Origin: Desulfocapsa sp.
Lineage (GTDB): Bacteria > Desulfobacterota > Desulfobulbia > Desulfobulbales > Desulfocapsaceae
Assembly (NCBI GenBank): GCA_022712895.1
Contig: JAFLJS010000050.1
Location: forward strand, 1 to 62,901
Reading direction: 5' to 3'
Length of the DNA: 62,901 bases
This document shows positions 1-62,901 of this stretch, piece after piece (position 1 is the stretch's first letter; every line of letters begins with the position of its first letter). The translations under genes were made by a program, and so were the position numbers. The notes below the pieces were generated by a model. That model did no database searches. It saw only the letters and a list, made by a program, of their open reading frames with translations, and was not told the origin of the DNA.

Positions 1-1218
1 GAATTTAATTGGATTATGGATTTCTGCGCTCAGGCCCTGCGTGATATCACCATTGGCCAGGGACCTGGTAAAATGGATGGTTTCACCATGAAATCCTCTT
101 TTGCCATTGCAGTTTCTTCTGAGATTATGGCAATTCTTGCACTTGCTAACGATCTTGCAGATATGCGCAGTCGTATGGCTAAAATTTTTGTTGCTTACGA
201 TAAGCAGGATAGACCTATTACCACATCAGATCTTGAAGTTGATGGTGCCATGACAGCGTGGATGGTTCAGGCTATCAATCCAAACCTGATGCAAACCCTT
301 GAAGGGCAACCTGTGCTTGTTCATGCAGGACCTTTCGCCAATATTGCCATCGGTCAGTCTTCTGTTATTGCTGATCGTGTCGGCTTGAAAGTTGCCGATT
401 ACAATGTAACCGAGTCTGGATTTGGTGCTGACATTGGTTTTGAAAAATTTTGGAACCTCAAGTGCCGTTTCTCTGGAAACAAGCCAAACTGTGCAGTGGT
501 TGTGGCAACTATCCGTGCCCTTAAATGCCATGGTGGTGCTCCAATTCCAGTTCCCGGCAAGCCTATGCCAGTTGAGTATGATTCGGAGAATGTCGGTTGG
601 GTTGAAGAGGGCTGCAAGAACCTTCTCCATCATATTGAGACAGTCAAAAAAGCTGGCATTAATCCTGTCGTCTGTATCAATGCATTTTTCACTGATACTG
701 ATAACGAAATTGCTGCTGTTCGGCGTATTTGTGAGGACGCAGGTGCCCGAGTTGCTCTTTCCCGTCACTGGGAAAAAGGTGGCGAAGGAGCCCTTGAATT
801 TGCTGACGCTGTTGTTGATGCGTGTGAAGAACCAAATGATTTCAAGTTCCTCTATGAACTGAGCGATCCTCTTGAGAAACGCATCGAACTCATTGCGACG
901 GAGGTTTATGGCGCAGATGGTGTGTCGTATACTCCGGAAGCACAGGCTAAACTGAAGCGTCTTAGTGAAGATCCAGATATGGCTGAAATGGGAACTTGTA
1001 TGGTGAAAACCCATCTTTCTCTTTCTCACAATCCTGCTTTGAAAGGAACACCGAAAGGCTGGACACTGCCAATTCGTGATATCATGACTTATAAAGGTGC
1101 TGGTTTTGTTGTGCCTGTGGCTGGAGCTATCAGCCTTATGCCTGGTACGGGATCAGATCCTGCATATCGTCGTGTTGATGTAAATGTTGAAACCGGAAAA
1201 GTAACAGGTGTTTTCTAG
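1..1218 (+). CDS. fhs: Formate--tetrahydrofolate ligase, C-terminal part (cut by window start)
   Basis: The enzyme makes 10-formyl-THF from formate, THF and ATP in the cytoplasm, the entry step of the methyl branch of the Wood-Ljungdahl pathway and of one-carbon metabolism. The frame is open from base 1, so the true start lies upstream; about 405 of the usual ~555 residues are present. The block [16 protein letters not shown] followed by a conserved [13 protein letters not shown] segment, and later [28 protein letters not shown] and the terminal [17 protein letters not shown], are recognisable Fhs sequence. A strong terminator follows about 70 bp after the stop. A MetF-MetV type gene at 15.3-16.8 kb encodes a later step of the same branch. 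Identification is firm; the N-terminal P-loop cannot be checked because it is outside the window. Confidence 0.95.
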
Positions 1219-1290
1219 GATTTGATATCTGTAAAAACATGCAGTAACATACAGATACTCCACTTAAGTTAGGTGGTGTGTGTGAAATGG

Positions 1291-1333
1291 CGGGTTAAGG
1301 AAACGAGATGTTTTCTTAACCCGTTTGTTTTTT
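1291..1333 (+). terminator. Rho-independent terminator after fhs
   Basis: Arms 1291-1303 and 1311-1323 (starting CGGGTTAAG and ending CTTAACCCG) pair over 13 bp with one G-U, with a 7-nt loop. The hairpin is followed by a T-rich tract (1324-1333). It ends the fhs transcript and separates it from the secretion ATPase gene. Confidence 0.88.
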
Positions 1334-1425
1334 GTAGAAAAATCTTGTATTGTCAAAGAATATGATGTCTTTATGAGTTTCTCTGTAGTTAAATTAGACG
1401 AACTATCTTGGATAGTGCAGGTGCC

Positions 1426-3651
1426 ATGGCAGTAAAACCCAAAGCAGTTCAAAGAAAAAGTTCCCTGAAAGGGACGGTTAAAGATCGATCTGGTGCCGGA
1501 AAGATAAAGGCTGGCGAACTTTTAAGTAAAGCTGGGTATATAACGCCGACACAGCTTGAGTCTGCCAAGTCAGAGCTGAAAAGAAATGGTGGCCGAATTG
1601 GTGCTATTCTCCGCCAGTTTGACTATATCGACGACGACACCATTTATAACTTCCTCAGTCGTCAACATAATTTCACCCCTGTTTTAATCAGCAAAGAACC
1701 TCCCAGCAAGGATGCAGTGAAACTGATGTCCTATGATCTTTGTAAACAGTTTATGGCTATGCCGTTACGCCTTGCCGGCAATACACTGCAAGTAACTATG
1801 GCTGAACCCACAGATACTGAAGCTGTGGAAAAACTGCAGGAAGAACTTGGAAAAGATCTTGCAGTTTGTGTTTCCATGGAGAGGGATCTGGTGGACGCTT
1901 TTAAAAAATATTATGGCATTGACGAGGATGAGGCTTCAAACTTTTTTTCCTCAGGGGAGGAAGTTGAAGAAGAGATGGCTGTCACCGAGGTTGATGACTT
2001 TGGCTCCATCGTGGCTGATGCCGCAGATGAGTTTGAAATAGAAACAATCGATGAAGATGATATCGGTGATCAGTTTGCCGCAACAGATGCTCCTATTATT
2101 AAACTGGTCAATGGTATTCTCATAAAGGCTGTACAGGACGGTGTCTCCGATATTCATGTCGAGCCTTATGAAAAGACTATGCAGGTACGTTACAGGAAAG
2201 ATGGTTCTCTTTTCAAATCCATGAACTTGCCACTTACCATCAAAAATGCAATGGTGGCACGTCTCAAAATCTTATCTGATTTAGACATTACAGAACGACG
2301 TGTTCCTCAGGATGGTCGTATTAAGATGCGCCTTGGCCGTAATCGATCTGTAGATTTTCGTGTCTCAACGCTGCCGACATTGTTTGGTGAATCCGTTGTT
2401 ATGCGTATTCTGGATAAAAGCTCCCTGAACGTAGATCTGACTAAACTTGGTTTTGAACAGGAAACCTTTGATGCTCTGAAACGCTGTCTTAAACGTCCAC
2501 AGGGGCTACTGCTGGTAACAGGTCCAACTGGGTCCGGTAAGACGGTTACTCTCTATTCCGCGCTGAACTCTTTGAACTCTGAAGATATAAAAATTCTCAC
2601 TGCAGAAGATCCTGTCGAATTTAACTTTAAGGGAATCAATCAGGTTAATGTGCACAGTGAAGTCGGAATGACTTTTTCTGCTGCCCTGAAGGCATTTTTG
2701 CGTCAAGATCCAGACATCATTATGGTTGGTGAGATTCGAGATATTGATACTGCCGAAATTGCCATTAAGGCTGCCATGACAGGCCATCTTGTTTTCTCAA
2801 CGTTGCATACCAACGACAGTGCTGCAACCATTGCCCGTCTGGTTGATATCGGTATCCCATCTTTTATGCTTGCCTCTTCGGTGACCATGGTTCTCTCGCA
2901 ACGATTGGGGCGGAGACTCTGTCAGAAGTGTAAAAAACCAGAACAACACGATCCGAAGGATCTAATAAGTATGGGATTTACAGAGGAGGAGGCTGATTAC
3001 GTGGTGACCTATGGTCCTGTTGGTTGCCCGGAATGTAATGGCCTTGGCTATAAAGGTCGGGTCGGATTTTTTGAACTGTTGGAAGTAACAGATGAGGTTT
3101 CTAAGGCTATCAGTGCTGAAGTACCTGAAGATCAACTGCGAAAAATTGCAGTTATGGAAGGTATGATTCCTCTTCGTAATGCTGCCATTGAAAAAGTGCG
3201 ACAGGGAATAACCAGTGTGGAAGAAGCTCTACGCAGAACAGTCGCTCATGAGGAAAGTTTACCCGCATATCTTGTGAACCCAGATGTTGAAAAATATGAG
3301 GATGGCGACCCTGTTATCAGGGAAGGAAATACAGACATAGACTTTTTTAAATTATTACGTGGTGGTTTGTCCGTGGTGAAAGGTGGTAAGAAGATTGCCG
3401 AACTAACCGAACCCGGCGAATATTTTGGAGAAATGGCTGCCTTATGTGGTGAGCCTAGAAATGCATCGGTATTGTCCATTGGTCGCTCCGAGGTGAAGCG
3501 ATTTCCCGGCGATAAACTTGATGAAATTATTCACAAGCATCCTGATGTATCCAGCCATTTGTTTAAAGCAATGGCTAACAGACTACATAAATCCAATCAG
3601 ATTATAGTTAAACTGGCAGGTGCTGCTGCCCGTAAACCAATAAAGCATTAA
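1426..3651 (+). CDS. GspE/PilB-family secretion or pilus ATPase fused to a C-terminal cyclic-nucleotide-binding domain
   Basis: This is a hexameric cytoplasmic ATPase of the type II secretion / type IV pilus assembly family. An N-terminal MshEN/T2SSE_N-like region (about residues 25-155) is followed by the ATPase core with Walker A GPTGSGKT near residue 366 and a Walker B-like segment DPDIIMVGEIRD near 428. Four cysteines (CxxC near 499 and 534) form the usual zinc knuckle. After the normal end of the family comes an extra ~115-residue cNMP-binding fold (about 620-735) with FGEMAALCGEPRNASV, where the phosphate-binding Arg is kept. The start is ambiguous: TTG at 1408 is in frame, but ATG at 1426 is preferred; the Shine-Dalgarno signal is weak for both. 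No other secretion or pilus gene is next to it. The fusion suggests motor activity gated by a nucleotide, which is inference. Confidence 0.9.
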   Translation: MAVKPKAVQRKSSLKGTVKDRSGAGKIKAGELLSKAGYITPTQLESAKSELKRNGGRIGAILRQFDYIDDDTIYNFLSRQHNFTPVLISKEPPSKDAVKLMSYDLCKQFMAMPLRLAGNTLQVTMAEPTDTEAVEKLQEELGKDLAVCVSMERDLVDAFKKYYGIDEDEASNFFSSGEEVEEEMAVTEVDDFGSIVADAADEFEIETIDEDDIGDQFAATDAPIIKLVNGILIKAVQDGVSDIHVEPYEKTMQVRYRKDGSLFKSMNLPLTIKNAMVARLKILSDLDITERRVPQDGRIKMRLGRNRSVDFRVSTLPTLFGESVVMRILDKSSLNVDLTKLGFEQETFDALKRCLKRPQGLLLVTGPTGSGKTVTLYSALNSLNSEDIKILTAEDPVEFNFKGINQVNVHSEVGMTFSAALKAFLRQDPDIIMVGEIRDIDTAEIAIKAAMTGHLVFSTLHTNDSAATIARLVDIGIPSFMLASSVTMVLSQRLGRRLCQKCKKPEQHDPKDLISMGFTEEEADYVVTYGPVGCPECNGLGYKGRVGFFELLEVTDEVSKAISAEVPEDQLRKIAVMEGMIPLRNAAIEKVRQGITSVEEALRRTVAHEESLPAYLVNPDVEKYEDGDPVIREGNTDIDFFKLLRGGLSVVKGGKKIAELTEPGEYFGEMAALCGEPRNASVLSIGRSEVKRFPGDKLDEIIHKHPDVSSHLFKAMANRLHKSNQIIVKLAGAAARKPIKH

Positions 3652-3737
3652 AAAAAGATCTCCTGAAGTCTTCCCGTATTCATTCCCCTGGATCAGATGC
3701 TCTTTAGTAAAGAATACAGTGGAAATGTGTCATCGTT

Positions 3738-4727
3738 ATGCAATGTAGAAATAGTATTCACAGAAAACTGATTAAGGTACGTTCCCGTAAGTATAAAAAC
3801 TCCAAGCTGTTGTTTCATTTCCGTGGGATAATAAATATACTTACTCCTGACTATTTTTACAGGCGTCGCTTGAAGCAGATAGTTGCTTCAAGTAGTGAAT
3901 ATGATCTGGAATACATTCGAGACCGGGTTGCGTATTACAATAAACAACAAACTCCATTTGTCCTAGGTAACGATTCATCCACTTTTTCCCAACTCTCTTT
4001 AAGAAAACGGTCCGCCTATTATTTCGATTTCCAGGAATGTATTCGGTATTTTGATCCTTCTTATTTGTTTCAGTATCTTTTTGGGGATGTTATCGATATT
4101 CCACCAAAACCTGCATTCGTGAAGAGTCGTCCAATTGCAGGCGACAATGCCCATTCAATTCTTTTGAAACTCAATAAAGTACGTCATTTTACTTTTGTTA
4201 AGGACGAACAGTGTTTCCAGGAGAAAAAAGATAAATTAGTGTGGAGAGGAAAGGCTGGTGTTGTTGGAAGAGTTAATTTCGTAAAAAACCATTTCCACAA
4301 CCCTCTGTTTGATATTGGGCAAACGAATGCACCGGCAAATAATGGAGATCTGCATTGGCAAAAAGGTTTTATGTCCATAGGAGAGCAATTGCAATATAAA
4401 TGTATCCTCTCCATGGAAGGTTTCGATGTGGCGTCGAATTTGAAATGGATTATGTCCTCCAATTCCCTATGCTTTATGAAAAAACCAATATATGAAACCT
4501 GGTTCATGGAAGGGCGGTTAATTCCTGGTGTTCATTATGTTCAGTTAAAGGATGACTATTCAGATATTGAAGAAAAAGTATCCTATTACCTGCAACATCC
4601 TGGCAAAGCATTGGAAATAACGAGGCAGGCCAATGTATATTGTGAGCAGTTTAAAAACAGGAAGCGGGAAACGCTAATTTCACTGCTTGTGATGAAACAA
4701 TATTTTGAACAAAGTGGACAAATGTAA
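3738..4727 (+). CDS. Glycosyltransferase family 90 (CAP10/LpsA-like), LPS biosynthesis
   Basis: The 329-residue protein has the features of the GT90 / LPS-modifying glycosyltransferase group: KLVWRGKAGVVGRVNFV in the middle, then YKCILSMEGFDVASNLKWIMSSNSLC and a C-terminal segment for donor binding. The run of basic residues in the first 50 positions could bind the membrane surface. It opens the LPS block and lies upstream of msbA on the same strand, separated by 150 bp with its own likely msbA promoter. The acceptor and the sugar cannot be told from sequence. Family assignment is good, the exact role in core or O-antigen assembly is inferred from context. Confidence 0.82.
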   Translation: MQCRNSIHRKLIKVRSRKYKNSKLLFHFRGIINILTPDYFYRRRLKQIVASSSEYDLEYIRDRVAYYNKQQTPFVLGNDSSTFSQLSLRKRSAYYFDFQECIRYFDPSYLFQYLFGDVIDIPPKPAFVKSRPIAGDNAHSILLKLNKVRHFTFVKDEQCFQEKKDKLVWRGKAGVVGRVNFVKNHFHNPLFDIGQTNAPANNGDLHWQKGFMSIGEQLQYKCILSMEGFDVASNLKWIMSSNSLCFMKKPIYETWFMEGRLIPGVHYVQLKDDYSDIEEKVSYYLQHPGKALEITRQANVYCEQFKNRKRETLISLLVMKQYFEQSGQM

Positions 4728-4795
4728 ATGGGTTTCACTGAAAGCGCAAATTTTCAGAAACTCAATAGTTTACGTCATCTGCTATTGCTAGTATA

Positions 4796-4824
4796 TAGGC
4801 AGTGATTATCGATTTCGCTATAAT
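4796..4824 (+). promoter_or_regulatory. Putative sigma70-type promoter of msbA
   Basis: A perfect TATAAT at 4819-4824 lies 17 bp after TAGGCA (4796-4801, four of six matches to the -35 consensus). It is 54 bp before the msbA start codon, in the 150-bp gap after the GT90 gene. Confidence 0.55.
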
Positions 4825-4877
4825 GCGAAAAGCCTGTCTTTCGTAATTCGTAAAATCCTTGGAACACAATAACTATA

Positions 4878-6599
4878 ATGACAAACAAAGAACTTCTCTC
4901 CCGTCTCTATGAAGTAATACACCCATATCGTGGGAAAATGCTGATAGCCATGATTGCCGCATTGGTGGTCGCAAGTTTAAATGGTGCTCAGGCATGGTTG
5001 GTCAAACCACTTATGGATAAGATATTTTTTGAAAAAAATATGTCTTATTTAAATATTCTTCCATTCGCGATGATGGCTATTTTTGTGGTAAAAGGGTTTT
5101 TTTACGGCCTTAACTACTACATGCTACAAAACGTAGGCCAGAAGGTTATCCTGATTCTGCGTACAAGGTTGTTTAATCATGTCTGTAACCAGCCCTTGAG
5201 CTTTTTTCACAACACGACCACCGGTGATCTTATCTCAAGGGTTATGGCTGATATAATGTTGTTACAGGTTGCCATATCATCTGTTGTTGTTGGTCTGCTC
5301 AGGGATTTTTTTCAGGTAATAATTTTATTGGCTGTGATCTTCAGTATGGACTGGAAGCTCGCTTTAATCTCTCTGATCTTTCTTCCCATGGCCAGTATAC
5401 CAATTGTAAAATTCGGAAAAATTTTCAGACGTCTTTCGGTAATCATTCAGGAAGAAACAGCCAAAACCTCCAGTCTGATGCATGAATCCATAACTGGTGC
5501 TCCTGTGGTAAAGGCGTTTGGTATGGAAGCGCATGAAACCAATCGTTTTCGTAAGCAGGTAACGAAGCTTTATGATATCCTGATGAAAAAGGCAAAATAT
5601 TATAGGTTTCAACATCCTATAATGGAAGGAATTGGGGGGCTCGGAATTGTTATAATGGTCTGGTTTGGTGGCAAGGCCGTTATTGCAGGCGAATCCACAC
5701 CGGGTACTTTTTTTTCCTTTCTCACAGCCCTATTTATGATTTATGATCCAATCAAAGGGGTGAGTAAGGTTAATGTTACTATTCAGGATGGGTTGGCTGC
5801 AGCAGGTCGCGTTTTTACACTTCTTGATGTGAAGCCGGAAATCAGAGATAAAGAAAATGCTACGTCACTGGCACCTTTTCAGGAGAGTATCGAATTTAAG
5901 GATGTTCACTTCGGCTACACTGAAAAGACAAAGGTGATTAAAGGACTGAATCTCAAAGTAAAAGCGGGTGAGGTGTTGGCAATTGTCGGTCCCAGTGGCT
6001 CTGGTAAGTCAACGCTCACCAATCTTCTGCCACGTTTCTTTGATATTCAAAATGGGAAAATAGAAGTTGATGGAGTAGATATCAGGGATGTGACATTAAA
6101 TTCCCTTAGAAGCCAGATTGCTATAGTCACCCAGCAGACGATTTTATTCAATGATACCATACGTAGTAATATTTCCTATGGAGATGAGGTAACGAATGAA
6201 AAGGATATTCGCAGAGCCGCTGAAAATGCCAACGCACTGGACTTTATTGAAAGACTCCCGGAAGGATTTGATACCATCATTGGAGAATCTGGAGTGAAAC
6301 TTTCCGGTGGAGAGCGTCAACGACTCTGTATCGCACGTGCTATAATGAAAAATGCACCTATTTTAATTCTTGACGAAGCAACATCTTCTCTTGATACAGA
6401 ATCTGAAAGAAAGGTACAGAATGCTCTCGAAAACCTGATGAAGGATAGAACAACTTTAGTCATTGCTCATAGACTCTCAACCATCAAAGATGCTCATCGT
6501 ATTATTGTTATTAAAAATGGTGATATAGCTGAAGAGGGAACCCATAAGGAGTTACTGGCGAAAAATGGAGAGTATGAAAAACTTTACAACATGCAGTGA
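4878..6599 (+). CDS. msbA: Lipid A export ABC transporter MsbA, copy 1
   Basis: This inner-membrane half-transporter flips lipid A-core from the inner to the outer leaflet. The first ~310 residues carry six membrane segments; the nucleotide-binding domain has Walker A GPSGSGKST near residue 371, signature LSGGERQR near 475 and Walker B ILILDEAT near 496, with the H-loop in VIAHRLST. The length of 573 fits MsbA. A second, very similar gene lies at 9.6-11.4 kb in the opposite orientation, and the two share long blocks such as SSVVVGLLRDFFQVI. A glycosyltransferase follows 53 bp downstream. Which copy handles lipid A and which some other glycolipid cannot be decided here. Confidence 0.95.
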   Translation: MTNKELLSRLYEVIHPYRGKMLIAMIAALVVASLNGAQAWLVKPLMDKIFFEKNMSYLNILPFAMMAIFVVKGFFYGLNYYMLQNVGQKVILILRTRLFNHVCNQPLSFFHNTTTGDLISRVMADIMLLQVAISSVVVGLLRDFFQVIILLAVIFSMDWKLALISLIFLPMASIPIVKFGKIFRRLSVIIQEETAKTSSLMHESITGAPVVKAFGMEAHETNRFRKQVTKLYDILMKKAKYYRFQHPIMEGIGGLGIVIMVWFGGKAVIAGESTPGTFFSFLTALFMIYDPIKGVSKVNVTIQDGLAAAGRVFTLLDVKPEIRDKENATSLAPFQESIEFKDVHFGYTEKTKVIKGLNLKVKAGEVLAIVGPSGSGKSTLTNLLPRFFDIQNGKIEVDGVDIRDVTLNSLRSQIAIVTQQTILFNDTIRSNISYGDEVTNEKDIRRAAENANALDFIERLPEGFDTIIGESGVKLSGGERQRLCIARAIMKNAPILILDEATSSLDTESERKVQNALENLMKDRTTLVIAHRLSTIKDAHRIIVIKNGDIAEEGTHKELLAKNGEYEKLYNMQ

Positions 6600-6652
6600 G
6601 TTATGTTTTTTGAAAATTCAGACTTTCTTTTAGTCTAGCCAAAGGTGTCACC

Positions 6653-7486
6653 TTGAAAATATCATTGATTATCACCACGTATAACAATCCGCAGGTATTG
6701 GCTCTGTCTCTTGCAACTGCACTTCAGCAAACCGTTTCCCCTTATGAAATTATTGTGGCAGATGACGGTTCCGCCACTGAAACTGCTGAGTTGGTTAATC
6801 GGATGCGTGAGGAGAGTAGTACTTCAATTTATCACTGTTGGCAGGAGAATGAAGGTTTCCGAGCTGCCAGATGCAGGAATATGGCAATAGCCAGGAGTGC
6901 TGCCGATTATTGCATTTTAATCGATGGTGATATCATGCTCGATAAGTATTTTATTGAAGATCATATTCGATATGCTGCTAGTGGTTTCTTTGTACAGGGC
7001 TCAAGAGTTATTCTCAGCGAGGAGGCTACCAATACAATTCTTCAATCTGAGAATACTCAGGTTGGTTTTTTTGATCACAGTGTTGGAAACAGGAAAAACT
7101 GTATTCGTTCAATTTTTCTTTCAAAAATATTTTCTCTGAAAAACTGTAAGCTAGGTGGAATCAAAACCTGTAATTTTGCTTTCTGGAAGAGTGATGCCTT
7201 ACTGGTCAATGGTTTTAATGAAGATTTTATCGGTTGGGGACAGGAAGACACTGAGTTTGCGGCACGGCTTTTACATGCAGGAATATGTCGGCAGAATATA
7301 CGCTTTAATGCCCTGGCATTTCATCTCTATCATCCCATTGCTGCGCGGGATGCACTTTCCCAGAATGATGCTTTGTTGCTGAGCACTCAGAAAGAGAAAA
7401 AAGTGTGGTGTGAGAATGGCCTTGATAATCATTTAGCTTATGATTCTGTCAACTTTGTTAAAACAACTGGAGAAGCGAAGATTTGA
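6653..7486 (+). CDS. Family 2 glycosyltransferase with galactosyltransferase-like C-terminal part
   Basis: A GT-A fold enzyme of 277 residues. MKISLIITTYNNPQVLALSL opens the nucleotide-sugar fold, DDGS and the DGD metal-binding triad (DGDIML, near residue 92) are present, and GWGQEDTEFAARLLHAG matches the C-terminal domain of GT2/GT7-type enzymes. The start is TTG at 6653, supported by AAAGGTG eight bases upstream at 6641-6647. It sits between msbA and a convergent O-antigen ligase, so it most likely adds a sugar to LPS core. The substrate is unknown. Confidence 0.88.
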   Translation: MKISLIITTYNNPQVLALSLATALQQTVSPYEIIVADDGSATETAELVNRMREESSTSIYHCWQENEGFRAARCRNMAIARSAADYCILIDGDIMLDKYFIEDHIRYAASGFFVQGSRVILSEEATNTILQSENTQVGFFDHSVGNRKNCIRSIFLSKIFSLKNCKLGGIKTCNFAFWKSDALLVNGFNEDFIGWGQEDTEFAARLLHAGICRQNIRFNALAFHLYHPIAARDALSQNDALLLSTQKEKKVWCENGLDNHLAYDSVNFVKTTGEAKI

Positions 7487-7508
7487 ATTTCACTCTTAAT
7501 CGGTGCTG

Positions 7509-8714
7509 CTAAGTGTCTTTTTGATGTTGAAAGTTTTTATACAACAGCGAACTGAAAAGGGAGAACAACAATCCTGTTGCATGCACTAAAAGATATGACT
7601 CAGCCAGCATGATTAACAGAAAGAAGATAGGAAAAGCCAGCCTGAGATGACTGAGTTCGTCCTGTTGTTTTCTGCTGTATAGGAGTTGGCTTGCGAAAAT
7701 CCCCAGTAAGATAGTGAGCCCCACGAAACCAAAGAGCACTGTTGTTAATAGATATTGGTTATGGGGGTTGTTAGTTGTTGGCATAAGTGGCGAATATATC
7801 TGGTTAACTTTTGCATATTCCCTCGGAAAGTCTCCTGTGCCTATACCAATGGTTCTATTTCCCTCCAGAAGCTTACAACTATTTTGCACGAACCACACCC
7901 GGCACCCAACTGAGGTGAAGGCCTGAGTCTTCATTTCCTGTATTTCTGTAATCGCCACATAAATACGGTTTTTAAATGTTGGACTGAATTGGAAGATCGC
8001 TGCAATCAGAAGTGGAAAGAGTAACAAACCGATCAATAATTTCTTTTTCGATGTTTTGTAAAAAGTCTGAAAGAGAAGAACTATCAGCAACACAAAAAAT
8101 GCAATCTGTCCAGTTCGGCCGACAGTAATAAACATGTTGCATGAGAAAAATAAAACAAGAAAACTCAATAGATATATCGTAGGTTTACTGTTCTTTGAAA
8201 GGATCAGTTTTTGCAAGAGTATATAGATAGTCAGAGCTAACATTGGGTTGTAAATAACATGACTGGTGCCCACGGTTGTGAAGACTGAGCCGGGAGGAAG
8301 GGTGATAAACCCGAGCCATACAAGGTATGCCTTACAAGCAATGAGGAAGATCGCTGCAATAAAGGCGAATAGGTAATAACGAAGATGTTCCTTACGGACT
8401 ATGGTGAGAAAGATTGGGAAGAGTAGGAGCTTCCACTGCTTTTTCAGTATCTTTATTCCCCAGCTCATGTCGTCTGTCCAGAGCAGGCCTACAGCATTCA
8501 GGGCAATGTAGCACAAGACTGCAATGGCAACCGGATTGCTTCCTATTTCACGGAACTTCTGCTTAAAATTTCCAGACAAGAGCCAGGCCAGAATTACCAG
8601 CATGGCAGTGACCGATCCCGCAGATGTACTGAGAGGAAAAGAAAATGCGAAAAGGATAAGCAGTGGTGAGGCGAGCTGCTCGGCTTTCCTTGAGACTAAT
8701 GTTAGATTACTCAT
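7509..8714 (-). CDS. waaL: O-antigen ligase / Wzy-type polymerase family membrane protein
   Basis: An integral membrane protein of 401 residues with about ten hydrophobic segments and the Wzy_C/WaaL type periplasmic loop: the stretch CRVWFVQNSCKLLEGNRTIGIGTGDF followed by NNPHNQYLLTTVLFGFVG contains the conserved HNQYL motif of O-antigen ligases. Ligases move O-antigen from undecaprenyl diphosphate to lipid A-core in the periplasm; polymerases of the same fold cannot be excluded. It starts 15 bp after the GT2 gene upstream on the same strand, and its neighbours (two glycosyltransferases and two msbA copies) fit the ligase role. Confidence 0.82.
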   Translation of the reverse strand: MSNLTLVSRKAEQLASPLLILFAFSFPLSTSAGSVTAMLVILAWLLSGNFKQKFREIGSNPVAIAVLCYIALNAVGLLWTDDMSWGIKILKKQWKLLLFPIFLTIVRKEHLRYYLFAFIAAIFLIACKAYLVWLGFITLPPGSVFTTVGTSHVIYNPMLALTIYILLQKLILSKNSKPTIYLLSFLVLFFSCNMFITVGRTGQIAFFVLLIVLLFQTFYKTSKKKLLIGLLLFPLLIAAIFQFSPTFKNRIYVAITEIQEMKTQAFTSVGCRVWFVQNSCKLLEGNRTIGIGTGDFPREYAKVNQIYSPLMPTTNNPHNQYLLTTVLFGFVGLTILLGIFASQLLYSRKQQDELSHLRLAFPIFFLLIMLAESYLLVHATGLLFSLFSSLLYKNFQHQKDT

Positions 8715-8729
8715 AAACTCTATGAAAAA

Positions 8730-9590
8730 TTACAATATTTCTTTGTAGTGTTTTTTACTTGTCTCCAGACCGAACCATTTTTCAAATAATAACATTATAC
8801 GATGTTTTTTCTCTTTTTTGCTAAGCCGGTACGATGGGTCAGCTTGGAAAACTGCTGCTTCTTCCGGAAAGAAATTTTGGATGACAGCCGGGTGACTTCC
8901 CTGGAATTCCTTAATTATGTCCTTATCAATCTGGGTATAATCAATCTCTTTATGAGGTTTACTCCAGTAGCGAAGTATTTTCCTTGATTTTAGGTTCATC
9001 TGACTTTCACTTCTTACCCAGCCATAATGGTAAATTCTTGCGTTACTATGTACACTTTTTGGGTATCGGCCAACTTTATTTTTTTTAAGAACCAGCCAAA
9101 ATAGGCCATCAGGGGCATACGTCCTTATATTATTACGAATAATACGTGCCTCGCGTCTGTACCAGCCGGGTGAATCAAGATAGCTGTTGGTATTGCCATA
9201 AAAATGGTAATAATCAAAAGTGATGGCTTCCACATCTGGATTGTCTTGGTGTTGTTTGCAACTTTCCCGTATCTTCTGCAAATCATCTTCGTGCACAACT
9301 TCATCTCCTTCCAGATAAAATGCCCAGTCCCCGGTACAGTTGAATTGTGCAATCATCTTTTGCTGACCATAGACATACCCACGATCCTGCATATTCTCAT
9401 TCCACAGTGACTCAATGATACGGATTTTAGGATCGTCAATATCCTTAATAAATTGCAGGGTATCATCTTCACTAGCACCTACATTGACCACAAACTCATC
9501 AACAATGGGCAGTATGGATTTGATGGATTCTACAAAGGGGTAGCCGAGTAGTTGTCCATTCTTGATAAAGGTAAATGCACTGATTTTCAT
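8730..9590 (-). CDS. Family 2 glycosyltransferase, LPS core type
   Basis: A 286-residue GT-A enzyme beginning MKISAFTFIKNGQLLGYPF; the VDEFVVNVGASEDDT block and the YLEGDEVVHEDD acidic motif are the expected nucleotide-sugar and metal sites (here EGDE rather than DxD). No membrane segment is evident. It lies between msbA copy 2 and the O-antigen ligase, 15 and 32 bp from them, so the three are probably one transcript. The donor and acceptor are unknown; an LPS core role is inferred from position. Confidence 0.85.
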   Translation of the reverse strand: MKISAFTFIKNGQLLGYPFVESIKSILPIVDEFVVNVGASEDDTLQFIKDIDDPKIRIIESLWNENMQDRGYVYGQQKMIAQFNCTGDWAFYLEGDEVVHEDDLQKIRESCKQHQDNPDVEAITFDYYHFYGNTNSYLDSPGWYRREARIIRNNIRTYAPDGLFWLVLKKNKVGRYPKSVHSNARIYHYGWVRSESQMNLKSRKILRYWSKPHKEIDYTQIDKDIIKEFQGSHPAVIQNFFPEEAAVFQADPSYRLSKKEKKHRIMLLFEKWFGLETSKKHYKEIL

Positions 9591-9622
9591 ATGTTTTATC
9601 GCCAGTGATACGGAAAATAATA

Positions 9623-11350
9623 TTAGTTTCGATATTGCATATTATACAATTTCTCATATTCGCCACAAATCGCAATAAGCCGGTCGTGGGTACCTTCTTC
9701 AACAATACGGCCATCTTTTACAACAATGATTCGATCTGCATTGCGAATGGTGGAAAGCCTGTGGGCAATAACCAGAGTTGTCCTGTCTTTCATCAGGTTT
9801 TCAAGAGCTTTTTGAACTTCCCGTTCTGATTCTGTATCTAAGGCAGACGTTGCTTCATCAAGCACAAGAATAGGAGCATTTTTAAGAATTGCTCTGGCAA
9901 TTGACAGGCGCTGCCTCTCTCCACCAGAAAGCATCATTCCAGATTCTCCAATGACAGTATCAAGCCCTTTCGGGAGTTTATCGATAAAGGAAAGGGCATG
10001 AGCGGCATCTGCAGCAGATCTGATCTCTTCATCACTTTTATTGGAATCGCCATAGGCAATATTGTTACGAATGGTTTCGTTAAAGAGAATCGTATGCTGG
10101 GTGACGATGGCAATTTGCTCTCGTAATGACTGTAGATTGATATCCCTAATGTCTTGACCGTCAATGGAAATAGATCCTTCTTCAATATCAAAAAATCTCG
10201 GAATAAGATTAATAAGTGTGGATTTTCCGGCACCACTGGGGCCTACAATGGCAAGTATCTGGCCTGCTGGGACAGTGAGGTTTATATTTGTGAGAACAGG
10301 CTCATTTTCATACTTAAAATGAAGATCCTTCATGGCAATTTCCCTTGTAAAGGGTGCCATTTCTTTTGCGTCGGGTTTTGATACGATATCAGGCATAACG
10401 TCAAGCAGAGTGAATACCCGAATGGATGCCGCGAGCCCATGCTGTATGGATGAGTTGATTTTGCTCACTTTTTTTATGGGGTCGTAAATCATGATAAATG
10501 CGGCAATAAAGGCAAAGAACGTTCCTGGTGTTGCGTTGCCTGCAATAACTTCTTTGCCGCCAAACCAGATAGTAATCGCGATAGCAATACTGGCGATGAT
10601 CTCCATCAGGGGGTGTTGCAGTGTGTATATTCGCTTGTCCTCCATGGTAATGGAAAAGAGTGACAAGGCCTGGAATGAAAAACGTTTAGTCTCATATTTC
10701 TCCATGGAAAAAGCCTTGACCACAGGTGCTCCGGTGATGGATTCATGGATGATTTTTGACAATGTCGCAGTTTCTTCCTGGATCTTGGTACCGAGCCGTC
10801 GAAATGCCTTACCGAAATAAACAATGGGAATCGCAGCAGTTGGCAGGAAAATAAGAGAAAGAAGTGCAAGTTTCCAGTTCATGTAGAATATGACAAAAAG
10901 GAGAACAATGACCTGGAAAAAATCGCGTAAAAGCCCTACAACCACAGAAGATATAGAGTTTTGAATCAAACCTACATCGGAAATTAAACGTGATATGAGC
11001 TCACCAGTGGGGTTCTTATGAAAAAAGGAAAGCGATTGTGAATGGATATGCCTGAACAGGGAGACACGCATATCGCGGATCACTGTTTGTCCGATTTTTT
11101 CAAGCAGGTAGAAATTCAGCCCATAAAAGAAGCCTTTCACGGCAAAAAGCACAACCAGAGCAAAGGGCAGAATGGTAAGGTAATAAGTGGATTTCTCAAA
11201 GAAGATCTTGTCCAGTAACGGTTTAACCATATAGGCCTGAGCACCGCTCAAACCTGCGACAACCAGGGCCGCAAACATGGCAATCAAGAACTGGTATCGG
11301 TATGGGTAGATCAGTCTATAGAGGCGCTTGAGAACTGTTTTGTTAGACAT
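9623..11350 (-). CDS. msbA: Lipid A export ABC transporter MsbA, copy 2
   Basis: A 575-residue MsbA paralogue. Six-helix domain followed by an ATPase domain with Walker A GPSGAGKST near residue 370, LSGGERQR and ILVLDEATSALD. By eye it aligns end to end without large gaps with the plus-strand copy at 4878-6599 and shares many identical blocks, including both termini (the ends read YEKLYNMQ in each). The two copies are inverted around a three-gene glycosyltransferase/ligase cassette. A perfect 10-bp palindrome lies 82 bp upstream of its start, toward kdsB. Either both copies serve lipid A or one has specialised for another glycolipid; the sequence does not decide. Confidence 0.94.
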   Translation of the reverse strand: MSNKTVLKRLYRLIYPYRYQFLIAMFAALVVAGLSGAQAYMVKPLLDKIFFEKSTYYLTILPFALVVLFAVKGFFYGLNFYLLEKIGQTVIRDMRVSLFRHIHSQSLSFFHKNPTGELISRLISDVGLIQNSISSVVVGLLRDFFQVIVLLFVIFYMNWKLALLSLIFLPTAAIPIVYFGKAFRRLGTKIQEETATLSKIIHESITGAPVVKAFSMEKYETKRFSFQALSLFSITMEDKRIYTLQHPLMEIIASIAIAITIWFGGKEVIAGNATPGTFFAFIAAFIMIYDPIKKVSKINSSIQHGLAASIRVFTLLDVMPDIVSKPDAKEMAPFTREIAMKDLHFKYENEPVLTNINLTVPAGQILAIVGPSGAGKSTLINLIPRFFDIEEGSISIDGQDIRDINLQSLREQIAIVTQHTILFNETIRNNIAYGDSNKSDEEIRSAADAAHALSFIDKLPKGLDTVIGESGMMLSGGERQRLSIARAILKNAPILVLDEATSALDTESEREVQKALENLMKDRTTLVIAHRLSTIRNADRIIVVKDGRIVEEGTHDRLIAICGEYEKLYNMQYRN

Positions 11351-11431
11351 AAGGTAACTGTAACGGGTTTGAAAAAGTGTAAAAAAGAGTCAGGCGATAC
11401 ACTGCTTGTCTGCACAGTACAACCGTGGTTC

Positions 11432-11456
11432 ATACTACACGAAAAACGTGTAGTAT
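11432..11456. repeat. Perfect 10-bp inverted repeat between kdsB and msbA copy 2
   Basis: Arms ATACTACACG (11432-11441) and CGTGTAGTAT (11447-11456) around AAAAA. There is no T-run on either side, so an operator-like dyad or an RNA hairpin is more likely than a terminator. Confidence 0.6.
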
Positions 11457-11477
11457 ACCAGTAGTGTCAGATGGGAG

Positions 11478-12224
11478 TCAGGAGTTTTTATGGCTTCTCA
11501 GGATTGACTCAACTTTAGCAATATCTGCTGCGTCATCAACACTTGGAGAATCAAATGTAGTTATAGTGATTCCTATGCGATGACCGTGGTGAATAGCTCG
11601 TAACTGTTCAAGTTTTTCAATGTCTTCAAGGGGGGCATTTGGCAGTTTTGTAAATTCTTGCAGGAATGCGTTGGAGTAGGCATAGATTCCCAGATGCTTG
11701 TAGTATTGAACCTTTTCCTTTTTATCACGATCATAGGGGATTCTGGCCCTTGAGAAGTAGATGGCATAGCCATTGATATCAATAATAACCTTCACATTGT
11801 TGGGATCGTTTATCGCTTCTTCACCTTCCAGGCAGTTGGCGAGTGTCGCCATGGTAAGTCCGGTACTGTTGTAAAAAGGCTGAACTAGCTCATCCAGGCA
11901 TTCAGGTTGTAACAGCGGTTGGTCCCCCTGGATGTTGATGACGATATCGTTTCCTTCTAATTCAAGGGTTCTGGCAGCTTCTGCCACACGATCAGTACCG
12001 GAACTGCATTGAGATCCGGTCATGATCGCCTTGCCACCGATATCCGTGATGGCAGCAAATATTAGCTCACTGTCCGTTGCGACGTATACGTCATCGACAA
12101 TGTTGCTTTTGGTAACTTGTTCATAGACTCTTTGAATCATGGGCTTTCCCATAATGTCGACCAGTGCTTTTCCTGGAAATCGTTTAGAATCAAAACGGGC
12201 AGGGATTAACGCAATTATTTTCAT
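11478..12224 (-). CDS. kdsB: 3-deoxy-manno-octulosonate cytidylyltransferase (CMP-KDO synthetase)
   Basis: KdsB activates KDO with CTP to CMP-KDO for the inner core of LPS, in the cytoplasm. MKIIALIPARFDSKRFPGKA is the family N-terminus; NIQGDQPLLQPE and YFSRARIPYDRDK carry the expected metal and sugar contacts. The length of 248 is normal. An in-frame TTG at 12242 would add six residues, but ATG at 12224 is preferred because GGAAAA lies at the right distance and the family begins here. It is upstream of msbA copy 2 in sense but on the same minus strand, separated by a 127-bp gap. Confidence 0.96.
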   Translation of the reverse strand: MKIIALIPARFDSKRFPGKALVDIMGKPMIQRVYEQVTKSNIVDDVYVATDSELIFAAITDIGGKAIMTGSQCSSGTDRVAEAARTLELEGNDIVINIQGDQPLLQPECLDELVQPFYNSTGLTMATLANCLEGEEAINDPNNVKVIIDINGYAIYFSRARIPYDRDKKEKVQYYKHLGIYAYSNAFLQEFTKLPNAPLEDIEKLEQLRAIHHGHRIGITITTFDSPSVDDAADIAKVESILRSHKNS

Positions 12225-12352
12225 TATTCTTTTTTCCGGCAAATGTTCAGGTAAGTGAATCTGTGGGTGGAGGAGAAAAGCCTCCCCTTAACGGCTCGAA
12301 TATACAGTAGGCCTTAATACTTTGCCAGTATGTTTTGGAGAGCAACGTGCCG

Positions 12353-13732
12353 CTACTGAAGATACTCTTTGATTTTGGCCAGTAGAGAAGGGTAGCTGAT
12401 TTCAAGCATTCTGGCGGCCATGCTCTTGTTGCCTTTGCTGGTCTCAAGGGCTTGGCGAATCATCTTCTTTTCCATGATTCTTTTCCCCTGCTTCAGAGAA
12501 AAAGTGCCAAATATTTGGTTTATTGGATCATCAATGGAGGCATGGTTTTGGACAGGGGTAAGGTCTTGAATAACGATCTGTTTTGATTCTGCTACAATTG
12601 CAGCACGTTCCAGGCAGTTTTTCAACTCCCTGATATTACCTTTCCAATTGCGGCCAAGGAGAACAGCCATGGCTTCGGGTGCAACCTCTTCAATTTGCAG
12701 CCCCATTTTCTGGTTAAGCATGGTGAGAAAGTGTGCACAGAGATAGGGAATATCCTCTTTTCTTTCACGAAGAGTAGGAAGTTGTAGTGTAATGACATTC
12801 AAACGATAAAATAAATCCTCACGAAAGTTTCCAAGTGTAACCTGCTCCTCGAGATTTTTAGCAGTGGCGGTAATAACACGGGTATCAATTTTTTTTGTCT
12901 TCACACTGCCAACTGGACGTATTTCCTGCTCCTGTAGAACGCGCAGCAGTTTCACTTGTAAGCCTTGGGGAAGTTCCCCAATTTCATCTAGAAAAAGGGT
13001 GCCGCAATCTGCCTCTTCAAAGAGGCCTTTACGATCCTTGTCTGCACCGGTAAAAGCGCCTTTTGTATATCCGAAAAATTCACTCTCCAGCAGATTCTCA
13101 GGTATAGAGCCACAGTTTACAGCAATAAAAGGTTTGTTCTTTCGCTTTGAATTGTGATGGATTCCCTGGGCAATTAATTCTTTACCGGTTCCTGATTCCC
13201 CGGTGATCAGCACCGTGGTGTCGTAAGCGGCTACTTTTTTGGTGAGTGCGAGCAGAGAACGCATCTTCCCTGAATGGGCGATGATTTTCTGAAAGGAGTT
13301 TGAACAATTACTTTCGAGCTTTTTTACCTGTTCTTTAAGACGAATATTCTCTTCCTGTAGGGCATGATGTTCACGGGCCTTTTCAAGGACAAGGAGTATC
13401 TCCGCTGTTTTGAATGGTTTGGTTATGAAATCGTAAGCACCACTTTTCATAGCCTCTACGGCGTCATCAATGGTTGCATATGCAGACATCATGATAACAA
13501 TGGGAGCAGGATTGGAACCATTGAGGGCGTGGAGGAATTGCAAACCATCCATTTTCGGCATTTTTAAATCGCAGAGAATAAAAGGAAAAGGATGCTTTTG
13601 TTGTATTGCCAGGGCCTGTTCACCATTTTCTGCAATGGTGACCTGATACCCTGCTTTTGATGTCACCACAGAAAGCATATGACGCATGTTTTCTTCATCA
13701 TCAATAATCAGGAGTCGTTTTGTTTCTGTCAT
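12353..13732 (-). CDS. NtrC-family sigma54-dependent response regulator
   Basis: A 459-residue regulator: receiver domain (residues ~5-120) with phosphoacceptor Asp in FILCDLKMPKMDG near residue 55, AAA+ domain with Walker A GESGTGKE and the sigma54 contact loop GAFTGA intact near residue 220, and a Fis-type helix-turn-helix at the C-terminus (ALETSKGNKSMAARMLEIS). It should activate sigma54 promoters when phosphorylated. The start overlaps the stop of the upstream histidine kinase gene in ATGA, with AAAGGCGA as ribosome site, so the two are a coupled pair. The target genes are not visible. Confidence 0.95.
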   Translation of the reverse strand: MTETKRLLIIDDEENMRHMLSVVTSKAGYQVTIAENGEQALAIQQKHPFPFILCDLKMPKMDGLQFLHALNGSNPAPIVIMMSAYATIDDAVEAMKSGAYDFITKPFKTAEILLVLEKAREHHALQEENIRLKEQVKKLESNCSNSFQKIIAHSGKMRSLLALTKKVAAYDTTVLITGESGTGKELIAQGIHHNSKRKNKPFIAVNCGSIPENLLESEFFGYTKGAFTGADKDRKGLFEEADCGTLFLDEIGELPQGLQVKLLRVLQEQEIRPVGSVKTKKIDTRVITATAKNLEEQVTLGNFREDLFYRLNVITLQLPTLRERKEDIPYLCAHFLTMLNQKMGLQIEEVAPEAMAVLLGRNWKGNIRELKNCLERAAIVAESKQIVIQDLTPVQNHASIDDPINQIFGTFSLKQGKRIMEKKMIRQALETSKGNKSMAARMLEISYPSLLAKIKEYLQ

Positions 13733-15234
13733 TCGCCTTTATCTGCTGCCATGGTTGTGGGAAGGTTAATGGTAATGGTTGAGCCAGTACCTTTTGACGA
13801 CGTAAAATGGAGGGCGCCGCCAGCACTTTTTATCATATTGTGGGTTACGGCAAGGCCAAGCCCGGTCCCTTTGCCAACTTCTTTGGTGGTGAAAAAAGGA
13901 TCAAAAACAGAGTCAAAATGTTTTTCGGAAAGGCCTATACCGTTGTCTGTGATACTGATGCTGATAGTATCATCTAGGTTGCTGACAGTTTCCAGAACTA
14001 TTTTTCCTTTTGTCATAGCAGTCTGTTCTTCGATGGCGTCAATGGCATTGAGGATACAATTGAGAAACACCTGTCGTAAACCATCTTTGTCTATAAAAAC
14101 TGCACTTGTTGTTGCAGTAAAATTTGTTTTGTAATCCATGGGAATGGTGGTTTTTCGAAACTTGGTAGTTTCAATGATCTCTGTCAGTAAGGTATGAATA
14201 TCAACGTGGCTGACAGCAGAAATCTTTTGGGTGCGGGAGAGGTCGAGAAGATTGCGGATAAGATTGTTGATGCGATCCAGCTCCTGGATAACTTTGTGGC
14301 TGAAGACCTCTCGTTCTTCATGTGGTAGTGAATCATCTGCGAGGAGCTCAACGTAACCCTGTATAATACCCAAAGGGTTGCCGATTTCGTGGGCAAGACC
14401 TGCTGAGAGCCGGCCAATGGAGACGAGTTTTTCGGTTCGAATCATCTCGTCACGGTTGTTTTGCAATTCTTCGTTGGCTTTTTTAAGGGAGAGAACTGTG
14501 CTTTGCAGCTGCTGTTTATCTCCATCAATACGTGCTACTAATTGATTCAAACTTAATGATAGTTGGGTGAATTCTCCCCATTGCCCACTTGTAAAAAAGG
14601 CAGTGTCGTTTTGATCTGTACGTGAATCTGCAAGCTGTGCCAGATGCTGGATTGGGCGAATAACCAAATGTACAAGACGGGTGAAACCAATAACTCCAAA
14701 AACCAGAACATTGATTACAAGGTAGGCGAAAAAAATAGGTCTCGTTTTTTGGATGGGGTTGGAGACTTTTTCAAGGGATCTCACAAGCCCGATTGCGGTG
14801 ATATCATGTTGCTGACTACTGAGCGGTATCGCCAAAAACAAATACTTTCTACTGAAAAAAAACCCATTCCATATCATCCCGGAATAATTTGTAGAACTGA
14901 TCCCCTTGGTAGCATTTTGTAAAAACGGTGCCAATGAAATAGTGTCCGGGCAGGCACCATACGAGTTATTTGTTGCATTGTTGCCATTTTTCCATTGCAG
15001 GCAGTGAACGTTGTTCTCTGTAAGGAAATTCTTAATTTCTGGCGGCAGATTTTGGCCCTGTGGCGTGTTGGTTATTGCGACAATTGCCATCTGCAGAAAA
15101 ATCCTGCTGTTAACGGTTTCCTGCTTTATGGCGTTACGTTGCCAAAGCATGAGCAACACAAGACCAAAGAGAAACATAGAAAAGCTTATGAGGACGGTGA
15201 GGGTCAAGCCCAGTTGAACTTTGAGAGTGTGCAT
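13729..15234 (-). CDS. Membrane sensor histidine kinase, partner of the NtrC-type regulator
   Basis: A 501-residue kinase with an N-terminal membrane segment (~8-32), a ~135-residue periplasmic sensor, a second membrane segment (~168-190), a HAMP region, a dimerisation domain with the phosphoacceptor in LAHEIGNPLG near residue 282, and a HATPase_c domain with DNGIGL and GKGTGLGLAVT. The periplasmic part does not match a fold I know. Its 3' end overlaps the response regulator by four bases. The signal sensed is unknown. Confidence 0.93.
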   Translation of the reverse strand: MHTLKVQLGLTLTVLISFSMFLFGLVLLMLWQRNAIKQETVNSRIFLQMAIVAITNTPQGQNLPPEIKNFLTENNVHCLQWKNGNNATNNSYGACPDTISLAPFLQNATKGISSTNYSGMIWNGFFFSRKYLFLAIPLSSQQHDITAIGLVRSLEKVSNPIQKTRPIFFAYLVINVLVFGVIGFTRLVHLVIRPIQHLAQLADSRTDQNDTAFFTSGQWGEFTQLSLSLNQLVARIDGDKQQLQSTVLSLKKANEELQNNRDEMIRTEKLVSIGRLSAGLAHEIGNPLGIIQGYVELLADDSLPHEEREVFSHKVIQELDRINNLIRNLLDLSRTQKISAVSHVDIHTLLTEIIETTKFRKTTIPMDYKTNFTATTSAVFIDKDGLRQVFLNCILNAIDAIEEQTAMTKGKIVLETVSNLDDTISISITDNGIGLSEKHFDSVFDPFFTTKEVGKGTGLGLAVTHNMIKSAGGALHFTSSKGTGSTITINLPTTMAADKGE

Positions 15235-15329
15235 ATCAGAATTAGAAGTCAGAAGCTGGAAAAAGCGATGTGTTGCACTCTAAATACTGTTTCCAGAATA
15301 GCAGAAAAAATGAAAAAGGTAAAAAAAAT

Positions 15330-16841
15330 TCAGTCCTTATCACCCACATGACAGTGATCTTTTCCGGAAAAGTAATTTAACCAGGATGAGCTACGGTTTA
15401 AGGACCAGTCTTTTGGAGGCAAGAGTGTACTTTGCGTAATGTCGCGGCATTCTGGCTTTGTGCCCCGGTTAAAACTCCGAACCCAGAAACAGAGTCTTTC
15501 TTTTGGGTACACTTCACAGAATCCGTTAATTGATCCGCCACAAGGGCCGTTAATCATTCTTTTAGGACATCCCGACTGGGGGCAGAGATAATTTGCTTCA
15601 GCAAGTGTGCAATCACCACACATACGGCAATGGAAAAGAAGTTTTTTACTGATATGCTCGAAGAAAGTATAAATTTTAGTGAGTGTTTTGTTGTTTTGAC
15701 ATCGAAGACTAATGCTTCTGGCTAATGGGAAAAAGGCTCCGCCTGGCACAAATATTTGTTTGTGAATTGAATCGTTGAATCGATAAAATATGCCGCTTTT
15801 TCGTGTGTTATCACTTGTCGCACAGTTTTCGTGCAGATACCAGGTATGGGGGGCTGGAAAGTGTACATCTTCTTGCCGTGCAGTTCCGGTAAGTAGCTCG
15901 GCCTGATCAAGGATAAATGAAACTGCATCAAAACTGAGATTGTTTCCACCAATATGTACACCCGCATAGCCACTGTCACGAAGGATTGCTATCATCTTTG
16001 CAGCTCTAAGCAGTCGTGATTTTTCACCTTTGTCAGAGCTTTCATTCTCTTTCTGGATCTTTTGCAAAAGTGCATCTGGCAGAATTACACCGGGAACAAG
16101 CCCCTTATTCATAATCCTGGCGACTGTGAGGTTTGGTACAAAGACGTTCGCAATCACAGGGGTATCCAGCTGTTTGCTTAGCATAAATTGAATTAACTCT
16201 TGATACTTTTTCATATCAAAGCCAAGCTGACTGATCACAAACTCTGCACCATTGGCAATCTTTGTGAGAAGTTTCACATATTGCCACACCTGCTCTGATT
16301 CAAGTGTTTTAAATGGGGAGACAACACAACCTGCGAAAAAGTCCATTGAAGGCAGTGCCATCTGGCGTCCAGGGGCTCCTTTTTTTGCAGAAAACCCTTC
16401 ACGTAATTGGGTGATAAGGTTTAAGACCTGTGTGGAATCAAGATCAAAGACTGGCATGGCCTGTCCCTGAAAACCATAACGGGGAAAGTCTCCTCCAAGA
16501 ACGAGGAGGTTGAGTAGCTGGTGACGATGGCATTCAAAAAGTTGGCTTTCAACAAGATTGCGATTCTTATCTTTGAGAGAAAAATGAAGCAGCGGTTCAA
16601 TTCCCATGGATTGAATGTCAAGGCCAAGGGAGGTTGGGGAAAGTGCAGGGTGGCCTCCGGGATTGTCAGTGATTGAAAGGGACTTAATCCTGCCATCGAC
16701 TTTTGCCAGTTCTGCAAAACGAAGAATTTTTTCCAGTCGTTTGCCTCCGGAACCTCGACCGGGAACAAGCTCGTAAGTGATGGTGAATTCATCTTTATTC
16801 AGAACGGAATCGCGAAAAATATTTGTGTTTTGTTGTGTCAT
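15330..16841 (-). CDS. metF: Methylenetetrahydrofolate reductase MetF fused to MetV-like zinc domain
   Basis: The first ~300 residues are a MetF TIM barrel that reduces methylene-THF to methyl-THF (YELVPGRGSGGKRLEK at the N-terminus, NLLVLGGDFPRYG, FVISQLGFDMKKYQELI). The last ~120 residues form a separate cysteine-rich domain of the MTHFR_C/MetV type, with CRMCGDC, CPQSGCPKRMINGPCGGS and further Cys. In many acetogens MetV is a separate subunit linking MetF to iron-sulfur or electron-bifurcating partners; here both are on one chain. ATG at 16841 is used; an in-frame TTG six bases upstream is possible. A divergent kinase gene shares the upstream region, which holds an 11-bp palindrome. With fhs in the window it supports a Wood-Ljungdahl methyl branch. 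Confidence 0.9.
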   Translation of the reverse strand: MTQQNTNIFRDSVLNKDEFTITYELVPGRGSGGKRLEKILRFAELAKVDGRIKSLSITDNPGGHPALSPTSLGLDIQSMGIEPLLHFSLKDKNRNLVESQLFECHRHQLLNLLVLGGDFPRYGFQGQAMPVFDLDSTQVLNLITQLREGFSAKKGAPGRQMALPSMDFFAGCVVSPFKTLESEQVWQYVKLLTKIANGAEFVISQLGFDMKKYQELIQFMLSKQLDTPVIANVFVPNLTVARIMNKGLVPGVILPDALLQKIQKENESSDKGEKSRLLRAAKMIAILRDSGYAGVHIGGNNLSFDAVSFILDQAELLTGTARQEDVHFPAPHTWYLHENCATSDNTRKSGIFYRFNDSIHKQIFVPGGAFFPLARSISLRCQNNKTLTKIYTFFEHISKKLLFHCRMCGDCTLAEANYLCPQSGCPKRMINGPCGGSINGFCEVYPKERLCFWVRSFNRGTKPECRDITQSTLLPPKDWSLNRSSSWLNYFSGKDHCHVGDKD

Positions 16842-16885
16842 AAACAATCGCTTGTAGGAAATATTGGTAATAATGTGGACAATGA

Positions 16886-16913
16886 GTATTCATACAAAAA
16901 AATGTATGAATAC
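16886..16913. repeat. Perfect 11-bp inverted repeat in the metF / kinase divergent promoter region
   Basis: GTATTCATACA (16886-16896) and TGTATGAATAC (16903-16913) are exact reverse complements separated by AAAAAA. The repeat lies 45 bp upstream of the metF start and 55 bp upstream of the divergent kinase start, the expected position of an operator. Which protein binds is unknown. Confidence 0.65.
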
Positions 16914-16968
16914 ATTCTCTTCAAGAATAGCCTTGCGCTTCGCCCCTCTCAATGGATACATTGTATGC

Positions 16969-18027
16969 ATGAAATCTGAAAATGAAACGCCTAATCTGTC
17001 TGTAATTTATGATTTGTTACAAAAAAATGGGCTCATCACGTCCAGCAGGAGCACTCTTCAAGTTGAGCAGATGGCCGGGGATGGTTCAAGTAGAAAATTT
17101 TGGCGAATAACTGATGCTAACGTGAACCTCTGTGTAGCAGTTGCCCCACCAAACCTTGACGCAATAAACATAGCAGAGGCAAAGGCCGCACGAGCCATAG
17201 GATTGCATTTGCTCAACAAGAATGTTTCAGTACCAAAACAGTATGGCTGGGATAAGGATTCCGGGGTGTTACTCTTTGAAGATCTGGGAGATTGTAAACT
17301 CCACGATTATGTTCAGTATGACAAAGATAAAGAGAATTCCCGTGATATTATTTGTTTACAGTATAAACTGGTACTGAAGGGGCTTGTGGATATGCAAGTC
17401 GCAGGGGGTGAGTCCTTTAATCCTGCGTGGTGCTGGGATACAGAGAGATATGATAAGCAGATTATACTCGAGCGGGAGTCAGGGTATTTTCTTCGTGCCT
17501 TTTGGCAGGACTTGTTGGGGAAAAATATAGCACCAGGCGTCGCGGAGGAGTGTGAAGATCTTGCAACTCGGGCAGCTGCTATTTCCGCGGACTATTTTCT
17601 GCACAGGGATTTTCAATCACGGAATATTATGATTCATCATGGGAATCCTACGTTTATAGATTTTCAGGGCGGGCGCCTTGGTCCTCTTGCCTACGATCTT
17701 GCATCTCTGCTACTCGATCCTTACGTGACCTTGGGCAGGGCTTTGCAGGATGAATTATATGATTACTATCTGGAGACGCTTGGAAAGCAAATTAATGTCC
17801 AGCGCGATCAATTTAAACAAGAATATCTGCTTTTGGCACTCCATAGAAACTTGCAGGTTATCGGTGCTTTTTCTTTTCTCAGTGAACAACGAGGGAAAAC
17901 ATTTTTTAGACAATTTCTGCGGCCAGCCATTGAATCACTACATGTCTTAATGCAGCAGGATTTTTTTACAGAGTATCCAGCCTTGAAAAAATGTGTGAAG
18001 GTAAGTGGACAAGAATTTGTAAAGTGA
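16969..18027 (+). CDS. Aminoglycoside-phosphotransferase-fold kinase, AmgK-like (cell-wall sugar kinase)
   Basis: A 352-residue cytoplasmic kinase of the APH/choline-kinase fold. The glycine-rich loop AGDGSSRKFWRI at the N-terminus, catalytic HRDFQSRNIM and metal-binding IDFQGGRLGPLAYDLASLL are all present. AmgK phosphorylates N-acetylmuramate or N-acetylglucosamine at C1 during peptidoglycan recycling; the motif HRDFQSRNIM...FIDFQGGRLGP is typical of that group. The start is set at ATG 16969, where the family begins; an in-frame frame extends to 16864 but its first 35 residues look non-coding and cover the palindrome. A partner uridylyltransferase (MurU) is not next to it. tRNA-Arg follows 16 bp downstream. 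Confidence 0.82.
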   Translation: MKSENETPNLSVIYDLLQKNGLITSSRSTLQVEQMAGDGSSRKFWRITDANVNLCVAVAPPNLDAINIAEAKAARAIGLHLLNKNVSVPKQYGWDKDSGVLLFEDLGDCKLHDYVQYDKDKENSRDIICLQYKLVLKGLVDMQVAGGESFNPAWCWDTERYDKQIILERESGYFLRAFWQDLLGKNIAPGVAEECEDLATRAAAISADYFLHRDFQSRNIMIHHGNPTFIDFQGGRLGPLAYDLASLLLDPYVTLGRALQDELYDYYLETLGKQINVQRDQFKQEYLLLALHRNLQVIGAFSFLSEQRGKTFFRQFLRPAIESLHVLMQQDFFTEYPALKKCVKVSGQEFVK

Positions 18028-18043
18028 GTAGTGTGGAGTCCAT

Positions 18044-18120
18044 GCACCCGTAGCTCAGCTGGATAGAGCACCAGGCTTCGAACCTGGGTGTCGCCCGTTC
18101 GAATCGGGCCGGGTGTACCA
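18044..18120 (+). tRNA. tRNA-Arg (anticodon UCG)
   Basis: A complete 77-nt cloverleaf with CCA encoded. Anticodon stem CCAGG/CCTGG encloses loop CTTCGAA, giving anticodon TCG, which reads CGA and related Arg codons. T-arm GCCCG-TTCGAAT-CGGGC and D-arm GCTC/GAGC are canonical. The acceptor stem GCACCCG/CGGGTGT closes with a G1-U72 wobble instead of G-C. A terminator follows 11 nt downstream. Confidence 0.97.
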
Positions 18121-18127
18121 TGAAATA

Positions 18128-20131
18128 TTATGCGCTTAGCTCTTCACGAGTTAAGCGCTTTTTTGTTGGGACGAGGATTCTAGTGAGAACCTCATTGAGC
18201 TCCTCTACCAGAAATGGTTTGGGAACTACGCCGCAAAACCCATATTCTTTATAGTTGGCCATTACCGGATCATTGGCATATCCACTGGAAACCAGGGCTT
18301 TGACGTCTGGGTCGAGGGTACGAAGCTTTGCAAGGGTTTCCACTCCTCCCATACTTCCAGGTATGGTTAGATCCATGATCAGTAAATCAAAAGGTGTGTT
18401 GTTCTTCTGTGCCTGCTGATACATTTTTATGGTTTCGTGACCATCTGTGGCAGCACTACTTTCACAACCCAGATAGTCGAGTATTTCCGTAGACATCTCT
18501 CGAACGAGTTCTTCATCATCCATAATCAGGATTCGTCCCCTGATGGGAGTGGCAGTGTCGTCTGCTGTTTCAGTGATCTGTGCGTCCACCTCATGGGATA
18601 CTGCGGGTAGATAAATTGTGAAGGTCGTTCCTGCATTCGCTTCGGAATGGACCTGAATCAGCCCGTCATGATTCTTGACAATCGAATAGGATATGGCCAG
18701 TCCCAGGCCACTTCCAGACTGTTTGCTGGTGAAATAGGGATCAAAAATTTTAGAGAGATGTTCTTTTTCTATGCCGCACCCCTGATCTTTAAATTGTAGT
18801 TTGACATACTGCCCTGGGGGGAGAGGAAGGTTTGTTTCCGGTTTTATGACTATATTCCTGCCACGAATGGTGATGGTTCCGCCACCTTTCATGGCCTGGC
18901 TGGCATTGATGACAAGATTTTGAGTAACCTGACTGAGTTGTCCCTCGTCTGCTTCCACTGCCCAAAGATCTTTGGAAAAATCATATTCGCAGTTTACATT
19001 AGATCCCCTAAGGATGAAGGCTGTGGAATCAGTAATGAGGTCATTGATGGTTGTTGTGCGTTTGATGGGTGCCCCGCCTTTTGAAAAGGTAAGGAGCTGT
19101 TGGGTTAATCCTTTTGCTCTAAGGGTGGCTTTTTCTGTATTCTCAAGGTAGCTGCGTATCTTTTCTGGAGAGCCTAGGTTAATCTTTGCCAGTGAGACAT
19201 TGCCAAGGATAGCAGCCAGGAGATTATTAAAGTCATGGGCGATACCGCCTGCCAGCACCCCAAGTGATTCAATTTTCTGGGCCTTGTGCAGTTCTTCTTC
19301 CATCCTTTTTTTCTGAGTGACATCTCGAAAGATACATTGGGTTCTCACTGGTTTCCCATCAATGAACTTGCAGATGGCGTTGCCCTCGATGCTGATTTTT
19401 TGCCCATCCTTAGAGACGAAAACAGTGTCGATATAGTTGATTTTGGGTTCTTGAATTACTTTTTGGAAAGTGTCAATACAGTGATCCTGGCAGTCAGGGG
19501 ATATCAGTTGAAAGATTGAGAGGTCGGAGATCTCTTCCTCACCATAGCCAAAGGTTTCTCTCCAGGCACGATTAACGAAGAGGAGCTGGCCGTCAGGGGC
19601 TACCAGTTGAATCAGGTCAGTGGCGTTTTCAAATAGCTCCCGGTATTGTTCCTCACTCTCCATCAAAGCTTGGGCATTTATTTGACGCTCACTGAGATCT
19701 CGGAAGACACCAGTCATGGCCACTGCCTTGCCCTTTACAAAACGGGTACTGCAACGACCTTCAACGTTTATCTTTCGCCCATTTTTGGCAATAAAGACGG
19801 TGATGTTTCGGTCGATCTTCTCTCCTGCCAACAGATCCTGGAAGATCAGCTGGCATGGTTTAAGGCATGCTGGATCGACAATATCCATGAGCCGGAGAGT
19901 TTTTAAATCTTCATTGCTGTATCCAAGGGTTTCCTGCCAGGCCCGGTTTACAAAGAGGAATTCTCCATTCGTAGTAACGGAATGAATAAGATCCGAGGTA
20001 TTGTTTTTCAAGGCATCAAAATATTGTGCTTTGTTTTTCAAAGAGGCTAAGGCTTCGTCACGCCTGGCAACAGTTCGTTCTAATTCTTTAATCTTTTGAG
20101 CTAGCACTGTTGGGTCAAGTTCTTGAGTCAT
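18128..20131 (-). CDS. PAS-PAS hybrid histidine kinase with C-terminal receiver
   Basis: A 667-residue soluble kinase without membrane segments. An N-terminal coiled coil (~8-35) is followed by two PAS domains (~40-155 and ~165-280), a dimerisation domain with [14 protein letters not shown] (His near 298), a HATPase_c domain ending in GSGLGLAIS and a receiver domain (~530-655) with phosphoacceptor Asp in [14 protein letters not shown] near residue 585. The two PAS domains are related: LFVNRAW plus ETxGY occurs in both, suggesting internal duplication. The last codons double as the tRNA-Arg terminator on the other strand. The ligand of the PAS domains and the downstream partner are not visible. 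Confidence 0.94.
18132..18164 (+). terminator. Rho-independent terminator of tRNA-Arg, inside the 3' end of the convergent kinase gene
   Basis: GCGCTTAGCTC (18132-18142) pairs with GAGTTAAGCGC (18148-18158) over 11 bp with one G-U, loop TTCAC, then six T (18159-18164). It overlaps the last codons of the minus-strand hybrid kinase, so the same bases encode that protein's C-terminus. Confidence 0.85.
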
Positions 20132-20532
20132 TTATATGCCATTCCGGTTAATAGAAAAGAGGTTATATACTTCTTGTCGGGACACGTTTAAATTCCTGAA
20201 AATAATATCATGAAGATTCTCTGACGATGGCAGTATTACACATCGTGGTCGTTGTGAAGGCTCTTACTAAAGTTTTTAGCACTACGTGAGAGCTTTACCA
20301 TTTAGATGTTATTCCCTTCATTATTATATGTTTATTTAATCACAGTTTAAAAGTTTTTTTTAAAAATCTCTTTATAGGGGGGGCGGCATCCTACACTCAA
20401 ACCAGTAAAAGTTAAGCTTCGGTGGTAATCAAGTAAGATTCTGAGCTGAGCCAAATTGGCTCTTTAAGATGGCTTCTGATGGCGCAGTGCTAAATTATAG
20501 TAGGGAGCACAGTCATTGGATAATTCGGTAGG
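20132..20532. other. 401-bp intergenic region upstream of the hybrid kinase
   Basis: I see no gene or known riboswitch here. It contains one perfect dyad GAGCCAA-A-TTGGCTC at 20448-20462, about 70 bp beyond the stop of the small exported protein gene, with no T-run typical of a terminator, and a G7 run near 20380. Confidence 0.5.
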
Positions 20533-20988
20533 TTATCTGATTTCAAACTCAACAGTCTTAAAAAAACTATTTTCGATGGAAACAGTTAATACCCATTTAC
20601 CAATGCTGTCAGTGGAAAAACTATTCCCTGTTATGGTCCTCTTGAAAGGGCTGTTTTTCAGGAGGCGAAGCCATGAGTAAAATGTGAAAGGTGTGTCGGC
20701 GGTGACATTTAAGGAAACGGTGCTGTATCTATTCATTGTACCAGAGGCATTAGCCCAACTGATATCAGCTGTATATTTTCCTGGGGGGATGTCCGTAACA
20801 GTGACAAGGGCATAAATCGTGTCATATGGGGAAAAACTATTCTGGTTTTCAGATGATGAAATATCTGTGGTTAGTATAATTTCACTCTGCGTTATGCCCT
20901 CAGCAAAACCATGGGAAAAAGAAGAGTTAAGCAGGAGAACGAGGGAAAAGGTAGTAAGGAATGTTCTCCATGATAGTGTCGTACTCAT
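20533..20988 (-). CDS. Small exported protein of unknown function
   Basis: 151 residues. The first ~29 form a clear Sec signal peptide (hydrophobic core FLTTFSLVLLLNSSF, cleavage probably after GFA). The mature part is about 120 residues, rich in Thr, Ser and aromatic residues with alternating pattern, suggesting an all-beta Ig-like or CHRD-like fold (YALVTVTDIPPGKYTADISW, then KWVLTVSIENSFFKTVEFEI). No cysteine in the mature chain. I do not recognise the family. It lies 80 bp downstream of the lipoprotein gene on the same strand and may be co-transcribed with it. Confidence 0.72.
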   Translation of the reverse strand: MSTTLSWRTFLTTFSLVLLLNSSFSHGFAEGITQSEIILTTDISSSENQNSFSPYDTIYALVTVTDIPPGKYTADISWANASGTMNRYSTVSLNVTADTPFTFYSWLRLLKNSPFKRTITGNSFSTDSIGKWVLTVSIENSFFKTVEFEIR

Positions 20989-21068
20989 CTTTTCTCCATA
21001 GTTTGTAATGGCTTTGTTGCTACGGTTTGGTGAAATGAATTCTCATCTTGTAAAATTTTAACGTGTTA

Positions 21069-21611
21069 TTACCGTATGTGTGGATTACCAGGTGTGCCTG
21101 GCATATTTACAGTATGCCGGTATTCAACGTTGTTCATATGAGCCTGTGAACCTCTTAGGCTAACATCCTGAATTACGCAGAGTTCGTTTTCACCGACAGT
21201 TATGGATGTTCTTGCGACTTGGTTGTATTTCGAAAATACTATTTCATGTGTTCCCGGCGGAACACCGTTTATTCTGAAATATCCGCTTGAATTAGTTGTT
21301 GTTCCGAGTTGTCCAATGGCAACATGGACACCTTCAATCGTGCCGTCAGCAAATGCGGATTGCACAGTCAGTAAGGATTTTAAGAAACCAAGCAGAGAAT
21401 ATTCTTCAGTACTTGTAGAATATTCTTCACTCTCTGTGGATTTCAGCATTGCCAGAGTGATTGAGCTTACATTTCCCTCCACACTGGAACTACCGGAACC
21501 GGATACCGACCCACCACCTCCACTACTGCTACAGGATGAAACAAATATCCCAACAGTAAATATTGTTAATATGCTGAAATGTCGAAAGTATTTGTTATGT
21601 TTTTGCTTCAT
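21069..21611 (-). CDS. Lipoprotein with a carboxypeptidase-regulatory-like (beta-sandwich) domain
   Basis: 180 residues from ATG 21611, chosen because AAGGAG stands eight bases upstream; an in-frame extension to 21668 has no such support. A lipoprotein signal peptide ends in VGIFVSSC, followed by a Ser/Gly-rich linker (SSSGGGGSVSGSGSSS). Residues ~85-155 resemble the CarboxypepD_reg fold: GTIEGVHVAIGQLGTTTNSSGYFRINGVPPGTHEIVF, with the typical turn SSGYFRINGVPPGTH. Such domains are common in surface-anchored proteins. Ser after the Cys suggests outer-membrane sorting by the enterobacterial rule, which may not hold here. Function unknown. Confidence 0.75.
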   Translation of the reverse strand: MKQKHNKYFRHFSILTIFTVGIFVSSCSSSGGGGSVSGSGSSSVEGNVSSITLAMLKSTESEEYSTSTEEYSLLGFLKSLLTVQSAFADGTIEGVHVAIGQLGTTTNSSGYFRINGVPPGTHEIVFSKYNQVARTSITVGENELCVIQDVSLRGSQAHMNNVEYRHTVNMPGTPGNPHIR

Positions 21612-22193
21612 TGAGTTCTCCTTCTTTTCGTAATTGATTATATGGAAAGTCTCTGTAAGACCTCCCACCTTCGAGAATATGAGAATCCTGGAATAGCGAT
21701 TCGCGTACGATTCTCACAAAGCATTCTAGCAAGTCTTATGCCAATAGAAAGGAGTTGATACGAAGTGTGCCTAGATAGGTGAACCTGAAAAAAAAACTAA
21801 TTTCAATGTAACCCACTTGAAGCAGTTATTTCCCGTAAAATGCAATTAAAAACCACTGCAAAAAGAGTTGGCTTTCTCTCATCTACTTCTTGACGCAGAA
21901 AGCCGCTACGGCAAGCATAAAATTGATACTGTAACCAGGAAAATTGTGAAGTTGTTTCAAAATGAGCAACCTTATAATAAGTCGAATTGGAGGTACAATC
22001 CTACCAGCGGGTGAGTAGGACCTGAGAACTCATCGTTCAGTTTTTTTCAAAGGAATGTGATCCCCCAAACGATAGCAAGTATGTTTAAAACTTAGTGGAT
22101 CTGCAATTTTAAAACTACTGTTTCAAGGCAGTTTCGTTTGTCGTATTCCCTGATCTGACAGACTGATTGGGGAACATTTTTTCATTTGTACGA
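21612..22193. other. Intergenic region with an open-frame fragment lacking a start
   Basis: About 580 bp between two minus-strand genes. On the plus strand, a frame from about 21856 to 22014 reads a plausible 53-residue fragment (KELAFSHLLLDAESRYGKHK, then a basic stretch, ending NWRYNPTSG before a stop) that has no ATG and an in-frame stop just upstream. It may be the 3' end of a decayed gene. I do not recognise it. The remainder shows nothing identifiable. Confidence 0.35.
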
Positions 22194-22925
22194 TTACGAT
22201 CGTTTACGCATAACACATTCCATTTCAACTAGTAGCTGGTTTGAACGATCACGGGTAACTTGGTACATCCCTGTCAGGGAAAACCCAAGTTCCTTGAAAT
22301 ATTTGAGAGCGTCTATGTGGTCAGGCATGTCGGCGTAGAGTGGGATCAACGATATCTCGGATTGAAACGCTTCAATGTGTTGTATAACTATTTGAGCACC
22401 TTTTAGAACTTCTAAATCATAGCCCTGAGTATCCATTTTTAAATATGGAATAACGGTATCTATTTCTGTGAGTGTACACAAATTATCATAGACATCATCA
22501 AGGCATTTTACTTCAACTCGCTCTATTGATTCTATGGGTGTATCTTTGGCAAAGAGTTGCTTTGCATATTTGTTGGGGGTGAGAAATGAGGAAAATGTAG
22601 ACAGCTGAGTCACATTAATGTCAAGAAACTCTTTTTGAGAACCAAGGCCGTAAGGGCAAACGTGCCAACGTGGATCGTTCTTTGCTTTTGCCTTTAATAC
22701 TGTAATATTTCGAGCGACAGGCTCAAATGAAATAATATGGCCTTTGTATCCGTTTTTACGTAAAAGAATTGCGTATTGCCCGATGTTGGCGCCTACGTCC
22801 AGAACAAGATTGACTCCAATTTGTTTAAATAAGACTCCCAGGTGTGCTTCCAAAGAGGGGTGTCTACGTTTAATATGAAGCAGATCATAGCCAAATAGTT
22901 TGGCAAAGCGGCGATGGAATCTCAT
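22194..22925 (-). CDS. FkbM-family SAM-dependent methyltransferase
   Basis: A 243-residue Rossmann-fold methyltransferase. SAM motif LVLDVGANIGQYAILL is followed by IISFEPVARN, PYGLGSQKEFLDINV and PYLKMDTQGYDLEVLKGA, the hallmark order of FkbM family enzymes. These methylate sugars of glycolipids or polysaccharides, or small molecules. It is a single gene with gaps on both sides (over 150 bp to the ClC gene). Its substrate is unknown; a surface-glycan role is plausible given nearby LPS genes but not shown. Confidence 0.88.
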   Translation of the reverse strand: MRFHRRFAKLFGYDLLHIKRRHPSLEAHLGVLFKQIGVNLVLDVGANIGQYAILLRKNGYKGHIISFEPVARNITVLKAKAKNDPRWHVCPYGLGSQKEFLDINVTQLSTFSSFLTPNKYAKQLFAKDTPIESIERVEVKCLDDVYDNLCTLTEIDTVIPYLKMDTQGYDLEVLKGAQIVIQHIEAFQSEISLIPLYADMPDHIDALKYFKELGFSLTGMYQVTRDRSNQLLVEMECVMRKRS

Positions 22926-23077
22926 TGTATGATTTGTGAGTATTGGAGTTAACTGAAAAAAATTGTAAAGTATTGATGCCGACTCATATGGTTAAAAACT
23001 GATAGATAGCTTTCTGGCCGAAGCTTCGACTTTCAATTGTAAGACTCTAAAATACTGTTAAAGTTTCTTTTCGAGCA

Positions 23078-24868
23078 TCAGTCGTTTGAGCCACCGCAGG
23101 TAATCCTGATGGTTTCAGCTTTTTCACTGATACCTTTTTTCAGTACCTCATGGTTGTAAGCAGCAATCACATCGCGGCGTTTCAGCATTCCCACTACCCA
23201 TTTATTCTCCAGATCTTCAACCACCGGGATTTCTTCAATTCCTTTGACATCAAAGAGTTGCATAGCTTTATACAGTGTGTCGTCAGGAGTGAGCATGATC
23301 ACGTCTCTTGAGCAGATACCGCCCACGAGATAGCAGACTCGTTCTTCTTCAGCCCGGTGCAGGATGTTTTTCACATCCTGCATGGAAATAATACCAGTCA
23401 TTCGACCAGAATCGTCAACTACCGGGAAGTAAAAACTGTCTTTTGCCATCCTGAAGATTTCAAGCAAATGGTTGATGTTCGCCCTTTCCGATATGAAATC
23501 CACATCTTCAGTGATCGCCTTACCCACACGAATGGATTTCATAATGGCGGCTTCACGTCCTTCATGAATATCAATTCCTTCCCTGGAAAAATCGACGGTA
23601 TCGATGGAATCCTGTTTGAACTTCGTGGCGACAACAGTACCAATAATTGAGGTAAGCATAATAGGAACAATAATTTTATAGTTCCCTGTCATCTCAAAGA
23701 GAAGAAATATAGCGGTCATCGGGGCATGTGTAGATGCAGCAAGAAATGCTCCAATACCGACGGTTGCATAAGCGCCTGGATCTGCGGTGAGTGTTGGCAG
23801 GAAACGGTTGACAATATGGCCAAAGCAGCCACCAATCATAGCACCTATAAAAAGAGCAGGAGCAAAGACTCCACCGGCACCGCCAGAGCCAAGGGTTATT
23901 GCAGTTGCAATAATTTTTAAAAAGATAAGGGCGAAAAGCAGCATAATGGCACCTTCACCGTTTAAAACCTCTTCAAGAAACTCATACCCGTCACCCATGA
24001 TTTGCGGGTAGAAAATGGCTATGCAACCAATGATAAAAGCACCGGTGATTGGTTTTAGTTGAGGGTGGATAGGAAGAGCTGCATACTTATCTCGAACCCA
24101 GTAAAAAATATGAATATGACAGACTGCTACCAGGCCAACAATTAACGCTAGCAGGGCATAGAGAGGCATTTCCACAAAAGGATTAACCATGTCGTAATGC
24201 GGAATTGGAAATGCTGGAGTTTCACCATAGTAGGCTCTGGTAACAACAGTGGAGAGGGCTGAGGCAATAACCAGAGCGGCAAAGGATGATATCTCAAAGG
24301 TACCTAATAGCACAATCTCAGAGGCAAAGAAGATGCCGGCAATGGGTGCATTGAACATTCCGGCAATGCCGCCAGCGGCGCCTGCTGCGATATAAACCTT
24401 CATACGACTTCCTGAAACACGGAAGAATTTACCAACCTGTGAGCCAGCAGCACCACCAATGGCAGCAATAGGTCCCTCCACACCAGCTGAGTTCCCTGTG
24501 CCGATGGTCAGTGCGGTAGCCACAATTTTCAGTACGATCGTTCGTGCTTTAATATACCCGCCTTCAAGGTTGACTTTACGCAGGAATTTGGTGAATCCGT
24601 ATCCGTTGACTTCACCTGGAAATTTGAGTGAAAGGGGGATCAGTAAAACCATGCCACTGATGGGGATAAGAGGTAACAGCAAGAGATGCCAGCCACCGAG
24701 TTCGATGCCAAGAAGTTCCTTTCCACCATCCATAAAAATGGCATTCACCCAGTGAACAACAGTACGAAAAATGATATTACAGACACCGGCCATAAGACCA
24801 ATAACAGTGGCAATGATCATCATTCGGGTATTTTCACCCGGTAGGAATGTGCGCAGTTTGATATTCAT
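23078..24868 (-). CDS. ClC-family chloride channel/transporter with two CBS domains
   Basis: 596 residues. About ten to twelve membrane helices carry the family motifs GNSAGVEGPIAAIG (gating Glu in GVEGP) and GSGGAGGVFAPALFIGAM, followed by a cytoplasmic region with a CBS pair (~455-585: MKSIRVGKAITEDVDFISER, then MQDVKNILHRAEEER, then VMLTPDDTLYKAMQLFDV-type repeat, CSRDVIML near the second). Such proteins exchange or conduct chloride or other anions across the inner membrane, with CBS domains sensing nucleotides. The start is set to ATG 24868 because it overlaps the dGTPase stop in ATGA, an organisation typical of coupled genes; an in-frame GTG at 24889 is the alternative. Confidence 0.92.
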   Translation of the reverse strand: MNIKLRTFLPGENTRMMIIATVIGLMAGVCNIIFRTVVHWVNAIFMDGGKELLGIELGGWHLLLLPLIPISGMVLLIPLSLKFPGEVNGYGFTKFLRKVNLEGGYIKARTIVLKIVATALTIGTGNSAGVEGPIAAIGGAAGSQVGKFFRVSGSRMKVYIAAGAAGGIAGMFNAPIAGIFFASEIVLLGTFEISSFAALVIASALSTVVTRAYYGETPAFPIPHYDMVNPFVEMPLYALLALIVGLVAVCHIHIFYWVRDKYAALPIHPQLKPITGAFIIGCIAIFYPQIMGDGYEFLEEVLNGEGAIMLLFALIFLKIIATAITLGSGGAGGVFAPALFIGAMIGGCFGHIVNRFLPTLTADPGAYATVGIGAFLAASTHAPMTAIFLLFEMTGNYKIIVPIMLTSIIGTVVATKFKQDSIDTVDFSREGIDIHEGREAAIMKSIRVGKAITEDVDFISERANINHLLEIFRMAKDSFYFPVVDDSGRMTGIISMQDVKNILHRAEEERVCYLVGGICSRDVIMLTPDDTLYKAMQLFDVKGIEEIPVVEDLENKWVVGMLKRRDVIAAYNHEVLKKGISEKAETIRITCGGSND

Positions 24869-26073
24869 CGTTTGCTTGGCACCTCGCACCCCACAAGTTT
24901 TGCCTGTTTGAGGAAGAAGTCGTCTGTCATACCAGCAATATAGTCGCAGACCATGGCAGCCGCTGAATGAGTGGCAAGATACTCGGAGTTCATATCTGTC
25001 ATAAGATCAACAGAGCCTGCTTTGATGCCATTTTGCAGATGGTGCAGATAATGAGCAAAGAGTGATTCATAACAGTTTTTGATCAGAGGTAGGTTCTCTT
25101 TCGTTTTAGGGTGGAGGTAAATATTTGTATAGTTAAACTGCTTGAGCAGTTTGACCTGCTCTCCTATTTTCTCTGAAAATCCAATGTAGCCCGGTTCTTC
25201 AGTGGGGCTATCAGGTATAAAACTATTGGCAATAAGGTCTGTTACCAGCGTGTAGACGATTTCCCCATTGCTGTTTCCTAAAAGTTCTCTGCTGGATTTA
25301 GGTGTGTCCTGGCGCTCAATAAGCCCAAGCAGTATAGCATCTTCTATATCCCTGCCAATGTAGGCAACGGTATCAGCCATTCGAACCACGCAGCCTTCAA
25401 GTGTCATGGGGGCAAGTTTTAGGGTAGCGTCCAGTTGCTTTGCAGATAACTCAAGATCATGTTTGGTAAAATCTTTGTTACAGTTTGGTGAAATACGATT
25501 GGCATGAATTTCACCATCATGGCAGAGAATGCCGTCTAGTGTCTGTAGGCTAAGATTCCAGCCCCTTCCTTTACGTTCAAGGTGATCCAGAAAACGAACA
25601 GATTGAATATTATGTTGAAAGGAAGGGACATCATGTTTTGTACAGAGATCGGCGAGAAAGGTTTCACCGTCATGGCCAAAGGGAGCGTGGCCAATATCAT
25701 GGCCAAGTGCTATGGCTTCAATCAAATCTTCATTGAGTCGTAAAAAACGGCCTATGGTTCTGGCAATTCTGGAAACCAGTTGCACATGAAGAACACGGTG
25801 GGTTATATGGTCGTTTGATACGAGGCAGAAGACCTGCGTTTTATCTATATAGCGTGTGTAAGCACGAGAATGAATGATACGATCAGCATCGAGTGCAAAG
25901 GCCTGTCGGTATCCGACTCTCTCTTCTTTCTTGCGACGCACAGCAAAGGTACTGAGTGTGGCAGAAGGAGAGAATCGCTGTTCTTCATTCCCATTAAGAA
26001 GATCAAGGGTTGGAAGAAGATTCGTATGTGACTGGGCTGTTTGCATGATACTTTTTTTAGGAAATGTTATCAC
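24865..26073 (-). CDS. dgt: dGTP triphosphohydrolase-like HD-domain protein
   Basis: 402 residues with the HD metal site: RVLHVQLVSRIARTIGR, then ALGHDIGHAPFGHDGE (two His-Asp pairs) and, near residue 225, RMADTVAYIGRDIEDA. The enzyme family hydrolyses dGTP or other dNTPs to nucleoside and triphosphate, controlling nucleotide pools. Start is uncertain: GTG at 26073 or ATG at 26046 (MQTAQS); neither has a strong ribosome site. It is coupled to the ClC gene by ATGA overlap. A 190-bp gap separates it from the divergent SelW-like gene. Confidence 0.92.
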   Translation of the reverse strand: MITFPKKSIMQTAQSHTNLLPTLDLLNGNEEQRFSPSATLSTFAVRRKKEERVGYRQAFALDADRIIHSRAYTRYIDKTQVFCLVSNDHITHRVLHVQLVSRIARTIGRFLRLNEDLIEAIALGHDIGHAPFGHDGETFLADLCTKHDVPSFQHNIQSVRFLDHLERKGRGWNLSLQTLDGILCHDGEIHANRISPNCNKDFTKHDLELSAKQLDATLKLAPMTLEGCVVRMADTVAYIGRDIEDAILLGLIERQDTPKSSRELLGNSNGEIVYTLVTDLIANSFIPDSPTEEPGYIGFSEKIGEQVKLLKQFNYTNIYLHPKTKENLPLIKNCYESLFAHYLHHLQNGIKAGSVDLMTDMNSEYLATHSAAAMVCDYIAGMTDDFFLKQAKLVGCEVPSKR

Positions 26074-26264
26074 TTTGAAAGTTAATGTAAAAAGGAGTTA
26101 ATTATACCAGATTCAGTTGAAAAAGCACGTTCTCACGGAGAAAAGAATTGATAATTGGAAAATTGCTTCTTTTTGGGCGTTGAAAGACTATTTTTCTTAT
26201 CTTACGGAGTGTGTTAGAGTCGTGTCGATAAAGATTTTTTAATGAATTTAATTGGAGTATGTAC

Positions 26265-26483
26265 GTGAAAGTAAGTATCGAATATTGCACAAGTTGAAAC
26301 TATGGACCGCGTGCTTCCAGTCTGGAAGACGAATTGGTAAATGCATTTTCCGCAAATGTTGAACTCATCGCATCCTCAGGTGGAGTATATGAAGTTGTGG
26401 TTGATGGCAAAAACATTTTTTCCAAAAAAGTACTGAATCGTTTTCCTGAAGAAGGGGAGATCGTAGGAATGATAACACCCTGA
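26265..26483 (+). CDS. SelW-like (Rdx family) selenoprotein, Sec encoded by in-frame UGA
   Basis: A thioredoxin-like redox protein of 72 residues that appears only if the TGA at 26295-26297 is read as selenocysteine. Starting from GTG at 26265 (GGAG lies seven bases upstream; ATG at 26259 is too close to it), the protein begins MKVSIEYCTSU, giving the Rdx redox motif CxxU (Cys8, Sec11), then NYGPRASSLEDELV. Downstream SSGGVYEVVVDGKNIFSKK and a C-terminal NRFPEEGEI are family sequence. The stop TGA at 26481-26483 overlaps the recN ATG as TGATG. The stem-loop after the UGA (separate entry) fits a SECIS element. The SelW/SelT/SelH family uses the CxxU motif for redox chemistry; the partner is unknown. 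Confidence 0.9.
26314..26328 (+). promoter_or_regulatory. SECIS-like hairpin in the SelW-like gene
   Basis: CTTCC (26314-26318) pairs with GGAAG (26324-26328) around loop AGTCT; a sixth A-T pair is possible. The loop GU is at +23/+24 after the UGA codon, within the range of bacterial SECIS elements such as E. coli fdhF with its GGUCU loop. The hairpin is within coding sequence, as expected for bacterial SECIS. Confidence 0.75.
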
Positions 26484-28171
26484 TGCTTTGCGAACTTAAA
26501 ATACAAAATCTTGCTCTGATCGAAAGTCTCCATCTTGACCTGTGTACTCATAGCAGAAATGGGCTAGTGGTCATGACCGGAGAGACTGGTGCTGGAAAAT
26601 CAATAATGCTCCGTGCAATTCATTTGCTTACAGGAGGCAGGGCGTCTGCTGACTGGGTGCGGAGTGGTGAAGAGAGCTGTGTTGTTGAAGCTCTCTTTGA
26701 GGTGTCTCCCAAAAATACCCTGCTCCAGTCCATTTTTGAAAAGCAGGGTATGGATATTGAGGAGACTTTGCTGGTTAAAAGGGTGGTGAATAACAAGGGT
26801 AGGAGCCGGATGTATATTAACGGTTCCCCGGCCACGGTTAAAATGGGACTTGAACTTGCCGTAAGTCTGTTAAATGTCGCCTCTCAGCATGACCACCAAC
26901 AGCTGTTGCAGGTTCCTTATCATTTGGAATTTATAGATACTATTGGTGAAACAGCACCTCTTCGTAATGCATTCGATCAATCATTTACCCTGTGGCAGGA
27001 AAAGCTTGAAACTCTAACAAAACTTCAGCAACAGGAGCAGGAGAAAGAACAGCGTCGGGATTTTTTGCAATTTCAGATTCAGGAGATCCGTGCGATAGAG
27101 CCTGTCATTGGAGAGGATGAAAATCTGAGTGTTGAAAAGAAACGGTTGAAAAGTGCAGAGGCATTAATTCGAATAAGTCAAAAATCTCATGCCCTGTTGT
27201 CTGGATCGTTGCAGGATGGCCTTACACAGATTCGTCTGGATATGAGTCAGGTTGCAGAGCTCGATAGTGCTGCTGAGGAACTGGCAACAGAACTTGGAGG
27301 ATTAAGTTTTCTTGCCGAAGATCTTGTTGTAAAACTTCGAGGCTACAGAAATTCATTAACAAATGACCCTCGTCGTCTGGATGAGGTGAATGAACGCTTA
27401 AATGAACTGCAAAGTCTGAAGCGTAAGTACGGCAGTAGTTTGGAAGACGTAGTAAATTATGTTGAAAATGCAGAAGAGGAGCTGCTGCAGATCAAAAACC
27501 TGGATAAGGCAGTCGCCGAATGTGAGGTGGAATTGAGTGAAATGGAGACCGCACTCTGTGCCCAGGCATCTCTCTTGTCTAAAAAACGAAAAACGACTGC
27601 CAAAAAGTTTGAAACTGCCATGAAACAGGAGCTGAAATCTCTTGCTTTTAACGGGGCAGGGCTTGAAGTACATTTTCTTGAACATGACTGTAGTGCGAAT
27701 GCGCTTCGGCTGGGAGGCTGGGATCGGGTAGAATTTTTCTTTTCAGCAAATCCGGGTGAGCCACCAAGGCCACTTGCAAAAGTTGCTTCCGGCGGAGAAT
27801 TATCCCGCTTAATGCTTGCCTTTAAGTGTTTGCTTGCTAAAAAAGATATGGTTGAGACTGTCATTTTTGATGAGGTTGATGCGGGAATTGGTGGTGAAGC
27901 TGCAGAGGCTGTTGCCAGAAAAATTCAGGAATTATCAACCCATCATCAGGTTTTTTGCATTACTCATCTGCCACAGATTGCAGCGCGTGGAAACAGTCAT
28001 TTTCTTGTTGAAAAAGGGGTGGAAGATGGGCGAACACAGTCACAAATAAACCTGCTTGATCCGCAGCAACGTCTGGATGAGATGAGCCGTATGCTTGCAG
28101 GTGACTCTGTCACAGAGCAAACCAGAGCCTGGGCTGAAGAGCTGTTGCAAAAGGGAGAGGCCTCGTTATGA
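26483..28171 (+). CDS. recN: DNA repair protein RecN (SMC-like ATPase)
   Basis: 562 residues. N-terminal P-loop GETGAGKSIMLRAI near residue 35, central coiled coil (~155-370), and C-terminal signature VASGGELSRLMLAFKCLL with Walker B VIFDEVDAGIGGEAAEAV. RecN binds DNA ends during double-strand break repair. The ATG overlaps the SelW-like stop (TGATG), and its stop TGA overlaps the next start in ATGA, so the three genes are translationally coupled. The link between a redox selenoprotein and a break-repair ATPase is noted in the findings. Confidence 0.97.
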   Translation: MLCELKIQNLALIESLHLDLCTHSRNGLVVMTGETGAGKSIMLRAIHLLTGGRASADWVRSGEESCVVEALFEVSPKNTLLQSIFEKQGMDIEETLLVKRVVNNKGRSRMYINGSPATVKMGLELAVSLLNVASQHDHQQLLQVPYHLEFIDTIGETAPLRNAFDQSFTLWQEKLETLTKLQQQEQEKEQRRDFLQFQIQEIRAIEPVIGEDENLSVEKKRLKSAEALIRISQKSHALLSGSLQDGLTQIRLDMSQVAELDSAAEELATELGGLSFLAEDLVVKLRGYRNSLTNDPRRLDEVNERLNELQSLKRKYGSSLEDVVNYVENAEEELLQIKNLDKAVAECEVELSEMETALCAQASLLSKKRKTTAKKFETAMKQELKSLAFNGAGLEVHFLEHDCSANALRLGGWDRVEFFFSANPGEPPRPLAKVASGGELSRLMLAFKCLLAKKDMVETVIFDEVDAGIGGEAAEAVARKIQELSTHHQVFCITHLPQIAARGNSHFLVEKGVEDGRTQSQINLLDPQQRLDEMSRMLAGDSVTEQTRAWAEELLQKGEASL

Positions 28172-29211
28172 AAAAGAGAACTGCTTTAGCATTGTACTCC
28201 GGTGGGCTCGATTCTATCCTTGCTACGAAATTAGTTGAATCGTTAGGGATTAATGTGATTTGTGTTAAGTTTGTTACTCCATTCTTCGACTATGAACTTC
28301 TGCAAAATCAAGAGGCATATAAAGAGGAAGTGCTGAATGAATACGGTTTGAATGTGGTGCTTTACGATCTCAGCGAGAATTACCTTGAACTGCTTCACAA
28401 TCCATCCCACGGTTTTGGAAAGAATTTTAACCCCTGTATAGATTGTAAAATTCTGATGTGCACTCGCATAAAAGAAATGATGGGTCAGTATGATGCATCA
28501 TTTCTGATTAGCGGTGAAGTACTCGGTCAGCGCCCAATGTCACAGAGGCGTGATACGCTGCGAGTTATTGAACGAGACTCTAATAATGAAGGGCTCTTGC
28601 TTCGTCCATTGTCTGCTAAACTTATGACACCCACCATTGCAGAAACAGAAGGATGGGTGGACCGTGAAAAGTTGTTAGATTTTAGTGGACGCGGACGTTC
28701 GCGGCAAATACAACTGGCAAAAGATTTTGGCATCCAGAATTTCCCCACACCGGCAGGTGGTTGTACTCTGGCCGATCCTATATTAAGTGAAAGAATTGAA
28801 AAGATTTATAAAGGGGATTTTATTGTAAAGGCTCAGGATATACGGATCAGCGATATTCGTTTATTACTTGGGGGGCGGCAGTTTGAAGTTAGCGATGGAG
28901 GATGGCTGATTCTTGGTCGTAATGAGCAGGAAAATCAGAAAATAGAGTCTTTGGCCGAAGAAGGTGATCTGCTCCTCTATATGCCAGAACGGCCAGGGCC
29001 CACTGCTTTGCTGCGTGGGGTTGCAGGTGTTGAAGTGGATGCCCAAAATATTGCTGCCCCCATACAGGAGTCGGCAGATCTGGTTGTTCGTTACGGAAAA
29101 AAAATAAAAGGGAAAACGCCGGAAGCTACTGTTGAAGTGAAGCTGGCAGGAACAGATGTCGAGCCCCCAATCTACATACAATCTGCTGGTTTGCCGGCTG
29201 AAACTTTATAA
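28168..29211 (+). CDS. PP-loop ATPase with NFACT-R-like domain, tRNA-thiolation type
   Basis: 347 residues. The N-terminal half has the SGGLDS pyrophosphatase-loop (residues 11-16) of ThiI/MnmA-like enzymes and a conserved CIDCKI near residue 91. The C-terminal part (from about residue 215, DIRLLLGGRQFEVSDGGWLILGRNEQEN through LYMPERPGPTALLRG) resembles the NFACT-R RNA-binding domain found attached to ThiI-like proteins. The likely job is adenylating and thiolating RNA, but the exact base is unknown. It overlaps the recN stop by four bases, so it is the third gene of the SelW-recN operon. Domain assignment of the C-terminal part is from pattern recognition and is moderately sure. Confidence 0.78.
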   Translation: MKKRTALALYSGGLDSILATKLVESLGINVICVKFVTPFFDYELLQNQEAYKEEVLNEYGLNVVLYDLSENYLELLHNPSHGFGKNFNPCIDCKILMCTRIKEMMGQYDASFLISGEVLGQRPMSQRRDTLRVIERDSNNEGLLLRPLSAKLMTPTIAETEGWVDREKLLDFSGRGRSRQIQLAKDFGIQNFPTPAGGCTLADPILSERIEKIYKGDFIVKAQDIRISDIRLLLGGRQFEVSDGGWLILGRNEQENQKIESLAEEGDLLLYMPERPGPTALLRGVAGVEVDAQNIAAPIQESADLVVRYGKKIKGKTPEATVEVKLAGTDVEPPIYIQSAGLPAETL

Positions 29212-29224
29212 TCTGGGACGTTAA

Positions 29225-30706
29225 TTACCAGCGGAAAATTTCATTCTGCACAGAAAGAGTCAAATACGCCCTGTTCTCATCATAACTGTCATTGATTCGC
29301 TCTGAACTCTGCCTTCTGTAGGTGTAATTAAAAGCAGTGCTCCAATATTGCATAAACTTGTAGGTGAGGGTGAATCCTCCACGATAGATATCCCTGTTGA
29401 AAACAGACAATTCTCGTCGTTCTTCCCGGTCTGTTCCTTGTAAATCTGTGTCATCTTCAATAGCAGTGATAATTCCATGGACAATATTTTCCTGTCGTTC
29501 ATCCCGGTACGAGACAAAAAGAGACAGGTCAACGTCTTTTAAAAGTTTATGGGTAAAATCCAGTTGCCAGTCGACAAATTCTGTGAGTCCCTGGTCTCTT
29601 CCTAGCGCACTATTGTTTGATGAAAAGTTGTCCTGTTCATAGCCTTTCTCAGCACTTGCCGACAATGATGTGCGTTTGCCAAGTGTGTATTTGAGATTAA
29701 AGTAGGCGTTATAATTCCAGTTTGCATCGTAGGTATCTGTCTTTTCATAGGATGGCCCTCCGCCCAGGCCAAAAGAAAGAAGTTTGGAATATTGATATTG
29801 TGCACCAAATGAGACATTGTGAAGTACTGAATCATTGCGAAGGATGGCCTCATAATTGCTGGCAGAGAATGTATACTTTGTCTGTAATGTTTTAGAAGGT
29901 GTAAATACGTAGTTCAGAGTCGCATGTAGACGATACTCGGAGAGATCGTTTGAAAGATCGCTGGTATCAGTGTCTGTTGTGTTGTCACCTGTGAGCGATT
30001 CAAGTCCAGCCTCTACCAAATCAATGACTTCCTGATCAGGGGGGTCAAAAAGACCACGTGTATAACTTGCATCGCTTTCGATATTCCAGGAGGCGTTAAA
30101 ACGATGGGTGAGAAATATGTCAGCACTGTGTTTGTCGTAATCTTCATAGCCGCCGATGCCGGTATCGTCGTTTCGCAAGACGCGGTAAGTGTATCCGCCA
30201 CCGAAAAAGCTCTGTTTGTAATAGGTGTACGTTGATTTGATATTGAAGGTGTTCGTCCAGTATCGTTTGCGCCCCTTGTTATAATCGGAACTGCTGTCAT
30301 CGGTGATCAGAGTGGGATCGTCAGAGTATATGAAATTGTTGCTTATATCACCGCGCAGTTCTTTGTTGAAACTTCGGTGTCCAGAAAGGGCAAAGTTGTG
30401 ATCAACATCACTTTTGCTGTTTTCAAAGTCGTAAGCGTAACTGGGGCGGTAGTTGATGGTCAACTGGTCTATGCTGCTGCTAGTTTCCAAAATAAAAATA
30501 GGGCCAATGCTCAATTTCTTTGTGTACTGGTTTGGGGAGGGAAGCGTTTCATCAGTTTCATTTTCTCTGTCGTAGTTTGTTTCGCTGTGGTCGTACCCTG
30601 TAGTTATCCCTGCCGTAAATACATTCAGTCGTGCCTGAGAATTTGAAGCCAGGGAAAACGTAGACAAAAAGATTGTGGTGAAGAGGATGGGGTGACTTTT
30701 AAACAT
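29225..30706 (-). CDS. Outer-membrane beta-barrel protein of the polysaccharide cluster
   Basis: 493 residues: a signal peptide (SLASNSQA before the mature part) followed by a chain of alternating polar/aromatic beta strands, many with YTYRV, NYTY and FSYGL-type patterns, and a final Phe-Arg-Trp strand end (SVQNEIFRW) typical of BAM substrates. No domain of defined function could be recognised; such barrels near Wzz genes are often polysaccharide-cluster outer-membrane components. It is separated by 54 bp from the Wzz-like gene upstream and convergent with the PP-loop gene (13 bp gap). Family assignment as barrel is good, the role is inferred. Confidence 0.8.
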   Translation of the reverse strand: MFKSHPILFTTIFLSTFSLASNSQARLNVFTAGITTGYDHSETNYDRENETDETLPSPNQYTKKLSIGPIFILETSSSIDQLTINYRPSYAYDFENSKSDVDHNFALSGHRSFNKELRGDISNNFIYSDDPTLITDDSSSDYNKGRKRYWTNTFNIKSTYTYYKQSFFGGGYTYRVLRNDDTGIGGYEDYDKHSADIFLTHRFNASWNIESDASYTRGLFDPPDQEVIDLVEAGLESLTGDNTTDTDTSDLSNDLSEYRLHATLNYVFTPSKTLQTKYTFSASNYEAILRNDSVLHNVSFGAQYQYSKLLSFGLGGGPSYEKTDTYDANWNYNAYFNLKYTLGKRTSLSASAEKGYEQDNFSSNNSALGRDQGLTEFVDWQLDFTHKLLKDVDLSLFVSYRDERQENIVHGIITAIEDDTDLQGTDREERRELSVFNRDIYRGGFTLTYKFMQYWSTAFNYTYRRQSSERINDSYDENRAYLTLSVQNEIFRW

Positions 30707-30759
30707 GTGTATTCTCTGTTGAAAGATTCATCAAATGAAACATGTTAAGGCTAATTGCT

Positions 30760-31851
30760 CTATTTAATAACAGGCAGTCTGCCAATAATAGGTATATCGA
30801 CCGCACTTGCAATATCTTTTTTGTGGCGGATATTTCCCTTAAAATAATCGAGCGCTAGTATTGGCCCTATGGCCAATGCGGCACCAAGCAGCAGCCCTAT
30901 AAGGATAATTTGGAACTGCATATTCTTGGAAGGATTTATGGGTACCTGTGGTGGATTGAGAATTTTGATATTATTGACGACTGATTTTTCTTTACGGCTG
31001 AGATCAAGAAAAATATCATCAATGCGCTTGTAACGTTCTTTGGCATTGGCAACTTTGTTTTGGAGAACGTCAAGTTGTGACTGTAGTTCCATATCCGTAA
31101 CTGAACTTAAAGCAGGTGGAATTTCAAAGGTCTGCTTGAATGAGCGAAGTTCTTTTTCAGCTTCCTTTAATTTTAAGAAATAATCATCCTTCTGGGATTT
31201 GGTGAAGTCCAGTTCGTGGCGTATGAGGCTTTTATTGGTCTCCATGTTCATGGCCACCCATACGTCAAGGTAGCTCTGTACAAGTACTGTGGTCATGTCC
31301 TGGGCAAAAGTGGTACCTGTAATCTGGATGATTCCTTTTCTGGTATCTCCTACTATTTCAATCCGCTTACCGAGCTTATCCAGGCGTGCAGGTGTTATTA
31401 CAGAAGTGGATGAAGGCCCCGGAGGTAGATTCATTTTCAAGAGCTTCTTGACCATGGGTTTTAGCTTTTTCTTTAGCTGTCCCTGGACCTCTAATGGCAT
31501 TTCCAGCTCATCTTGTAGACGTTTTGGGATGATTTTTAACACCTCTGTTCTGAACATGGAACTGTGCATGCGTTCCACAGACGCTGTAATAAAGGCGGTG
31601 TCACCCTTTCGTGCAGCAATTTCTTCTGTTACCTTGGAAATCATCTGGGCTCTGGGCGTTTCCAGTTGGGTGACTGCAGTACTGCTGTATTGAGGCTCAA
31701 TAAGAAAACTGACAGGTACAGCTATGGCAAGTCCAAGGAGAGTACAGGCGAATACTATCCATTTGTGCTCCAAGACAGGAGAAAGATATTTGGCAATAAA
31801 GAACTGTGGGTCTACCGGCTCTTGCATTCCTTGTGGGTTTATTGGTGGCAT
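30760..31851 (-). CDS. Wzz/GumC-like chain-length determinant (polysaccharide copolymerase)
   Basis: 363 residues. Two membrane helices, one near the N-terminus (HKWIVFACTLLGLAIAVPVSF, about residues 28-50) and one near the C-terminus (IILIGLLLGAALAIGPILAL), bracket a periplasmic coiled-coil domain, the Wzz fold. PPQVPINPSKN just before the second helix is the typical proline-rich Wzz signature. It would set glycan chain length with the CpsD-like protein encoded 18 bp upstream. No kinase domain is fused to its end. Confidence 0.88.
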   Translation of the reverse strand: MPPINPQGMQEPVDPQFFIAKYLSPVLEHKWIVFACTLLGLAIAVPVSFLIEPQYSSTAVTQLETPRAQMISKVTEEIAARKGDTAFITASVERMHSSMFRTEVLKIIPKRLQDELEMPLEVQGQLKKKLKPMVKKLLKMNLPPGPSSTSVITPARLDKLGKRIEIVGDTRKGIIQITGTTFAQDMTTVLVQSYLDVWVAMNMETNKSLIRHELDFTKSQKDDYFLKLKEAEKELRSFKQTFEIPPALSSVTDMELQSQLDVLQNKVANAKERYKRIDDIFLDLSRKEKSVVNNIKILNPPQVPINPSKNMQFQIILIGLLLGAALAIGPILALDYFKGNIRHKKDIASAVDIPIIGRLPVIK

Positions 31852-31869
31852 ATGTTTTGGTTGCGGGTT

Positions 31870-32973
31870 TTATTTCTTATAAGGTGCTGGTTTTGAACTT
31901 GGAGAATGTTCATTAATTACAATCCCATCTATTTTTCCGTTACCTGCCTCTACGATATCTTTTGTTTGCTTTAAATGGTCTTTAGTTGTTCCTGCCTGTT
32001 TAGTAACAAGAAGAAAATAATCAGTAACAGCTGTAAGGGACACAATATTTACATTGTTTCGATTTGGGTGCAGAATGGGTGATGTATCAAAAATAATAAG
32101 ATCATATTCGTTACGGATATCCTGCATCAGTTTTGGAATATGGGCATACTGCAGAAAGTCAGAGAAGTTCTCAATCTGGTCTCCTGCAGTGATAATGCTA
32201 AGACCGGAAATGCTAGTGTCTTTGACCACAGCCTTCCAGGGAAGATTGTCCTGTATCAGATCGGTAAATCCATAGGATTGCGGAACGTAAAAGAAATCAT
32301 GGAGTCCGGCCCGTCGCATGTTGCAATCAATCAACAAGACAGTCTGTTGACAGGAGCAAGCAGTGTTATACGCTAATGCAGCAGCCAACAGGCTACTTCC
32401 GGTGTTGTCATGGGGACTGGCGATCAGCAGTGTCTTGCCACCAGTTTTCTGCAAACTGGAAAATACTTTTTGCCGGATCTGGGTAAGCTCAGCATAATGA
32501 TAAGCCTTTTCGATTATAGGGTTAATACCAGATTGAGGAAGTTTTGCTGGTAGGTGTGCAATATCAGTGGAAAGGGAACGGCTGGGTCTTTTGTACTTCT
32601 TCTTCTTCTTGGCAGCCGCCTCACTGGCTGTCTCATCTTGAGGTATTATCACAAAATTAACGTCTTCCTGTTGAGGGCTCTGTGGCTGTGACTGTTGTTC
32701 CTGAATGGCTTCGGTTCGAGGAGTTGCGGAGGTGATTTCTCCGGGGCTGACAGAGATATCTTTCAGATTAATGCCATCAAGAGGATTCAGGCCAAAGAGT
32801 TCTTCGGCAGGTTTGCTGGTTTTTGCAGGTACGTCTGATGAAGTATTTAGACGAGCAGGGGAGACGCAAATATCATTTAGATCCAATCCTTCGAAAGGGT
32901 CGATATTGTCGGGAGAGTGGATGGAGGCACAGATATCATTGTCAGTATTGCTTTGCTTTGTCATGGGAAGCAC
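31870..32973 (-). CDS. CpsD/CapB-like ATPase with degenerate Walker A, polysaccharide export
   Basis: 367 residues. Residues ~175-345 form the BY-kinase-like P-loop fold (VFSSLQKTGGKTLLIASPHDNTGSS, then VLLIDCNMRRAGLHDFF as Walker A' and LIIFDTSPIL). The P-loop reads DNTGSSL where active kinases have GKST/S, so the catalytic Lys is replaced by Ser, and there is no C-terminal tyrosine cluster. The first ~70 residues hold an imperfect tandem repeat (FEGLDLNDICVSPARLNTS and LDGINLKDISVSPGEITS). It is immediately upstream of the Wzz-like gene, so it probably acts as a non-catalytic or alternative-mode partner. Confidence 0.82.
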   Translation of the reverse strand: MLPMTKQSNTDNDICASIHSPDNIDPFEGLDLNDICVSPARLNTSSDVPAKTSKPAEELFGLNPLDGINLKDISVSPGEITSATPRTEAIQEQQSQPQSPQQEDVNFVIIPQDETASEAAAKKKKKYKRPSRSLSTDIAHLPAKLPQSGINPIIEKAYHYAELTQIRQKVFSSLQKTGGKTLLIASPHDNTGSSLLAAALAYNTACSCQQTVLLIDCNMRRAGLHDFFYVPQSYGFTDLIQDNLPWKAVVKDTSISGLSIITAGDQIENFSDFLQYAHIPKLMQDIRNEYDLIIFDTSPILHPNRNNVNIVSLTAVTDYFLLVTKQAGTTKDHLKQTKDIVEAGNGKIDGIVINEHSPSSKPAPYKK

Positions 32974-33068
32974 GAGTGTTGGTAGCGAATACGAAACTGT
33001 TTAAGTAGCCTTTATAACATAAAAAAATAATTTGAGCCACCACCGAATTATAGCGTTTAGAACTTCTG

Positions 33069-33884
33069 TCAGCGAATGACCTTGAAAATTTCAAGAAGTT
33101 CCATGCCAAGGGCTGAGTACTCAGCGGCACCACTACTTTTAGGGGCAGATTCAAGGACTGGTTTTCTTTCAACGTGTGCCATGTCAATTTCTGCACAACT
33201 GTGAATATGCGTATTGAAAAGGCTTATACCCTTTTGCGAAAAGTACTTTTTTATCTGGGTGAGATTCCAGGCAGAATTCCCCCATGAAGGATCGTATTTT
33301 GTGATTAAGACTGCCAGTAATTGCAACGTGTTATTGTGCTTTCTAATGCTGCCAATAAGGTTGAGGTAGGCAGCCAGCCCATCAAGAGCGAACTGGTCGG
33401 AGGGCGGAATTGGGATAATTACATAATCTGAAGCCATAAGCGCATTATTCATCATTACGCCAAGGTTTGGCGGAGTGTCAAAGAAGATGAAATCATAATT
33501 GTTCAATGCTTTATCCCTTTCGACAAGCCGTTTTATTCCCATTACCGCGTCACTATGTTGGGCTATCTTTCTTTCCCAAAGCATACATCGGGTAGTGTTT
33601 GGAATGATATGTATGCGTGGATGGTATGTGTCGCATACTATGGCGGAGAGAAGTGTGGCCCCGGATGAGTCCTCAAGGGCATCAATCAGCGATCGACCAG
33701 TCAGGTCTTCAGAATGTCTCAACAGGATTGAGGAACAGTTGGCTTGTGGATCTGTATCAATAATAAGTATCTTTTTTCCGACTTCGGCAAGATAACTGGC
33801 AAGATTGATAACAGAAGTGGTTTTGCCAACACCGCCTTTGCGGTTTCCCAAAGTGATAAAGATTGGTTTTTCCAGATAGCTCAT
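33069..33884 (-). CDS. ParA/Soj-family ATPase
   Basis: 271 residues with a deviant Walker A KGGVGKTT at residues 15-22, LIIDTDPQANCS, FIFFDTPPNLG and the downstream Walker A' region. It is related to chromosome and plasmid partition ATPases, but no ParB gene or parS site is beside it. It is immediately upstream, in transcription direction, of the CpsD-like and Wzz-like genes (95 bp), so it may position the polysaccharide machinery rather than DNA. That role is inference. Confidence 0.88.
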   Translation of the reverse strand: MSYLEKPIFITLGNRKGGVGKTTSVINLASYLAEVGKKILIIDTDPQANCSSILLRHSEDLTGRSLIDALEDSSGATLLSAIVCDTYHPRIHIIPNTTRCMLWERKIAQHSDAVMGIKRLVERDKALNNYDFIFFDTPPNLGVMMNNALMASDYVIIPIPPSDQFALDGLAAYLNLIGSIRKHNNTLQLLAVLITKYDPSWGNSAWNLTQIKKYFSQKGISLFNTHIHSCAEIDMAHVERKPVLESAPKSSGAAEYSALGMELLEIFKVIR

Positions 33885-34025
33885 ACGGAATGTGTGATGT
33901 GTTGTATTTGGGGTTCTTGACTACAGCAGGTGTACTTTCTTGTTTTTATTCCTAATAAAAGGATATTGCAAGAGATATGAAATGGCAAGGCTGAAATAGT
34001 TGTTTTCTTAAAATACCAGGTCCTT

Positions 34026-34272
34026 TCATAGGGTTTTGTCCACCGGATTTTTTGAAATTTTAATTTGCAATGGAATTCTCTCTTTTAGTGCAGCAACATG
34101 GGGGATGACCCCAATAAAATAAGTTTACTCTCGTCCCGTAGGTCGGCAAATGTGTCTAAGGCAGATTGTAGAGCTTCTTCATCAAGACTGCCAAAGCATC
34201 ATCGAGGAAAAGAGAGCTTTCAAGGTAGGCATGATCCGTAAAATCAAGACCCCATGTTCCGACAAGGGAGTT
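34026..34272 (-). pseudogene. sbcC: Decayed 3' end of sbcC (DNA exonuclease subunit)
   Basis: The minus strand encodes the C-terminal signature of SbcC in three reading frames: LESSLFLDDA, then GSLDEEALQSALDTFADLRD (normally FIDEGFGSLDEE...), then GVIPHVAALKERIPLQIKIS (normally GxISHVEALKERI) and a stop at 34026-34028. At least two frameshifts separate the blocks and the upstream ~900 codons are gone. It is a relic of a lost or moved gene, located between parA and the DUF342 gene. It is not functional. Confidence 0.82.
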
Positions 34273-34359
34273 ACTGTTTTAAAAGCGAACCATTGTTATC
34301 TTCATTGTGTACTGTCTGGAATTTAATAATGATCTGTAATGCGTGACAGACAGCTGCAT

Positions 34360-36078
34360 TTACACTCCTTTCAGGGGGGTGGCAATAAGTCGTTTTTGTT
34401 TTTTGTTGAGTTTAACCCGGCGATTAGAAATAGTTTGTGAGAGTGTCATTTGTTGGTTTCCAATTCGCAGTTCAGTACCTGCAAACATGGTTCCCTGTAC
34501 ATCTATATGGATTTTACTGATATCAATTCCATTTTTTTCGATACTCTCGGCATCTTCAGTGTGCTCATTTTGCTCCTTAAGAGCACCAACACGTGAATAT
34601 TTAAGCGTGCCGGGAATGAGGTTCAATTTAAGCAGTTTTATTTTTGTTTCATCAAGTTCCTTTTCCATCAGCCTTACTTTTCTGGATTTAGCGTTACCAT
34701 GGCGCTGCATCCATTGGATTAGGATCTCGTGCTGTTTACTCCGATTTTCTTTTAACTCGTAGTAATATCGAAGTCTTTCAAAATCAACCCCGGCCGCAAG
34801 GTGAGATGGGGGACTGTTGTCAGATCCAACACTGGACGCACTTATATTGCGACCAGCTGTTATATGGCCACCAACAAGTTTGCAACCAGGCTGGTAGCGG
34901 ATATTGCCGCCAGCAGCGACATTACTATAGTAGGTTTGTTTGCGAACAATAACGTTACCGCCAGCAGCAATTTCGCCCTGTTCTATAAAAAACATATCCA
35001 CATCGCCATCTGCTATGATGGATGTGTTTTTACCCGTTATGCCACCTTTGACAACGATATTCGACTTACTTTCGAGGATGCCTGACATCACATTTTTTCT
35101 GATCTCAATATCACCATTCGCTTCCACTTTGAAACCAGGCTGGACGGAACCCTGAATAGAAACACAGTTTTTGGACTCAACGTTACCCGTTTCATAATTT
35201 ATGTCGCCATTAATTACCTGCCGTGAACAGACACGAATGTGAGCTCCGTTGACCACCGTCAGAACACCATCTTTGGTGGCTCGTATTTCGCCTGTATTCT
35301 CAAAATAGGTGGTGTCATTAAGAATCTTAACGTCAATGGTTTGGCCACCATCCGGCTCAACCTCTTCACCGTTGACGTTAACTCCAGGGGTTCCAGGGAC
35401 GGCCTTGATGCGAGTCGCCAGCAATTCATCCTTACTGACTCCTATCATTATCTTACGCTCTCGAAAGTCAATAGATCCATCTTTCATTACGGTACCTGCA
35501 ATTGGCCCTATTTCAAAAGCAAATTGCAAGAATTCATCAATACCTGTTTGAGAAGGTAGACCAGTGGCGATAGGAATATCATGGAAATCGTCGCAGCCCT
35601 TTTCGAGGATATCCAAAGCCTTTTGCAGAGCCACTTCATCTATGCCATAATTAATATTAGCTTCAGAAAGTAGTTCCAAGAGTATATCGCTTCTGGGTGA
35701 AAAGCCATTTGTTGTCGTGGGATGTATGGAAAGGGTGGCTTGCATGTTGTCATCAGAAATGCGTACCAGAGGATTTACGGAAACAAGAAGAATTGATTCG
35801 CCGCTGTTTTCCTGTATAAACTTATCAACCCTTGGATAGCCAACGGTTGAGGCAATAAGCGTGTTTCCATCATCTGCAAAGTGGGTATTTCTTCCACTGT
35901 GAACTGTGCGTTTTTTTATATCTTGCTGCGCGCTGCTTTTAAGATCAGGCCAGGAAAGAATGGATTGGTTCTTTTTCACAAGCTCAGTGATCGTGATTTC
36001 TTCTGATCGTTCTTCATTGCCGACACGAATTTTTTCTTCAATAAAGAGAAAATTTGGTTCGATGATTTTTTTTTTCAT
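34360..36078 (-). CDS. DUF342/FapA-like protein, copy 1
   Basis: 572 residues. After a variable N-terminal region (~1-170) comes the DUF342 core with DGSIDFRERKIM and repeated beta-helix-like motifs (IQGSVQPGFKVEANGDIEIR, VVKGGITGKNTSIIADGDVD) and a C-terminal coiled coil around MEKELDETKIKLLKLNLIP. Members of this family are linked to flagellar or envelope assembly; the biochemical function is not clear. A paralogue lies at 60.4-62.2 kb and shares most of these blocks. It is an isolated gene downstream of a 190-bp gap, near a terminator. Confidence 0.88.
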   Translation of the reverse strand: MKKKIIEPNFLFIEEKIRVGNEERSEEITITELVKKNQSILSWPDLKSSAQQDIKKRTVHSGRNTHFADDGNTLIASTVGYPRVDKFIQENSGESILLVSVNPLVRISDDNMQATLSIHPTTTNGFSPRSDILLELLSEANINYGIDEVALQKALDILEKGCDDFHDIPIATGLPSQTGIDEFLQFAFEIGPIAGTVMKDGSIDFRERKIMIGVSKDELLATRIKAVPGTPGVNVNGEEVEPDGGQTIDVKILNDTTYFENTGEIRATKDGVLTVVNGAHIRVCSRQVINGDINYETGNVESKNCVSIQGSVQPGFKVEANGDIEIRKNVMSGILESKSNIVVKGGITGKNTSIIADGDVDMFFIEQGEIAAGGNVIVRKQTYYSNVAAGGNIRYQPGCKLVGGHITAGRNISASSVGSDNSPPSHLAAGVDFERLRYYYELKENRSKQHEILIQWMQRHGNAKSRKVRLMEKELDETKIKLLKLNLIPGTLKYSRVGALKEQNEHTEDAESIEKNGIDISKIHIDVQGTMFAGTELRIGNQQMTLSQTISNRRVKLNKKQKRLIATPLKGV

Positions 36079-36183
36079 TTATGACCTGAATAGTGCAAAA
36101 ACGTTATTTTGTTAGCTGTGTCTAGCACCATAATATAAGGCGGTTAAGGATAAGTAAAGCAAAAGAGTAACTGCCAAAACGGC

Positions 36184-36225
36184 AAAAAAAAAGGAAGAGG
36201 TATGCTTTTACACATATCTCTTCCT
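36184..36225 (-). terminator. Rho-independent terminator of the rhodanese selenoprotein gene
   Basis: On the minus strand AGGAAGAG and CTCTTCCT (36218-36225 and 36192-36199) pair over 8 bp, extended by TATG/CATA across one mismatch, followed by a run of eight T. It lies 42 bp beyond the stop of the rhodanese gene. Confidence 0.85.
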
Positions 36226-36267
36226 AAGAGGAAGTCCTTGCAGAAAGGACTCAGGAGTTTTTAAGGA

Positions 36268-37590
36268 TTAATCTTCGACAGTACAATCATTTCCTGTACA
36301 AGAAATATTTGCAACAAAGAAGAATGCTTTATATCCATTTTTATTCAGTTCTTGAGCAGCCATGTCAGCACGGGCACCAGTGGTACAGTGAGCATAGATT
36401 TTCTTGTCTTTTGGAATGTCAGCAAGGCGAGAGCCTACCTGGTCAAGTGGTACCGCAATGGCATTTTTAAAACCACCTTCACTGGCTTCATCTGTCGTAC
36501 GTACATCAAGGATAACTGCGCCAGTATCGGCGCCACTGACTGCTTTCATAAAGTCTTCTTTCCCGACTTCACCTTTAGCGAGTTTTCTTACCCAGGAAAC
36601 GTCTGTAACAACAGGGCCAGTTACAGTTTTGCCACCAGTTTTAACCCAACCAGCATAATTTCCGGCAACCAGTGCAATTTTTTTGTATCCTTCGTCACGA
36701 AGATCTTCAGCTGCTTCGTCAGCTTCTTCTATGGAGTCACTGTATAAAACAATGGGTGCCTTTGTGGGGATATCATCAAGGCGGTCATCGAGTGTTTCAT
36801 AAGGAATTGAAATAGAGCGGGCAATGCGGCCAGCCTCTGATTTTTTGATTGAACGGAGATCGATGAGGACAATATTGCCTTTCGCTATATTACCTTTGCT
36901 TGCATAGACCATGTTACCAGCTTTAACCCACGCTGGTTGTCCATCGAGATAAACTTTTACGTTCTTATAGCCATCTTTTTTCGCCAGACCGGCGATCTTA
37001 GTTGACATGCCTCATGTGGGCCCTCCGCAATACATGATGAGAAGCTTATCTTTATCTTTGGGGAGTGCGGAAGCTGCTTTTTTCTTATATGCTTTGGTTC
37101 CAATGCTGATTGCACCAGGCATATGGCTTGCGGCGTATCGTTTTCCAGGACGAGCATCGATGAGTACGAAATCAGTTTTGGCATCGATCAACGTTTTTAA
37201 ATCCGCTGTTTTGATCTCGGAAACACCTTTTGGCAGTTTGGCAAGTTTAGGCTTGATAACTGTGGCCCAAGGCTGACCATCACGCATATCATAAAAAATG
37301 ATCGACGCATGTCCCTTGGCGGCGTGCTCTACACCTTTGGTGTTTTTATCAAATTTGACCATAATGGTCTTGGCCTTCTTTCCCTTGCCGACGACAATGG
37401 AAATACTCTTGGCTTTATTTGATTTTCCAACAACCTTACCCTTGTAAACAGGACCTTTAGACTTTTGTGTTTTTGCTTCAATGGCTGGTTTGGCAGCCTT
37501 CACGGTTGAGCTTGTATCGTGATTACATCCGGTCACCAGAAATGATGCCATGATGAAAAACGGAATCAGCTTAATCATACTTCTCTTCAT
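36268..37590 (-). CDS. Lipoprotein with three rhodanese domains; selenoprotein by in-frame UGA
   Basis: If the TGA at 37012-37014 is read as Sec (residue 193), the frame is continuous for 440 residues. A lipoprotein signal ends in FLVTGC, so the protein sits in the periplasm. Domain 1 (~115-215) has active-site loop YCGGPTUGMS: Cys188 is kept and Sec sits five positions later, where other rhodaneses have Arg or a second Cys. Domain 2 (~220-300) has Ser in place of the catalytic Cys (YSDSIEE) and is probably inactive. Domain 3 (~330-430) has a classic CTTGAR loop. The tail SCTGNDC adds two Cys. AAGGAGGA stands eight bases before ATG 37590. Rhodaneses move sulfur from thiosulfate or persulfides. 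Without Sec the gene would be two fragments, the first ending inside an active-site loop. Confidence 0.88.
36981..36995 (-). promoter_or_regulatory. SECIS-like hairpin in the rhodanese gene
   Basis: On the minus strand TCGCC (36995-36991) and GGCGA (36985-36981) form a perfect 5-bp stem with loop GGUCU, the same apical loop as E. coli fdhF. The loop GU is at +23/+24 after the UGA (37014-37012), identical to the SelW-like gene. Confidence 0.8.
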
Positions 37591-38014
37591 AGTTCCTCCT
37601 TAATTAAAGAAATGAGCTTGGGCAAAGGTAAGTTTCTTTGCAATAAATCTAGCTTTCACCGATATATGCACAGCGCGTGCCATTAGTCTTTTTTAACGAT
37701 ACATAGCTGTTGTCAGTGATAAAAACTGAAAGACCCCTATTCGTATAGGGTGCAAAACTATTATACGTCATTTTGCTGGTGCAATGTAAAGCCAATAATA
37801 GCAAACGTAGAGATAAACTGTTTAATTTAATAGTTTAAAAAAAGAGAAATCGGGAGGTTGAGAAGCCCGGCGAGTAATATTTAGGCTATTTTGTGGTTTA
37901 CTTGAAAAAAAGAAAATGAATCTTGATTCACTTTTCTTTGCATTGGAAGAAGTTGTCAGGTAAAGGAATTTGGCATTACCACAACGTGACATGTCGGGGT
38001 CGGTTGCTACTTTA
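37591..38014. other. 424-bp intergenic region upstream of the rhodanese gene
   Basis: No gene seen. It carries a hairpin CCCTAT-TCGT-ATAGGG at 37735-37750, about 145 bp upstream of the rhodanese start, possibly in its 5' leader. A terminator for the PBP4-like gene is at 37905-37936 (separate entry). No known riboswitch pattern was recognised. Confidence 0.5.
37905..37936 (-). terminator. Probable terminator of the PBP4-like gene
   Basis: On the minus strand an AAAGTGAATC / GATTCATTTT-type stem of about ten pairs (one G-U) is followed by T7. It is about 80 bp beyond the stop of the PBP4-like gene. Confidence 0.65.
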
Positions 38015-39241
38015 CTACTGTTGATAAAGGATTTTCAGAATTTGGTCTCTGCGATTATGCTTCTGGTTTAAGAGTATAACAAAAGCCCTACTGCTTTTTC
38101 CATTTGGAATATAACCCGCATAACAGAACACACCACTTTTGTTCAAAGTTCCTGACTTCATGCGGGTACCGTATTTTATTGGAATAAGAGAGGCGTGAGT
38201 ACGGAAATGTTCCAGTACCAAAATCAATGCTTCAGCAGTAATTCGATTCTTATTCGAGAGCCCAGATCCTTCAACCATTGTTATTTGATTTGGGCTAAGT
38301 TTCAGATCATCTGCTATGAATTCTGCCATAACTAAACGGCTTTTCTGCCAGGTGGCAGGAAAACCAAAGCGTTTGGCTCCAAGTGCCAGATAAAGCTGGT
38401 TGGCCATAAAGTTATTGGAAGAGAGCAAACACGATTCGATGAGTTCCTCCACTGTTTCACTGGCTGTAACGTCGAGCAGTAGCAGTGAACCTTCTGTGCG
38501 TTTGCCGTGTGTAATGGTGCCCTTAACGTTGATCCTCTGCTTTTTTAGCAAGGCTTGAAAAAGTTCTCCGCAATAACGAAGACTGTTAGACAGTTTGTTC
38601 TGTCTCGGAAAAGCATCGACATTCACGCGGTGGTAACCAGTTGATAGGTTTGCTCCAACTTGTCCCATTAGCGAAATATAAGGTGTTTGTGCTTCGGGCG
38701 ATAGTATCTTAGCTCTTCGGTATACATTTAGCGGTAACGTGTTGAAATTAACGGCAAGTGCTGAGTTATTCACATCGTAGGGATTCTTCGATCCTGTTGA
38801 ACCATCCGTTACAGAATCAAGAGCAAAGGCGTAGTCGTCAAGGATAATATTGTTAATTTCACTGATTCCAAGATCTGCTATACGTTGTGTAATGCGGGTC
38901 ACTTTCTCAGAAATAAGAAAGGGATCTCCAAAGCCCTGAATGATAAGATTCTGTTCTTTATCTATAAAAAACTTGGTGTGGAAACGAAAATCCGGTCCAA
39001 GAATTTTCAGCGCTGCCAGGCTGGTTACGAGTTTGATGGTGGAGGCAGGGATAAAGGGTATTTTTAATTTGGACGCATGGAGTATCTTTCCATCTTGGGC
39101 AAGTGCATATCCTCCATTCTGAATGTGTTTCTGTATAGCGGGAATTTCACTGGCAACAACAAGGTGGGAGGGGGATAAAAAGAACACAAAAAGAAAAACT
39201 GCTCCGAAAAAGGATGTGGTCGATTTTCGTAGCAGTTTCAA
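38015..39241 (-). CDS. dacB: Penicillin-binding protein 4-like D-Ala-D-Ala carboxypeptidase (S13 family)
   Basis: 408 residues with a signal peptide (~1-30). The peptidase-C fold has the active Ser in PASTIKLVTS (Ser67, Lys70), the SNN motif in CLLSSNNFM near residue 273 and KSG (MKSGTL) near residue 360. These enzymes cleave the terminal D-Ala or the crosslink of peptidoglycan in the periplasm. The length is somewhat shorter than E. coli DacB. It is 22 bp downstream of trpB2, so co-transcription is likely, though a functional link is not obvious. Confidence 0.93.
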   Translation of the reverse strand: MKLLRKSTTSFFGAVFLFVFFLSPSHLVVASEIPAIQKHIQNGGYALAQDGKILHASKLKIPFIPASTIKLVTSLAALKILGPDFRFHTKFFIDKEQNLIIQGFGDPFLISEKVTRITQRIADLGISEINNIILDDYAFALDSVTDGSTGSKNPYDVNNSALAVNFNTLPLNVYRRAKILSPEAQTPYISLMGQVGANLSTGYHRVNVDAFPRQNKLSNSLRYCGELFQALLKKQRINVKGTITHGKRTEGSLLLLDVTASETVEELIESCLLSSNNFMANQLYLALGAKRFGFPATWQKSRLVMAEFIADDLKLSPNQITMVEGSGLSNKNRITAEALILVLEHFRTHASLIPIKYGTRMKSGTLNKSGVFCYAGYIPNGKSSRAFVILLNQKHNRRDQILKILYQQ

Positions 39242-39263
39242 TGCAGTGCGATTGGTTTTAAGG

Positions 39264-40610
39264 TTAAATTTTGGGCAATTTTTTCATGGAAGCAGCAATG
39301 GCTTCTTCAGGGTAATCATAATTATGCAGATCGCCGGAGAAATATTTATCATAGGATGCCATATCAATTAGACCATGACCGGAAAAGTTAAAGAGAATGG
39401 TCTGTGGTTTGTCGAGCTCACGTGTTGCTTCGATAATTGCACCACGGATGGCATGACAGGTCTCAGGAGCAGGAATAATACCCTCAGTTCTGGCAAAAAG
39501 AACTCCAGCCTCAAAACATTCAAGTTGTTGCACTTTTATTGGATCTATGATGTTTTCACGAACCATTGCAGAAACAATGGGAGCCATTCCATGATAACGA
39601 AGGCCACCGGCATGGATTCCTGGAGGAATGAAGTCATGGCCTAAAGTGTACATATTTAACAGTGGGGTGGATTGGGCCACATCACCAAAGTCGTAGGCAA
39701 GTTTACCCCTGGTAAGAGTAGGGCAGGATGCGGGCTCAACACCTACAAAACGAATTTTTTTGCCATCGAGATAGTCTGGTACATAGGGAACCGCCAGACC
39801 AGCAAAGTTTGATCCGCCACCACAACAACCAATAATAACATCCGGATAGTCACCAGCAATTTCCATCTGTTTTTTTGCTTCCAGACCGATGATGGACTGG
39901 TGCAGGATTACGTGGTTGAGAACTGAACCCAGCGCATAGTTTGTATCGTCACGCCCTGCAGCATCTTCAATGGCTTCAGAAATGGCAATACCGAGGGAAC
40001 CGGGAGTATCGGGATATTGTTCCCGGATCTGGCGTCCAATCACTGTATCTTCACTCGGGCTTGACACAATTTCCGCACCAAAGGTGTGCATCATTGATTT
40101 ACGGTAAGGTTTCTGGTCAAAGGAAACCCGAACCATATATACCTTGCATTCGATACCAAACTTCTGCGTTGCAAAAGAGAGAGCAGATCCCCATTGGCCA
40201 GCACCGGTTTCCGTAGCTAGGCGCTTGATTCCTTCCTTGGCATTGTAGTATGCCTGTGGAACAGCAGAGTTTGCCTTATGGGAGCCGACAGGTGAAACAC
40301 CTTCATTCTTAAAATAGATTTTTGACTTGGTACCAAGGGCCTTTTCAAGACTTGTTGCGCGAACCATGGGAGATGGACGCCAGATTTTGAGGACGTCCTG
40401 AACTTCTTCAGGAATATCAATAAACCTTTCGTCAGACATTTCCTGTTCAAGGAGAGACATTGGGAAAATAACACCAAGTTTATCGGGCCCCATGGGCTCC
40501 TTGGTCTCCGGATCAAGGGCAGGCAGTAATCCGTTTGGGATATCCGGGCCAACGTTGTACCATTGTGTTGGCATTTGATCATCTCGGAGTACGATTTTTT
40601 TGGTAGTCAT
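39264..40610 (-). CDS. trpB: Tryptophan synthase beta chain, TrpB2 type
   Basis: 448 residues. PLP Lys112 is in [10 protein letters not shown]; the phosphate loop GCCGGGSNF lies near residue 235. The long N-terminal extension and [16 protein letters not shown] block identify the TrpB2 subfamily, which is common in archaea and some bacteria and works without TrpA. It converts indole plus serine to tryptophan (or a related reaction). AAGGAG precedes the ATG by eight bases. No other trp gene is beside it. Function is well supported, the in-vivo substrate less so. Confidence 0.93.
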
Positions 40611-40638
40611 AGTTTTCTCCTTGTAATATTTTATTCTA

Positions 40639-40667
40639 ATTATAATGTTTTAGGCAAGAATTGATAA
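40639..40667 (-). promoter_or_regulatory. Putative promoter of trpB2
   Basis: On the minus strand TTATCA (40667-40662) is followed at 17 bp by TATAAT (40644-40639), 29 bp before the trpB2 start. Four of six -35 bases match the consensus. Confidence 0.5.
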
Positions 40668-40784
40668 ATTTCAATTTTGTAGTGACAAAAAAGATGAAGA
40701 GTTTTTATCCGTAAAAAGGGCATAAATACGACTCCATCAGAGTTGGATTCTTACCATGATCATAGGTCTCTAGCAACAGGATTT

Positions 40785-43334
40785 CTATAACTCCTGCCAG
40801 CTTGTCTTTAAAATTTCTGATGAGAGGAAATCATCCTGACTTTTTCCGAGGATGGCCGCAATTGCCTCCAGAGGTTTGACTCCGGCTTCACTGGCGCGGC
40901 TGATCACCTGCATGTCAATTGATCCGTCATCAAGAATTGTAAGCGATGAGATCAGAGGACGTATATTGATCTCTTTTGTCTTGCGTTTTCGTGTACGTTT
41001 GACCAGGAAAGTTTCTTGCTCCATAAACTGCTTTAATTTTGTTATGTCTTCAGCTAAAAGTGCAGGATGCAGAATGATGGAATAGGAATTTATTACCTGT
41101 TGTGGAACTGAACCACTGTGCAGTTTGATGTCCTGAATCATCAGGCCTGGAGGCATTTGGGCATTGAGCCTTGTTTTTGCTTCCTCGAAATCTGTAAGAG
41201 GAGCAGGCAGATCCATTACAAAATACTCAGCCATGCTCCTGGTGCCTACTGGCAGGGCCGGACCAAAAGAAACTTTTGGTGAAGGGTTAAATCCTTTGGA
41301 AAAGTTTGTACGAATATTTGCTCGCCGCAAAATACGAAAGATGACCTGTAGTATCTCCAGGTGTCCTAGGTAACAGATATCATCAAGGCGGGAGTAGCTG
41401 ACCATATAACGAATATGTAGTTCTTCTTTTGTTGATTTTGGGCTCTCGTTCAGTGGTACAGGAGTAGGGACAGTTTCTTCTGCTTCCTTTGTCTTTTTCC
41501 TGTCAATCACTATGGGTTTTAGGGTCTTGAAATCACAGAGACCGCATTTCTGGCAACTGTGATAGCGGCAATCGGGAGTGTAATGTTCTCCCATTCCCTT
41601 CTGTAGTTCATCTTTGAGGAAACTTTCATCGATGCCACTATGCAGATGTTGCCATGGCAATACAGATTCAAGATCTTTCGCCAATAAATAGTTGTCTAAA
41701 TTAATATTGCACTCATCGGCTGACTGCTGCCAGCGTTCAAGATTGAAATAATCAGACCAGGCATCGAGACGTGCTCCATGTCGCCACGCCGTTTCAAGAA
41801 GTTGTGACAGTCGTCTGTCGCCCCTTGAGAAAACACCCTCAAGGTAACTCTGTTTAGGCTCATGCCATTTCAGGTTGATTCCTTTACGAGGAAGCATACG
41901 TTTCAGTGCATTTATCTTATCCCGACTTTCTTCCATGGAAATCTGCGCATTCCACTGAAAGGGTGTATGCGGTTTGGGAACAAAGGTACCGAGACTTACG
42001 TTGATCTGCTGGCGTCCGGGTGCTGCCTGGTTTCCGATCTTTTTTGTCTTTATGGCGAGTTCGGCAATGGCTTCGATATCTTCGTCTGTTTCTGTCGGTA
42101 GGCCAATCATAAAATAGAGTTTCATGACCTTCCAGCCTAAGCCAAATGCATCACGCGAGGTGGCAAGCAGGTCTTCTTCGGTGATCCCTTTATTTATAAC
42201 TCTGCGTAAACGTTCACTGCCAGCTTCGGGAGCCAGAGTAAAACCGGTTTTACGGACTCGCTTAATTTCGTCCATAAGTTTGGGGGTTAACGTGCCAACC
42301 CGCATGGACGGCATTGAAACAGAAATTGCCTCAGAGGCAAAACGATCCATCAGCTGTGGTAAACTTGTGGAGAGACAAGAATAATCCCCTGTTGAGAGTG
42401 AAAGCAGGGCAAGTTCGTCAAAACCTGAATTCTTAATGCCCTGACAGGCCAGATCAAAGATCTGCTCAGGCGTGCGTTCACGTACTGGTCGGTAAATCAT
42501 TCCAGCCTGACAAAATCTGCAGCCTCTGGTACAGCCCCTTGCTATTTCCACACCCAATCTGTCATGAACTATTTTGGAATTAGGAACCAAAGGATGCAAC
42601 AGGTGGTCCATTGATGAAAGATCTGCAAGAATACGTCTGGTAACAATGGGAAAATCAGAGTGCAGTGATTTAATCTCTGTAAGTTCACCATTTTCCGTAT
42701 AAACAGGTTCAAAAAAAGAGGGGATATATACGCCAGGAATTGCAGCTAGTAGTTCCAGAGTCCGGTTGCGGGGGAGTTTGTCTGTTTTTGCATTTTTGAT
42801 ACACTCTGCAATTTCAAGGATAGCCTCTTCGCCGTCTCCCATAAGAATGGCATCAAAAAAATCAGCAACAGGCTCAGGGTTTAAACTACAGGAGCCGCCA
42901 CCAATAATAATGGGTGCATCATCATCCCGGTTTGCAGCGAGTAACGGGATACCGGCAAGATCAAGTACGGTCAGAATATTTGTATAGCAAAGTTCGTAGG
43001 GCAGCGTGAAACCAAGAAAGTCAAAGTCCTTTAATGGACGATTGTTTTCCAGAGAACTTAAAGGCAAATCCTTCTCTCGAAGAATTGTCTCCATGTCAAT
43101 GTCAGGACAGTAACAGCGTTCGGCCAGAATATCGTCCTGGGAATTCAGAATATGATAAAGGATCTGTAATCCCTGGTGAGACATGCCAATTTCGTAGAGA
43201 TCAGGGAAGATCAACGCACAGTGCATGGTGATTTTATCCCACTCTTTTATCGTAGCGTTATACTCATGCCCAAGGTAACGTCCCGGTTTGTTGACAAAAG
43301 GAAGGATTTCTCTTCGTTCAAAGTTCATTTTCAT
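40785..43334 (-). CDS. B12-binding radical SAM protein (TIGR03960-type) with DUF2344 domain
   Basis: About 849 residues from ATG 43334, chosen because the family starts just before NKPGRYLGHEYN; a longer GTG frame reaches 43394. The N-terminal part is a B12-binding-like fold (ALIFPDLYEIGMSHQG, GGGSCSLNPEPV), followed by the radical SAM [4Fe-4S] site RGCTRGCRFCQAGMIYRP with three Cys in CxxxCxxC. A later CRYHSCQKCGLCDF block holds four Cys, probably a second cluster or zinc site. The last ~200 residues are the DUF2344 domain. The natural reaction is unknown. It shares a divergent promoter region with the AMIN gene. Confidence 0.85.
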   Translation of the reverse strand: MKMNFERREILPFVNKPGRYLGHEYNATIKEWDKITMHCALIFPDLYEIGMSHQGLQILYHILNSQDDILAERCYCPDIDMETILREKDLPLSSLENNRPLKDFDFLGFTLPYELCYTNILTVLDLAGIPLLAANRDDDAPIIIGGGSCSLNPEPVADFFDAILMGDGEEAILEIAECIKNAKTDKLPRNRTLELLAAIPGVYIPSFFEPVYTENGELTEIKSLHSDFPIVTRRILADLSSMDHLLHPLVPNSKIVHDRLGVEIARGCTRGCRFCQAGMIYRPVRERTPEQIFDLACQGIKNSGFDELALLSLSTGDYSCLSTSLPQLMDRFASEAISVSMPSMRVGTLTPKLMDEIKRVRKTGFTLAPEAGSERLRRVINKGITEEDLLATSRDAFGLGWKVMKLYFMIGLPTETDEDIEAIAELAIKTKKIGNQAAPGRQQINVSLGTFVPKPHTPFQWNAQISMEESRDKINALKRMLPRKGINLKWHEPKQSYLEGVFSRGDRRLSQLLETAWRHGARLDAWSDYFNLERWQQSADECNINLDNYLLAKDLESVLPWQHLHSGIDESFLKDELQKGMGEHYTPDCRYHSCQKCGLCDFKTLKPIVIDRKKTKEAEETVPTPVPLNESPKSTKEELHIRYMVSYSRLDDICYLGHLEILQVIFRILRRANIRTNFSKGFNPSPKVSFGPALPVGTRSMAEYFVMDLPAPLTDFEEAKTRLNAQMPPGLMIQDIKLHSGSVPQQVINSYSIILHPALLAEDITKLKQFMEQETFLVKRTRKRKTKEINIRPLISSLTILDDGSIDMQVISRASEAGVKPLEAIAAILGKSQDDFLSSEILKTSWQEL

Positions 43335-43521
43335 ATGGGTCTGCTTATGTTGGTAGCACGTTTCCGTGCTATTATGAGTGTGGTTAAACGCCACAATATA
43401 GTTGTTATTATCCTGCTAGTCATTTACTGAAAATAGGTTGACTTTTCAAGAGAGGATGATGTATTCAAAGAAGTATCTGATAAGTTCCATAAAAAATAAT
43501 AGGTTATCAAGGTATTTATTT

Positions 43522-44469
43522 ATGCGGAGTTGTAAAGCTATTTCTTTCATGTCATGTCTATTTGTATTGCTGCTTTTTGGGGCGTCCTCCCATGCCGCAC
43601 AGAGTATTATTGACGATGTGAAATTTCAGGCTGATAGCGAAACCAGTGAGTCGGTAATATTTCATTTAAACAATGCTTCACTGCCCAAAGCCTTTGCTCT
43701 CAAAGGTGAAAAACCTCGTGTGGTATTTGATTTTATGGATACACAACTGGCCAGGACTGTACCTTCGGTGATTAACACTGATGGTCGTATGGTAGAAAAA
43801 ATCCGCATGGGACGACATAAAGATAAAACCAGGGTTGTTCTTGATCTCGCATCTGCAAGTGCTGTGAATTTTGATCAGGATTTTGATGCCAGCAGCAATA
43901 TCTTGACCATTAGTCTTTACTCCACAGATTATCCTCCCAAGAAAGAGCAGGCAGTTGCCGAAGAAGTTGAAGCAGTCGAAGTGGAAGAAATAGTTGAAAC
44001 AGCAGTTGTAGTAACCCCTACAGAACCAGTTGTGGAAGAGAAACGTCTGAGTGAAACAGAGGCCGTCGTTGATGAAGTTTCGGTTGTTGAAGACAACCCG
44101 CTGAACCTTGAAGCGTTACTCTCCGAAGTGACCTTTGAAAACACCTCAAATAAAGGTGAAATGGTTCTCTTTAAGCTGAATGGTTTTTATCCCCCGGAAG
44201 TGAGCGGACAAGAAAATGGAACGCCATCAGTTACCTGTGTGTTTGCAGGTACCAGGATTGGGACAGATGTAATACAGGAGCAGACTCCTCAGGGAGAGTT
44301 CATTGATTCAATAATTGTTGAACAGGAAGGTGATGATGCTCCCATCTACGTGACTTTACAGCTCGTGCCCAATAAAAACTATGATTTACAGCAGGTGTTT
44401 TTTAAAGAAGATAACCTCTTTGTAATTATTGTTAATTCTTACGATGCGCTGGCTGCACCCGCTGAATAA
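43522..44469 (+). CDS. AMIN-domain periplasmic protein
   Basis: 315 residues from ATG 43522, which has AAGG nine bases upstream and begins the signal peptide (SCLFVLLLFGASSHAAQ). An earlier TTG at 43438 is in frame but unlikely. Residues ~35-150 form an AMIN domain (VIFHLNNASLPKAF, RVVFDFMDTQLART, VRMGRHKDKTRVVLDL-type), which binds peptidoglycan or outer-membrane secretin partners. An acidic Val/Glu-rich linker (~165-215) is followed by a second AMIN-like domain (~225-315). Its partner is unknown; the convergent LolB-like gene ends 24 bp downstream. Confidence 0.8.
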   Translation: MRSCKAISFMSCLFVLLLFGASSHAAQSIIDDVKFQADSETSESVIFHLNNASLPKAFALKGEKPRVVFDFMDTQLARTVPSVINTDGRMVEKIRMGRHKDKTRVVLDLASASAVNFDQDFDASSNILTISLYSTDYPPKKEQAVAEEVEAVEVEEIVETAVVVTPTEPVVEEKRLSETEAVVDEVSVVEDNPLNLEALLSEVTFENTSNKGEMVLFKLNGFYPPEVSGQENGTPSVTCVFAGTRIGTDVIQEQTPQGEFIDSIIVEQEGDDAPIYVTLQLVPNKNYDLQQVFFKEDNLFVIIVNSYDALAAPAE

Positions 44470-44493
44470 ACAAAAAAGAGTGCTGCTTTCTCT

Positions 44494-45327
44494 TTATGGC
44501 CAGAGTTGCGTGTTAAAGCTTGCTGGAACAGGCAGTGAAAAATCTGTCTTGTTAAATTGATTAAACCCTGAGATGTTTTCAAGCTCAATTCTGATTGCTG
44601 CTCCCCACGGAAGTCCTGTTATCTGAATTTCTCTTTGTACGCCACAGGGGGTATTCCCTTCCTTTCTTGCGCCATATCGTATATCCGCAATCACATCCCC
44701 GCTGTCATCTAAAAAGAGATACGACAGAACTTCCTTTTTGTCAGGATCAATCTGCAAGTGGATGGAACCTGTTGTATATGGTCCTTTGGCAGTGATAAGT
44801 TTGAGCCAGATACTCTTGTCACTGTTGTCTTTAGCTGATTCCTCAACGATTAGATTGCGAATGGGCAGGCGACCACTTAAATAGGCAAACCAGTCACCCT
44901 GTGCCAGAATTAACGGGATTCTGTTGCGTATGGCAAGGCTGCGAACATTACCACGAATATGTTGTCGTTTTATGGCGTTCAGTATTTGGAAGGTTTTTCC
45001 ATTACCGGAAAAGGCAAAGACAGTTTGCCCCAGGGGATTGCTGACAATATATTTGACTGATGAGGGTGTATTCAGGGCCAGATATCCTGCAACTGCATTA
45101 TCGCCAATGGGACTTTTCCAGAACATTTTCATGTCCGCATCATAACTCTGAAAGCATTGTTGCTCCTGTTGCTGCATGGCAAGGAGAATGTTTTGAATGT
45201 TACGGTTCTCCTCATCTGAAAGTACATCATTCCAACGTTTTTGTGCACAACCTGAAAAGAGTAGACAGAAGAGTATGCAATAAATAGAGAAATTTATTGT
45301 GCTAAAGGAACTTTTTTCACAAGGCAT
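44494..45327 (-). CDS. LolB-like outer-membrane lipoprotein (DUF4292-type)
   Basis: 277 residues with a lipoprotein signal (LLFSGC). The remainder has the LolA/LolB-type half-barrel pattern (MKMFWKSPIGDNAVAGYLAL, RQHIRGNVRSLA). In LolB it would insert lipoproteins into the outer membrane, but homology is remote so the role is a guess. It overlaps the preceding TPR gene by 11 bp in ATGCCTTGTGA, so it is the last gene of the tmk operon. Confidence 0.72.
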   Translation of the reverse strand: MPCEKSSFSTINFSIYCILFCLLFSGCAQKRWNDVLSDEENRNIQNILLAMQQQEQQCFQSYDADMKMFWKSPIGDNAVAGYLALNTPSSVKYIVSNPLGQTVFAFSGNGKTFQILNAIKRQHIRGNVRSLAIRNRIPLILAQGDWFAYLSGRLPIRNLIVEESAKDNSDKSIWLKLITAKGPYTTGSIHLQIDPDKKEVLSYLFLDDSGDVIADIRYGARKEGNTPCGVQREIQITGLPWGAAIRIELENISGFNQFNKTDFSLPVPASFNTQLWP

Positions 45328-47050
45328 TTATCTGATCCTGCATCTGTGTCTGTTTTTTTTCATTTTTGAAAAGTCTGAGCGCTTCTTGGTATGCATCAAG
45401 TGCTTTTTCCCTGTTACCAAGTTTCAGGTAAATGTCGCCAAGGTGTTCATGGATGTATGGATCGTTGGGTTCCATTTGCAAGGCTTTCATGATTTCTTTG
45501 GTGGCAAGGGCCAGTTCTCCCATACGGAAATAGACCCAGCCAAGACTGTCTCTGATATAGCCATTCCCAGGTTTGAGTTGTATGGCTTTCTGTATATAAG
45601 AGAGCGCAACCTCAAGATTAATCCCCATATCTGCCCAGGTATAGCCGACATAATTTAAGGCTTCAGCATGTTCAGGATCTAGTTCAAGCAATGCATTCAT
45701 GCGCTGTAGAGCAAGTTCTCGCTTATTCTCCTTTTCGAGGAGCAAACCATACTCAAAGTAGACTTTAGTGTTGTTTGGATGGACTGTAAGGGCGGCATCC
45801 AGAGTGCTATATCCATCCTGGAAGAGTCCCTGTTCCATATATAGCGAAGCTAGTAGTGTATAAAGGTCAGGTGAGCTGTTGATATTATAGGTAATGGCAT
45901 CACGAAGAAGTACAATTGCTGTTTGAAATTGTTTCTTTTCCATGAAGATTCGTACTTGCAGCGAAAGGCCATCTTCGTGATATGTGGAATCCGGTTTGAT
46001 TTTGCGGAGAAGTGTTAAGGCCTCGGTTTCATTTTTCTGCTGGTATCGTATGACAGAAAGCATATATATCGCTTCATCAACACCTTTATCAACAGCAAGG
46101 GGTTCTAAAACAGAGGCAGCCTTTTCAAGGCTTTTTGTTCGAAGATATAACCTTGCCATTACAATGTCGATCGCATCAGGATCGTTACTGTTTGCACGTA
46201 ATTCGTTCAGGATAGTAAATGCCTGTTTTTCTTTGCCTTGCAAAAGGAGCACATGGACAAGGCCCAGGCCGCCACGTGAATCCTCAGGTTGTTTGGTGTA
46301 GACAATACGATACTGTTGTTCGACTTTGTCGTATTGTTCAAGCGAACCATAGAAATCTGCTACTTCAAGAGCCAGTTCCACTGACCAGTTTATGCTCAAA
46401 GATTTTTTGTAGTGTTCTTCAGCTTTGTTGTTGTCAGCTTTCCGCTTTGCAAGACGTGCCAGATACAGATGGGCAAAGAGCGATTCGGAGTTGAGGACCA
46501 GAGCTTCTTGCAGAGTTTTTTCAGCTTCCAGAAACAGGTTTTGCTGCGATTGCAGGAAACTAATACGAAGCAGGAGCGTTTCGTCCTCGGGAGTGAGCGT
46601 TAAAACGTCTCTATAAAGTTGTATCGCCTCTTCGATGTTATCGTTGCGAATGGTTAGTCTTGCCAGGAACAGTCTGTCCTCTGTGGCATCAGGATATTGT
46701 TTGATTGCCTCCCGTAACCATTCGGCAGCCCCTTGAGGTTTTCCCATGCGCAGGAGAAGCACAGGGAGTCTCCTTAAAATATATTTGGAGTCAGGATCAC
46801 AAATTAAGGCTTTTTCAAAGGCCTCTTCGGCCTCCTGGTAAAGTTTGTTGATTTCTGCATGGGTTCCCCACAGAAGATAGAAGTAGGAGCAGGAACTGTC
46901 CGGCATCTCAACCGTCATGTTAACTGAAATTTCTTCTTTTGCTGATTCTGGAGGGTGGTGCAGTGCATCGTCTGGCGCAGTTGCACAGGAACTGATGAGC
47001 AGGAGGCAGAAAAGAAAAGCGTGTCGGGTAAACATTTTCAAGAGTATCAT
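45317..47050 (-). CDS. TPR-repeat lipoprotein
   Basis: 577 residues with a lipoprotein signal (LFCLLLISSC) and about 13 tetratricopeptide repeats, seen as recurrent ALxxxPE, YxxLG and EAL... patterns (for example DAYQEALRLFKNE at the end). TPR proteins act as scaffolds. Translation is coupled to tmk (ATGA). ATG 47050 is used; an internal Met six codons later is an alternative. The operon link to a LolB-like protein suggests an outer-membrane biogenesis or lipoprotein role. Confidence 0.85.
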   Translation of the reverse strand: MILLKMFTRHAFLFCLLLISSCATAPDDALHHPPESAKEEISVNMTVEMPDSSCSYFYLLWGTHAEINKLYQEAEEAFEKALICDPDSKYILRRLPVLLLRMGKPQGAAEWLREAIKQYPDATEDRLFLARLTIRNDNIEEAIQLYRDVLTLTPEDETLLLRISFLQSQQNLFLEAEKTLQEALVLNSESLFAHLYLARLAKRKADNNKAEEHYKKSLSINWSVELALEVADFYGSLEQYDKVEQQYRIVYTKQPEDSRGGLGLVHVLLLQGKEKQAFTILNELRANSNDPDAIDIVMARLYLRTKSLEKAASVLEPLAVDKGVDEAIYMLSVIRYQQKNETEALTLLRKIKPDSTYHEDGLSLQVRIFMEKKQFQTAIVLLRDAITYNINSSPDLYTLLASLYMEQGLFQDGYSTLDAALTVHPNNTKVYFEYGLLLEKENKRELALQRMNALLELDPEHAEALNYVGYTWADMGINLEVALSYIQKAIQLKPGNGYIRDSLGWVYFRMGELALATKEIMKALQMEPNDPYIHEHLGDIYLKLGNREKALDAYQEALRLFKNEKKQTQMQDQINAL

Positions 47051-47655
47051 TTCATACCGGGAAGGGTGAACACAAGACGCAGCACATCCTGATGGATTTT
47101 TTCAATGGATCTGTTGGCATCAATCCTTTTGATGCAGGGGAGATCCATCTCCTCAAATTGTATTTGTACCTTGCGAAGATAGTCTTCTTTTTCAAAGTCA
47201 TTGAGTGTGTCACCGCGGTTTTCAGTGATGCGGGTGACGCCTGTTTCAATTGGTGCGTGAAAGAGTAGTGCCAAGTCAGGTTCCGGGGCAAAGGTGTTTC
47301 TTGCCAGGATATCGGCAGGATCAAGCCCGGCAGCACCCTGGTAAGCAATGGTTGACAGGTAGTAACGATCTAAAAGAACCACCTTGCCACTGGCAAGGGC
47401 TGGAGCGATCAGATTTTCTACATGTTCTTTTCTATCGGCAAGAAAGAGCTCAAGTTCATCCTCACGACTGGTCTCTTTACGATTAGAGTAGAGTGCACGT
47501 ATCTTTTGGCCATATACTCCGTTGGTTGGCTCAAAGCTGCTGACAACATCGATCCCTTTTTTTTCAAGTACTTGAGCGAGAAGGTTGAGTTGTGTGGATT
47601 TGCCAGTTCCATCAGTACCTTCAAACACGATAAGTAAGCCCTTTGCTTTTGTCAC
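47047..47655 (-). CDS. tmk: Thymidylate kinase
   Basis: 202 residues. P-loop FEGTDGTGKSTQ (residues ~11-22), DRYYLST and the lid region RITENRGD identify Tmk, which converts dTMP to dTDP. The start is GTG 47655. It lies 16 bp after pdxA and is coupled to the TPR gene. Function is secure. Confidence 0.97.
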   Translation of the reverse strand: MTKAKGLLIVFEGTDGTGKSTQLNLLAQVLEKKGIDVVSSFEPTNGVYGQKIRALYSNRKETSREDELELFLADRKEHVENLIAPALASGKVVLLDRYYLSTIAYQGAAGLDPADILARNTFAPEPDLALLFHAPIETGVTRITENRGDTLNDFEKEDYLRKVQIQFEEMDLPCIKRIDANRSIEKIHQDVLRLVFTLPGMK

Positions 47656-47671
47656 TATACTTTGTCCCTTT

Positions 47672-48667
47672 TTATGCCTTGTTTCTGTTTATGCAAATGG
47701 AGTATGCCATCTTGATTGCAGCTTGCAGACTGCTGGGACTGGCAACTCCCTGGCCTGCAATATCATATGCGGTTCCATGGTCAACAGAGGTACGCACAAT
47801 GGGCAGCCCAAGCGTTACATTTACACCGTCATCAAAATGGATAAGTTTGAAAGGAATCAGTCCCTGATCATGGTACATGCAGATTACCAGATCGTACTCG
47901 CCACGAGCAGCTTTAAAGAAAATTGTATCAGGAGGAAAAGGTCCTTGCAAGGGGATATCCATGGCAGCAGCCCTTTTCATTGTAGGAAGAATAAGCCTCT
48001 GTTCCTCATCGCCAAACATACCGGCCTCACCGGCATGGGGGTTGAGGGCAGCTACTGCAATTCTTGGATGATGGATATTGAAATCTTTTTGCAGGCTTTG
48101 GTAGGTCGTCTGAAATAGTTTCAAGAGCGAGTCGCTACTGAGTAAAGAAGGGATCTCAGAGATTGCACAGTGAACTGTGGCCAGGGTCACTTTCAAAGTG
48201 TCTCCTGCCATCATCATCACCTGACTTTCTACATTGCAAAGAGCAGCCAGCATTTCGGTGTGTCCGGGATAATGGTGTCCGCTAAGCTGTAATGATTCTT
48301 TTGAGATCGGGCAGGTACACATGCCGCAAAAGATACCGTCTTGTATTCCTTGCTGCGATAGGACAATAGCCTCAGCCATGGCTATGGAAGTTTCTTTGGA
48401 GAATATTCCAGGTACTATTGAGTCCTTTGCAAGTTTTGAGGTCTCATAAACGGGAATAGTTTTTTTTGTCTGAGAGAGTTTTTTTCCTGGAGTCCACGGA
48501 GAAAAAAAGAAGTTTATCTCCAGCTTTTCTGCATAGTATTCAAGTACGTTGATGTCACCAACAATAACAATAGGGATGTCATTACTAGTGGTGGAAGAGC
48601 AATACTTGAGGATTATTTCGGGGCCTATTCCTGCGGGACAGCCCATGGTTATGGCAAGTGGTAACAT
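47672..48667 (-). CDS. pdxA: 4-hydroxythreonine-4-phosphate dehydrogenase
   Basis: 331 residues of the PdxA fold, a step of pyridoxal-phosphate synthesis. The N-terminal ITMGCPAGIGPEI, ALNPHAGEAGMFGDEE and CMYHDQGLIPFKL with its conserved His are present. The usual ITMGDPAGIGPE has Cys in place of Asp here. The gene is about 85 bp downstream of yraN with two hairpins between. Otherwise normal. Confidence 0.94.
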   Translation of the reverse strand: MLPLAITMGCPAGIGPEIILKYCSSTTSNDIPIVIVGDINVLEYYAEKLEINFFFSPWTPGKKLSQTKKTIPVYETSKLAKDSIVPGIFSKETSIAMAEAIVLSQQGIQDGIFCGMCTCPISKESLQLSGHHYPGHTEMLAALCNVESQVMMMAGDTLKVTLATVHCAISEIPSLLSSDSLLKLFQTTYQSLQKDFNIHHPRIAVAALNPHAGEAGMFGDEEQRLILPTMKRAAAMDIPLQGPFPPDTIFFKAARGEYDLVICMYHDQGLIPFKLIHFDDGVNVTLGLPIVRTSVDHGTAYDIAGQGVASPSSLQAAIKMAYSICINRNKA

Positions 48668-48705
48668 AGTCGTTTAGCTTATACCGATCAACGGTAAGTA
48701 AGGCC

Positions 48706-48731
48706 GTACTCTTTCGAGTACCCCTTGAAGG
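48706..48731 (-). other. Two hairpins between yraN and pdxA
   Basis: GTACTC-TTTC-GAGTAC (48706-48721) followed at once by CCCTTGAAGGG-like pairing (48722-48731). On the minus strand no T-run follows, so a processing site or attenuator is as likely as a terminator. Confidence 0.4.
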
Positions 48732-48751
48732 GTGCTGAATAACCTACGGCA

Positions 48752-49111
48752 CTAAAAACAGTTTTCAAGATGTTCTATTTTTGGTTTTTTGTTCTGCTCG
48801 ATAAGGATGGAGATAACATCAAATCGAGCTGCCTGATTATTAATCTTGTTACGGGTCATATAGTCAAGGGCTATACGATTCAGTTGTGTCTGCTTTTTTA
48901 TGGTCACAGCCTCAAATGGTTGCCCAAACAGTAATGACGATCTTGTCTTAACTTCTATAAAGATAAGGGTCTCACCATCCTTTGCGATAATATCAACTTC
49001 TCCTGTTTTCTGCCTGTAATTTCTAGTGATAATCTGAAATCCTTTTTGTTTCAGAAAAACGGTGGCCAGATCTTCTCCAAGCTTCCCAAGATTAATACGT
49101 GATTCAGACAC
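48752..49111 (-). CDS. yraN: YraN / UPF0102 family endonuclease-fold protein
   Basis: 119 residues. EVDIIAKDGETLIFIEVKTRSS is the PD-(D/E)xK nuclease-fold core. The start is placed at GTG 49111, eight bases inside the end of rnhB, which gives the usual length; an in-frame region upstream to 49162 looks like rnhB shadow. Function in the cell is poorly known. It follows rnhB in the ribosome-linked operon, a widespread pairing. Confidence 0.9.
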   Translation of the reverse strand: MSESRINLGKLGEDLATVFLKQKGFQIITRNYRQKTGEVDIIAKDGETLIFIEVKTRSSLLFGQPFEAVTIKKQTQLNRIALDYMTRNKINNQAARFDVISILIEQNKKPKIEHLENCF

Positions 49112-49769
49112 TTTTGTTAACCACACCGTTAAATGTTTTCCGGTGGTGAGGGGTAATACCATGCTTTTTTATGGCATTACGATGTTCAAGAGTGGGGTAG
49201 CCTTGATTTTTTATAAAGTTGTAATGCGGATATTGCTGATGCAGTTTTGCCATCATCGCATCCCTTGTAACTTTAGCAATAATGGAGGCAGCGGCAATGG
49301 AAGCAGAGCGGGATTCGCCTTTAATAAGTGGTTCCTGAGGTGTGGTCATGGGAATGGGGAATTTACCATCCACAAGAAGAAATTCAGGGTTGGACCCTGC
49401 TTTTTCAAGTTCACGCACTGCTCTTTTCATGGCAAGAAGAGAAGCCTGCAGAATATTGATTTTATCAATTGTTGTGTGCGAGACGACACCAATACCAATG
49501 TGTGCATCAATAGCGTGTAAGCGGGCAAACAGCTGTTCGCGAGATTTTGCAGAAAGTTTTTTAGAATCTAAAAAAAGAGAGTGCTGGCAGGAAGTGGGTA
49601 AAATGACGGCAGCAGCAACCACAGGACCAGCAAGTGGTCCACGGCCGACTTCATCAAGACCTGCAACAACAGAATATCCATGTTGCTGCAGGTTTTTTTC
49701 GATTGTGAAATTATCCCCCGGAGGAGGATTAAACAGCGCTTGGGGCAGCTGTTTATCGCACAAAACCAC
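49104..49769 (-). CDS. rnhB: Ribonuclease HII
   Basis: About 221 residues. [20 protein letters not shown] at the N-terminus and the catalytic acids further on ([18 protein letters not shown]) identify RNase HII, which removes ribonucleotides from DNA. The start is either GTG 49769 or TTG 49763, both inside the end of rplS; no ATG precedes the family start. It overlaps yraN by eight bases. Confidence 0.95.
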
Positions 49770-50106
49770 GCTCGCGAATACGAGCGGCCTTGCCACGTCT
49801 TTCACGAAGATAGAAGAGACGCGAACGACGAACACGACCACGGCTCACAACCTCGATTTTCTCAATACGTGGATTGTGTAGGGCAAAAGTTTTTTCAACG
49901 CCAATACCGTGGGATATTTTGCGCACGGTATAGGATGCGTCCATCAAGCCTTTCTTTCTTTTCAGAACGACGCCCTGAAAAATCTGGACACGCTCTTTGT
50001 TACCCTCAATGATGCGAATATATACTTTCACGGTATCACCTGGACGAAAGTCCGGATGATCCTGGCGCATCTGCTCCATTTCAATTCTGTCGATAATTGT
50101 GCTCAT
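49753..50106 (-). CDS. rplS: 50S ribosomal protein L19
   Basis: 117 residues from ATG 50106, supported by GGAAG eight bases upstream; the frame extends to 50130 but without need. [27 protein letters not shown] and [23 protein letters not shown] are diagnostic. L19 lies at the 30S-50S interface. A 7-bp hairpin is located 28 bp upstream of the start and might be a leader element. Confidence 0.98.
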
Positions 50107-50133
50107 AATAACTCTTCCGTTGTTTATCATTTA

Positions 50134-50152
50134 GCTGCATTATGTATGCAGC
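50134..50152 (-). promoter_or_regulatory. Leader hairpin upstream of rplS
   Basis: GCTGCAT (50134-50140) and ATGCAGC (50146-50152) are perfect complements around TATGT, in the rplS 5' region. L19 leaders with hairpins are known from other bacteria, but I cannot match this one to a published family. Confidence 0.4.
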
Positions 50153-50205
50153 ATCTTGTTTCAAATCTATTTGTAAATTTGATCTTGTAAGAAGTCAAAA
50201 AAAAA

Positions 50206-50772
50206 CTATACGCTCAATAAGCGATCCAATACTATAGATACAGCCGATCGTACAGACAAATGATTATACCCAGTGTTTCCACCCACAGGCATCAGGCTAA
50301 AATCAGCCATTTCCATCACTTCAGAAGTAAGTCCGTGGGCGGTTCCAAAAAGAAGCAGCAGTGCTTCATTTTGTTGGATTTTGTCCCGAACGACTTCATA
50401 ACTCAGTGTCTTTTCCTGCTCTTTAGCACTGGTTGTAAGCAGTAATGGTCTGACATTACGTTTGCTGGTGATCGAATCAATCACTTCATCAAGAGTTGTT
50501 GCCAGCGTAACCTTTGCAAGCGCCTCTTTGCGCGCCGGATTATATGTCGCTCCATGTCCTGTTTTCCAGTGCTCAAGGATCTCGGTGACCAGCTTTTGCT
50601 GATCTTCATAAGGGGTAACAATATAATAATTGTCCACACCATATGTTGCTGACGCCCTTGCTATATCATGAAGATCAAGGTTTGTTACCGCAGAACCAAT
50701 AACCTCACCAATTTTGTTGATTACAGGATAGTGAACAAGGACGATGTCTACGCAACTCTGGTTGCTACTCAT
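50206..50772 (-). CDS. SPOUT-superfamily RNA methyltransferase (COG4752-type)
   Basis: 188 residues. VDIVLVHYPVINKIGEVIGSAVTN at the N-terminus and ALLLLFGTAHGLTSEVM...GYNHLSVRSAVSIVLDRLL at the C-terminus show a trefoil-knot methyltransferase. Genes of this type commonly sit between trmD and rplS. The target base is not known. It overlaps trmD by eight bases. Confidence 0.85.
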   Translation of the reverse strand: MSSNQSCVDIVLVHYPVINKIGEVIGSAVTNLDLHDIARASATYGVDNYYIVTPYEDQQKLVTEILEHWKTGHGATYNPARKEALAKVTLATTLDEVIDSITSKRNVRPLLLTTSAKEQEKTLSYEVVRDKIQQNEALLLLFGTAHGLTSEVMEMADFSLMPVGGNTGYNHLSVRSAVSIVLDRLLSV

Positions 50773-51526
50773 TGCTTTCCTGTATGTCTCTTACTGTTTG
50801 GTACAGTTTATTCTTCTTCAGTAATGCAACTTCTTGTTTGCTGAACCATTCTCTTGCCAGCAGATCAGGCCGCCGGTCCATGGTTCGTGTTACTGATTCA
50901 AGAAATCGATACTCTTCAATTCGCTGATGATCACCCGATAGTAAAACCTCAGGAATTGATACATCTTCAAACTCTCGAGGCCGCGTATATTGCGGATGCT
51001 TTAACAAGTGCCTGCTGAAAGTATCCTTATCAGCAGAATCTGAACATCCGAGTACACCTGGCAATAATCGTGTTACAGAGTCGATGAGAATCATAGCCGC
51101 TAATTCCCCACCAGTGAGAATATAGTCACCAATGGATATTTCTTCATCAATACTTTTTGCTCTGAAACGTTCATCCACCCCTTCGTAGCGCCCACAAATA
51201 AGGATAAGATGCTCTTCAGTGCTTAACTCTTCGGCCATTTTCTGGTTGTACTGCCTACCTTGGGGGCTGAGCAGTATAACACGGCCTGTTTTATTCTCAT
51301 CATTCACAGAAGAAAGTGCAGCGGTGAGAGGCTCTGGCTTCATCACCATTCCCTCACCACCTCCAAATGGCCTGTCATCGGTCATGGAGTGCTTGTCTGT
51401 GGCAAAATCACGAATATTCGTAACGTTGATTCGTACCTGGTTTTTTTCCCTTGCCCTTCGTATGATCGACTCTTTAAGAGGAGACTCTAACAGGTCGGGG
51501 AAAATGGTCAGTACGTCAAAATGCAT
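50765..51526 (-). CDS. trmD: tRNA (guanine37-N1)-methyltransferase
   Basis: 253 residues. FDVLTIFPDLLES, GGGEGMVMKPEP, LICGRYEGVDERF and SIGDYILTGGELAAMILIDSV are the TrmD signatures, including the knot. It makes m1G37 in tRNAs that read CNN and GGG codons, preventing frameshifts. It follows rimM by three bases. Confidence 0.98.
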   Translation of the reverse strand: MHFDVLTIFPDLLESPLKESIIRRAREKNQVRINVTNIRDFATDKHSMTDDRPFGGGEGMVMKPEPLTAALSSVNDENKTGRVILLSPQGRQYNQKMAEELSTEEHLILICGRYEGVDERFRAKSIDEEISIGDYILTGGELAAMILIDSVTRLLPGVLGCSDSADKDTFSRHLLKHPQYTRPREFEDVSIPEVLLSGDHQRIEEYRFLESVTRTMDRRPDLLAREWFSKQEVALLKKNKLYQTVRDIQESNE

Positions 51527-51529
51527 GGG

Positions 51530-52090
51530 CTATTTTCCCTTGGCATCATCACCACGATTTATCTCAAGCAGCCCTGGTGGCGGTGCTATGGTCAGACTAC
51601 TCTCATCCCGCTGTACAATCATACCGGGAATAAGGGGGATCAAGAATTCGTTTTTACCTTTCCCGACCACGAGTATATCCTGTGAGCCGTTATCAAAAAA
51701 AGATTCAACCTGACCAATAGTTTCACCCTCAATCGTTACGACAGTCAGTCCTTCAAGTTCATGAAGGTAATACTCGTCATCAGTAAGGACAGGTAAATCC
51801 TGCTTGAGAACAAGCACACCACAACCAGCAAACGTTTCAGCCTTGGATCGGTCGTTAAGACCTTCTAGTTGAACCAGGACTTCTTTCTTCCCAATACGTG
51901 CTTTGCTGACACTGAACACAGGAAGAATCTTACTTGCTGCTGTGATAAGCGTCAGCTCACGATGTCGTGTTATGCTTTTGCCATCACCGGAAAACGGAAG
52001 TAGCTTTAACTCACCCTTGATACCGTGAGCCTTGGCAACTTTTCCAATGAGGGTATACTTCTCAGTCGGATAGGAAAACGTATCTGCCAT
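51530..52090 (-). CDS. rimM: Ribosome maturation factor RimM
   Basis: 186 residues from ATG 52090 (AGGATG upstream); the frame reaches 52204 but the added part overlaps khpA. LIGKVAKAHGIKGELKLLP and the PRC barrel (VIDDEEYYLHELEGLTVV-type: DDEYYLHELEGLTVVTIEGE) are visible. RimM assists 30S assembly. Confidence 0.96.
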   Translation of the reverse strand: MADTFSYPTEKYTLIGKVAKAHGIKGELKLLPFSGDGKSITRHRELTLITAASKILPVFSVSKARIGKKEVLVQLEGLNDRSKAETFAGCGVLVLKQDLPVLTDDEYYLHELEGLTVVTIEGETIGQVESFFDNGSQDILVVGKGKNEFLIPLIPGMIVQRDESSLTIAPPPGLLEINRGDDAKGK

Positions 52091-52106
52091 TACATCCTGA
52101 TGATTA

Positions 52107-52337
52107 CTATTCGAGGATATTGAGGCGAGATTTTTTGTCTTCCTTTCCCGCAGCAGCAGAGAGCAAGGAGCGCATGGCCCTTGCTGTTCTGCCCTGTTTA
52201 CCAATCACCTTGCCAAGATCATCTTTGGCTACAGCCAGATCCACAAGAATGGTGTCATCTTCTTCGGTGACAGTGACTTGCACATCGTCAGGGTTGTCTA
52301 CCAGCGATTTGGCAATATATGTGATTAGTTCCTGCAT
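52107..52337 (-). CDS. khpA: KH-domain RNA-binding protein KhpA
   Basis: 76 residues. GKVIGKQGRTARAMRSLL is the KH GxxG loop. KhpA pairs with KhpB in many bacteria and binds RNA. It sits in the canonical slot between rpsP and rimM. Confidence 0.94.
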   Translation of the reverse strand: MQELITYIAKSLVDNPDDVQVTVTEEDDTILVDLAVAKDDLGKVIGKQGRTARAMRSLLSAAAGKEDKKSRLNILE

Positions 52338-52343
52338 AGTATA

Positions 52344-52589
52344 TTACTCGGTTGCTGTAATCTTTTTCAGGATAGACTTTACGGTGGTGGTAGGCAGCGC
52401 ACCTCTTCCCATCCAGTCTTCAAGCTTTGTGTTATCAACTTTGACAACGACAGGATCCTGAAGCGGGTCGTAAGTTCCAAGAACATCGAGGAATTTACCA
52501 TCACGTTTGCATTCACTGTCTGCAACTACTATACGATAGAAGGGCTTCTTTTTTCTGCCAAGTCTTGTTAAACGAATTCTAACTGCCAT
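52344..52589 (-). CDS. rpsP: 30S ribosomal protein S16
   Basis: 81 residues: MAVRIRLTRLGRKKKPFYRI and FLDVLGTYDPL are S16. It lies six bases upstream of khpA in the operon. Confidence 0.98.
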   Translation of the reverse strand: MAVRIRLTRLGRKKKPFYRIVVADSECKRDGKFLDVLGTYDPLQDPVVVKVDNTKLEDWMGRGALPTTTVKSILKKITATE

Positions 52590-52613
52590 TTCCGATATAT
52601 CCTCCGGATTATA

Positions 52614-53966
52614 TTATCTTCTCATGCCTTTTGGCATTTTACGTCTTTTCTTACCAGTCATACGACCGGGTTTGCCACGCATTTTTTTCATCATCTTAAG
52701 CATGGCTGAGTAACTCTTGATCACACGATTGACATCGCTAACACCGACGCCTGATCCTGTCGCAATACGTTTTCTGCGACTTGCGTTGATGATTTTATGG
52801 TTTTGTCGCTCCTTTTTGGTCATGGAGCGAATAATAGCCTCTGTTTTGGCAAGCTCCTTCTCATCAGGTTTGGGAGCATCTTTTAACTGTTTCAGCTTGT
52901 TTATGCCAGGGATCATATCCATGATCTGATCAAGTGAGCCCATCTTTTTGATTTGCTGCAATTGATCAAGAAAATCTTCAAGGGTAAATGTTGCTGTCTG
53001 AAGTTTTTTGGCAAGTTTAGCTGCTTTTTTCTTATCGACTACTGATTCGGCTTTCTCGATTAAGGTGAGGACATCACCCATTCCCAGAATTCTGGATGCC
53101 ATACGATCAGGGTGGAAAATTTCCAGCGCTTCAAGCCCTTCACCCACACCAACAAACTTAATTGGTTTGCCAGTTACCTGCTTAATGGAAAGGGCAGCAC
53201 CACCACGTGCATCACCTTCCATCTTGGTAAGCACGACACCACTGATTTCAAGATCCTGATTGAACTTCTTTGCAACGGTGACGGCGTCCTGACCAGTCAT
53301 TGAATCTGCGACAAAGAGTACTTCCGAAAGGGGAACAGCACTCTGTATTTCCTTGAGCTCACCCATGAGATTTTCATCAACATGGAGACGGCCCGCGGTA
53401 TCAAAGATCAGGGTGTCATAGCCTTTTTCTTCTGCAACTTCCACAGCGTCACGACAGATATCCACGGGTTTCATGTCCGTAGTGGACGGATGCACCGGAA
53501 CGTCGATTCTTTCACCAAGAACAGTTAACTGGTCAATTGCAGCAGGGCGGTAAACATCAGCAGGTACAAGATAAGGCTTACGTCCCTTATCTTTCAACAT
53601 CTTAGCAAGCTTACCGGAAGTAGTTGTTTTACCAGAACCCTGTAAACCTGCCATCATGATGGTTACTGGTTGGCGACCATCAAGACGAATCTGTTCGGTG
53701 TTTCCACCAAGTAGCTCAACCAGTTCCTCATGAACAATCTTTATAACCTGTTGTCCGGGAGAAAGTTTTTTGGTGACTTCCAGTCCAATCGCTTTTTCGG
53801 TAATCTTGGCAACAAAATCTTTAACAACCTGAAGATTAACATCGGCTTCAAGAAGAGCCATGCGCACTTCACGCATAGAATCTTTAATGTTCTCTTCTGA
53901 GAGTTTTCCTACACCGCGAAGTGTTTTAAAAACGCCTTCGAGGCGGTCTGTTAAATTATCAAACAT
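52614..53966 (-). CDS. ffh: Signal recognition particle protein Ffh (SRP54)
   Basis: 450 residues: N domain, GTPase G domain with GLQGSGKTTTSGKLA (P-loop), DTAGRLH and TKMEGDARGG, and a Met-rich M domain at the C-terminus (MLKMMKKMRGKPGRMTGKKRRKM). Ffh targets membrane proteins to the translocon. It begins the long operon. The start has upstream AAC TTGAC-type spacing but no clear strong ribosome site. Confidence 0.98.
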   Translation of the reverse strand: MFDNLTDRLEGVFKTLRGVGKLSEENIKDSMREVRMALLEADVNLQVVKDFVAKITEKAIGLEVTKKLSPGQQVIKIVHEELVELLGGNTEQIRLDGRQPVTIMMAGLQGSGKTTTSGKLAKMLKDKGRKPYLVPADVYRPAAIDQLTVLGERIDVPVHPSTTDMKPVDICRDAVEVAEEKGYDTLIFDTAGRLHVDENLMGELKEIQSAVPLSEVLFVADSMTGQDAVTVAKKFNQDLEISGVVLTKMEGDARGGAALSIKQVTGKPIKFVGVGEGLEALEIFHPDRMASRILGMGDVLTLIEKAESVVDKKKAAKLAKKLQTATFTLEDFLDQLQQIKKMGSLDQIMDMIPGINKLKQLKDAPKPDEKELAKTEAIIRSMTKKERQNHKIINASRRKRIATGSGVGVSDVNRVIKSYSAMLKMMKKMRGKPGRMTGKKRRKMPKGMRR

Positions 53967-54024
53967 GTCAAGTTGTTATCGCTGGTTTCAATGTGTTGTG
54001 GCTGTGACAATTAAGAGTCATCGC

Positions 54025-54052
54025 TAAAAAAAAATTATGTAACTGGTGTTAC
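54025..54052 (-). terminator. Weak terminator-like hairpin downstream of the MinD-like gene
   Basis: On the minus strand GTAAC-ACCA-GTTAC (54052-54039) is followed by ATAA and a T9 tract. The 5-bp stem is short. It would end the MinD-like transcript 130 bp past its stop. Confidence 0.4.
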
Positions 54053-54182
54053 TCTACCCATAAAACGTTAGCCTCACAGGTGGAAAACCAATACAAAAAC
54101 AAAGAAAAATACTTAAAATAAATAATTCTGTCAAGCAACGAACGGTTATGAGGTGAAAAAAGTGTTAAATTGTTACTTTTCG

Positions 54183-55112
54183 CTACGATGGTTTTGTTTG
54201 TTTGGGAGAGGATGTTTCAACGGTTGGTTCGAAAAGGGAGATGATCTTTTCGAGTTTATCAGCCATTTGTGACATAGCAACGGATGCTGGTGCATCAGGG
54301 CTTAATTCACAGACAGGTATATACGCTTTTAATGCATCTCCTATGGCTTTATCTTCCGGAATATTACCAAGTGGTGGGATTTCGATACCCAGATATTTGG
54401 CAACCATCTGTTTGAGTTTGGTCTTATTGACCTGTCCATTGTATATATCACGGTTTATTATCAGGAGAGGGTGGAAATACCGTAATGCTTGCTGTGCTCT
54501 CGATCTGGCACCGGTTTGTGTTGCTTCGGCAAGCTCCAAAACTTCATGCAGGGATGCAAAGCTTCGTTTTTTTAGAGTTGTGCTCACCTCACTGGAAGAG
54601 AGAAAACTGCCAAGCACTTTACGGATTGTAGAGAGTTGGAGAAAACTGTAAAAATCCATAATTGCTGTGGGCTCAGGAAGTGTGACGCAGAGTTGAATAT
54701 CCCCAAACATAAAAAAATCTAGAGAGTGATAGCTTGTACCTGCACCGACATCGATTAAAACGACATCAACATCAAGGGTTTTCAGACTACGCAGGAGACG
54801 TTGTTTCTCCTGAAAACTCATATTCGCAGTTTGCAGAGTACTGCCACTTCCAGGTATAAGTTGCAGGCCATTAAGAGAGTAAAATGTGTGAATGACGTCC
54901 TGAATAGAGGTTACTTTTCGTGTGAGAAAGTCGGCAAGGGAGTGTTTGGGATTAAATAGCCCGAAAAGAAGGTGAACATCAGCCCCCCCTATATCAAGAT
55001 CAACCAGGCAAACTTTTTTTCCTTTTTTGGCAAGGAGAAGGGCAAGGTTGCAGAGAATCATTGTTTTCCCTGCTCCCCCTTTTCCTGACCCGATTGATAT
55101 TGTGACCGCCAT
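54183..55112 (-). CDS. MinD/ParA-like P-loop ATPase
   Basis: 309 residues with GSGKGGAGKTMILCNLA (residues 8-24), CLVDLDIGGADVHLLFG and VVLIDVGAGTSYHSLDFF. Similar to FlhG/MRP-type MinD-like ATPases, which localise surface machines or carry Fe-S clusters. The C-terminal ~110 residues have no family I recognise. The gene upstream is a small zinc-ribbon protein (32 bp), probably the same transcript. No flagellar gene is visible, so the cargo is unknown. Confidence 0.85.
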   Translation of the reverse strand: MAVTISIGSGKGGAGKTMILCNLALLLAKKGKKVCLVDLDIGGADVHLLFGLFNPKHSLADFLTRKVTSIQDVIHTFYSLNGLQLIPGSGSTLQTANMSFQEKQRLLRSLKTLDVDVVLIDVGAGTSYHSLDFFMFGDIQLCVTLPEPTAIMDFYSFLQLSTIRKVLGSFLSSSEVSTTLKKRSFASLHEVLELAEATQTGARSRAQQALRYFHPLLIINRDIYNGQVNKTKLKQMVAKYLGIEIPPLGNIPEDKAIGDALKAYIPVCELSPDAPASVAMSQMADKLEKIISLFEPTVETSSPKQTKPS

Positions 55113-55144
55113 TTCTGCTTAACCCTTCCGTCGCTGGAATTGAT

Positions 55145-55462
55145 CTATTGTTTTTTTGCTTTTCGCCGGTTACGAATCTTATAAATAAGTCTGGCAGATT
55201 TGAGTATATCTGCCATTTTAGTTTTCTTTTCTGTTGGTCCACTCCATAGCTGCCATCCTTCTTTTGAGTAGAGAGTTATCTTACCATTTTCACTACTCAG
55301 GGTGGTCTCAAGCAGAATATCTGTATCGTCAGGAGGTGAAATCTGTGGGGCAGGGACAACGACGGGTATTGGCTTTGCATGTTGGATGCATGAGGAGCAG
55401 AGTTCGGATTTGTCATTTCCAAACAGATTGAGAACCCCCCCGCAATCTTTACAAAATTCCAT
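55145..55462 (-). CDS. Small zinc-ribbon protein, unknown function
   Basis: 105 residues. The N-terminal CKDCGGVLNLFGNDKSELCSSC has two CxxC pairs (residues 4-7 and 22-25), a probable zinc ribbon. A proline-rich linker and a basic, positively charged end (RNRRKAKKQ) follow. It probably is co-transcribed with the MinD-like ATPase. I do not recognise a family. Confidence 0.68.
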   Translation of the reverse strand: MEFCKDCGGVLNLFGNDKSELCSSCIQHAKPIPVVVPAPQISPPDDTDILLETTLSSENGKITLYSKEGWQLWSGPTEKKTKMADILKSARLIYKIRNRRKAKKQ

Positions 55463-55660
55463 TAATCTCTGTTTTTAGTATGTACATCAGCGTCCTTGCT
55501 TACCCTTTCTTAATATCACTTTCCTATCTTTTCGGCCAGTTGACGGAAATTGTTTAGGATTTGAAAAATATGAACAACACAGTATATGTTATCATAGAAG
55601 CCCATGACCACCTCGGAGAATATTTTCCCCGGATCGTTATCTTAAGAAAAAGGAATACCC

Positions 55661-56077
55661 ATGAAGCATTACCGAAAAGAATTATGGTTTGAAGCACCGA
55701 CAAGACGTGCTTTTATAAATATAACCTCTCAGGTTGAAGAGTGCTTGCGAGAGAGCGGTATCTCCAATGGTTTGGTGCTTTGTAATGCAATGCATATCAC
55801 AGCAAGTGTTTTTATCAATGACGACGAGTCTGGCCTTCATCATGACTATGAAGTGTGGTTGGAGAAATTGGCTCCCCATGCTCCGGTTGAGCAGTATCGA
55901 CACAATGGCTATGAAGATAATGCCGATGCGCATATGAAACGGCAAATAATGGGAAGGGAAGTCGTTGTCGCTGTGACCGATGGGCAGTTAGATTTCGGTA
56001 CCTGGGAACAAATTTTTTACGGTGAGTTTGATGGATGCAGGAAGAAAAGGGTATTGGTTAAAATAATAGGGGAGTAG
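55661..56077 (+). CDS. yjbQ: YjbQ/UPF0047 family protein
   Basis: 138 residues. [22 protein letters not shown] and [48 protein letters not shown] are the family hallmark, with conserved His and acidic residues for a metal. These proteins have been linked to secondary thiamine-phosphate synthase activity. AAGGA lies eight bases before the ATG. Confidence 0.92.
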
Positions 56078-56141
56078 CAAATTACTCGAACTGATGGTCA
56101 GGGAGGAAGAAGGTAACTGCCACTGATCAGCCGTTGGTCTG

Positions 56142-56552
56142 CTAAGGTTTCGGATTAAACTTGGATAAAAAAAGTGTTCCTGTCACCCCCCATACAGCAG
56201 CGAAGAAAAGAGTCCATATGGGTGTGCCGTTGCCAAATTCTAATCCGAAAAAGCCGATATTCATCCGTACAGGAAAAACAAAAAGGACACTTGATAACCA
56301 CGGAAGTATGCTGAGAATGGCACCTTTTTTTATGGGAGCCTTTTCATAAATAGGGATCAAGAAAATGACTCCCCATAATGCACTGGCAAAAACTCTCCTG
56401 AGTAGCCACTCAAAGGTCAGTTCGGGGGCCATTCCGAACCCCAATGCGGGTGTAATACCGAGGGCTCCCAACGACCACACCAGAATACTGTTCGTTATGC
56501 CACCGAGTCCACCGGCCACAAACATATAACATCCAGTTTTTATCGCTTTCAT
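56142..56552 (-). CDS. Small integral membrane protein, unknown
   Basis: 136 residues from ATG 56552, chosen because AGGGTG stands five bases upstream; a longer in-frame start at 56618 lacks support. About four hydrophobic segments (VAGGLGGITNSILVWSLGAL, VFASALWGVIFLIP, LPWLSSVLFVFPV and a last one near WTLFFAAVWGVTGTLFL). The family is not recognised. It is convergent with yjbQ and has a large hairpin upstream. Confidence 0.7.
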   Translation of the reverse strand: MKAIKTGCYMFVAGGLGGITNSILVWSLGALGITPALGFGMAPELTFEWLLRRVFASALWGVIFLIPIYEKAPIKKGAILSILPWLSSVLFVFPVRMNIGFFGLEFGNGTPIWTLFFAAVWGVTGTLFLSKFNPKP

Positions 56553-57047
56553 TTTTACACCCTGTCTAAGTGTGATGGCGTCGTATTTATGCCCGTAGTT
56601 AGAGTGAAAACGCTCCATCTCCTTTGTTGTTGCACATTTTCTATCATTGTGACGTACCTTAGTACGCTGAAATGATAGAAAATGTTTTCGTCTCGGATAT
56701 GGAGTGCTTTACTTAACCATCTAAATTATGGGTTTTTACGAGTTTATCAAGTGTGTATTGTCGCCCCAAAAGAGAACACTGATTTAGCGTATAGCTGCTC
56801 TGTCGTTTTATATGAAAATACTATGCCTGCTATGAAGATTGCAATGGTTTTGATGTGCAGTTCTTTTGGATTGCTACTAGTTTAGAGCACTTTGGATTTA
56901 ATTCAATACTGGTTGGCATGTAAACCACCAGATCACGCAGATTGTATGCCTGATAGGAAATTTCTAAATCGTGATTCCGTATGGTTATAGTTGGGGAGTT
57001 ACTCATGGAAGTTGGGGGCGTTTGTTACGCATAGAGTCGAGACATTT
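56553..57047. other. Intergenic region with a large hairpin
   Basis: About 495 bp between the small membrane protein and the FIST-GGDEF-EAL gene. The notable feature is the hairpin at 56634-56685 (separate entry). A 67-codon frame at 56682-56885 has no ribosome site and no family match and is probably not a gene. Nothing else is recognised. Confidence 0.5.
56634..56685. repeat. 15-bp perfect inverted repeat forming a 52-nt hairpin
   Basis: Arms ACATTTTCTATCATT (56634-56648) and AATGATAGAAAATGT (56671-56685) are exact complements. Inside, CGTAC-CTTA-GTACG pairs again, separated by 4-nt internal loops. On the plus strand four T follow. It could be a small non-autonomous element, a strong terminator, or a regulatory structure. 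Confidence 0.7.
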
Positions 57048-59852
57048 CTAATATGAGTTGTCTATTTCAGGAAATGTATCACTCACCGCCTGAGGTTCGC
57101 CAAGCAGATATCCTTGAGAATAATCAACACCCAGTTCTTTTACCATGGCAAGAACTGGTTTAGAATGTACAAACTCGGCTATTGTCTTGATATTAAGTTT
57201 TCTGGAAAAACTGACTATCGTTTCGGTAATGGCCTGGGCAGAAGTGTCGGTGTCAATATTCTTAATGATAGAGCCATCAATCTTAATAAAATCCGGCTGT
57301 ATCTTGAGTAGATAGGAGAAATTTGAATAACCGGTACCAAAGTCATCAATTGCGATTTTCCCACCCATCTCTCTGATTTTGGATGTAAGGTGGAGGACTT
57401 CTGTAAAGTTTTCGAAGCCTTCGCCTTCTGTGATTTCCAAGATTACACGATCGGTCACCCCATATTCTTCCAACGTGTTAAGTAAGAATGCAATCGTATT
57501 TTCATCCAGAATATCTTCAACAGAAAGATTCAAAGATATTGAATACGATGTTTGTTGTAATACCCTGAGCGTCTTTTTAACCATTGTTCTAGTAAGCTCT
57601 GGATACAGCTTTGCTTTTTTGGAGATATCAAGAAAGAAAAAGGGGGAAATTACCTTGCCATCCTCTTGAATGAGACGAACCAAAGATTCATATTTTTCTA
57701 TCTTTCCATTACTATTATTAACGATTGGCTGGAAGAATGGTACCAGCTGATCCTGTGAAAAGGCGTTTCTGAGTTTTTTCAACCAGAGGAAATTCTGCTC
57801 GTGATGTTTAGTGTCAAGAAGGCTCTTCTCAAATAAAACAAAAGAAGTTTTTCTGGCTTTAGCTGCATGTAATGCAATATCAGCATCCTGAAAGAGAAAA
57901 CTTTTCCCTCGGGCCATTCCGCAACGACAGCTGAGATGTACCTCAACATTATCTACTAAAAATTCTATATTAATTACTTGCTGTAGTTTGAGTACAGCTT
58001 CCTTATTGAGCAAACAGTCTTGCTTGTCATTCAAAATGGCAAAAACGTCATTGGCTAGTCGATACAGGGTGCATTTGTGTGCATCTATAAAATCAGCCAA
58101 TCTGAGACCAATTTGAACAAGTACTTTGTCTCCCGTGCTAATCCCGTACAGATCGTTAACAACAGAGAAATTATCGATATCCAGCAGAATCAGGGTCGGA
58201 GTTGTTGTTAGTTTTATATCTTCAAGCAACTGAACTCGATTTGGAAGACCCGTTAATTCGTCTGTGGTTTGTTTTTGTATCTTTTGTTCCTGATGAATAA
58301 TCTTCGTGATGTCATGGCGGATGGCGATATATTCGTGGATTTGTTGCTGACGATCAAGCAGAGGCATGACCATTGTGTCCACATAATAGGAACCACCATC
58401 CTTTTTTCTGTTTTTGATAATACCCCGCCAGAGCGAACCACTGGAGATGGTGGCCCACATTTTCTCAAAAGTCTTTGCCGGTATATCTTTATGACGGATA
58501 ATATTGTGATTTTGTCCTATCAACTCTTCTCGCTTATAGCCCGAAACATCGCAAAAACGATCGTTGGCGTATGTTATAATACCATGAGGGTTGGTCTTGG
58601 ATATAATGCTACTTTCATCCACTGCTTTCTTGTACTGGTCTAGAAAGTTATTATTCTTTTCAAGCTCCTGTTGGGTCACATTCACAAGATGGGTTAGCGT
58701 TTTGAACGTTGAGACCTTTGATTCAACTGGTTGTTTTTCAAAGGTCGCAAGTTCAGGCGATTCCGAGAGTAGCAGTACGGTGGTTGTAAGGTTGAGGATT
58801 TGGTTGGTTGTCTCTGTCTGATAATACTCTCCATAGGTGAAGAAGCCACTACTTGGGGCAATATCATTGAGGAGGCTGAATTCGATTTCTATCCGCTCCT
58901 GTAGGAAAAGTTTTCTGGCTGTGCATGAGTAGATAAAAATGGCTTCAACGGGATATGCTGCTACATCCTGTTGGAGTTTTTGCGCACCACTAAAAATGGC
59001 ATCAACATTTCCAACAGCAAAACGAACCCTGTCACCATTCTGGAAATTGCCGGCGTATTGAAAAGAGCCATCATCGTGCACAGTAACTATGGAACGGGCT
59101 ACTGGTAATCCTTCAACGATCTTTAGTAAGGGAAATTCGATAATGCTTCCAGGGAGGGACTGGATTGTATCTTTACCAAGATATCTGCGGCATATATCTA
59201 TGATGGGAGTATTGTCTATCTCGTAGACCCGGTTACCAATAGCTTTGGTAATAACGAATTCCCGGCCAATTGGGAGCCAGTTCAGGGAACAAACATTATT
59301 GACATACAACTGGTTACTACTGAGCGCTGCCGCAACAACCCCCGAGTAGTATATTTGTGAGCCTTCAATAATATAAGTCTTGTCAAACCTGTTATTGTCT
59401 CCGGCATTTCCACCAATGACCGGAACTGACGAATTAACCGACGAAATACCCTGTAAAAAAGCCTCCGGATCACTTTGCAGACTTTCGCTGAAACAGATGA
59501 GGGCTTTTGTGTCGTTGACAACCAATTCAGAAACCAGAAACTCACCGCTCTGTCTGGTGGTATCTGGCACATGGCAGGTGCCAATATGAACGTGCTCAAA
59601 GATTGCACAGGAAATGACAATTGCTCCCTGAACCATCTTTCCGTTAACAATTTCTCCTGCAGTTGAGGCACCAATGACTTTTGCCTCAGGGACAATTTGT
59701 GCAATATGCGTCACAACATCCTGCACTAAGGTTATATCGTCAGTACCGCAAAAAAGCTGGATGAAAACCTTGCTGCACTGTAAAGGAAGTTTTTCCTGAA
59801 AGAAAATCTCCAGGTTTTTTTCTGTTGTATATATATGAGTAAAAACTTGCAT
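57048..59852 (-). CDS. FIST-PAS-GGDEF-EAL signalling protein
   Basis: 934 residues without membrane segments. FIST_N and FIST_C domains (~20-380: VIGASTAGEIVNGK, SSVPVIGGNAGDNNRF) often sense small ligands; a PAS domain with PAC (~410-520: ITYANDRFCDVSGYKREELIGQNHNI) precedes a GGDEF domain whose signature is degenerate (LANDVF, not GGDEF), and an EAL domain (~690-925: KYESLVRL, LNLSVEDI, LEITEGEGF, AIDDFGTGYSNFSYL, IKIDGSII). EAL reads ESL but catalytic Glu/Asp/Lys are present, so it is probably a c-di-GMP phosphodiesterase with a GTP-binding, non-synthesising GGDEF domain. Confidence 0.9.
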   Translation of the reverse strand: MQVFTHIYTTEKNLEIFFQEKLPLQCSKVFIQLFCGTDDITLVQDVVTHIAQIVPEAKVIGASTAGEIVNGKMVQGAIVISCAIFEHVHIGTCHVPDTTRQSGEFLVSELVVNDTKALICFSESLQSDPEAFLQGISSVNSSVPVIGGNAGDNNRFDKTYIIEGSQIYYSGVVAAALSSNQLYVNNVCSLNWLPIGREFVITKAIGNRVYEIDNTPIIDICRRYLGKDTIQSLPGSIIEFPLLKIVEGLPVARSIVTVHDDGSFQYAGNFQNGDRVRFAVGNVDAIFSGAQKLQQDVAAYPVEAIFIYSCTARKLFLQERIEIEFSLLNDIAPSSGFFTYGEYYQTETTNQILNLTTTVLLLSESPELATFEKQPVESKVSTFKTLTHLVNVTQQELEKNNNFLDQYKKAVDESSIISKTNPHGIITYANDRFCDVSGYKREELIGQNHNIIRHKDIPAKTFEKMWATISSGSLWRGIIKNRKKDGGSYYVDTMVMPLLDRQQQIHEYIAIRHDITKIIHQEQKIQKQTTDELTGLPNRVQLLEDIKLTTTPTLILLDIDNFSVVNDLYGISTGDKVLVQIGLRLADFIDAHKCTLYRLANDVFAILNDKQDCLLNKEAVLKLQQVINIEFLVDNVEVHLSCRCGMARGKSFLFQDADIALHAAKARKTSFVLFEKSLLDTKHHEQNFLWLKKLRNAFSQDQLVPFFQPIVNNSNGKIEKYESLVRLIQEDGKVISPFFFLDISKKAKLYPELTRTMVKKTLRVLQQTSYSISLNLSVEDILDENTIAFLLNTLEEYGVTDRVILEITEGEGFENFTEVLHLTSKIREMGGKIAIDDFGTGYSNFSYLLKIQPDFIKIDGSIIKNIDTDTSAQAITETIVSFSRKLNIKTIAEFVHSKPVLAMVKELGVDYSQGYLLGEPQAVSDTFPEIDNSY

Positions 59853-60409
59853 GTTGTTGGTTCCGATCTGTCATGTTTTCAGAAATCGTTTACTTATACT
59901 ATTGTAAGTAATAGGATTCAGATTGTACTTTATAATGATACCACGGGCTCGGCAGATATTCTCAATTTGATTCTATGATATGGAAACAAGTAAGTCAATC
60001 AGGCTTACAATTTCAAATAAGCCAATGACACCCTGACTTTTGACAGATCAATGGCCGGGATGTTCATAAAGTTCTCGATCTTTATTCTGAAAATCATTAC
60101 AAGCAAGCTATTTGTCAAAGAATAGCACTTTACTGGGCTTCACTTGCTATAAAGATTGCCAGCCGCTCTAACCGCAGCATTGGGGTGATATTCACCCTTG
60201 TTAAATTCTTAACTATTCAATATTAGAGAGTAAGTACAGCCGTTTAGGGTGGCGTACGAAAAGGAATATATGTCAATGATACTAGAGGCATACAGCTTCT
60301 TTTGTCTTCCAAGAGGCAGGTGGACTTACCTCATAAATCGAAGTTTTCTTCAACAGGTAAAGAATTCAAAGGAGCTTAGGGGAGTAATCACGGACAGACA
60401 CCACTTTTT
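59853..60409. other. 557-bp intergenic region upstream of the FIST protein
   Basis: No gene recognised. On the plus strand near 60393-60416 a run like GGACAGACACCACTTTTTT appears next to CAGTGGAGTGGT; the reverse complement makes a CCACT/AGTGG stem right at the stop of the second DUF342 gene, perhaps a terminator without a T-run. No riboswitch seen. Confidence 0.45.
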
Positions 60410-62161
60410 TCAGTGGAGTGGTATTGCGAGGATATGACTTTTCGTGTCATTAAGTTTAAACCTTCGCTTAGTGATAGTGTGTTCGACTGTTAGGGTTCGG
60501 TTACCTATCTGAAGTAAAGTGCCAGCATAGATAGTCCCATGAATATCAATAGATAGATTGTTTATATCAATACTAGCCGTATCTGTTTGGTCATTTTGAG
60601 TTACAGTCTGGTCCGGCTGAGTTGTAGCTGTATCGTCTACAGAACGGGAGTAGAGACCGGTGCCGGGGATCATGTTTACCCGCAAATACTGGAGTTTCAT
60701 TGTTTCAATACTGCTTTTGAGACTTTTGAGTTTTTTGGTTCTACGAACTCCTGTAAATCCCTTGAGTCGTTGTATTATTGACTCCTCATGTTCTTTTAAT
60801 CGCTGCTGAAGTTTTCTGGACTGGTAGAGCCTTTTCGCGACGACCCCTGTAGCAATAAGACCAGGATCGGCCCCAGTTGCTCCGGCGTCGCCTAAGGAAA
60901 TATTTCCTTCAGCAATGAGCTCTCCACCAGCAACGACACTTTGCTCTTTACACAATATATTTCCACCAGAGGAAATGTGACTATAGTAAGATTGTTTGCG
61001 TATTACACAGTTGCCGTTACAGTGGATATGGCCCTGTTCAATAAAGTTAATGTCAACGTCTCCAGAAGCCGTGACAGAACTGGCATTGCCAGTTATGCCA
61101 CCTTTGATGACAATGTTGGATAGGCTGGAAATTTGAGTGGACATGACACTGCCCCTGATTTCCAAGTCGCCACCCGTTTTCACTTGGAAACCGGGGTAAA
61201 CTGAACCGTGAATGACAACACTGCTTCTTGATTCGATGTTGCCAGTTGTGTAGTTAATGTCTCCTGGAATGTTCTGCTTACTGCAGACTCGGATAATATT
61301 TCCCTGAACAATAGAAAGTACCCCATCACTGGTGGCTGAGACCAGCAAATCTTTTTGGGAATACACAGCATCATCTGAGGTCTCAACTTTAATGTCTAAA
61401 CCAAGTCGTTGTGCAATATGTTCACCCAGAACTGTCTCACCGGGCTTACCTCTGGTAGCTGGCACTTTACTGGCTATTGCCTGACCTGCATAAACTGGTA
61501 CCATGATCTTTCTTTCACGGAAATCAATGCTGCCATCTATTAATAATTCTCCAGCAATGGGACCGATTTCGAGTTTAAACTTGAGATAGGCGTCGGTTCC
61601 AGCAACTGGTTCCCGACCTCTGGCAAGCACAATATAATCGGACTCTGTCACCCCATTACGGATGTGTTCCTTGATCTTTTTCAGACGCTTATAGTCAACC
61701 CCAGTTACAATTCCTGAACTGATAAGTAATTGGTACAGGAATTCACTAGAAAGAGTAGTGTAGTTGCACAATAGAGGCTTAATATGAATGGATGCCTCCA
61801 TCTTATTTTTGGCCAGATGGAAGAGTGGTTCGACTGAAACGTCTAGTGTTTTTTCCTCACTCTCCTGGAGAGAATGAAAGCTGATTGTGGGGTACCCGGT
61901 CACATCTGTCAGTACCTGGGTCTTATCTTCGGAGAGGCGAGTATTCTCTCCTGCGATTACCGATCTGCGAAGAAGCTTCTCTGTTTCAGGTAAATCGGTA
62001 TCAGTAAATTCTACGAGTACCTGATCTTTCATTACCAGCTCAGTTACCGGTAATTTATCCATTGGATAATTTTCACTGACTTTGAGTCTTTCTGTAGTGA
62101 AACAGATTGTTGGCTCAATATAATCCCGTAGGACAAAGCCTGTATAAGGCGTATAATTCAT
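60410..62161 (-). CDS. DUF342/FapA-like protein, copy 2
   Basis: 583 residues. The core has DGSIDFRERKIMVPVYAGQ, VVIHGSVYPGFQVKTGGDLEIR, VIKGGITGNASSVTASGDVD and a C-terminal coiled coil, aligning with copy 1 at 34.4-36.1 kb across most of the length; the last block HTIYAGT-LQIGNRTLTVEHTITKRRFKLN is also shared. The N-terminal ~100 residues differ most. AAAGGAA precedes the ATG by about 13 bases. Function unknown beyond the family link to envelope or flagellar assembly. Confidence 0.88.
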   Translation of the reverse strand: MNYTPYTGFVLRDYIEPTICFTTERLKVSENYPMDKLPVTELVMKDQVLVEFTDTDLPETEKLLRRSVIAGENTRLSEDKTQVLTDVTGYPTISFHSLQESEEKTLDVSVEPLFHLAKNKMEASIHIKPLLCNYTTLSSEFLYQLLISSGIVTGVDYKRLKKIKEHIRNGVTESDYIVLARGREPVAGTDAYLKFKLEIGPIAGELLIDGSIDFRERKIMVPVYAGQAIASKVPATRGKPGETVLGEHIAQRLGLDIKVETSDDAVYSQKDLLVSATSDGVLSIVQGNIIRVCSKQNIPGDINYTTGNIESRSSVVIHGSVYPGFQVKTGGDLEIRGSVMSTQISSLSNIVIKGGITGNASSVTASGDVDINFIEQGHIHCNGNCVIRKQSYYSHISSGGNILCKEQSVVAGGELIAEGNISLGDAGATGADPGLIATGVVAKRLYQSRKLQQRLKEHEESIIQRLKGFTGVRRTKKLKSLKSSIETMKLQYLRVNMIPGTGLYSRSVDDTATTQPDQTVTQNDQTDTASIDINNLSIDIHGTIYAGTLLQIGNRTLTVEHTITKRRFKLNDTKSHILAIPLH

Positions 62162-62789
62162 TACAGATAAATTCCTTTATCATAAGGAAGCTGCCCCGAA
62201 GCCATATAGCCGCAAGGTGGCACCGAAATTACTCTTGATTACGTCTCATGATTATAACAGTTTCATCTAAAATAGAGAAGTGACTCCGTATTCGATGTGT
62301 AAAGGTATTTAATTACGTTGAAATGTATTGAGGGCCTTTGCAAGTGACACATTGTGTTAAGGTGTATTTCCTGGCCTCTGTAATTGAATCATAGGCATAT
62401 AAAAATACCCGTTCATATTTCACAGATGTCCACAGACACGTAACGATAACGTTGTCTAGCCAAGCTCCATCGACAAAAACCTAAAGCTGTAAAAAGACTG
62501 TAGAAGTAATGGTTATAGGCCTTGCGGGTGGTGTAGCCGTGATGGCTCAAGGGTGAGGTCTTGTATGTTGTTATCAGTAGTTTTGTGAGTATTGTCGTGA
62601 ATATTTGCAAAATCTGATAAAGTGAATGTGTCGAGTGCTGTTTTTGTATAGTCCACAATGTTAGTACCATAATGAAACATGGTAGGCTTATTCAATCGAT
62701 ATAAAAAGTTACTAGTACAATGTAAAACATAAGACTTCGTATGTTCGACATAGTGTGTTATAATTGTTCCAAAACCATGGGGAACTATT
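62162..62789. other. 628-bp region before the transposase, nothing clear
   Basis: No gene recognised. An extended -10 (TGTTATAAT, 62756-62764) lies 26 bp before the transposase ATG and may be its promoter. The left end of the IS should be in the last ~100 bp, but the inverted repeat cannot be identified without the other end. Confidence 0.45.
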
Positions 62790-62901
62790 ATGGCTCCGAG
62801 ATACCGAGTAACACTTACTGAAGAAGAACGAAGAGATTTAGAGGCTATTTCAACAAAGGGGAAAAGAGCAGCTCGCACCGTGCTGTATGCCCGGGCACTG
62901 C
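62790..62901 (+). mobile_element. IS630-family transposase, N-terminal fragment (cut by window end)
   Basis: The open frame begins MAPRYRVTLTEEERRDLEAI followed by STKGKRAARTVLYARALL, matching the N-terminal helix-turn-helix region of IS630-type transposases (LTEEERxxLE...GKxxARxxxRAxxLL). The rest and the catalytic DDE residues lie outside the window, so intactness cannot be judged. IS630 elements insert at TA. Confidence 0.82.

Follow-up and report, generated by a model that had tools for sequence, protein, structure and literature searches.

On the minus strand of the window (the whole stretch of 62,901 nucleotides analysed here), two open reading frames follow each other in the same frame: one of 192 amino acids that ends in TGA (37012-37590), and one of 246 amino acids that starts at ATG (36268-37008). 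Only the TGA and one GGC codon lie between them. Do these frames encode two proteins, or do they form one gene whose in-frame UGA is read as selenocysteine (Sec)? An earlier note, made from the DNA letters, had described this same arrangement and proposed a joined product of 440 residues with Sec at residue 193; translation with TGA read as U gives exactly this protein, with a single U at position 193. Such a gene would be overlooked by annotation because the UGA cuts its reading frame. The features on which the question turns are the following.

36268..37590, minus strand: complete gene from ATG to TAA, 440 codons including one in-frame TGA
37600-37595, minus strand: AGGAGG ahead of the start ATG, seen in the sequence
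37014-37012, minus strand: TGA read as Sec193
36981..36995, minus strand: SECIS-like hairpin, +17 to +31 past the UGA, with the loop GGUCU at +22 to +26

One reading frame across an in-frame UGA

We scanned all six frames of the window for TGA codons with more than 70 open codons on either side and found five. The open runs around the TGA at codon 193 (196 and 248 codons) are by far the longest of the five pairs; the remaining four TGA codons are on the plus strand, lie over minus-strand reading frames and have runs of 74-137. When the gene is compared to six near relatives, dN is about equal on either side of the UGA (0.10-0.19 on both), and dS exceeds 1 in all 11 computable comparisons out of 12, one dS being not computable.

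Selenocysteine and cysteine alternate in a large family

To describe the distribution of the protein, we used searches at several taxonomic levels. In the host order, 237 of 257 genomes contain a match at E <= 0.001, a count to which plain rhodaneses also contribute; the long matches listed for these genomes more often have exactly one TGA than none. The family was found in 12 of the 21 genomes of one further order, and all 12 have one TGA. A sample of the phylum yields matches in 37 of 395 genomes at E <= 1e-40, and in another class 73 of 244 sampled genomes match at E <= 1e-50, with and without TGA. The family is large and conserved, and its members come from bacteria that respire sulfur and metals.

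For the alignment, we chose 100 stretches for genus spread and deliberately added TGA-free cases, so that the proportions given here are no census. Pooled with loci from earlier genome searches, they gave 136 reading frames, and after removal of two short second hits and all duplicates 111 distinct proteins remained, the window's own included. At position 193, 86 of these aligned members have U, 23 have Cys and two have a gap, with a Cys one place earlier in both gap rows; the second loop position is thus Sec or Cys in 109/111. As the test for a bacterial selenoprotein asks, the in-frame UGA is aligned with Cys in homologues. The earlier note had named two observations that would count against Sec, homologues that always end at this position and a sequencing error. 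Neither applies: relatives run on past residue 193, and one error cannot recur in dozens of genomes. In two distant relatives, L124 and L121, the second Cys is shifted by one residue towards the N-terminus (CVGGC--LSP and DIGGC--LSP), and L121 has Asp at the place of the catalytic Cys.

How often Sec and Cys were exchanged was estimated on a FastTree tree of 157 rows, inferred by a fast method that readily joins long branches. On this tree, the Sec/Cys label needs 17 changes, of which starred branches force 15, compared to 44.9 changes for shuffled labels; the direction of the changes is not readable from the tree. If the fast tree is taken at face value, 17 changes within one family would amount to a natural experiment on Sec versus Cys.

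A conserved hairpin accompanies the UGA

The window hairpin (UCGCC-GGUCU-GGCGA) has a loop that starts 22 nt past the UGA. A published model of the bacterial SECIS element has a loop of 3-9 nt, a stem of 4-16 bp, G in the first two loop positions, a spacing of 16-37 nt and an MFE <= -7.5 (PMC13188914). The window agrees with this model, with a loop of 5 nt that begins with GG, a stem of 5 bp and a spacing of +22; the 54-nt piece folds with -11.8 kcal/mol, the hairpin alone with -6.8 kcal/mol. The 54-nt fold has a z of -1.40, with 16 of 200 shuffles folding as well, and no Rfam SECIS family was found at the UGA site.

We then compared 154 distinct loop sequences, 100 from Sec forms and 54 from Cys forms. 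Five genes missed by the motif search were set aside: L017, a TAG-interrupted copy whose TGA falls beyond the scanned stretch, L124 and L121, in which the Cys is shifted, L209, and the second copy in L222. A hairpin whose loop starts with GG at +22 or +23 is present in 99 of the 100 Sec forms, in line with the proposal that a SECIS-like hairpin follows the UGA at the right distance. A hairpin of at most -4 kcal/mol occurs in all 100 Sec forms compared to 14 of the 54 Cys forms, where the hairpins are scattered over +17 to +33. The observed mean of the Sec set is -7.30 against a synonymous-codon null of -3.43 (sd 0.27); for the Cys set, it is -2.47 against -1.93 (0.28).

The four core stem pairs are intact in 100/100 Sec forms. 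In two of them, +18/+30 and +21/+27, both partners are wobble positions; these are paired in only 20 and 26 of the 54 Cys forms (broken in 34 and 28); at +18/+30, four pair types occur among the Sec forms. The other two core pairs are set by conserved Ala codons and are paired also in 49 and 50 of the 54 Cys forms. As a prediction from sequence, the hairpin is convincing through this comparative test, the single-sequence fold alone being mild.

These data also bear on the alternative that the UGA is a true stop and that two proteins are made through reinitiation at the ATG two codons on. The window does have an ATG one codon past the UGA, and Met occupies position 195 in 85/111 members; however, 26/111 have Leu or Phe there, the Cys relatives are continuous, and the hairpin at +22/+23 accompanies the UGA forms. 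We regard reinitiation as extremely improbable.

The genome encodes tRNA-Sec and SelB

In the window's genome, we found a tRNA-Sec with a UCA anticodon (77.3 bits) and SelB (384.3 bits, cut-off 242.25). Both tRNA-Sec and SelB, which one test for a bacterial selenoprotein asks for, are thus in the genome, and the absence of selB and selC, a further observation that would have spoken against Sec, does not hold. Across the order, SelB is present in 217/257 genomes, Cys carriers such as G177 included, so that Sec and Cys genomes are not told apart by SelB. At 1e-60 and with at most five candidates per genome, no SelB match was found in the UGA carriers G115 (98% complete), G153-G156, G158 and G176. 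Five genomes of genera g11 and g12 are among these carriers, including four of the five g12 members. The missing SelB may reflect a limit of the search.

Because Sec and Cys alternate in the family, the hairpin is conserved, and tRNA-Sec and SelB are both present, we conclude that this is, with near certainty, a selenoprotein gene in which UGA-193 is predicted to be read as Sec.

Three rhodanese domains behind a lipoprotein signal

The joined protein contains the following parts.

37525..37590, minus strand: signal peptide and lipobox ending at C22 (FLVTG-C), identified by eye
37240..37458, minus strand: N-terminal five-stranded OB-like domain, residues 45-117 (structure model, fold match to CusF)
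36901..37230, minus strand: rhodanese domain 1, residues 121-230, loop C188-G-G-P-T-U193 (Pfam, model)
37027..37029, minus strand: codon of the catalytic Cys188 (Cys in 110/111 members)
36619..36888, minus strand: rhodanese domain 2, residues 235-324, Ser284 for the catalytic Cys (Pfam, alignment)
36307..36573, minus strand: rhodanese domain 3, residues 340-428, with Cys402 in the loop HCTTGAR (110/111 members have this Cys)
36271..36306, minus strand: C-terminal tail carrying Cys431 and Cys436 (97/111 members have exactly two Cys in the tail)

The Pfam family PF00581 matches above its cut-off (124 bits) in three rhodanese stretches. Cys188 and Cys402 are present in their loops, and domain 2 has no loop Cys: none of the 111 members has a Cys at 283-286. 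Within the loop of domain 1, Cys188 takes the first position and residue 193 the sixth. A Cys is aligned with C22 in 75/111 members, and 80/111 have no further Cys in residues 45-423. The anatomy that had been read from the sequence is therefore right in its three domains, the CxxxxU spacing in the active-site loop of domain 1, the lost catalytic Cys of domain 2, the retained CTTGAR of domain 3 and the lipoprotein signal; what it lacked was the C-terminal Cys pair and the N-terminal OB-like domain.

A structure model from an 88-row alignment is of good confidence (mean pLDDT 90.4, pTM 0.80), with low confidence at residues 21-40, just past the lipobox; the five-stranded domain and the three rhodanese regions follow. 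Folded alone, the N-terminal domain is modelled as OB-like, with CusF as the best match (Z 10.4, rmsd 3.5 Angstrom, 73 aligned residues) and other OB folds at Z 9.0 and below. In the model, residues 45-117 (37240-37458) would resemble the metal-binding OB folds CusF and SilF.

Taken together, the seemingly split gene almost certainly encodes what is predicted to be one sulfur-handling lipoprotein.

Gene neighbourhoods of the family

The neighbours in the window are an S13 carboxypeptidase (D-Ala-D-Ala carboxypeptidase) and FapA. Among the loci inspected, no conserved operon partner was found in Desulfobulbales; the genes that most loci share as neighbours seem to be housekeeping or regulatory when judged by eye, and many are on the opposite strand. 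PADLOC found nothing.

In 10 Cys forms, a PhsA-like Mo enzyme is encoded 14-312 bp downstream on the same strand. These ten come from the 50 Cys rows whose flank spans 900 bp or more, and all belong to one Cys clade of 23 rows. In L138, PhsA is the best-matching model for the Mo enzyme but stays below the model cut-off, and an NrfD-like gene follows the Mo enzyme in L138 and L217. None of 90 Sec rows has a Mo enzyme directly downstream; MopB (Mo enzyme) genes are found upstream of the Sec forms L045, L055 and L126. Since the Sec rows lack this downstream enzyme and the window gene stands between the carboxypeptidase and FapA, it is the Cys relatives in a single clade that provide the nearest operon link.

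A second set of neighbours belongs to the ext genes. In nine genomes, which belong to genera g4, g11, g12 and g14 of a single family, ExtKL is encoded 241-1168 bp upstream on the same strand. The Cys forms L137/L180 (one genome), L182, L186, L219, L220 and L222 have ExtM, ExtN or the run extH-extI-extKL-extM beside them. Of 196 loci (duplicates counted, many with 1.5-kb flanks), 13 show a match to ext genes; the match in L120 is weak, at 32% identity. It could thus be that the protein works with the ext module in the reduction of selenite and tellurite (chalcogen oxyanions): Sec and Cys would bind Se(0) or Se-sulfides and pass on electrons from ExtKL/ExtM-type cytochromes. The adjacency fits this reading, as does the report, in the accessible text of two papers, that loss of extI impairs selenite and tellurite reduction in Geobacter (PMC5877670, PMC6148476). 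Yet ExtKL matches occur in only 97 of the 257 order genomes, the window's genome has two weak hits far below the cut-off, a single one of 20 ExtKL-centred regions (14-19 kb) holds the Sec/Cys rhodanese family, and the nine adjacent genomes come from those four genera. We therefore consider a role in the ext module to be unlikely.

Some further arrangements were observed. The ExtKL cytochrome gene, which directly precedes the Sec-rhodanese in L067 (7557-8897) and also in L063, L087, L089 and L091, has its own in-frame TGA, so that two selenoprotein genes are neighbours in these related genera. Just upstream of the Sec forms L119 (240-713, Pfam DsrE) and L122 (4998-5453, by eye) is a DsrE-like gene. 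In L210 (6958-8346), an octahaem cytochrome directly precedes the Cys form; it matches a tetrathionate reductase family model below the cut-off.

The neighbours of the relatives suggest sulfur or selenium respiration. The earlier note had read the gene itself correctly and had overlooked these neighbours of the Cys-form relatives.

A proposed Cys-Sec relay for persulfide sulfur

What could such a protein do? Since 109/111 members have Sec or Cys at the second loop position and 97/111 have two tail Cys, redox chemistry is suggested. The best explanation of the whole is that of a selenoprotein and periplasmic-side lipoprotein that acts as a Cys-Sec persulfide relay or reductase, and here we see the case as evenly balanced; the redox relay taken by itself stands at about the same middle level. 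A role in sulfur disproportionation is a tentative proposal and rather improbable. We infer the location, the substrate, the direction of the reaction and the partner.

In the proposed mechanism, SelB would decode UGA-193 as Sec with the help of the hairpin directly behind it, and the resulting lipoprotein, which combines an OB-like domain with three rhodanese domains, would sit on the periplasmic side. Cys188 would most likely take sulfane sulfur from thiosulfate or polysulfide and form a persulfide. The selenolate of Sec193 would then attack the Cys188 persulfide, upon which sulfide or handed-on sulfur would leave and a selenenylsulfide, C188-S-Se-U193, would remain. This bond could be re-reduced through Cys402, through the tail residues Cys431/Cys436 or by a respiratory partner, for which a PhsA/Psr-type Mo reductase or a c-type cytochrome would be a candidate.

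The same residues can be read in a simpler way, as an ordinary periplasmic sulfurtransferase or sulfur carrier in which Sec merely raises nucleophilicity and no net redox step occurs. The rhodanese loop of domain 3 with its nearly invariant Cys402 (110/111) and the repeated exchange of Sec for Cys are consistent with such a carrier, whereas the near-constant Sec or Cys at the second loop position and the two tail Cys argue against it, and we hold it to be improbable. A general role in thiol repair or a peroxide-protective selenoprotein of the cell envelope appears highly unlikely. Most predicted selenoproteins are described as homologous to thiol-based oxidoreductases in the available part of one review (PMC9312934), which would suit this role; however, no such genes were seen among the neighbours inspected, partly by eye, while sulfur and cytochrome genes recur.

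A possible link to thiosulfate disproportionation

For the Cys-Sec relay, a more specific role can be formulated. In disproportionating bacteria, the first attack on thiosulfate and elemental sulfur is only partly understood, as far as the accessible portions of two papers tell (PMC9751629, PMC8780430). The protein might be a selenoenzyme dedicated to the step by which inorganic sulfur enters disproportionation in the periplasm, which we regard as a doubtful but specific suggestion. The Cys-Sec rhodanese would split or activate thiosulfate or polysulfide as a selenenylsulfide or persulfide, and sulfur and electrons would be passed to PhsA-type reductases or multihaem cytochromes. A predicted cell-envelope Sec-rhodanese that is conserved in Desulfobulbales is a concrete candidate for the first attack on thiosulfate and S(0). 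Annotation would miss it: standard gene calling splits the gene, and the protein stays below every NCBIfam cut-off.

Desulfolithobacter dissulfuricans GF1 (G070) has an orthologue with TGA at 1,559,692-1,561,002. In the accessible text of a proteomics study, GF1_13980 is the one rhodanese named as found only during thiosulfate disproportionation (PMC9751629). We placed this tag by linear interpolation between two anchors, DctM (TIGR00786, 440.5 bits) near 1,228 kb with tags 10880-10900 and the large subunit of a hydrogenase near 2,011 kb with tags 18090-18100. The tag falls at about 1,564 kb, compared to 1,560 kb for the orthologue, and the nearest other GF1 rhodanese genes are at 1,646 and 1,308 kb. 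It is thus highly probable that GF1_13980, placed here by interpolation rather than by sequence, is the orthologue of the window gene. The part of the deep-Sep table available for GF1 gives 22 known and 0 new selenoproteins (PMC12013277). Since no new one is listed although GF1 carries the gene with TGA, deep-Sep either counted it as a known rhodanese form or missed it. A second rhodanese frame with one internal TGA is found in GF1 at G070 contig C1:813409-813660.

Two further leads come from papers of which a part was accessible. In D. sulfexigens, two rhodaneses have consecutive tags, UWK_03368 and UWK_03369 (PMC3739170), and these may be the two halves of the counterpart gene. In Desulfurivibrio alkaliphilus, polysulfide reductase subunits are described as encoded together with a Mo oxidoreductase and a rhodanese in a highly expressed operon (PMC5516251).

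Comparison with known systems

In NCBIfam, the window protein stays below the cut-off of each of the 20 models that it touches, and 88 members of the family match only seven general or other rhodanese-containing models at E <= 1e-20. TsoB (NF045694, UxxxxU), a rhodanese/DsbD fusion-like selenoprotein, aligns with domain 1 of the window protein and has two loop positions five apart, like C188/U193; in contrast, TsoB has two Sec and, as the name implies, a region from DsbD, whereas the window protein has one Sec and reaches 45.2 bits against a cut-off of 805. The model rhodanese_LYCAU (NF041203) also describes a rhodanese-related (seleno)protein, yet it is a single-domain model of 126 positions with the motif CxU, and the window protein scores 86 bits against its cut-off of 115.

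ExtH (NF040901) is likewise a rhodanese-like lipoprotein found near ext cytochromes, and in L220 a Cys member of the family lies directly upstream of extH. We rejected the idea that the family is ExtH: the window protein has no NF040901 match at E up to 10 (cut-off 200), and NF040901 is absent from the families listed for the 88 members at 1e-20. The true ExtH in L220 scores 404 with NF040901 and has one weak rhodanese match.

In structure, Foldseek matches the three-rhodanese chains YnjE and EanB (PDB 2wlr, 6ktv) over most of the model. Identity to these multi-rhodanese chains is 14-16%, with a chain-wide TM of 0.22-0.25 and an rmsd of 17-18 Angstrom, and such a poor whole-chain superposition of the model does not support a similar packing of the domains. 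In function, a parallel is Sud of Wolinella, a periplasmic rhodanese that feeds a Psr-type Mo reductase; unlike the window protein, Sud is small and is not known to contain Sec.

Among selenoproteins, a catalogue of 2026 gives, in its accessible part, at least five rhodanese forms, of which form 1 is defined by UxxS and PF00581 (WP_010941598.1; PMC13188914). The window protein shares the rhodanese domain and a Sec followed by xxS (U-G-M-S; U-A-L-S in other members). The comparison is one of motif, and form 1 may be the same family. The earlier note was right that Sec-rhodaneses are known from surveys and had missed the several catalogued forms, including the fitting UxxS. The accessible text of a survey of 2006 has no rhodanese among 8 selenoproteins of Geobacter sulfurreducens or 12 of Desulfotalea psychrophila (PMC1794560). 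Among the titles listed in literature searches, none dealt with a triple-domain Sec-rhodanese lipoprotein, and we do not claim that it is unpublished. Sec-rhodaneses as a kind are thus already known and catalogued in several forms; what is added here is a family-wide test, the domain anatomy, a count of Sec/Cys changes, and links to Phs-type genes, ext genes and thiosulfate disproportionation.
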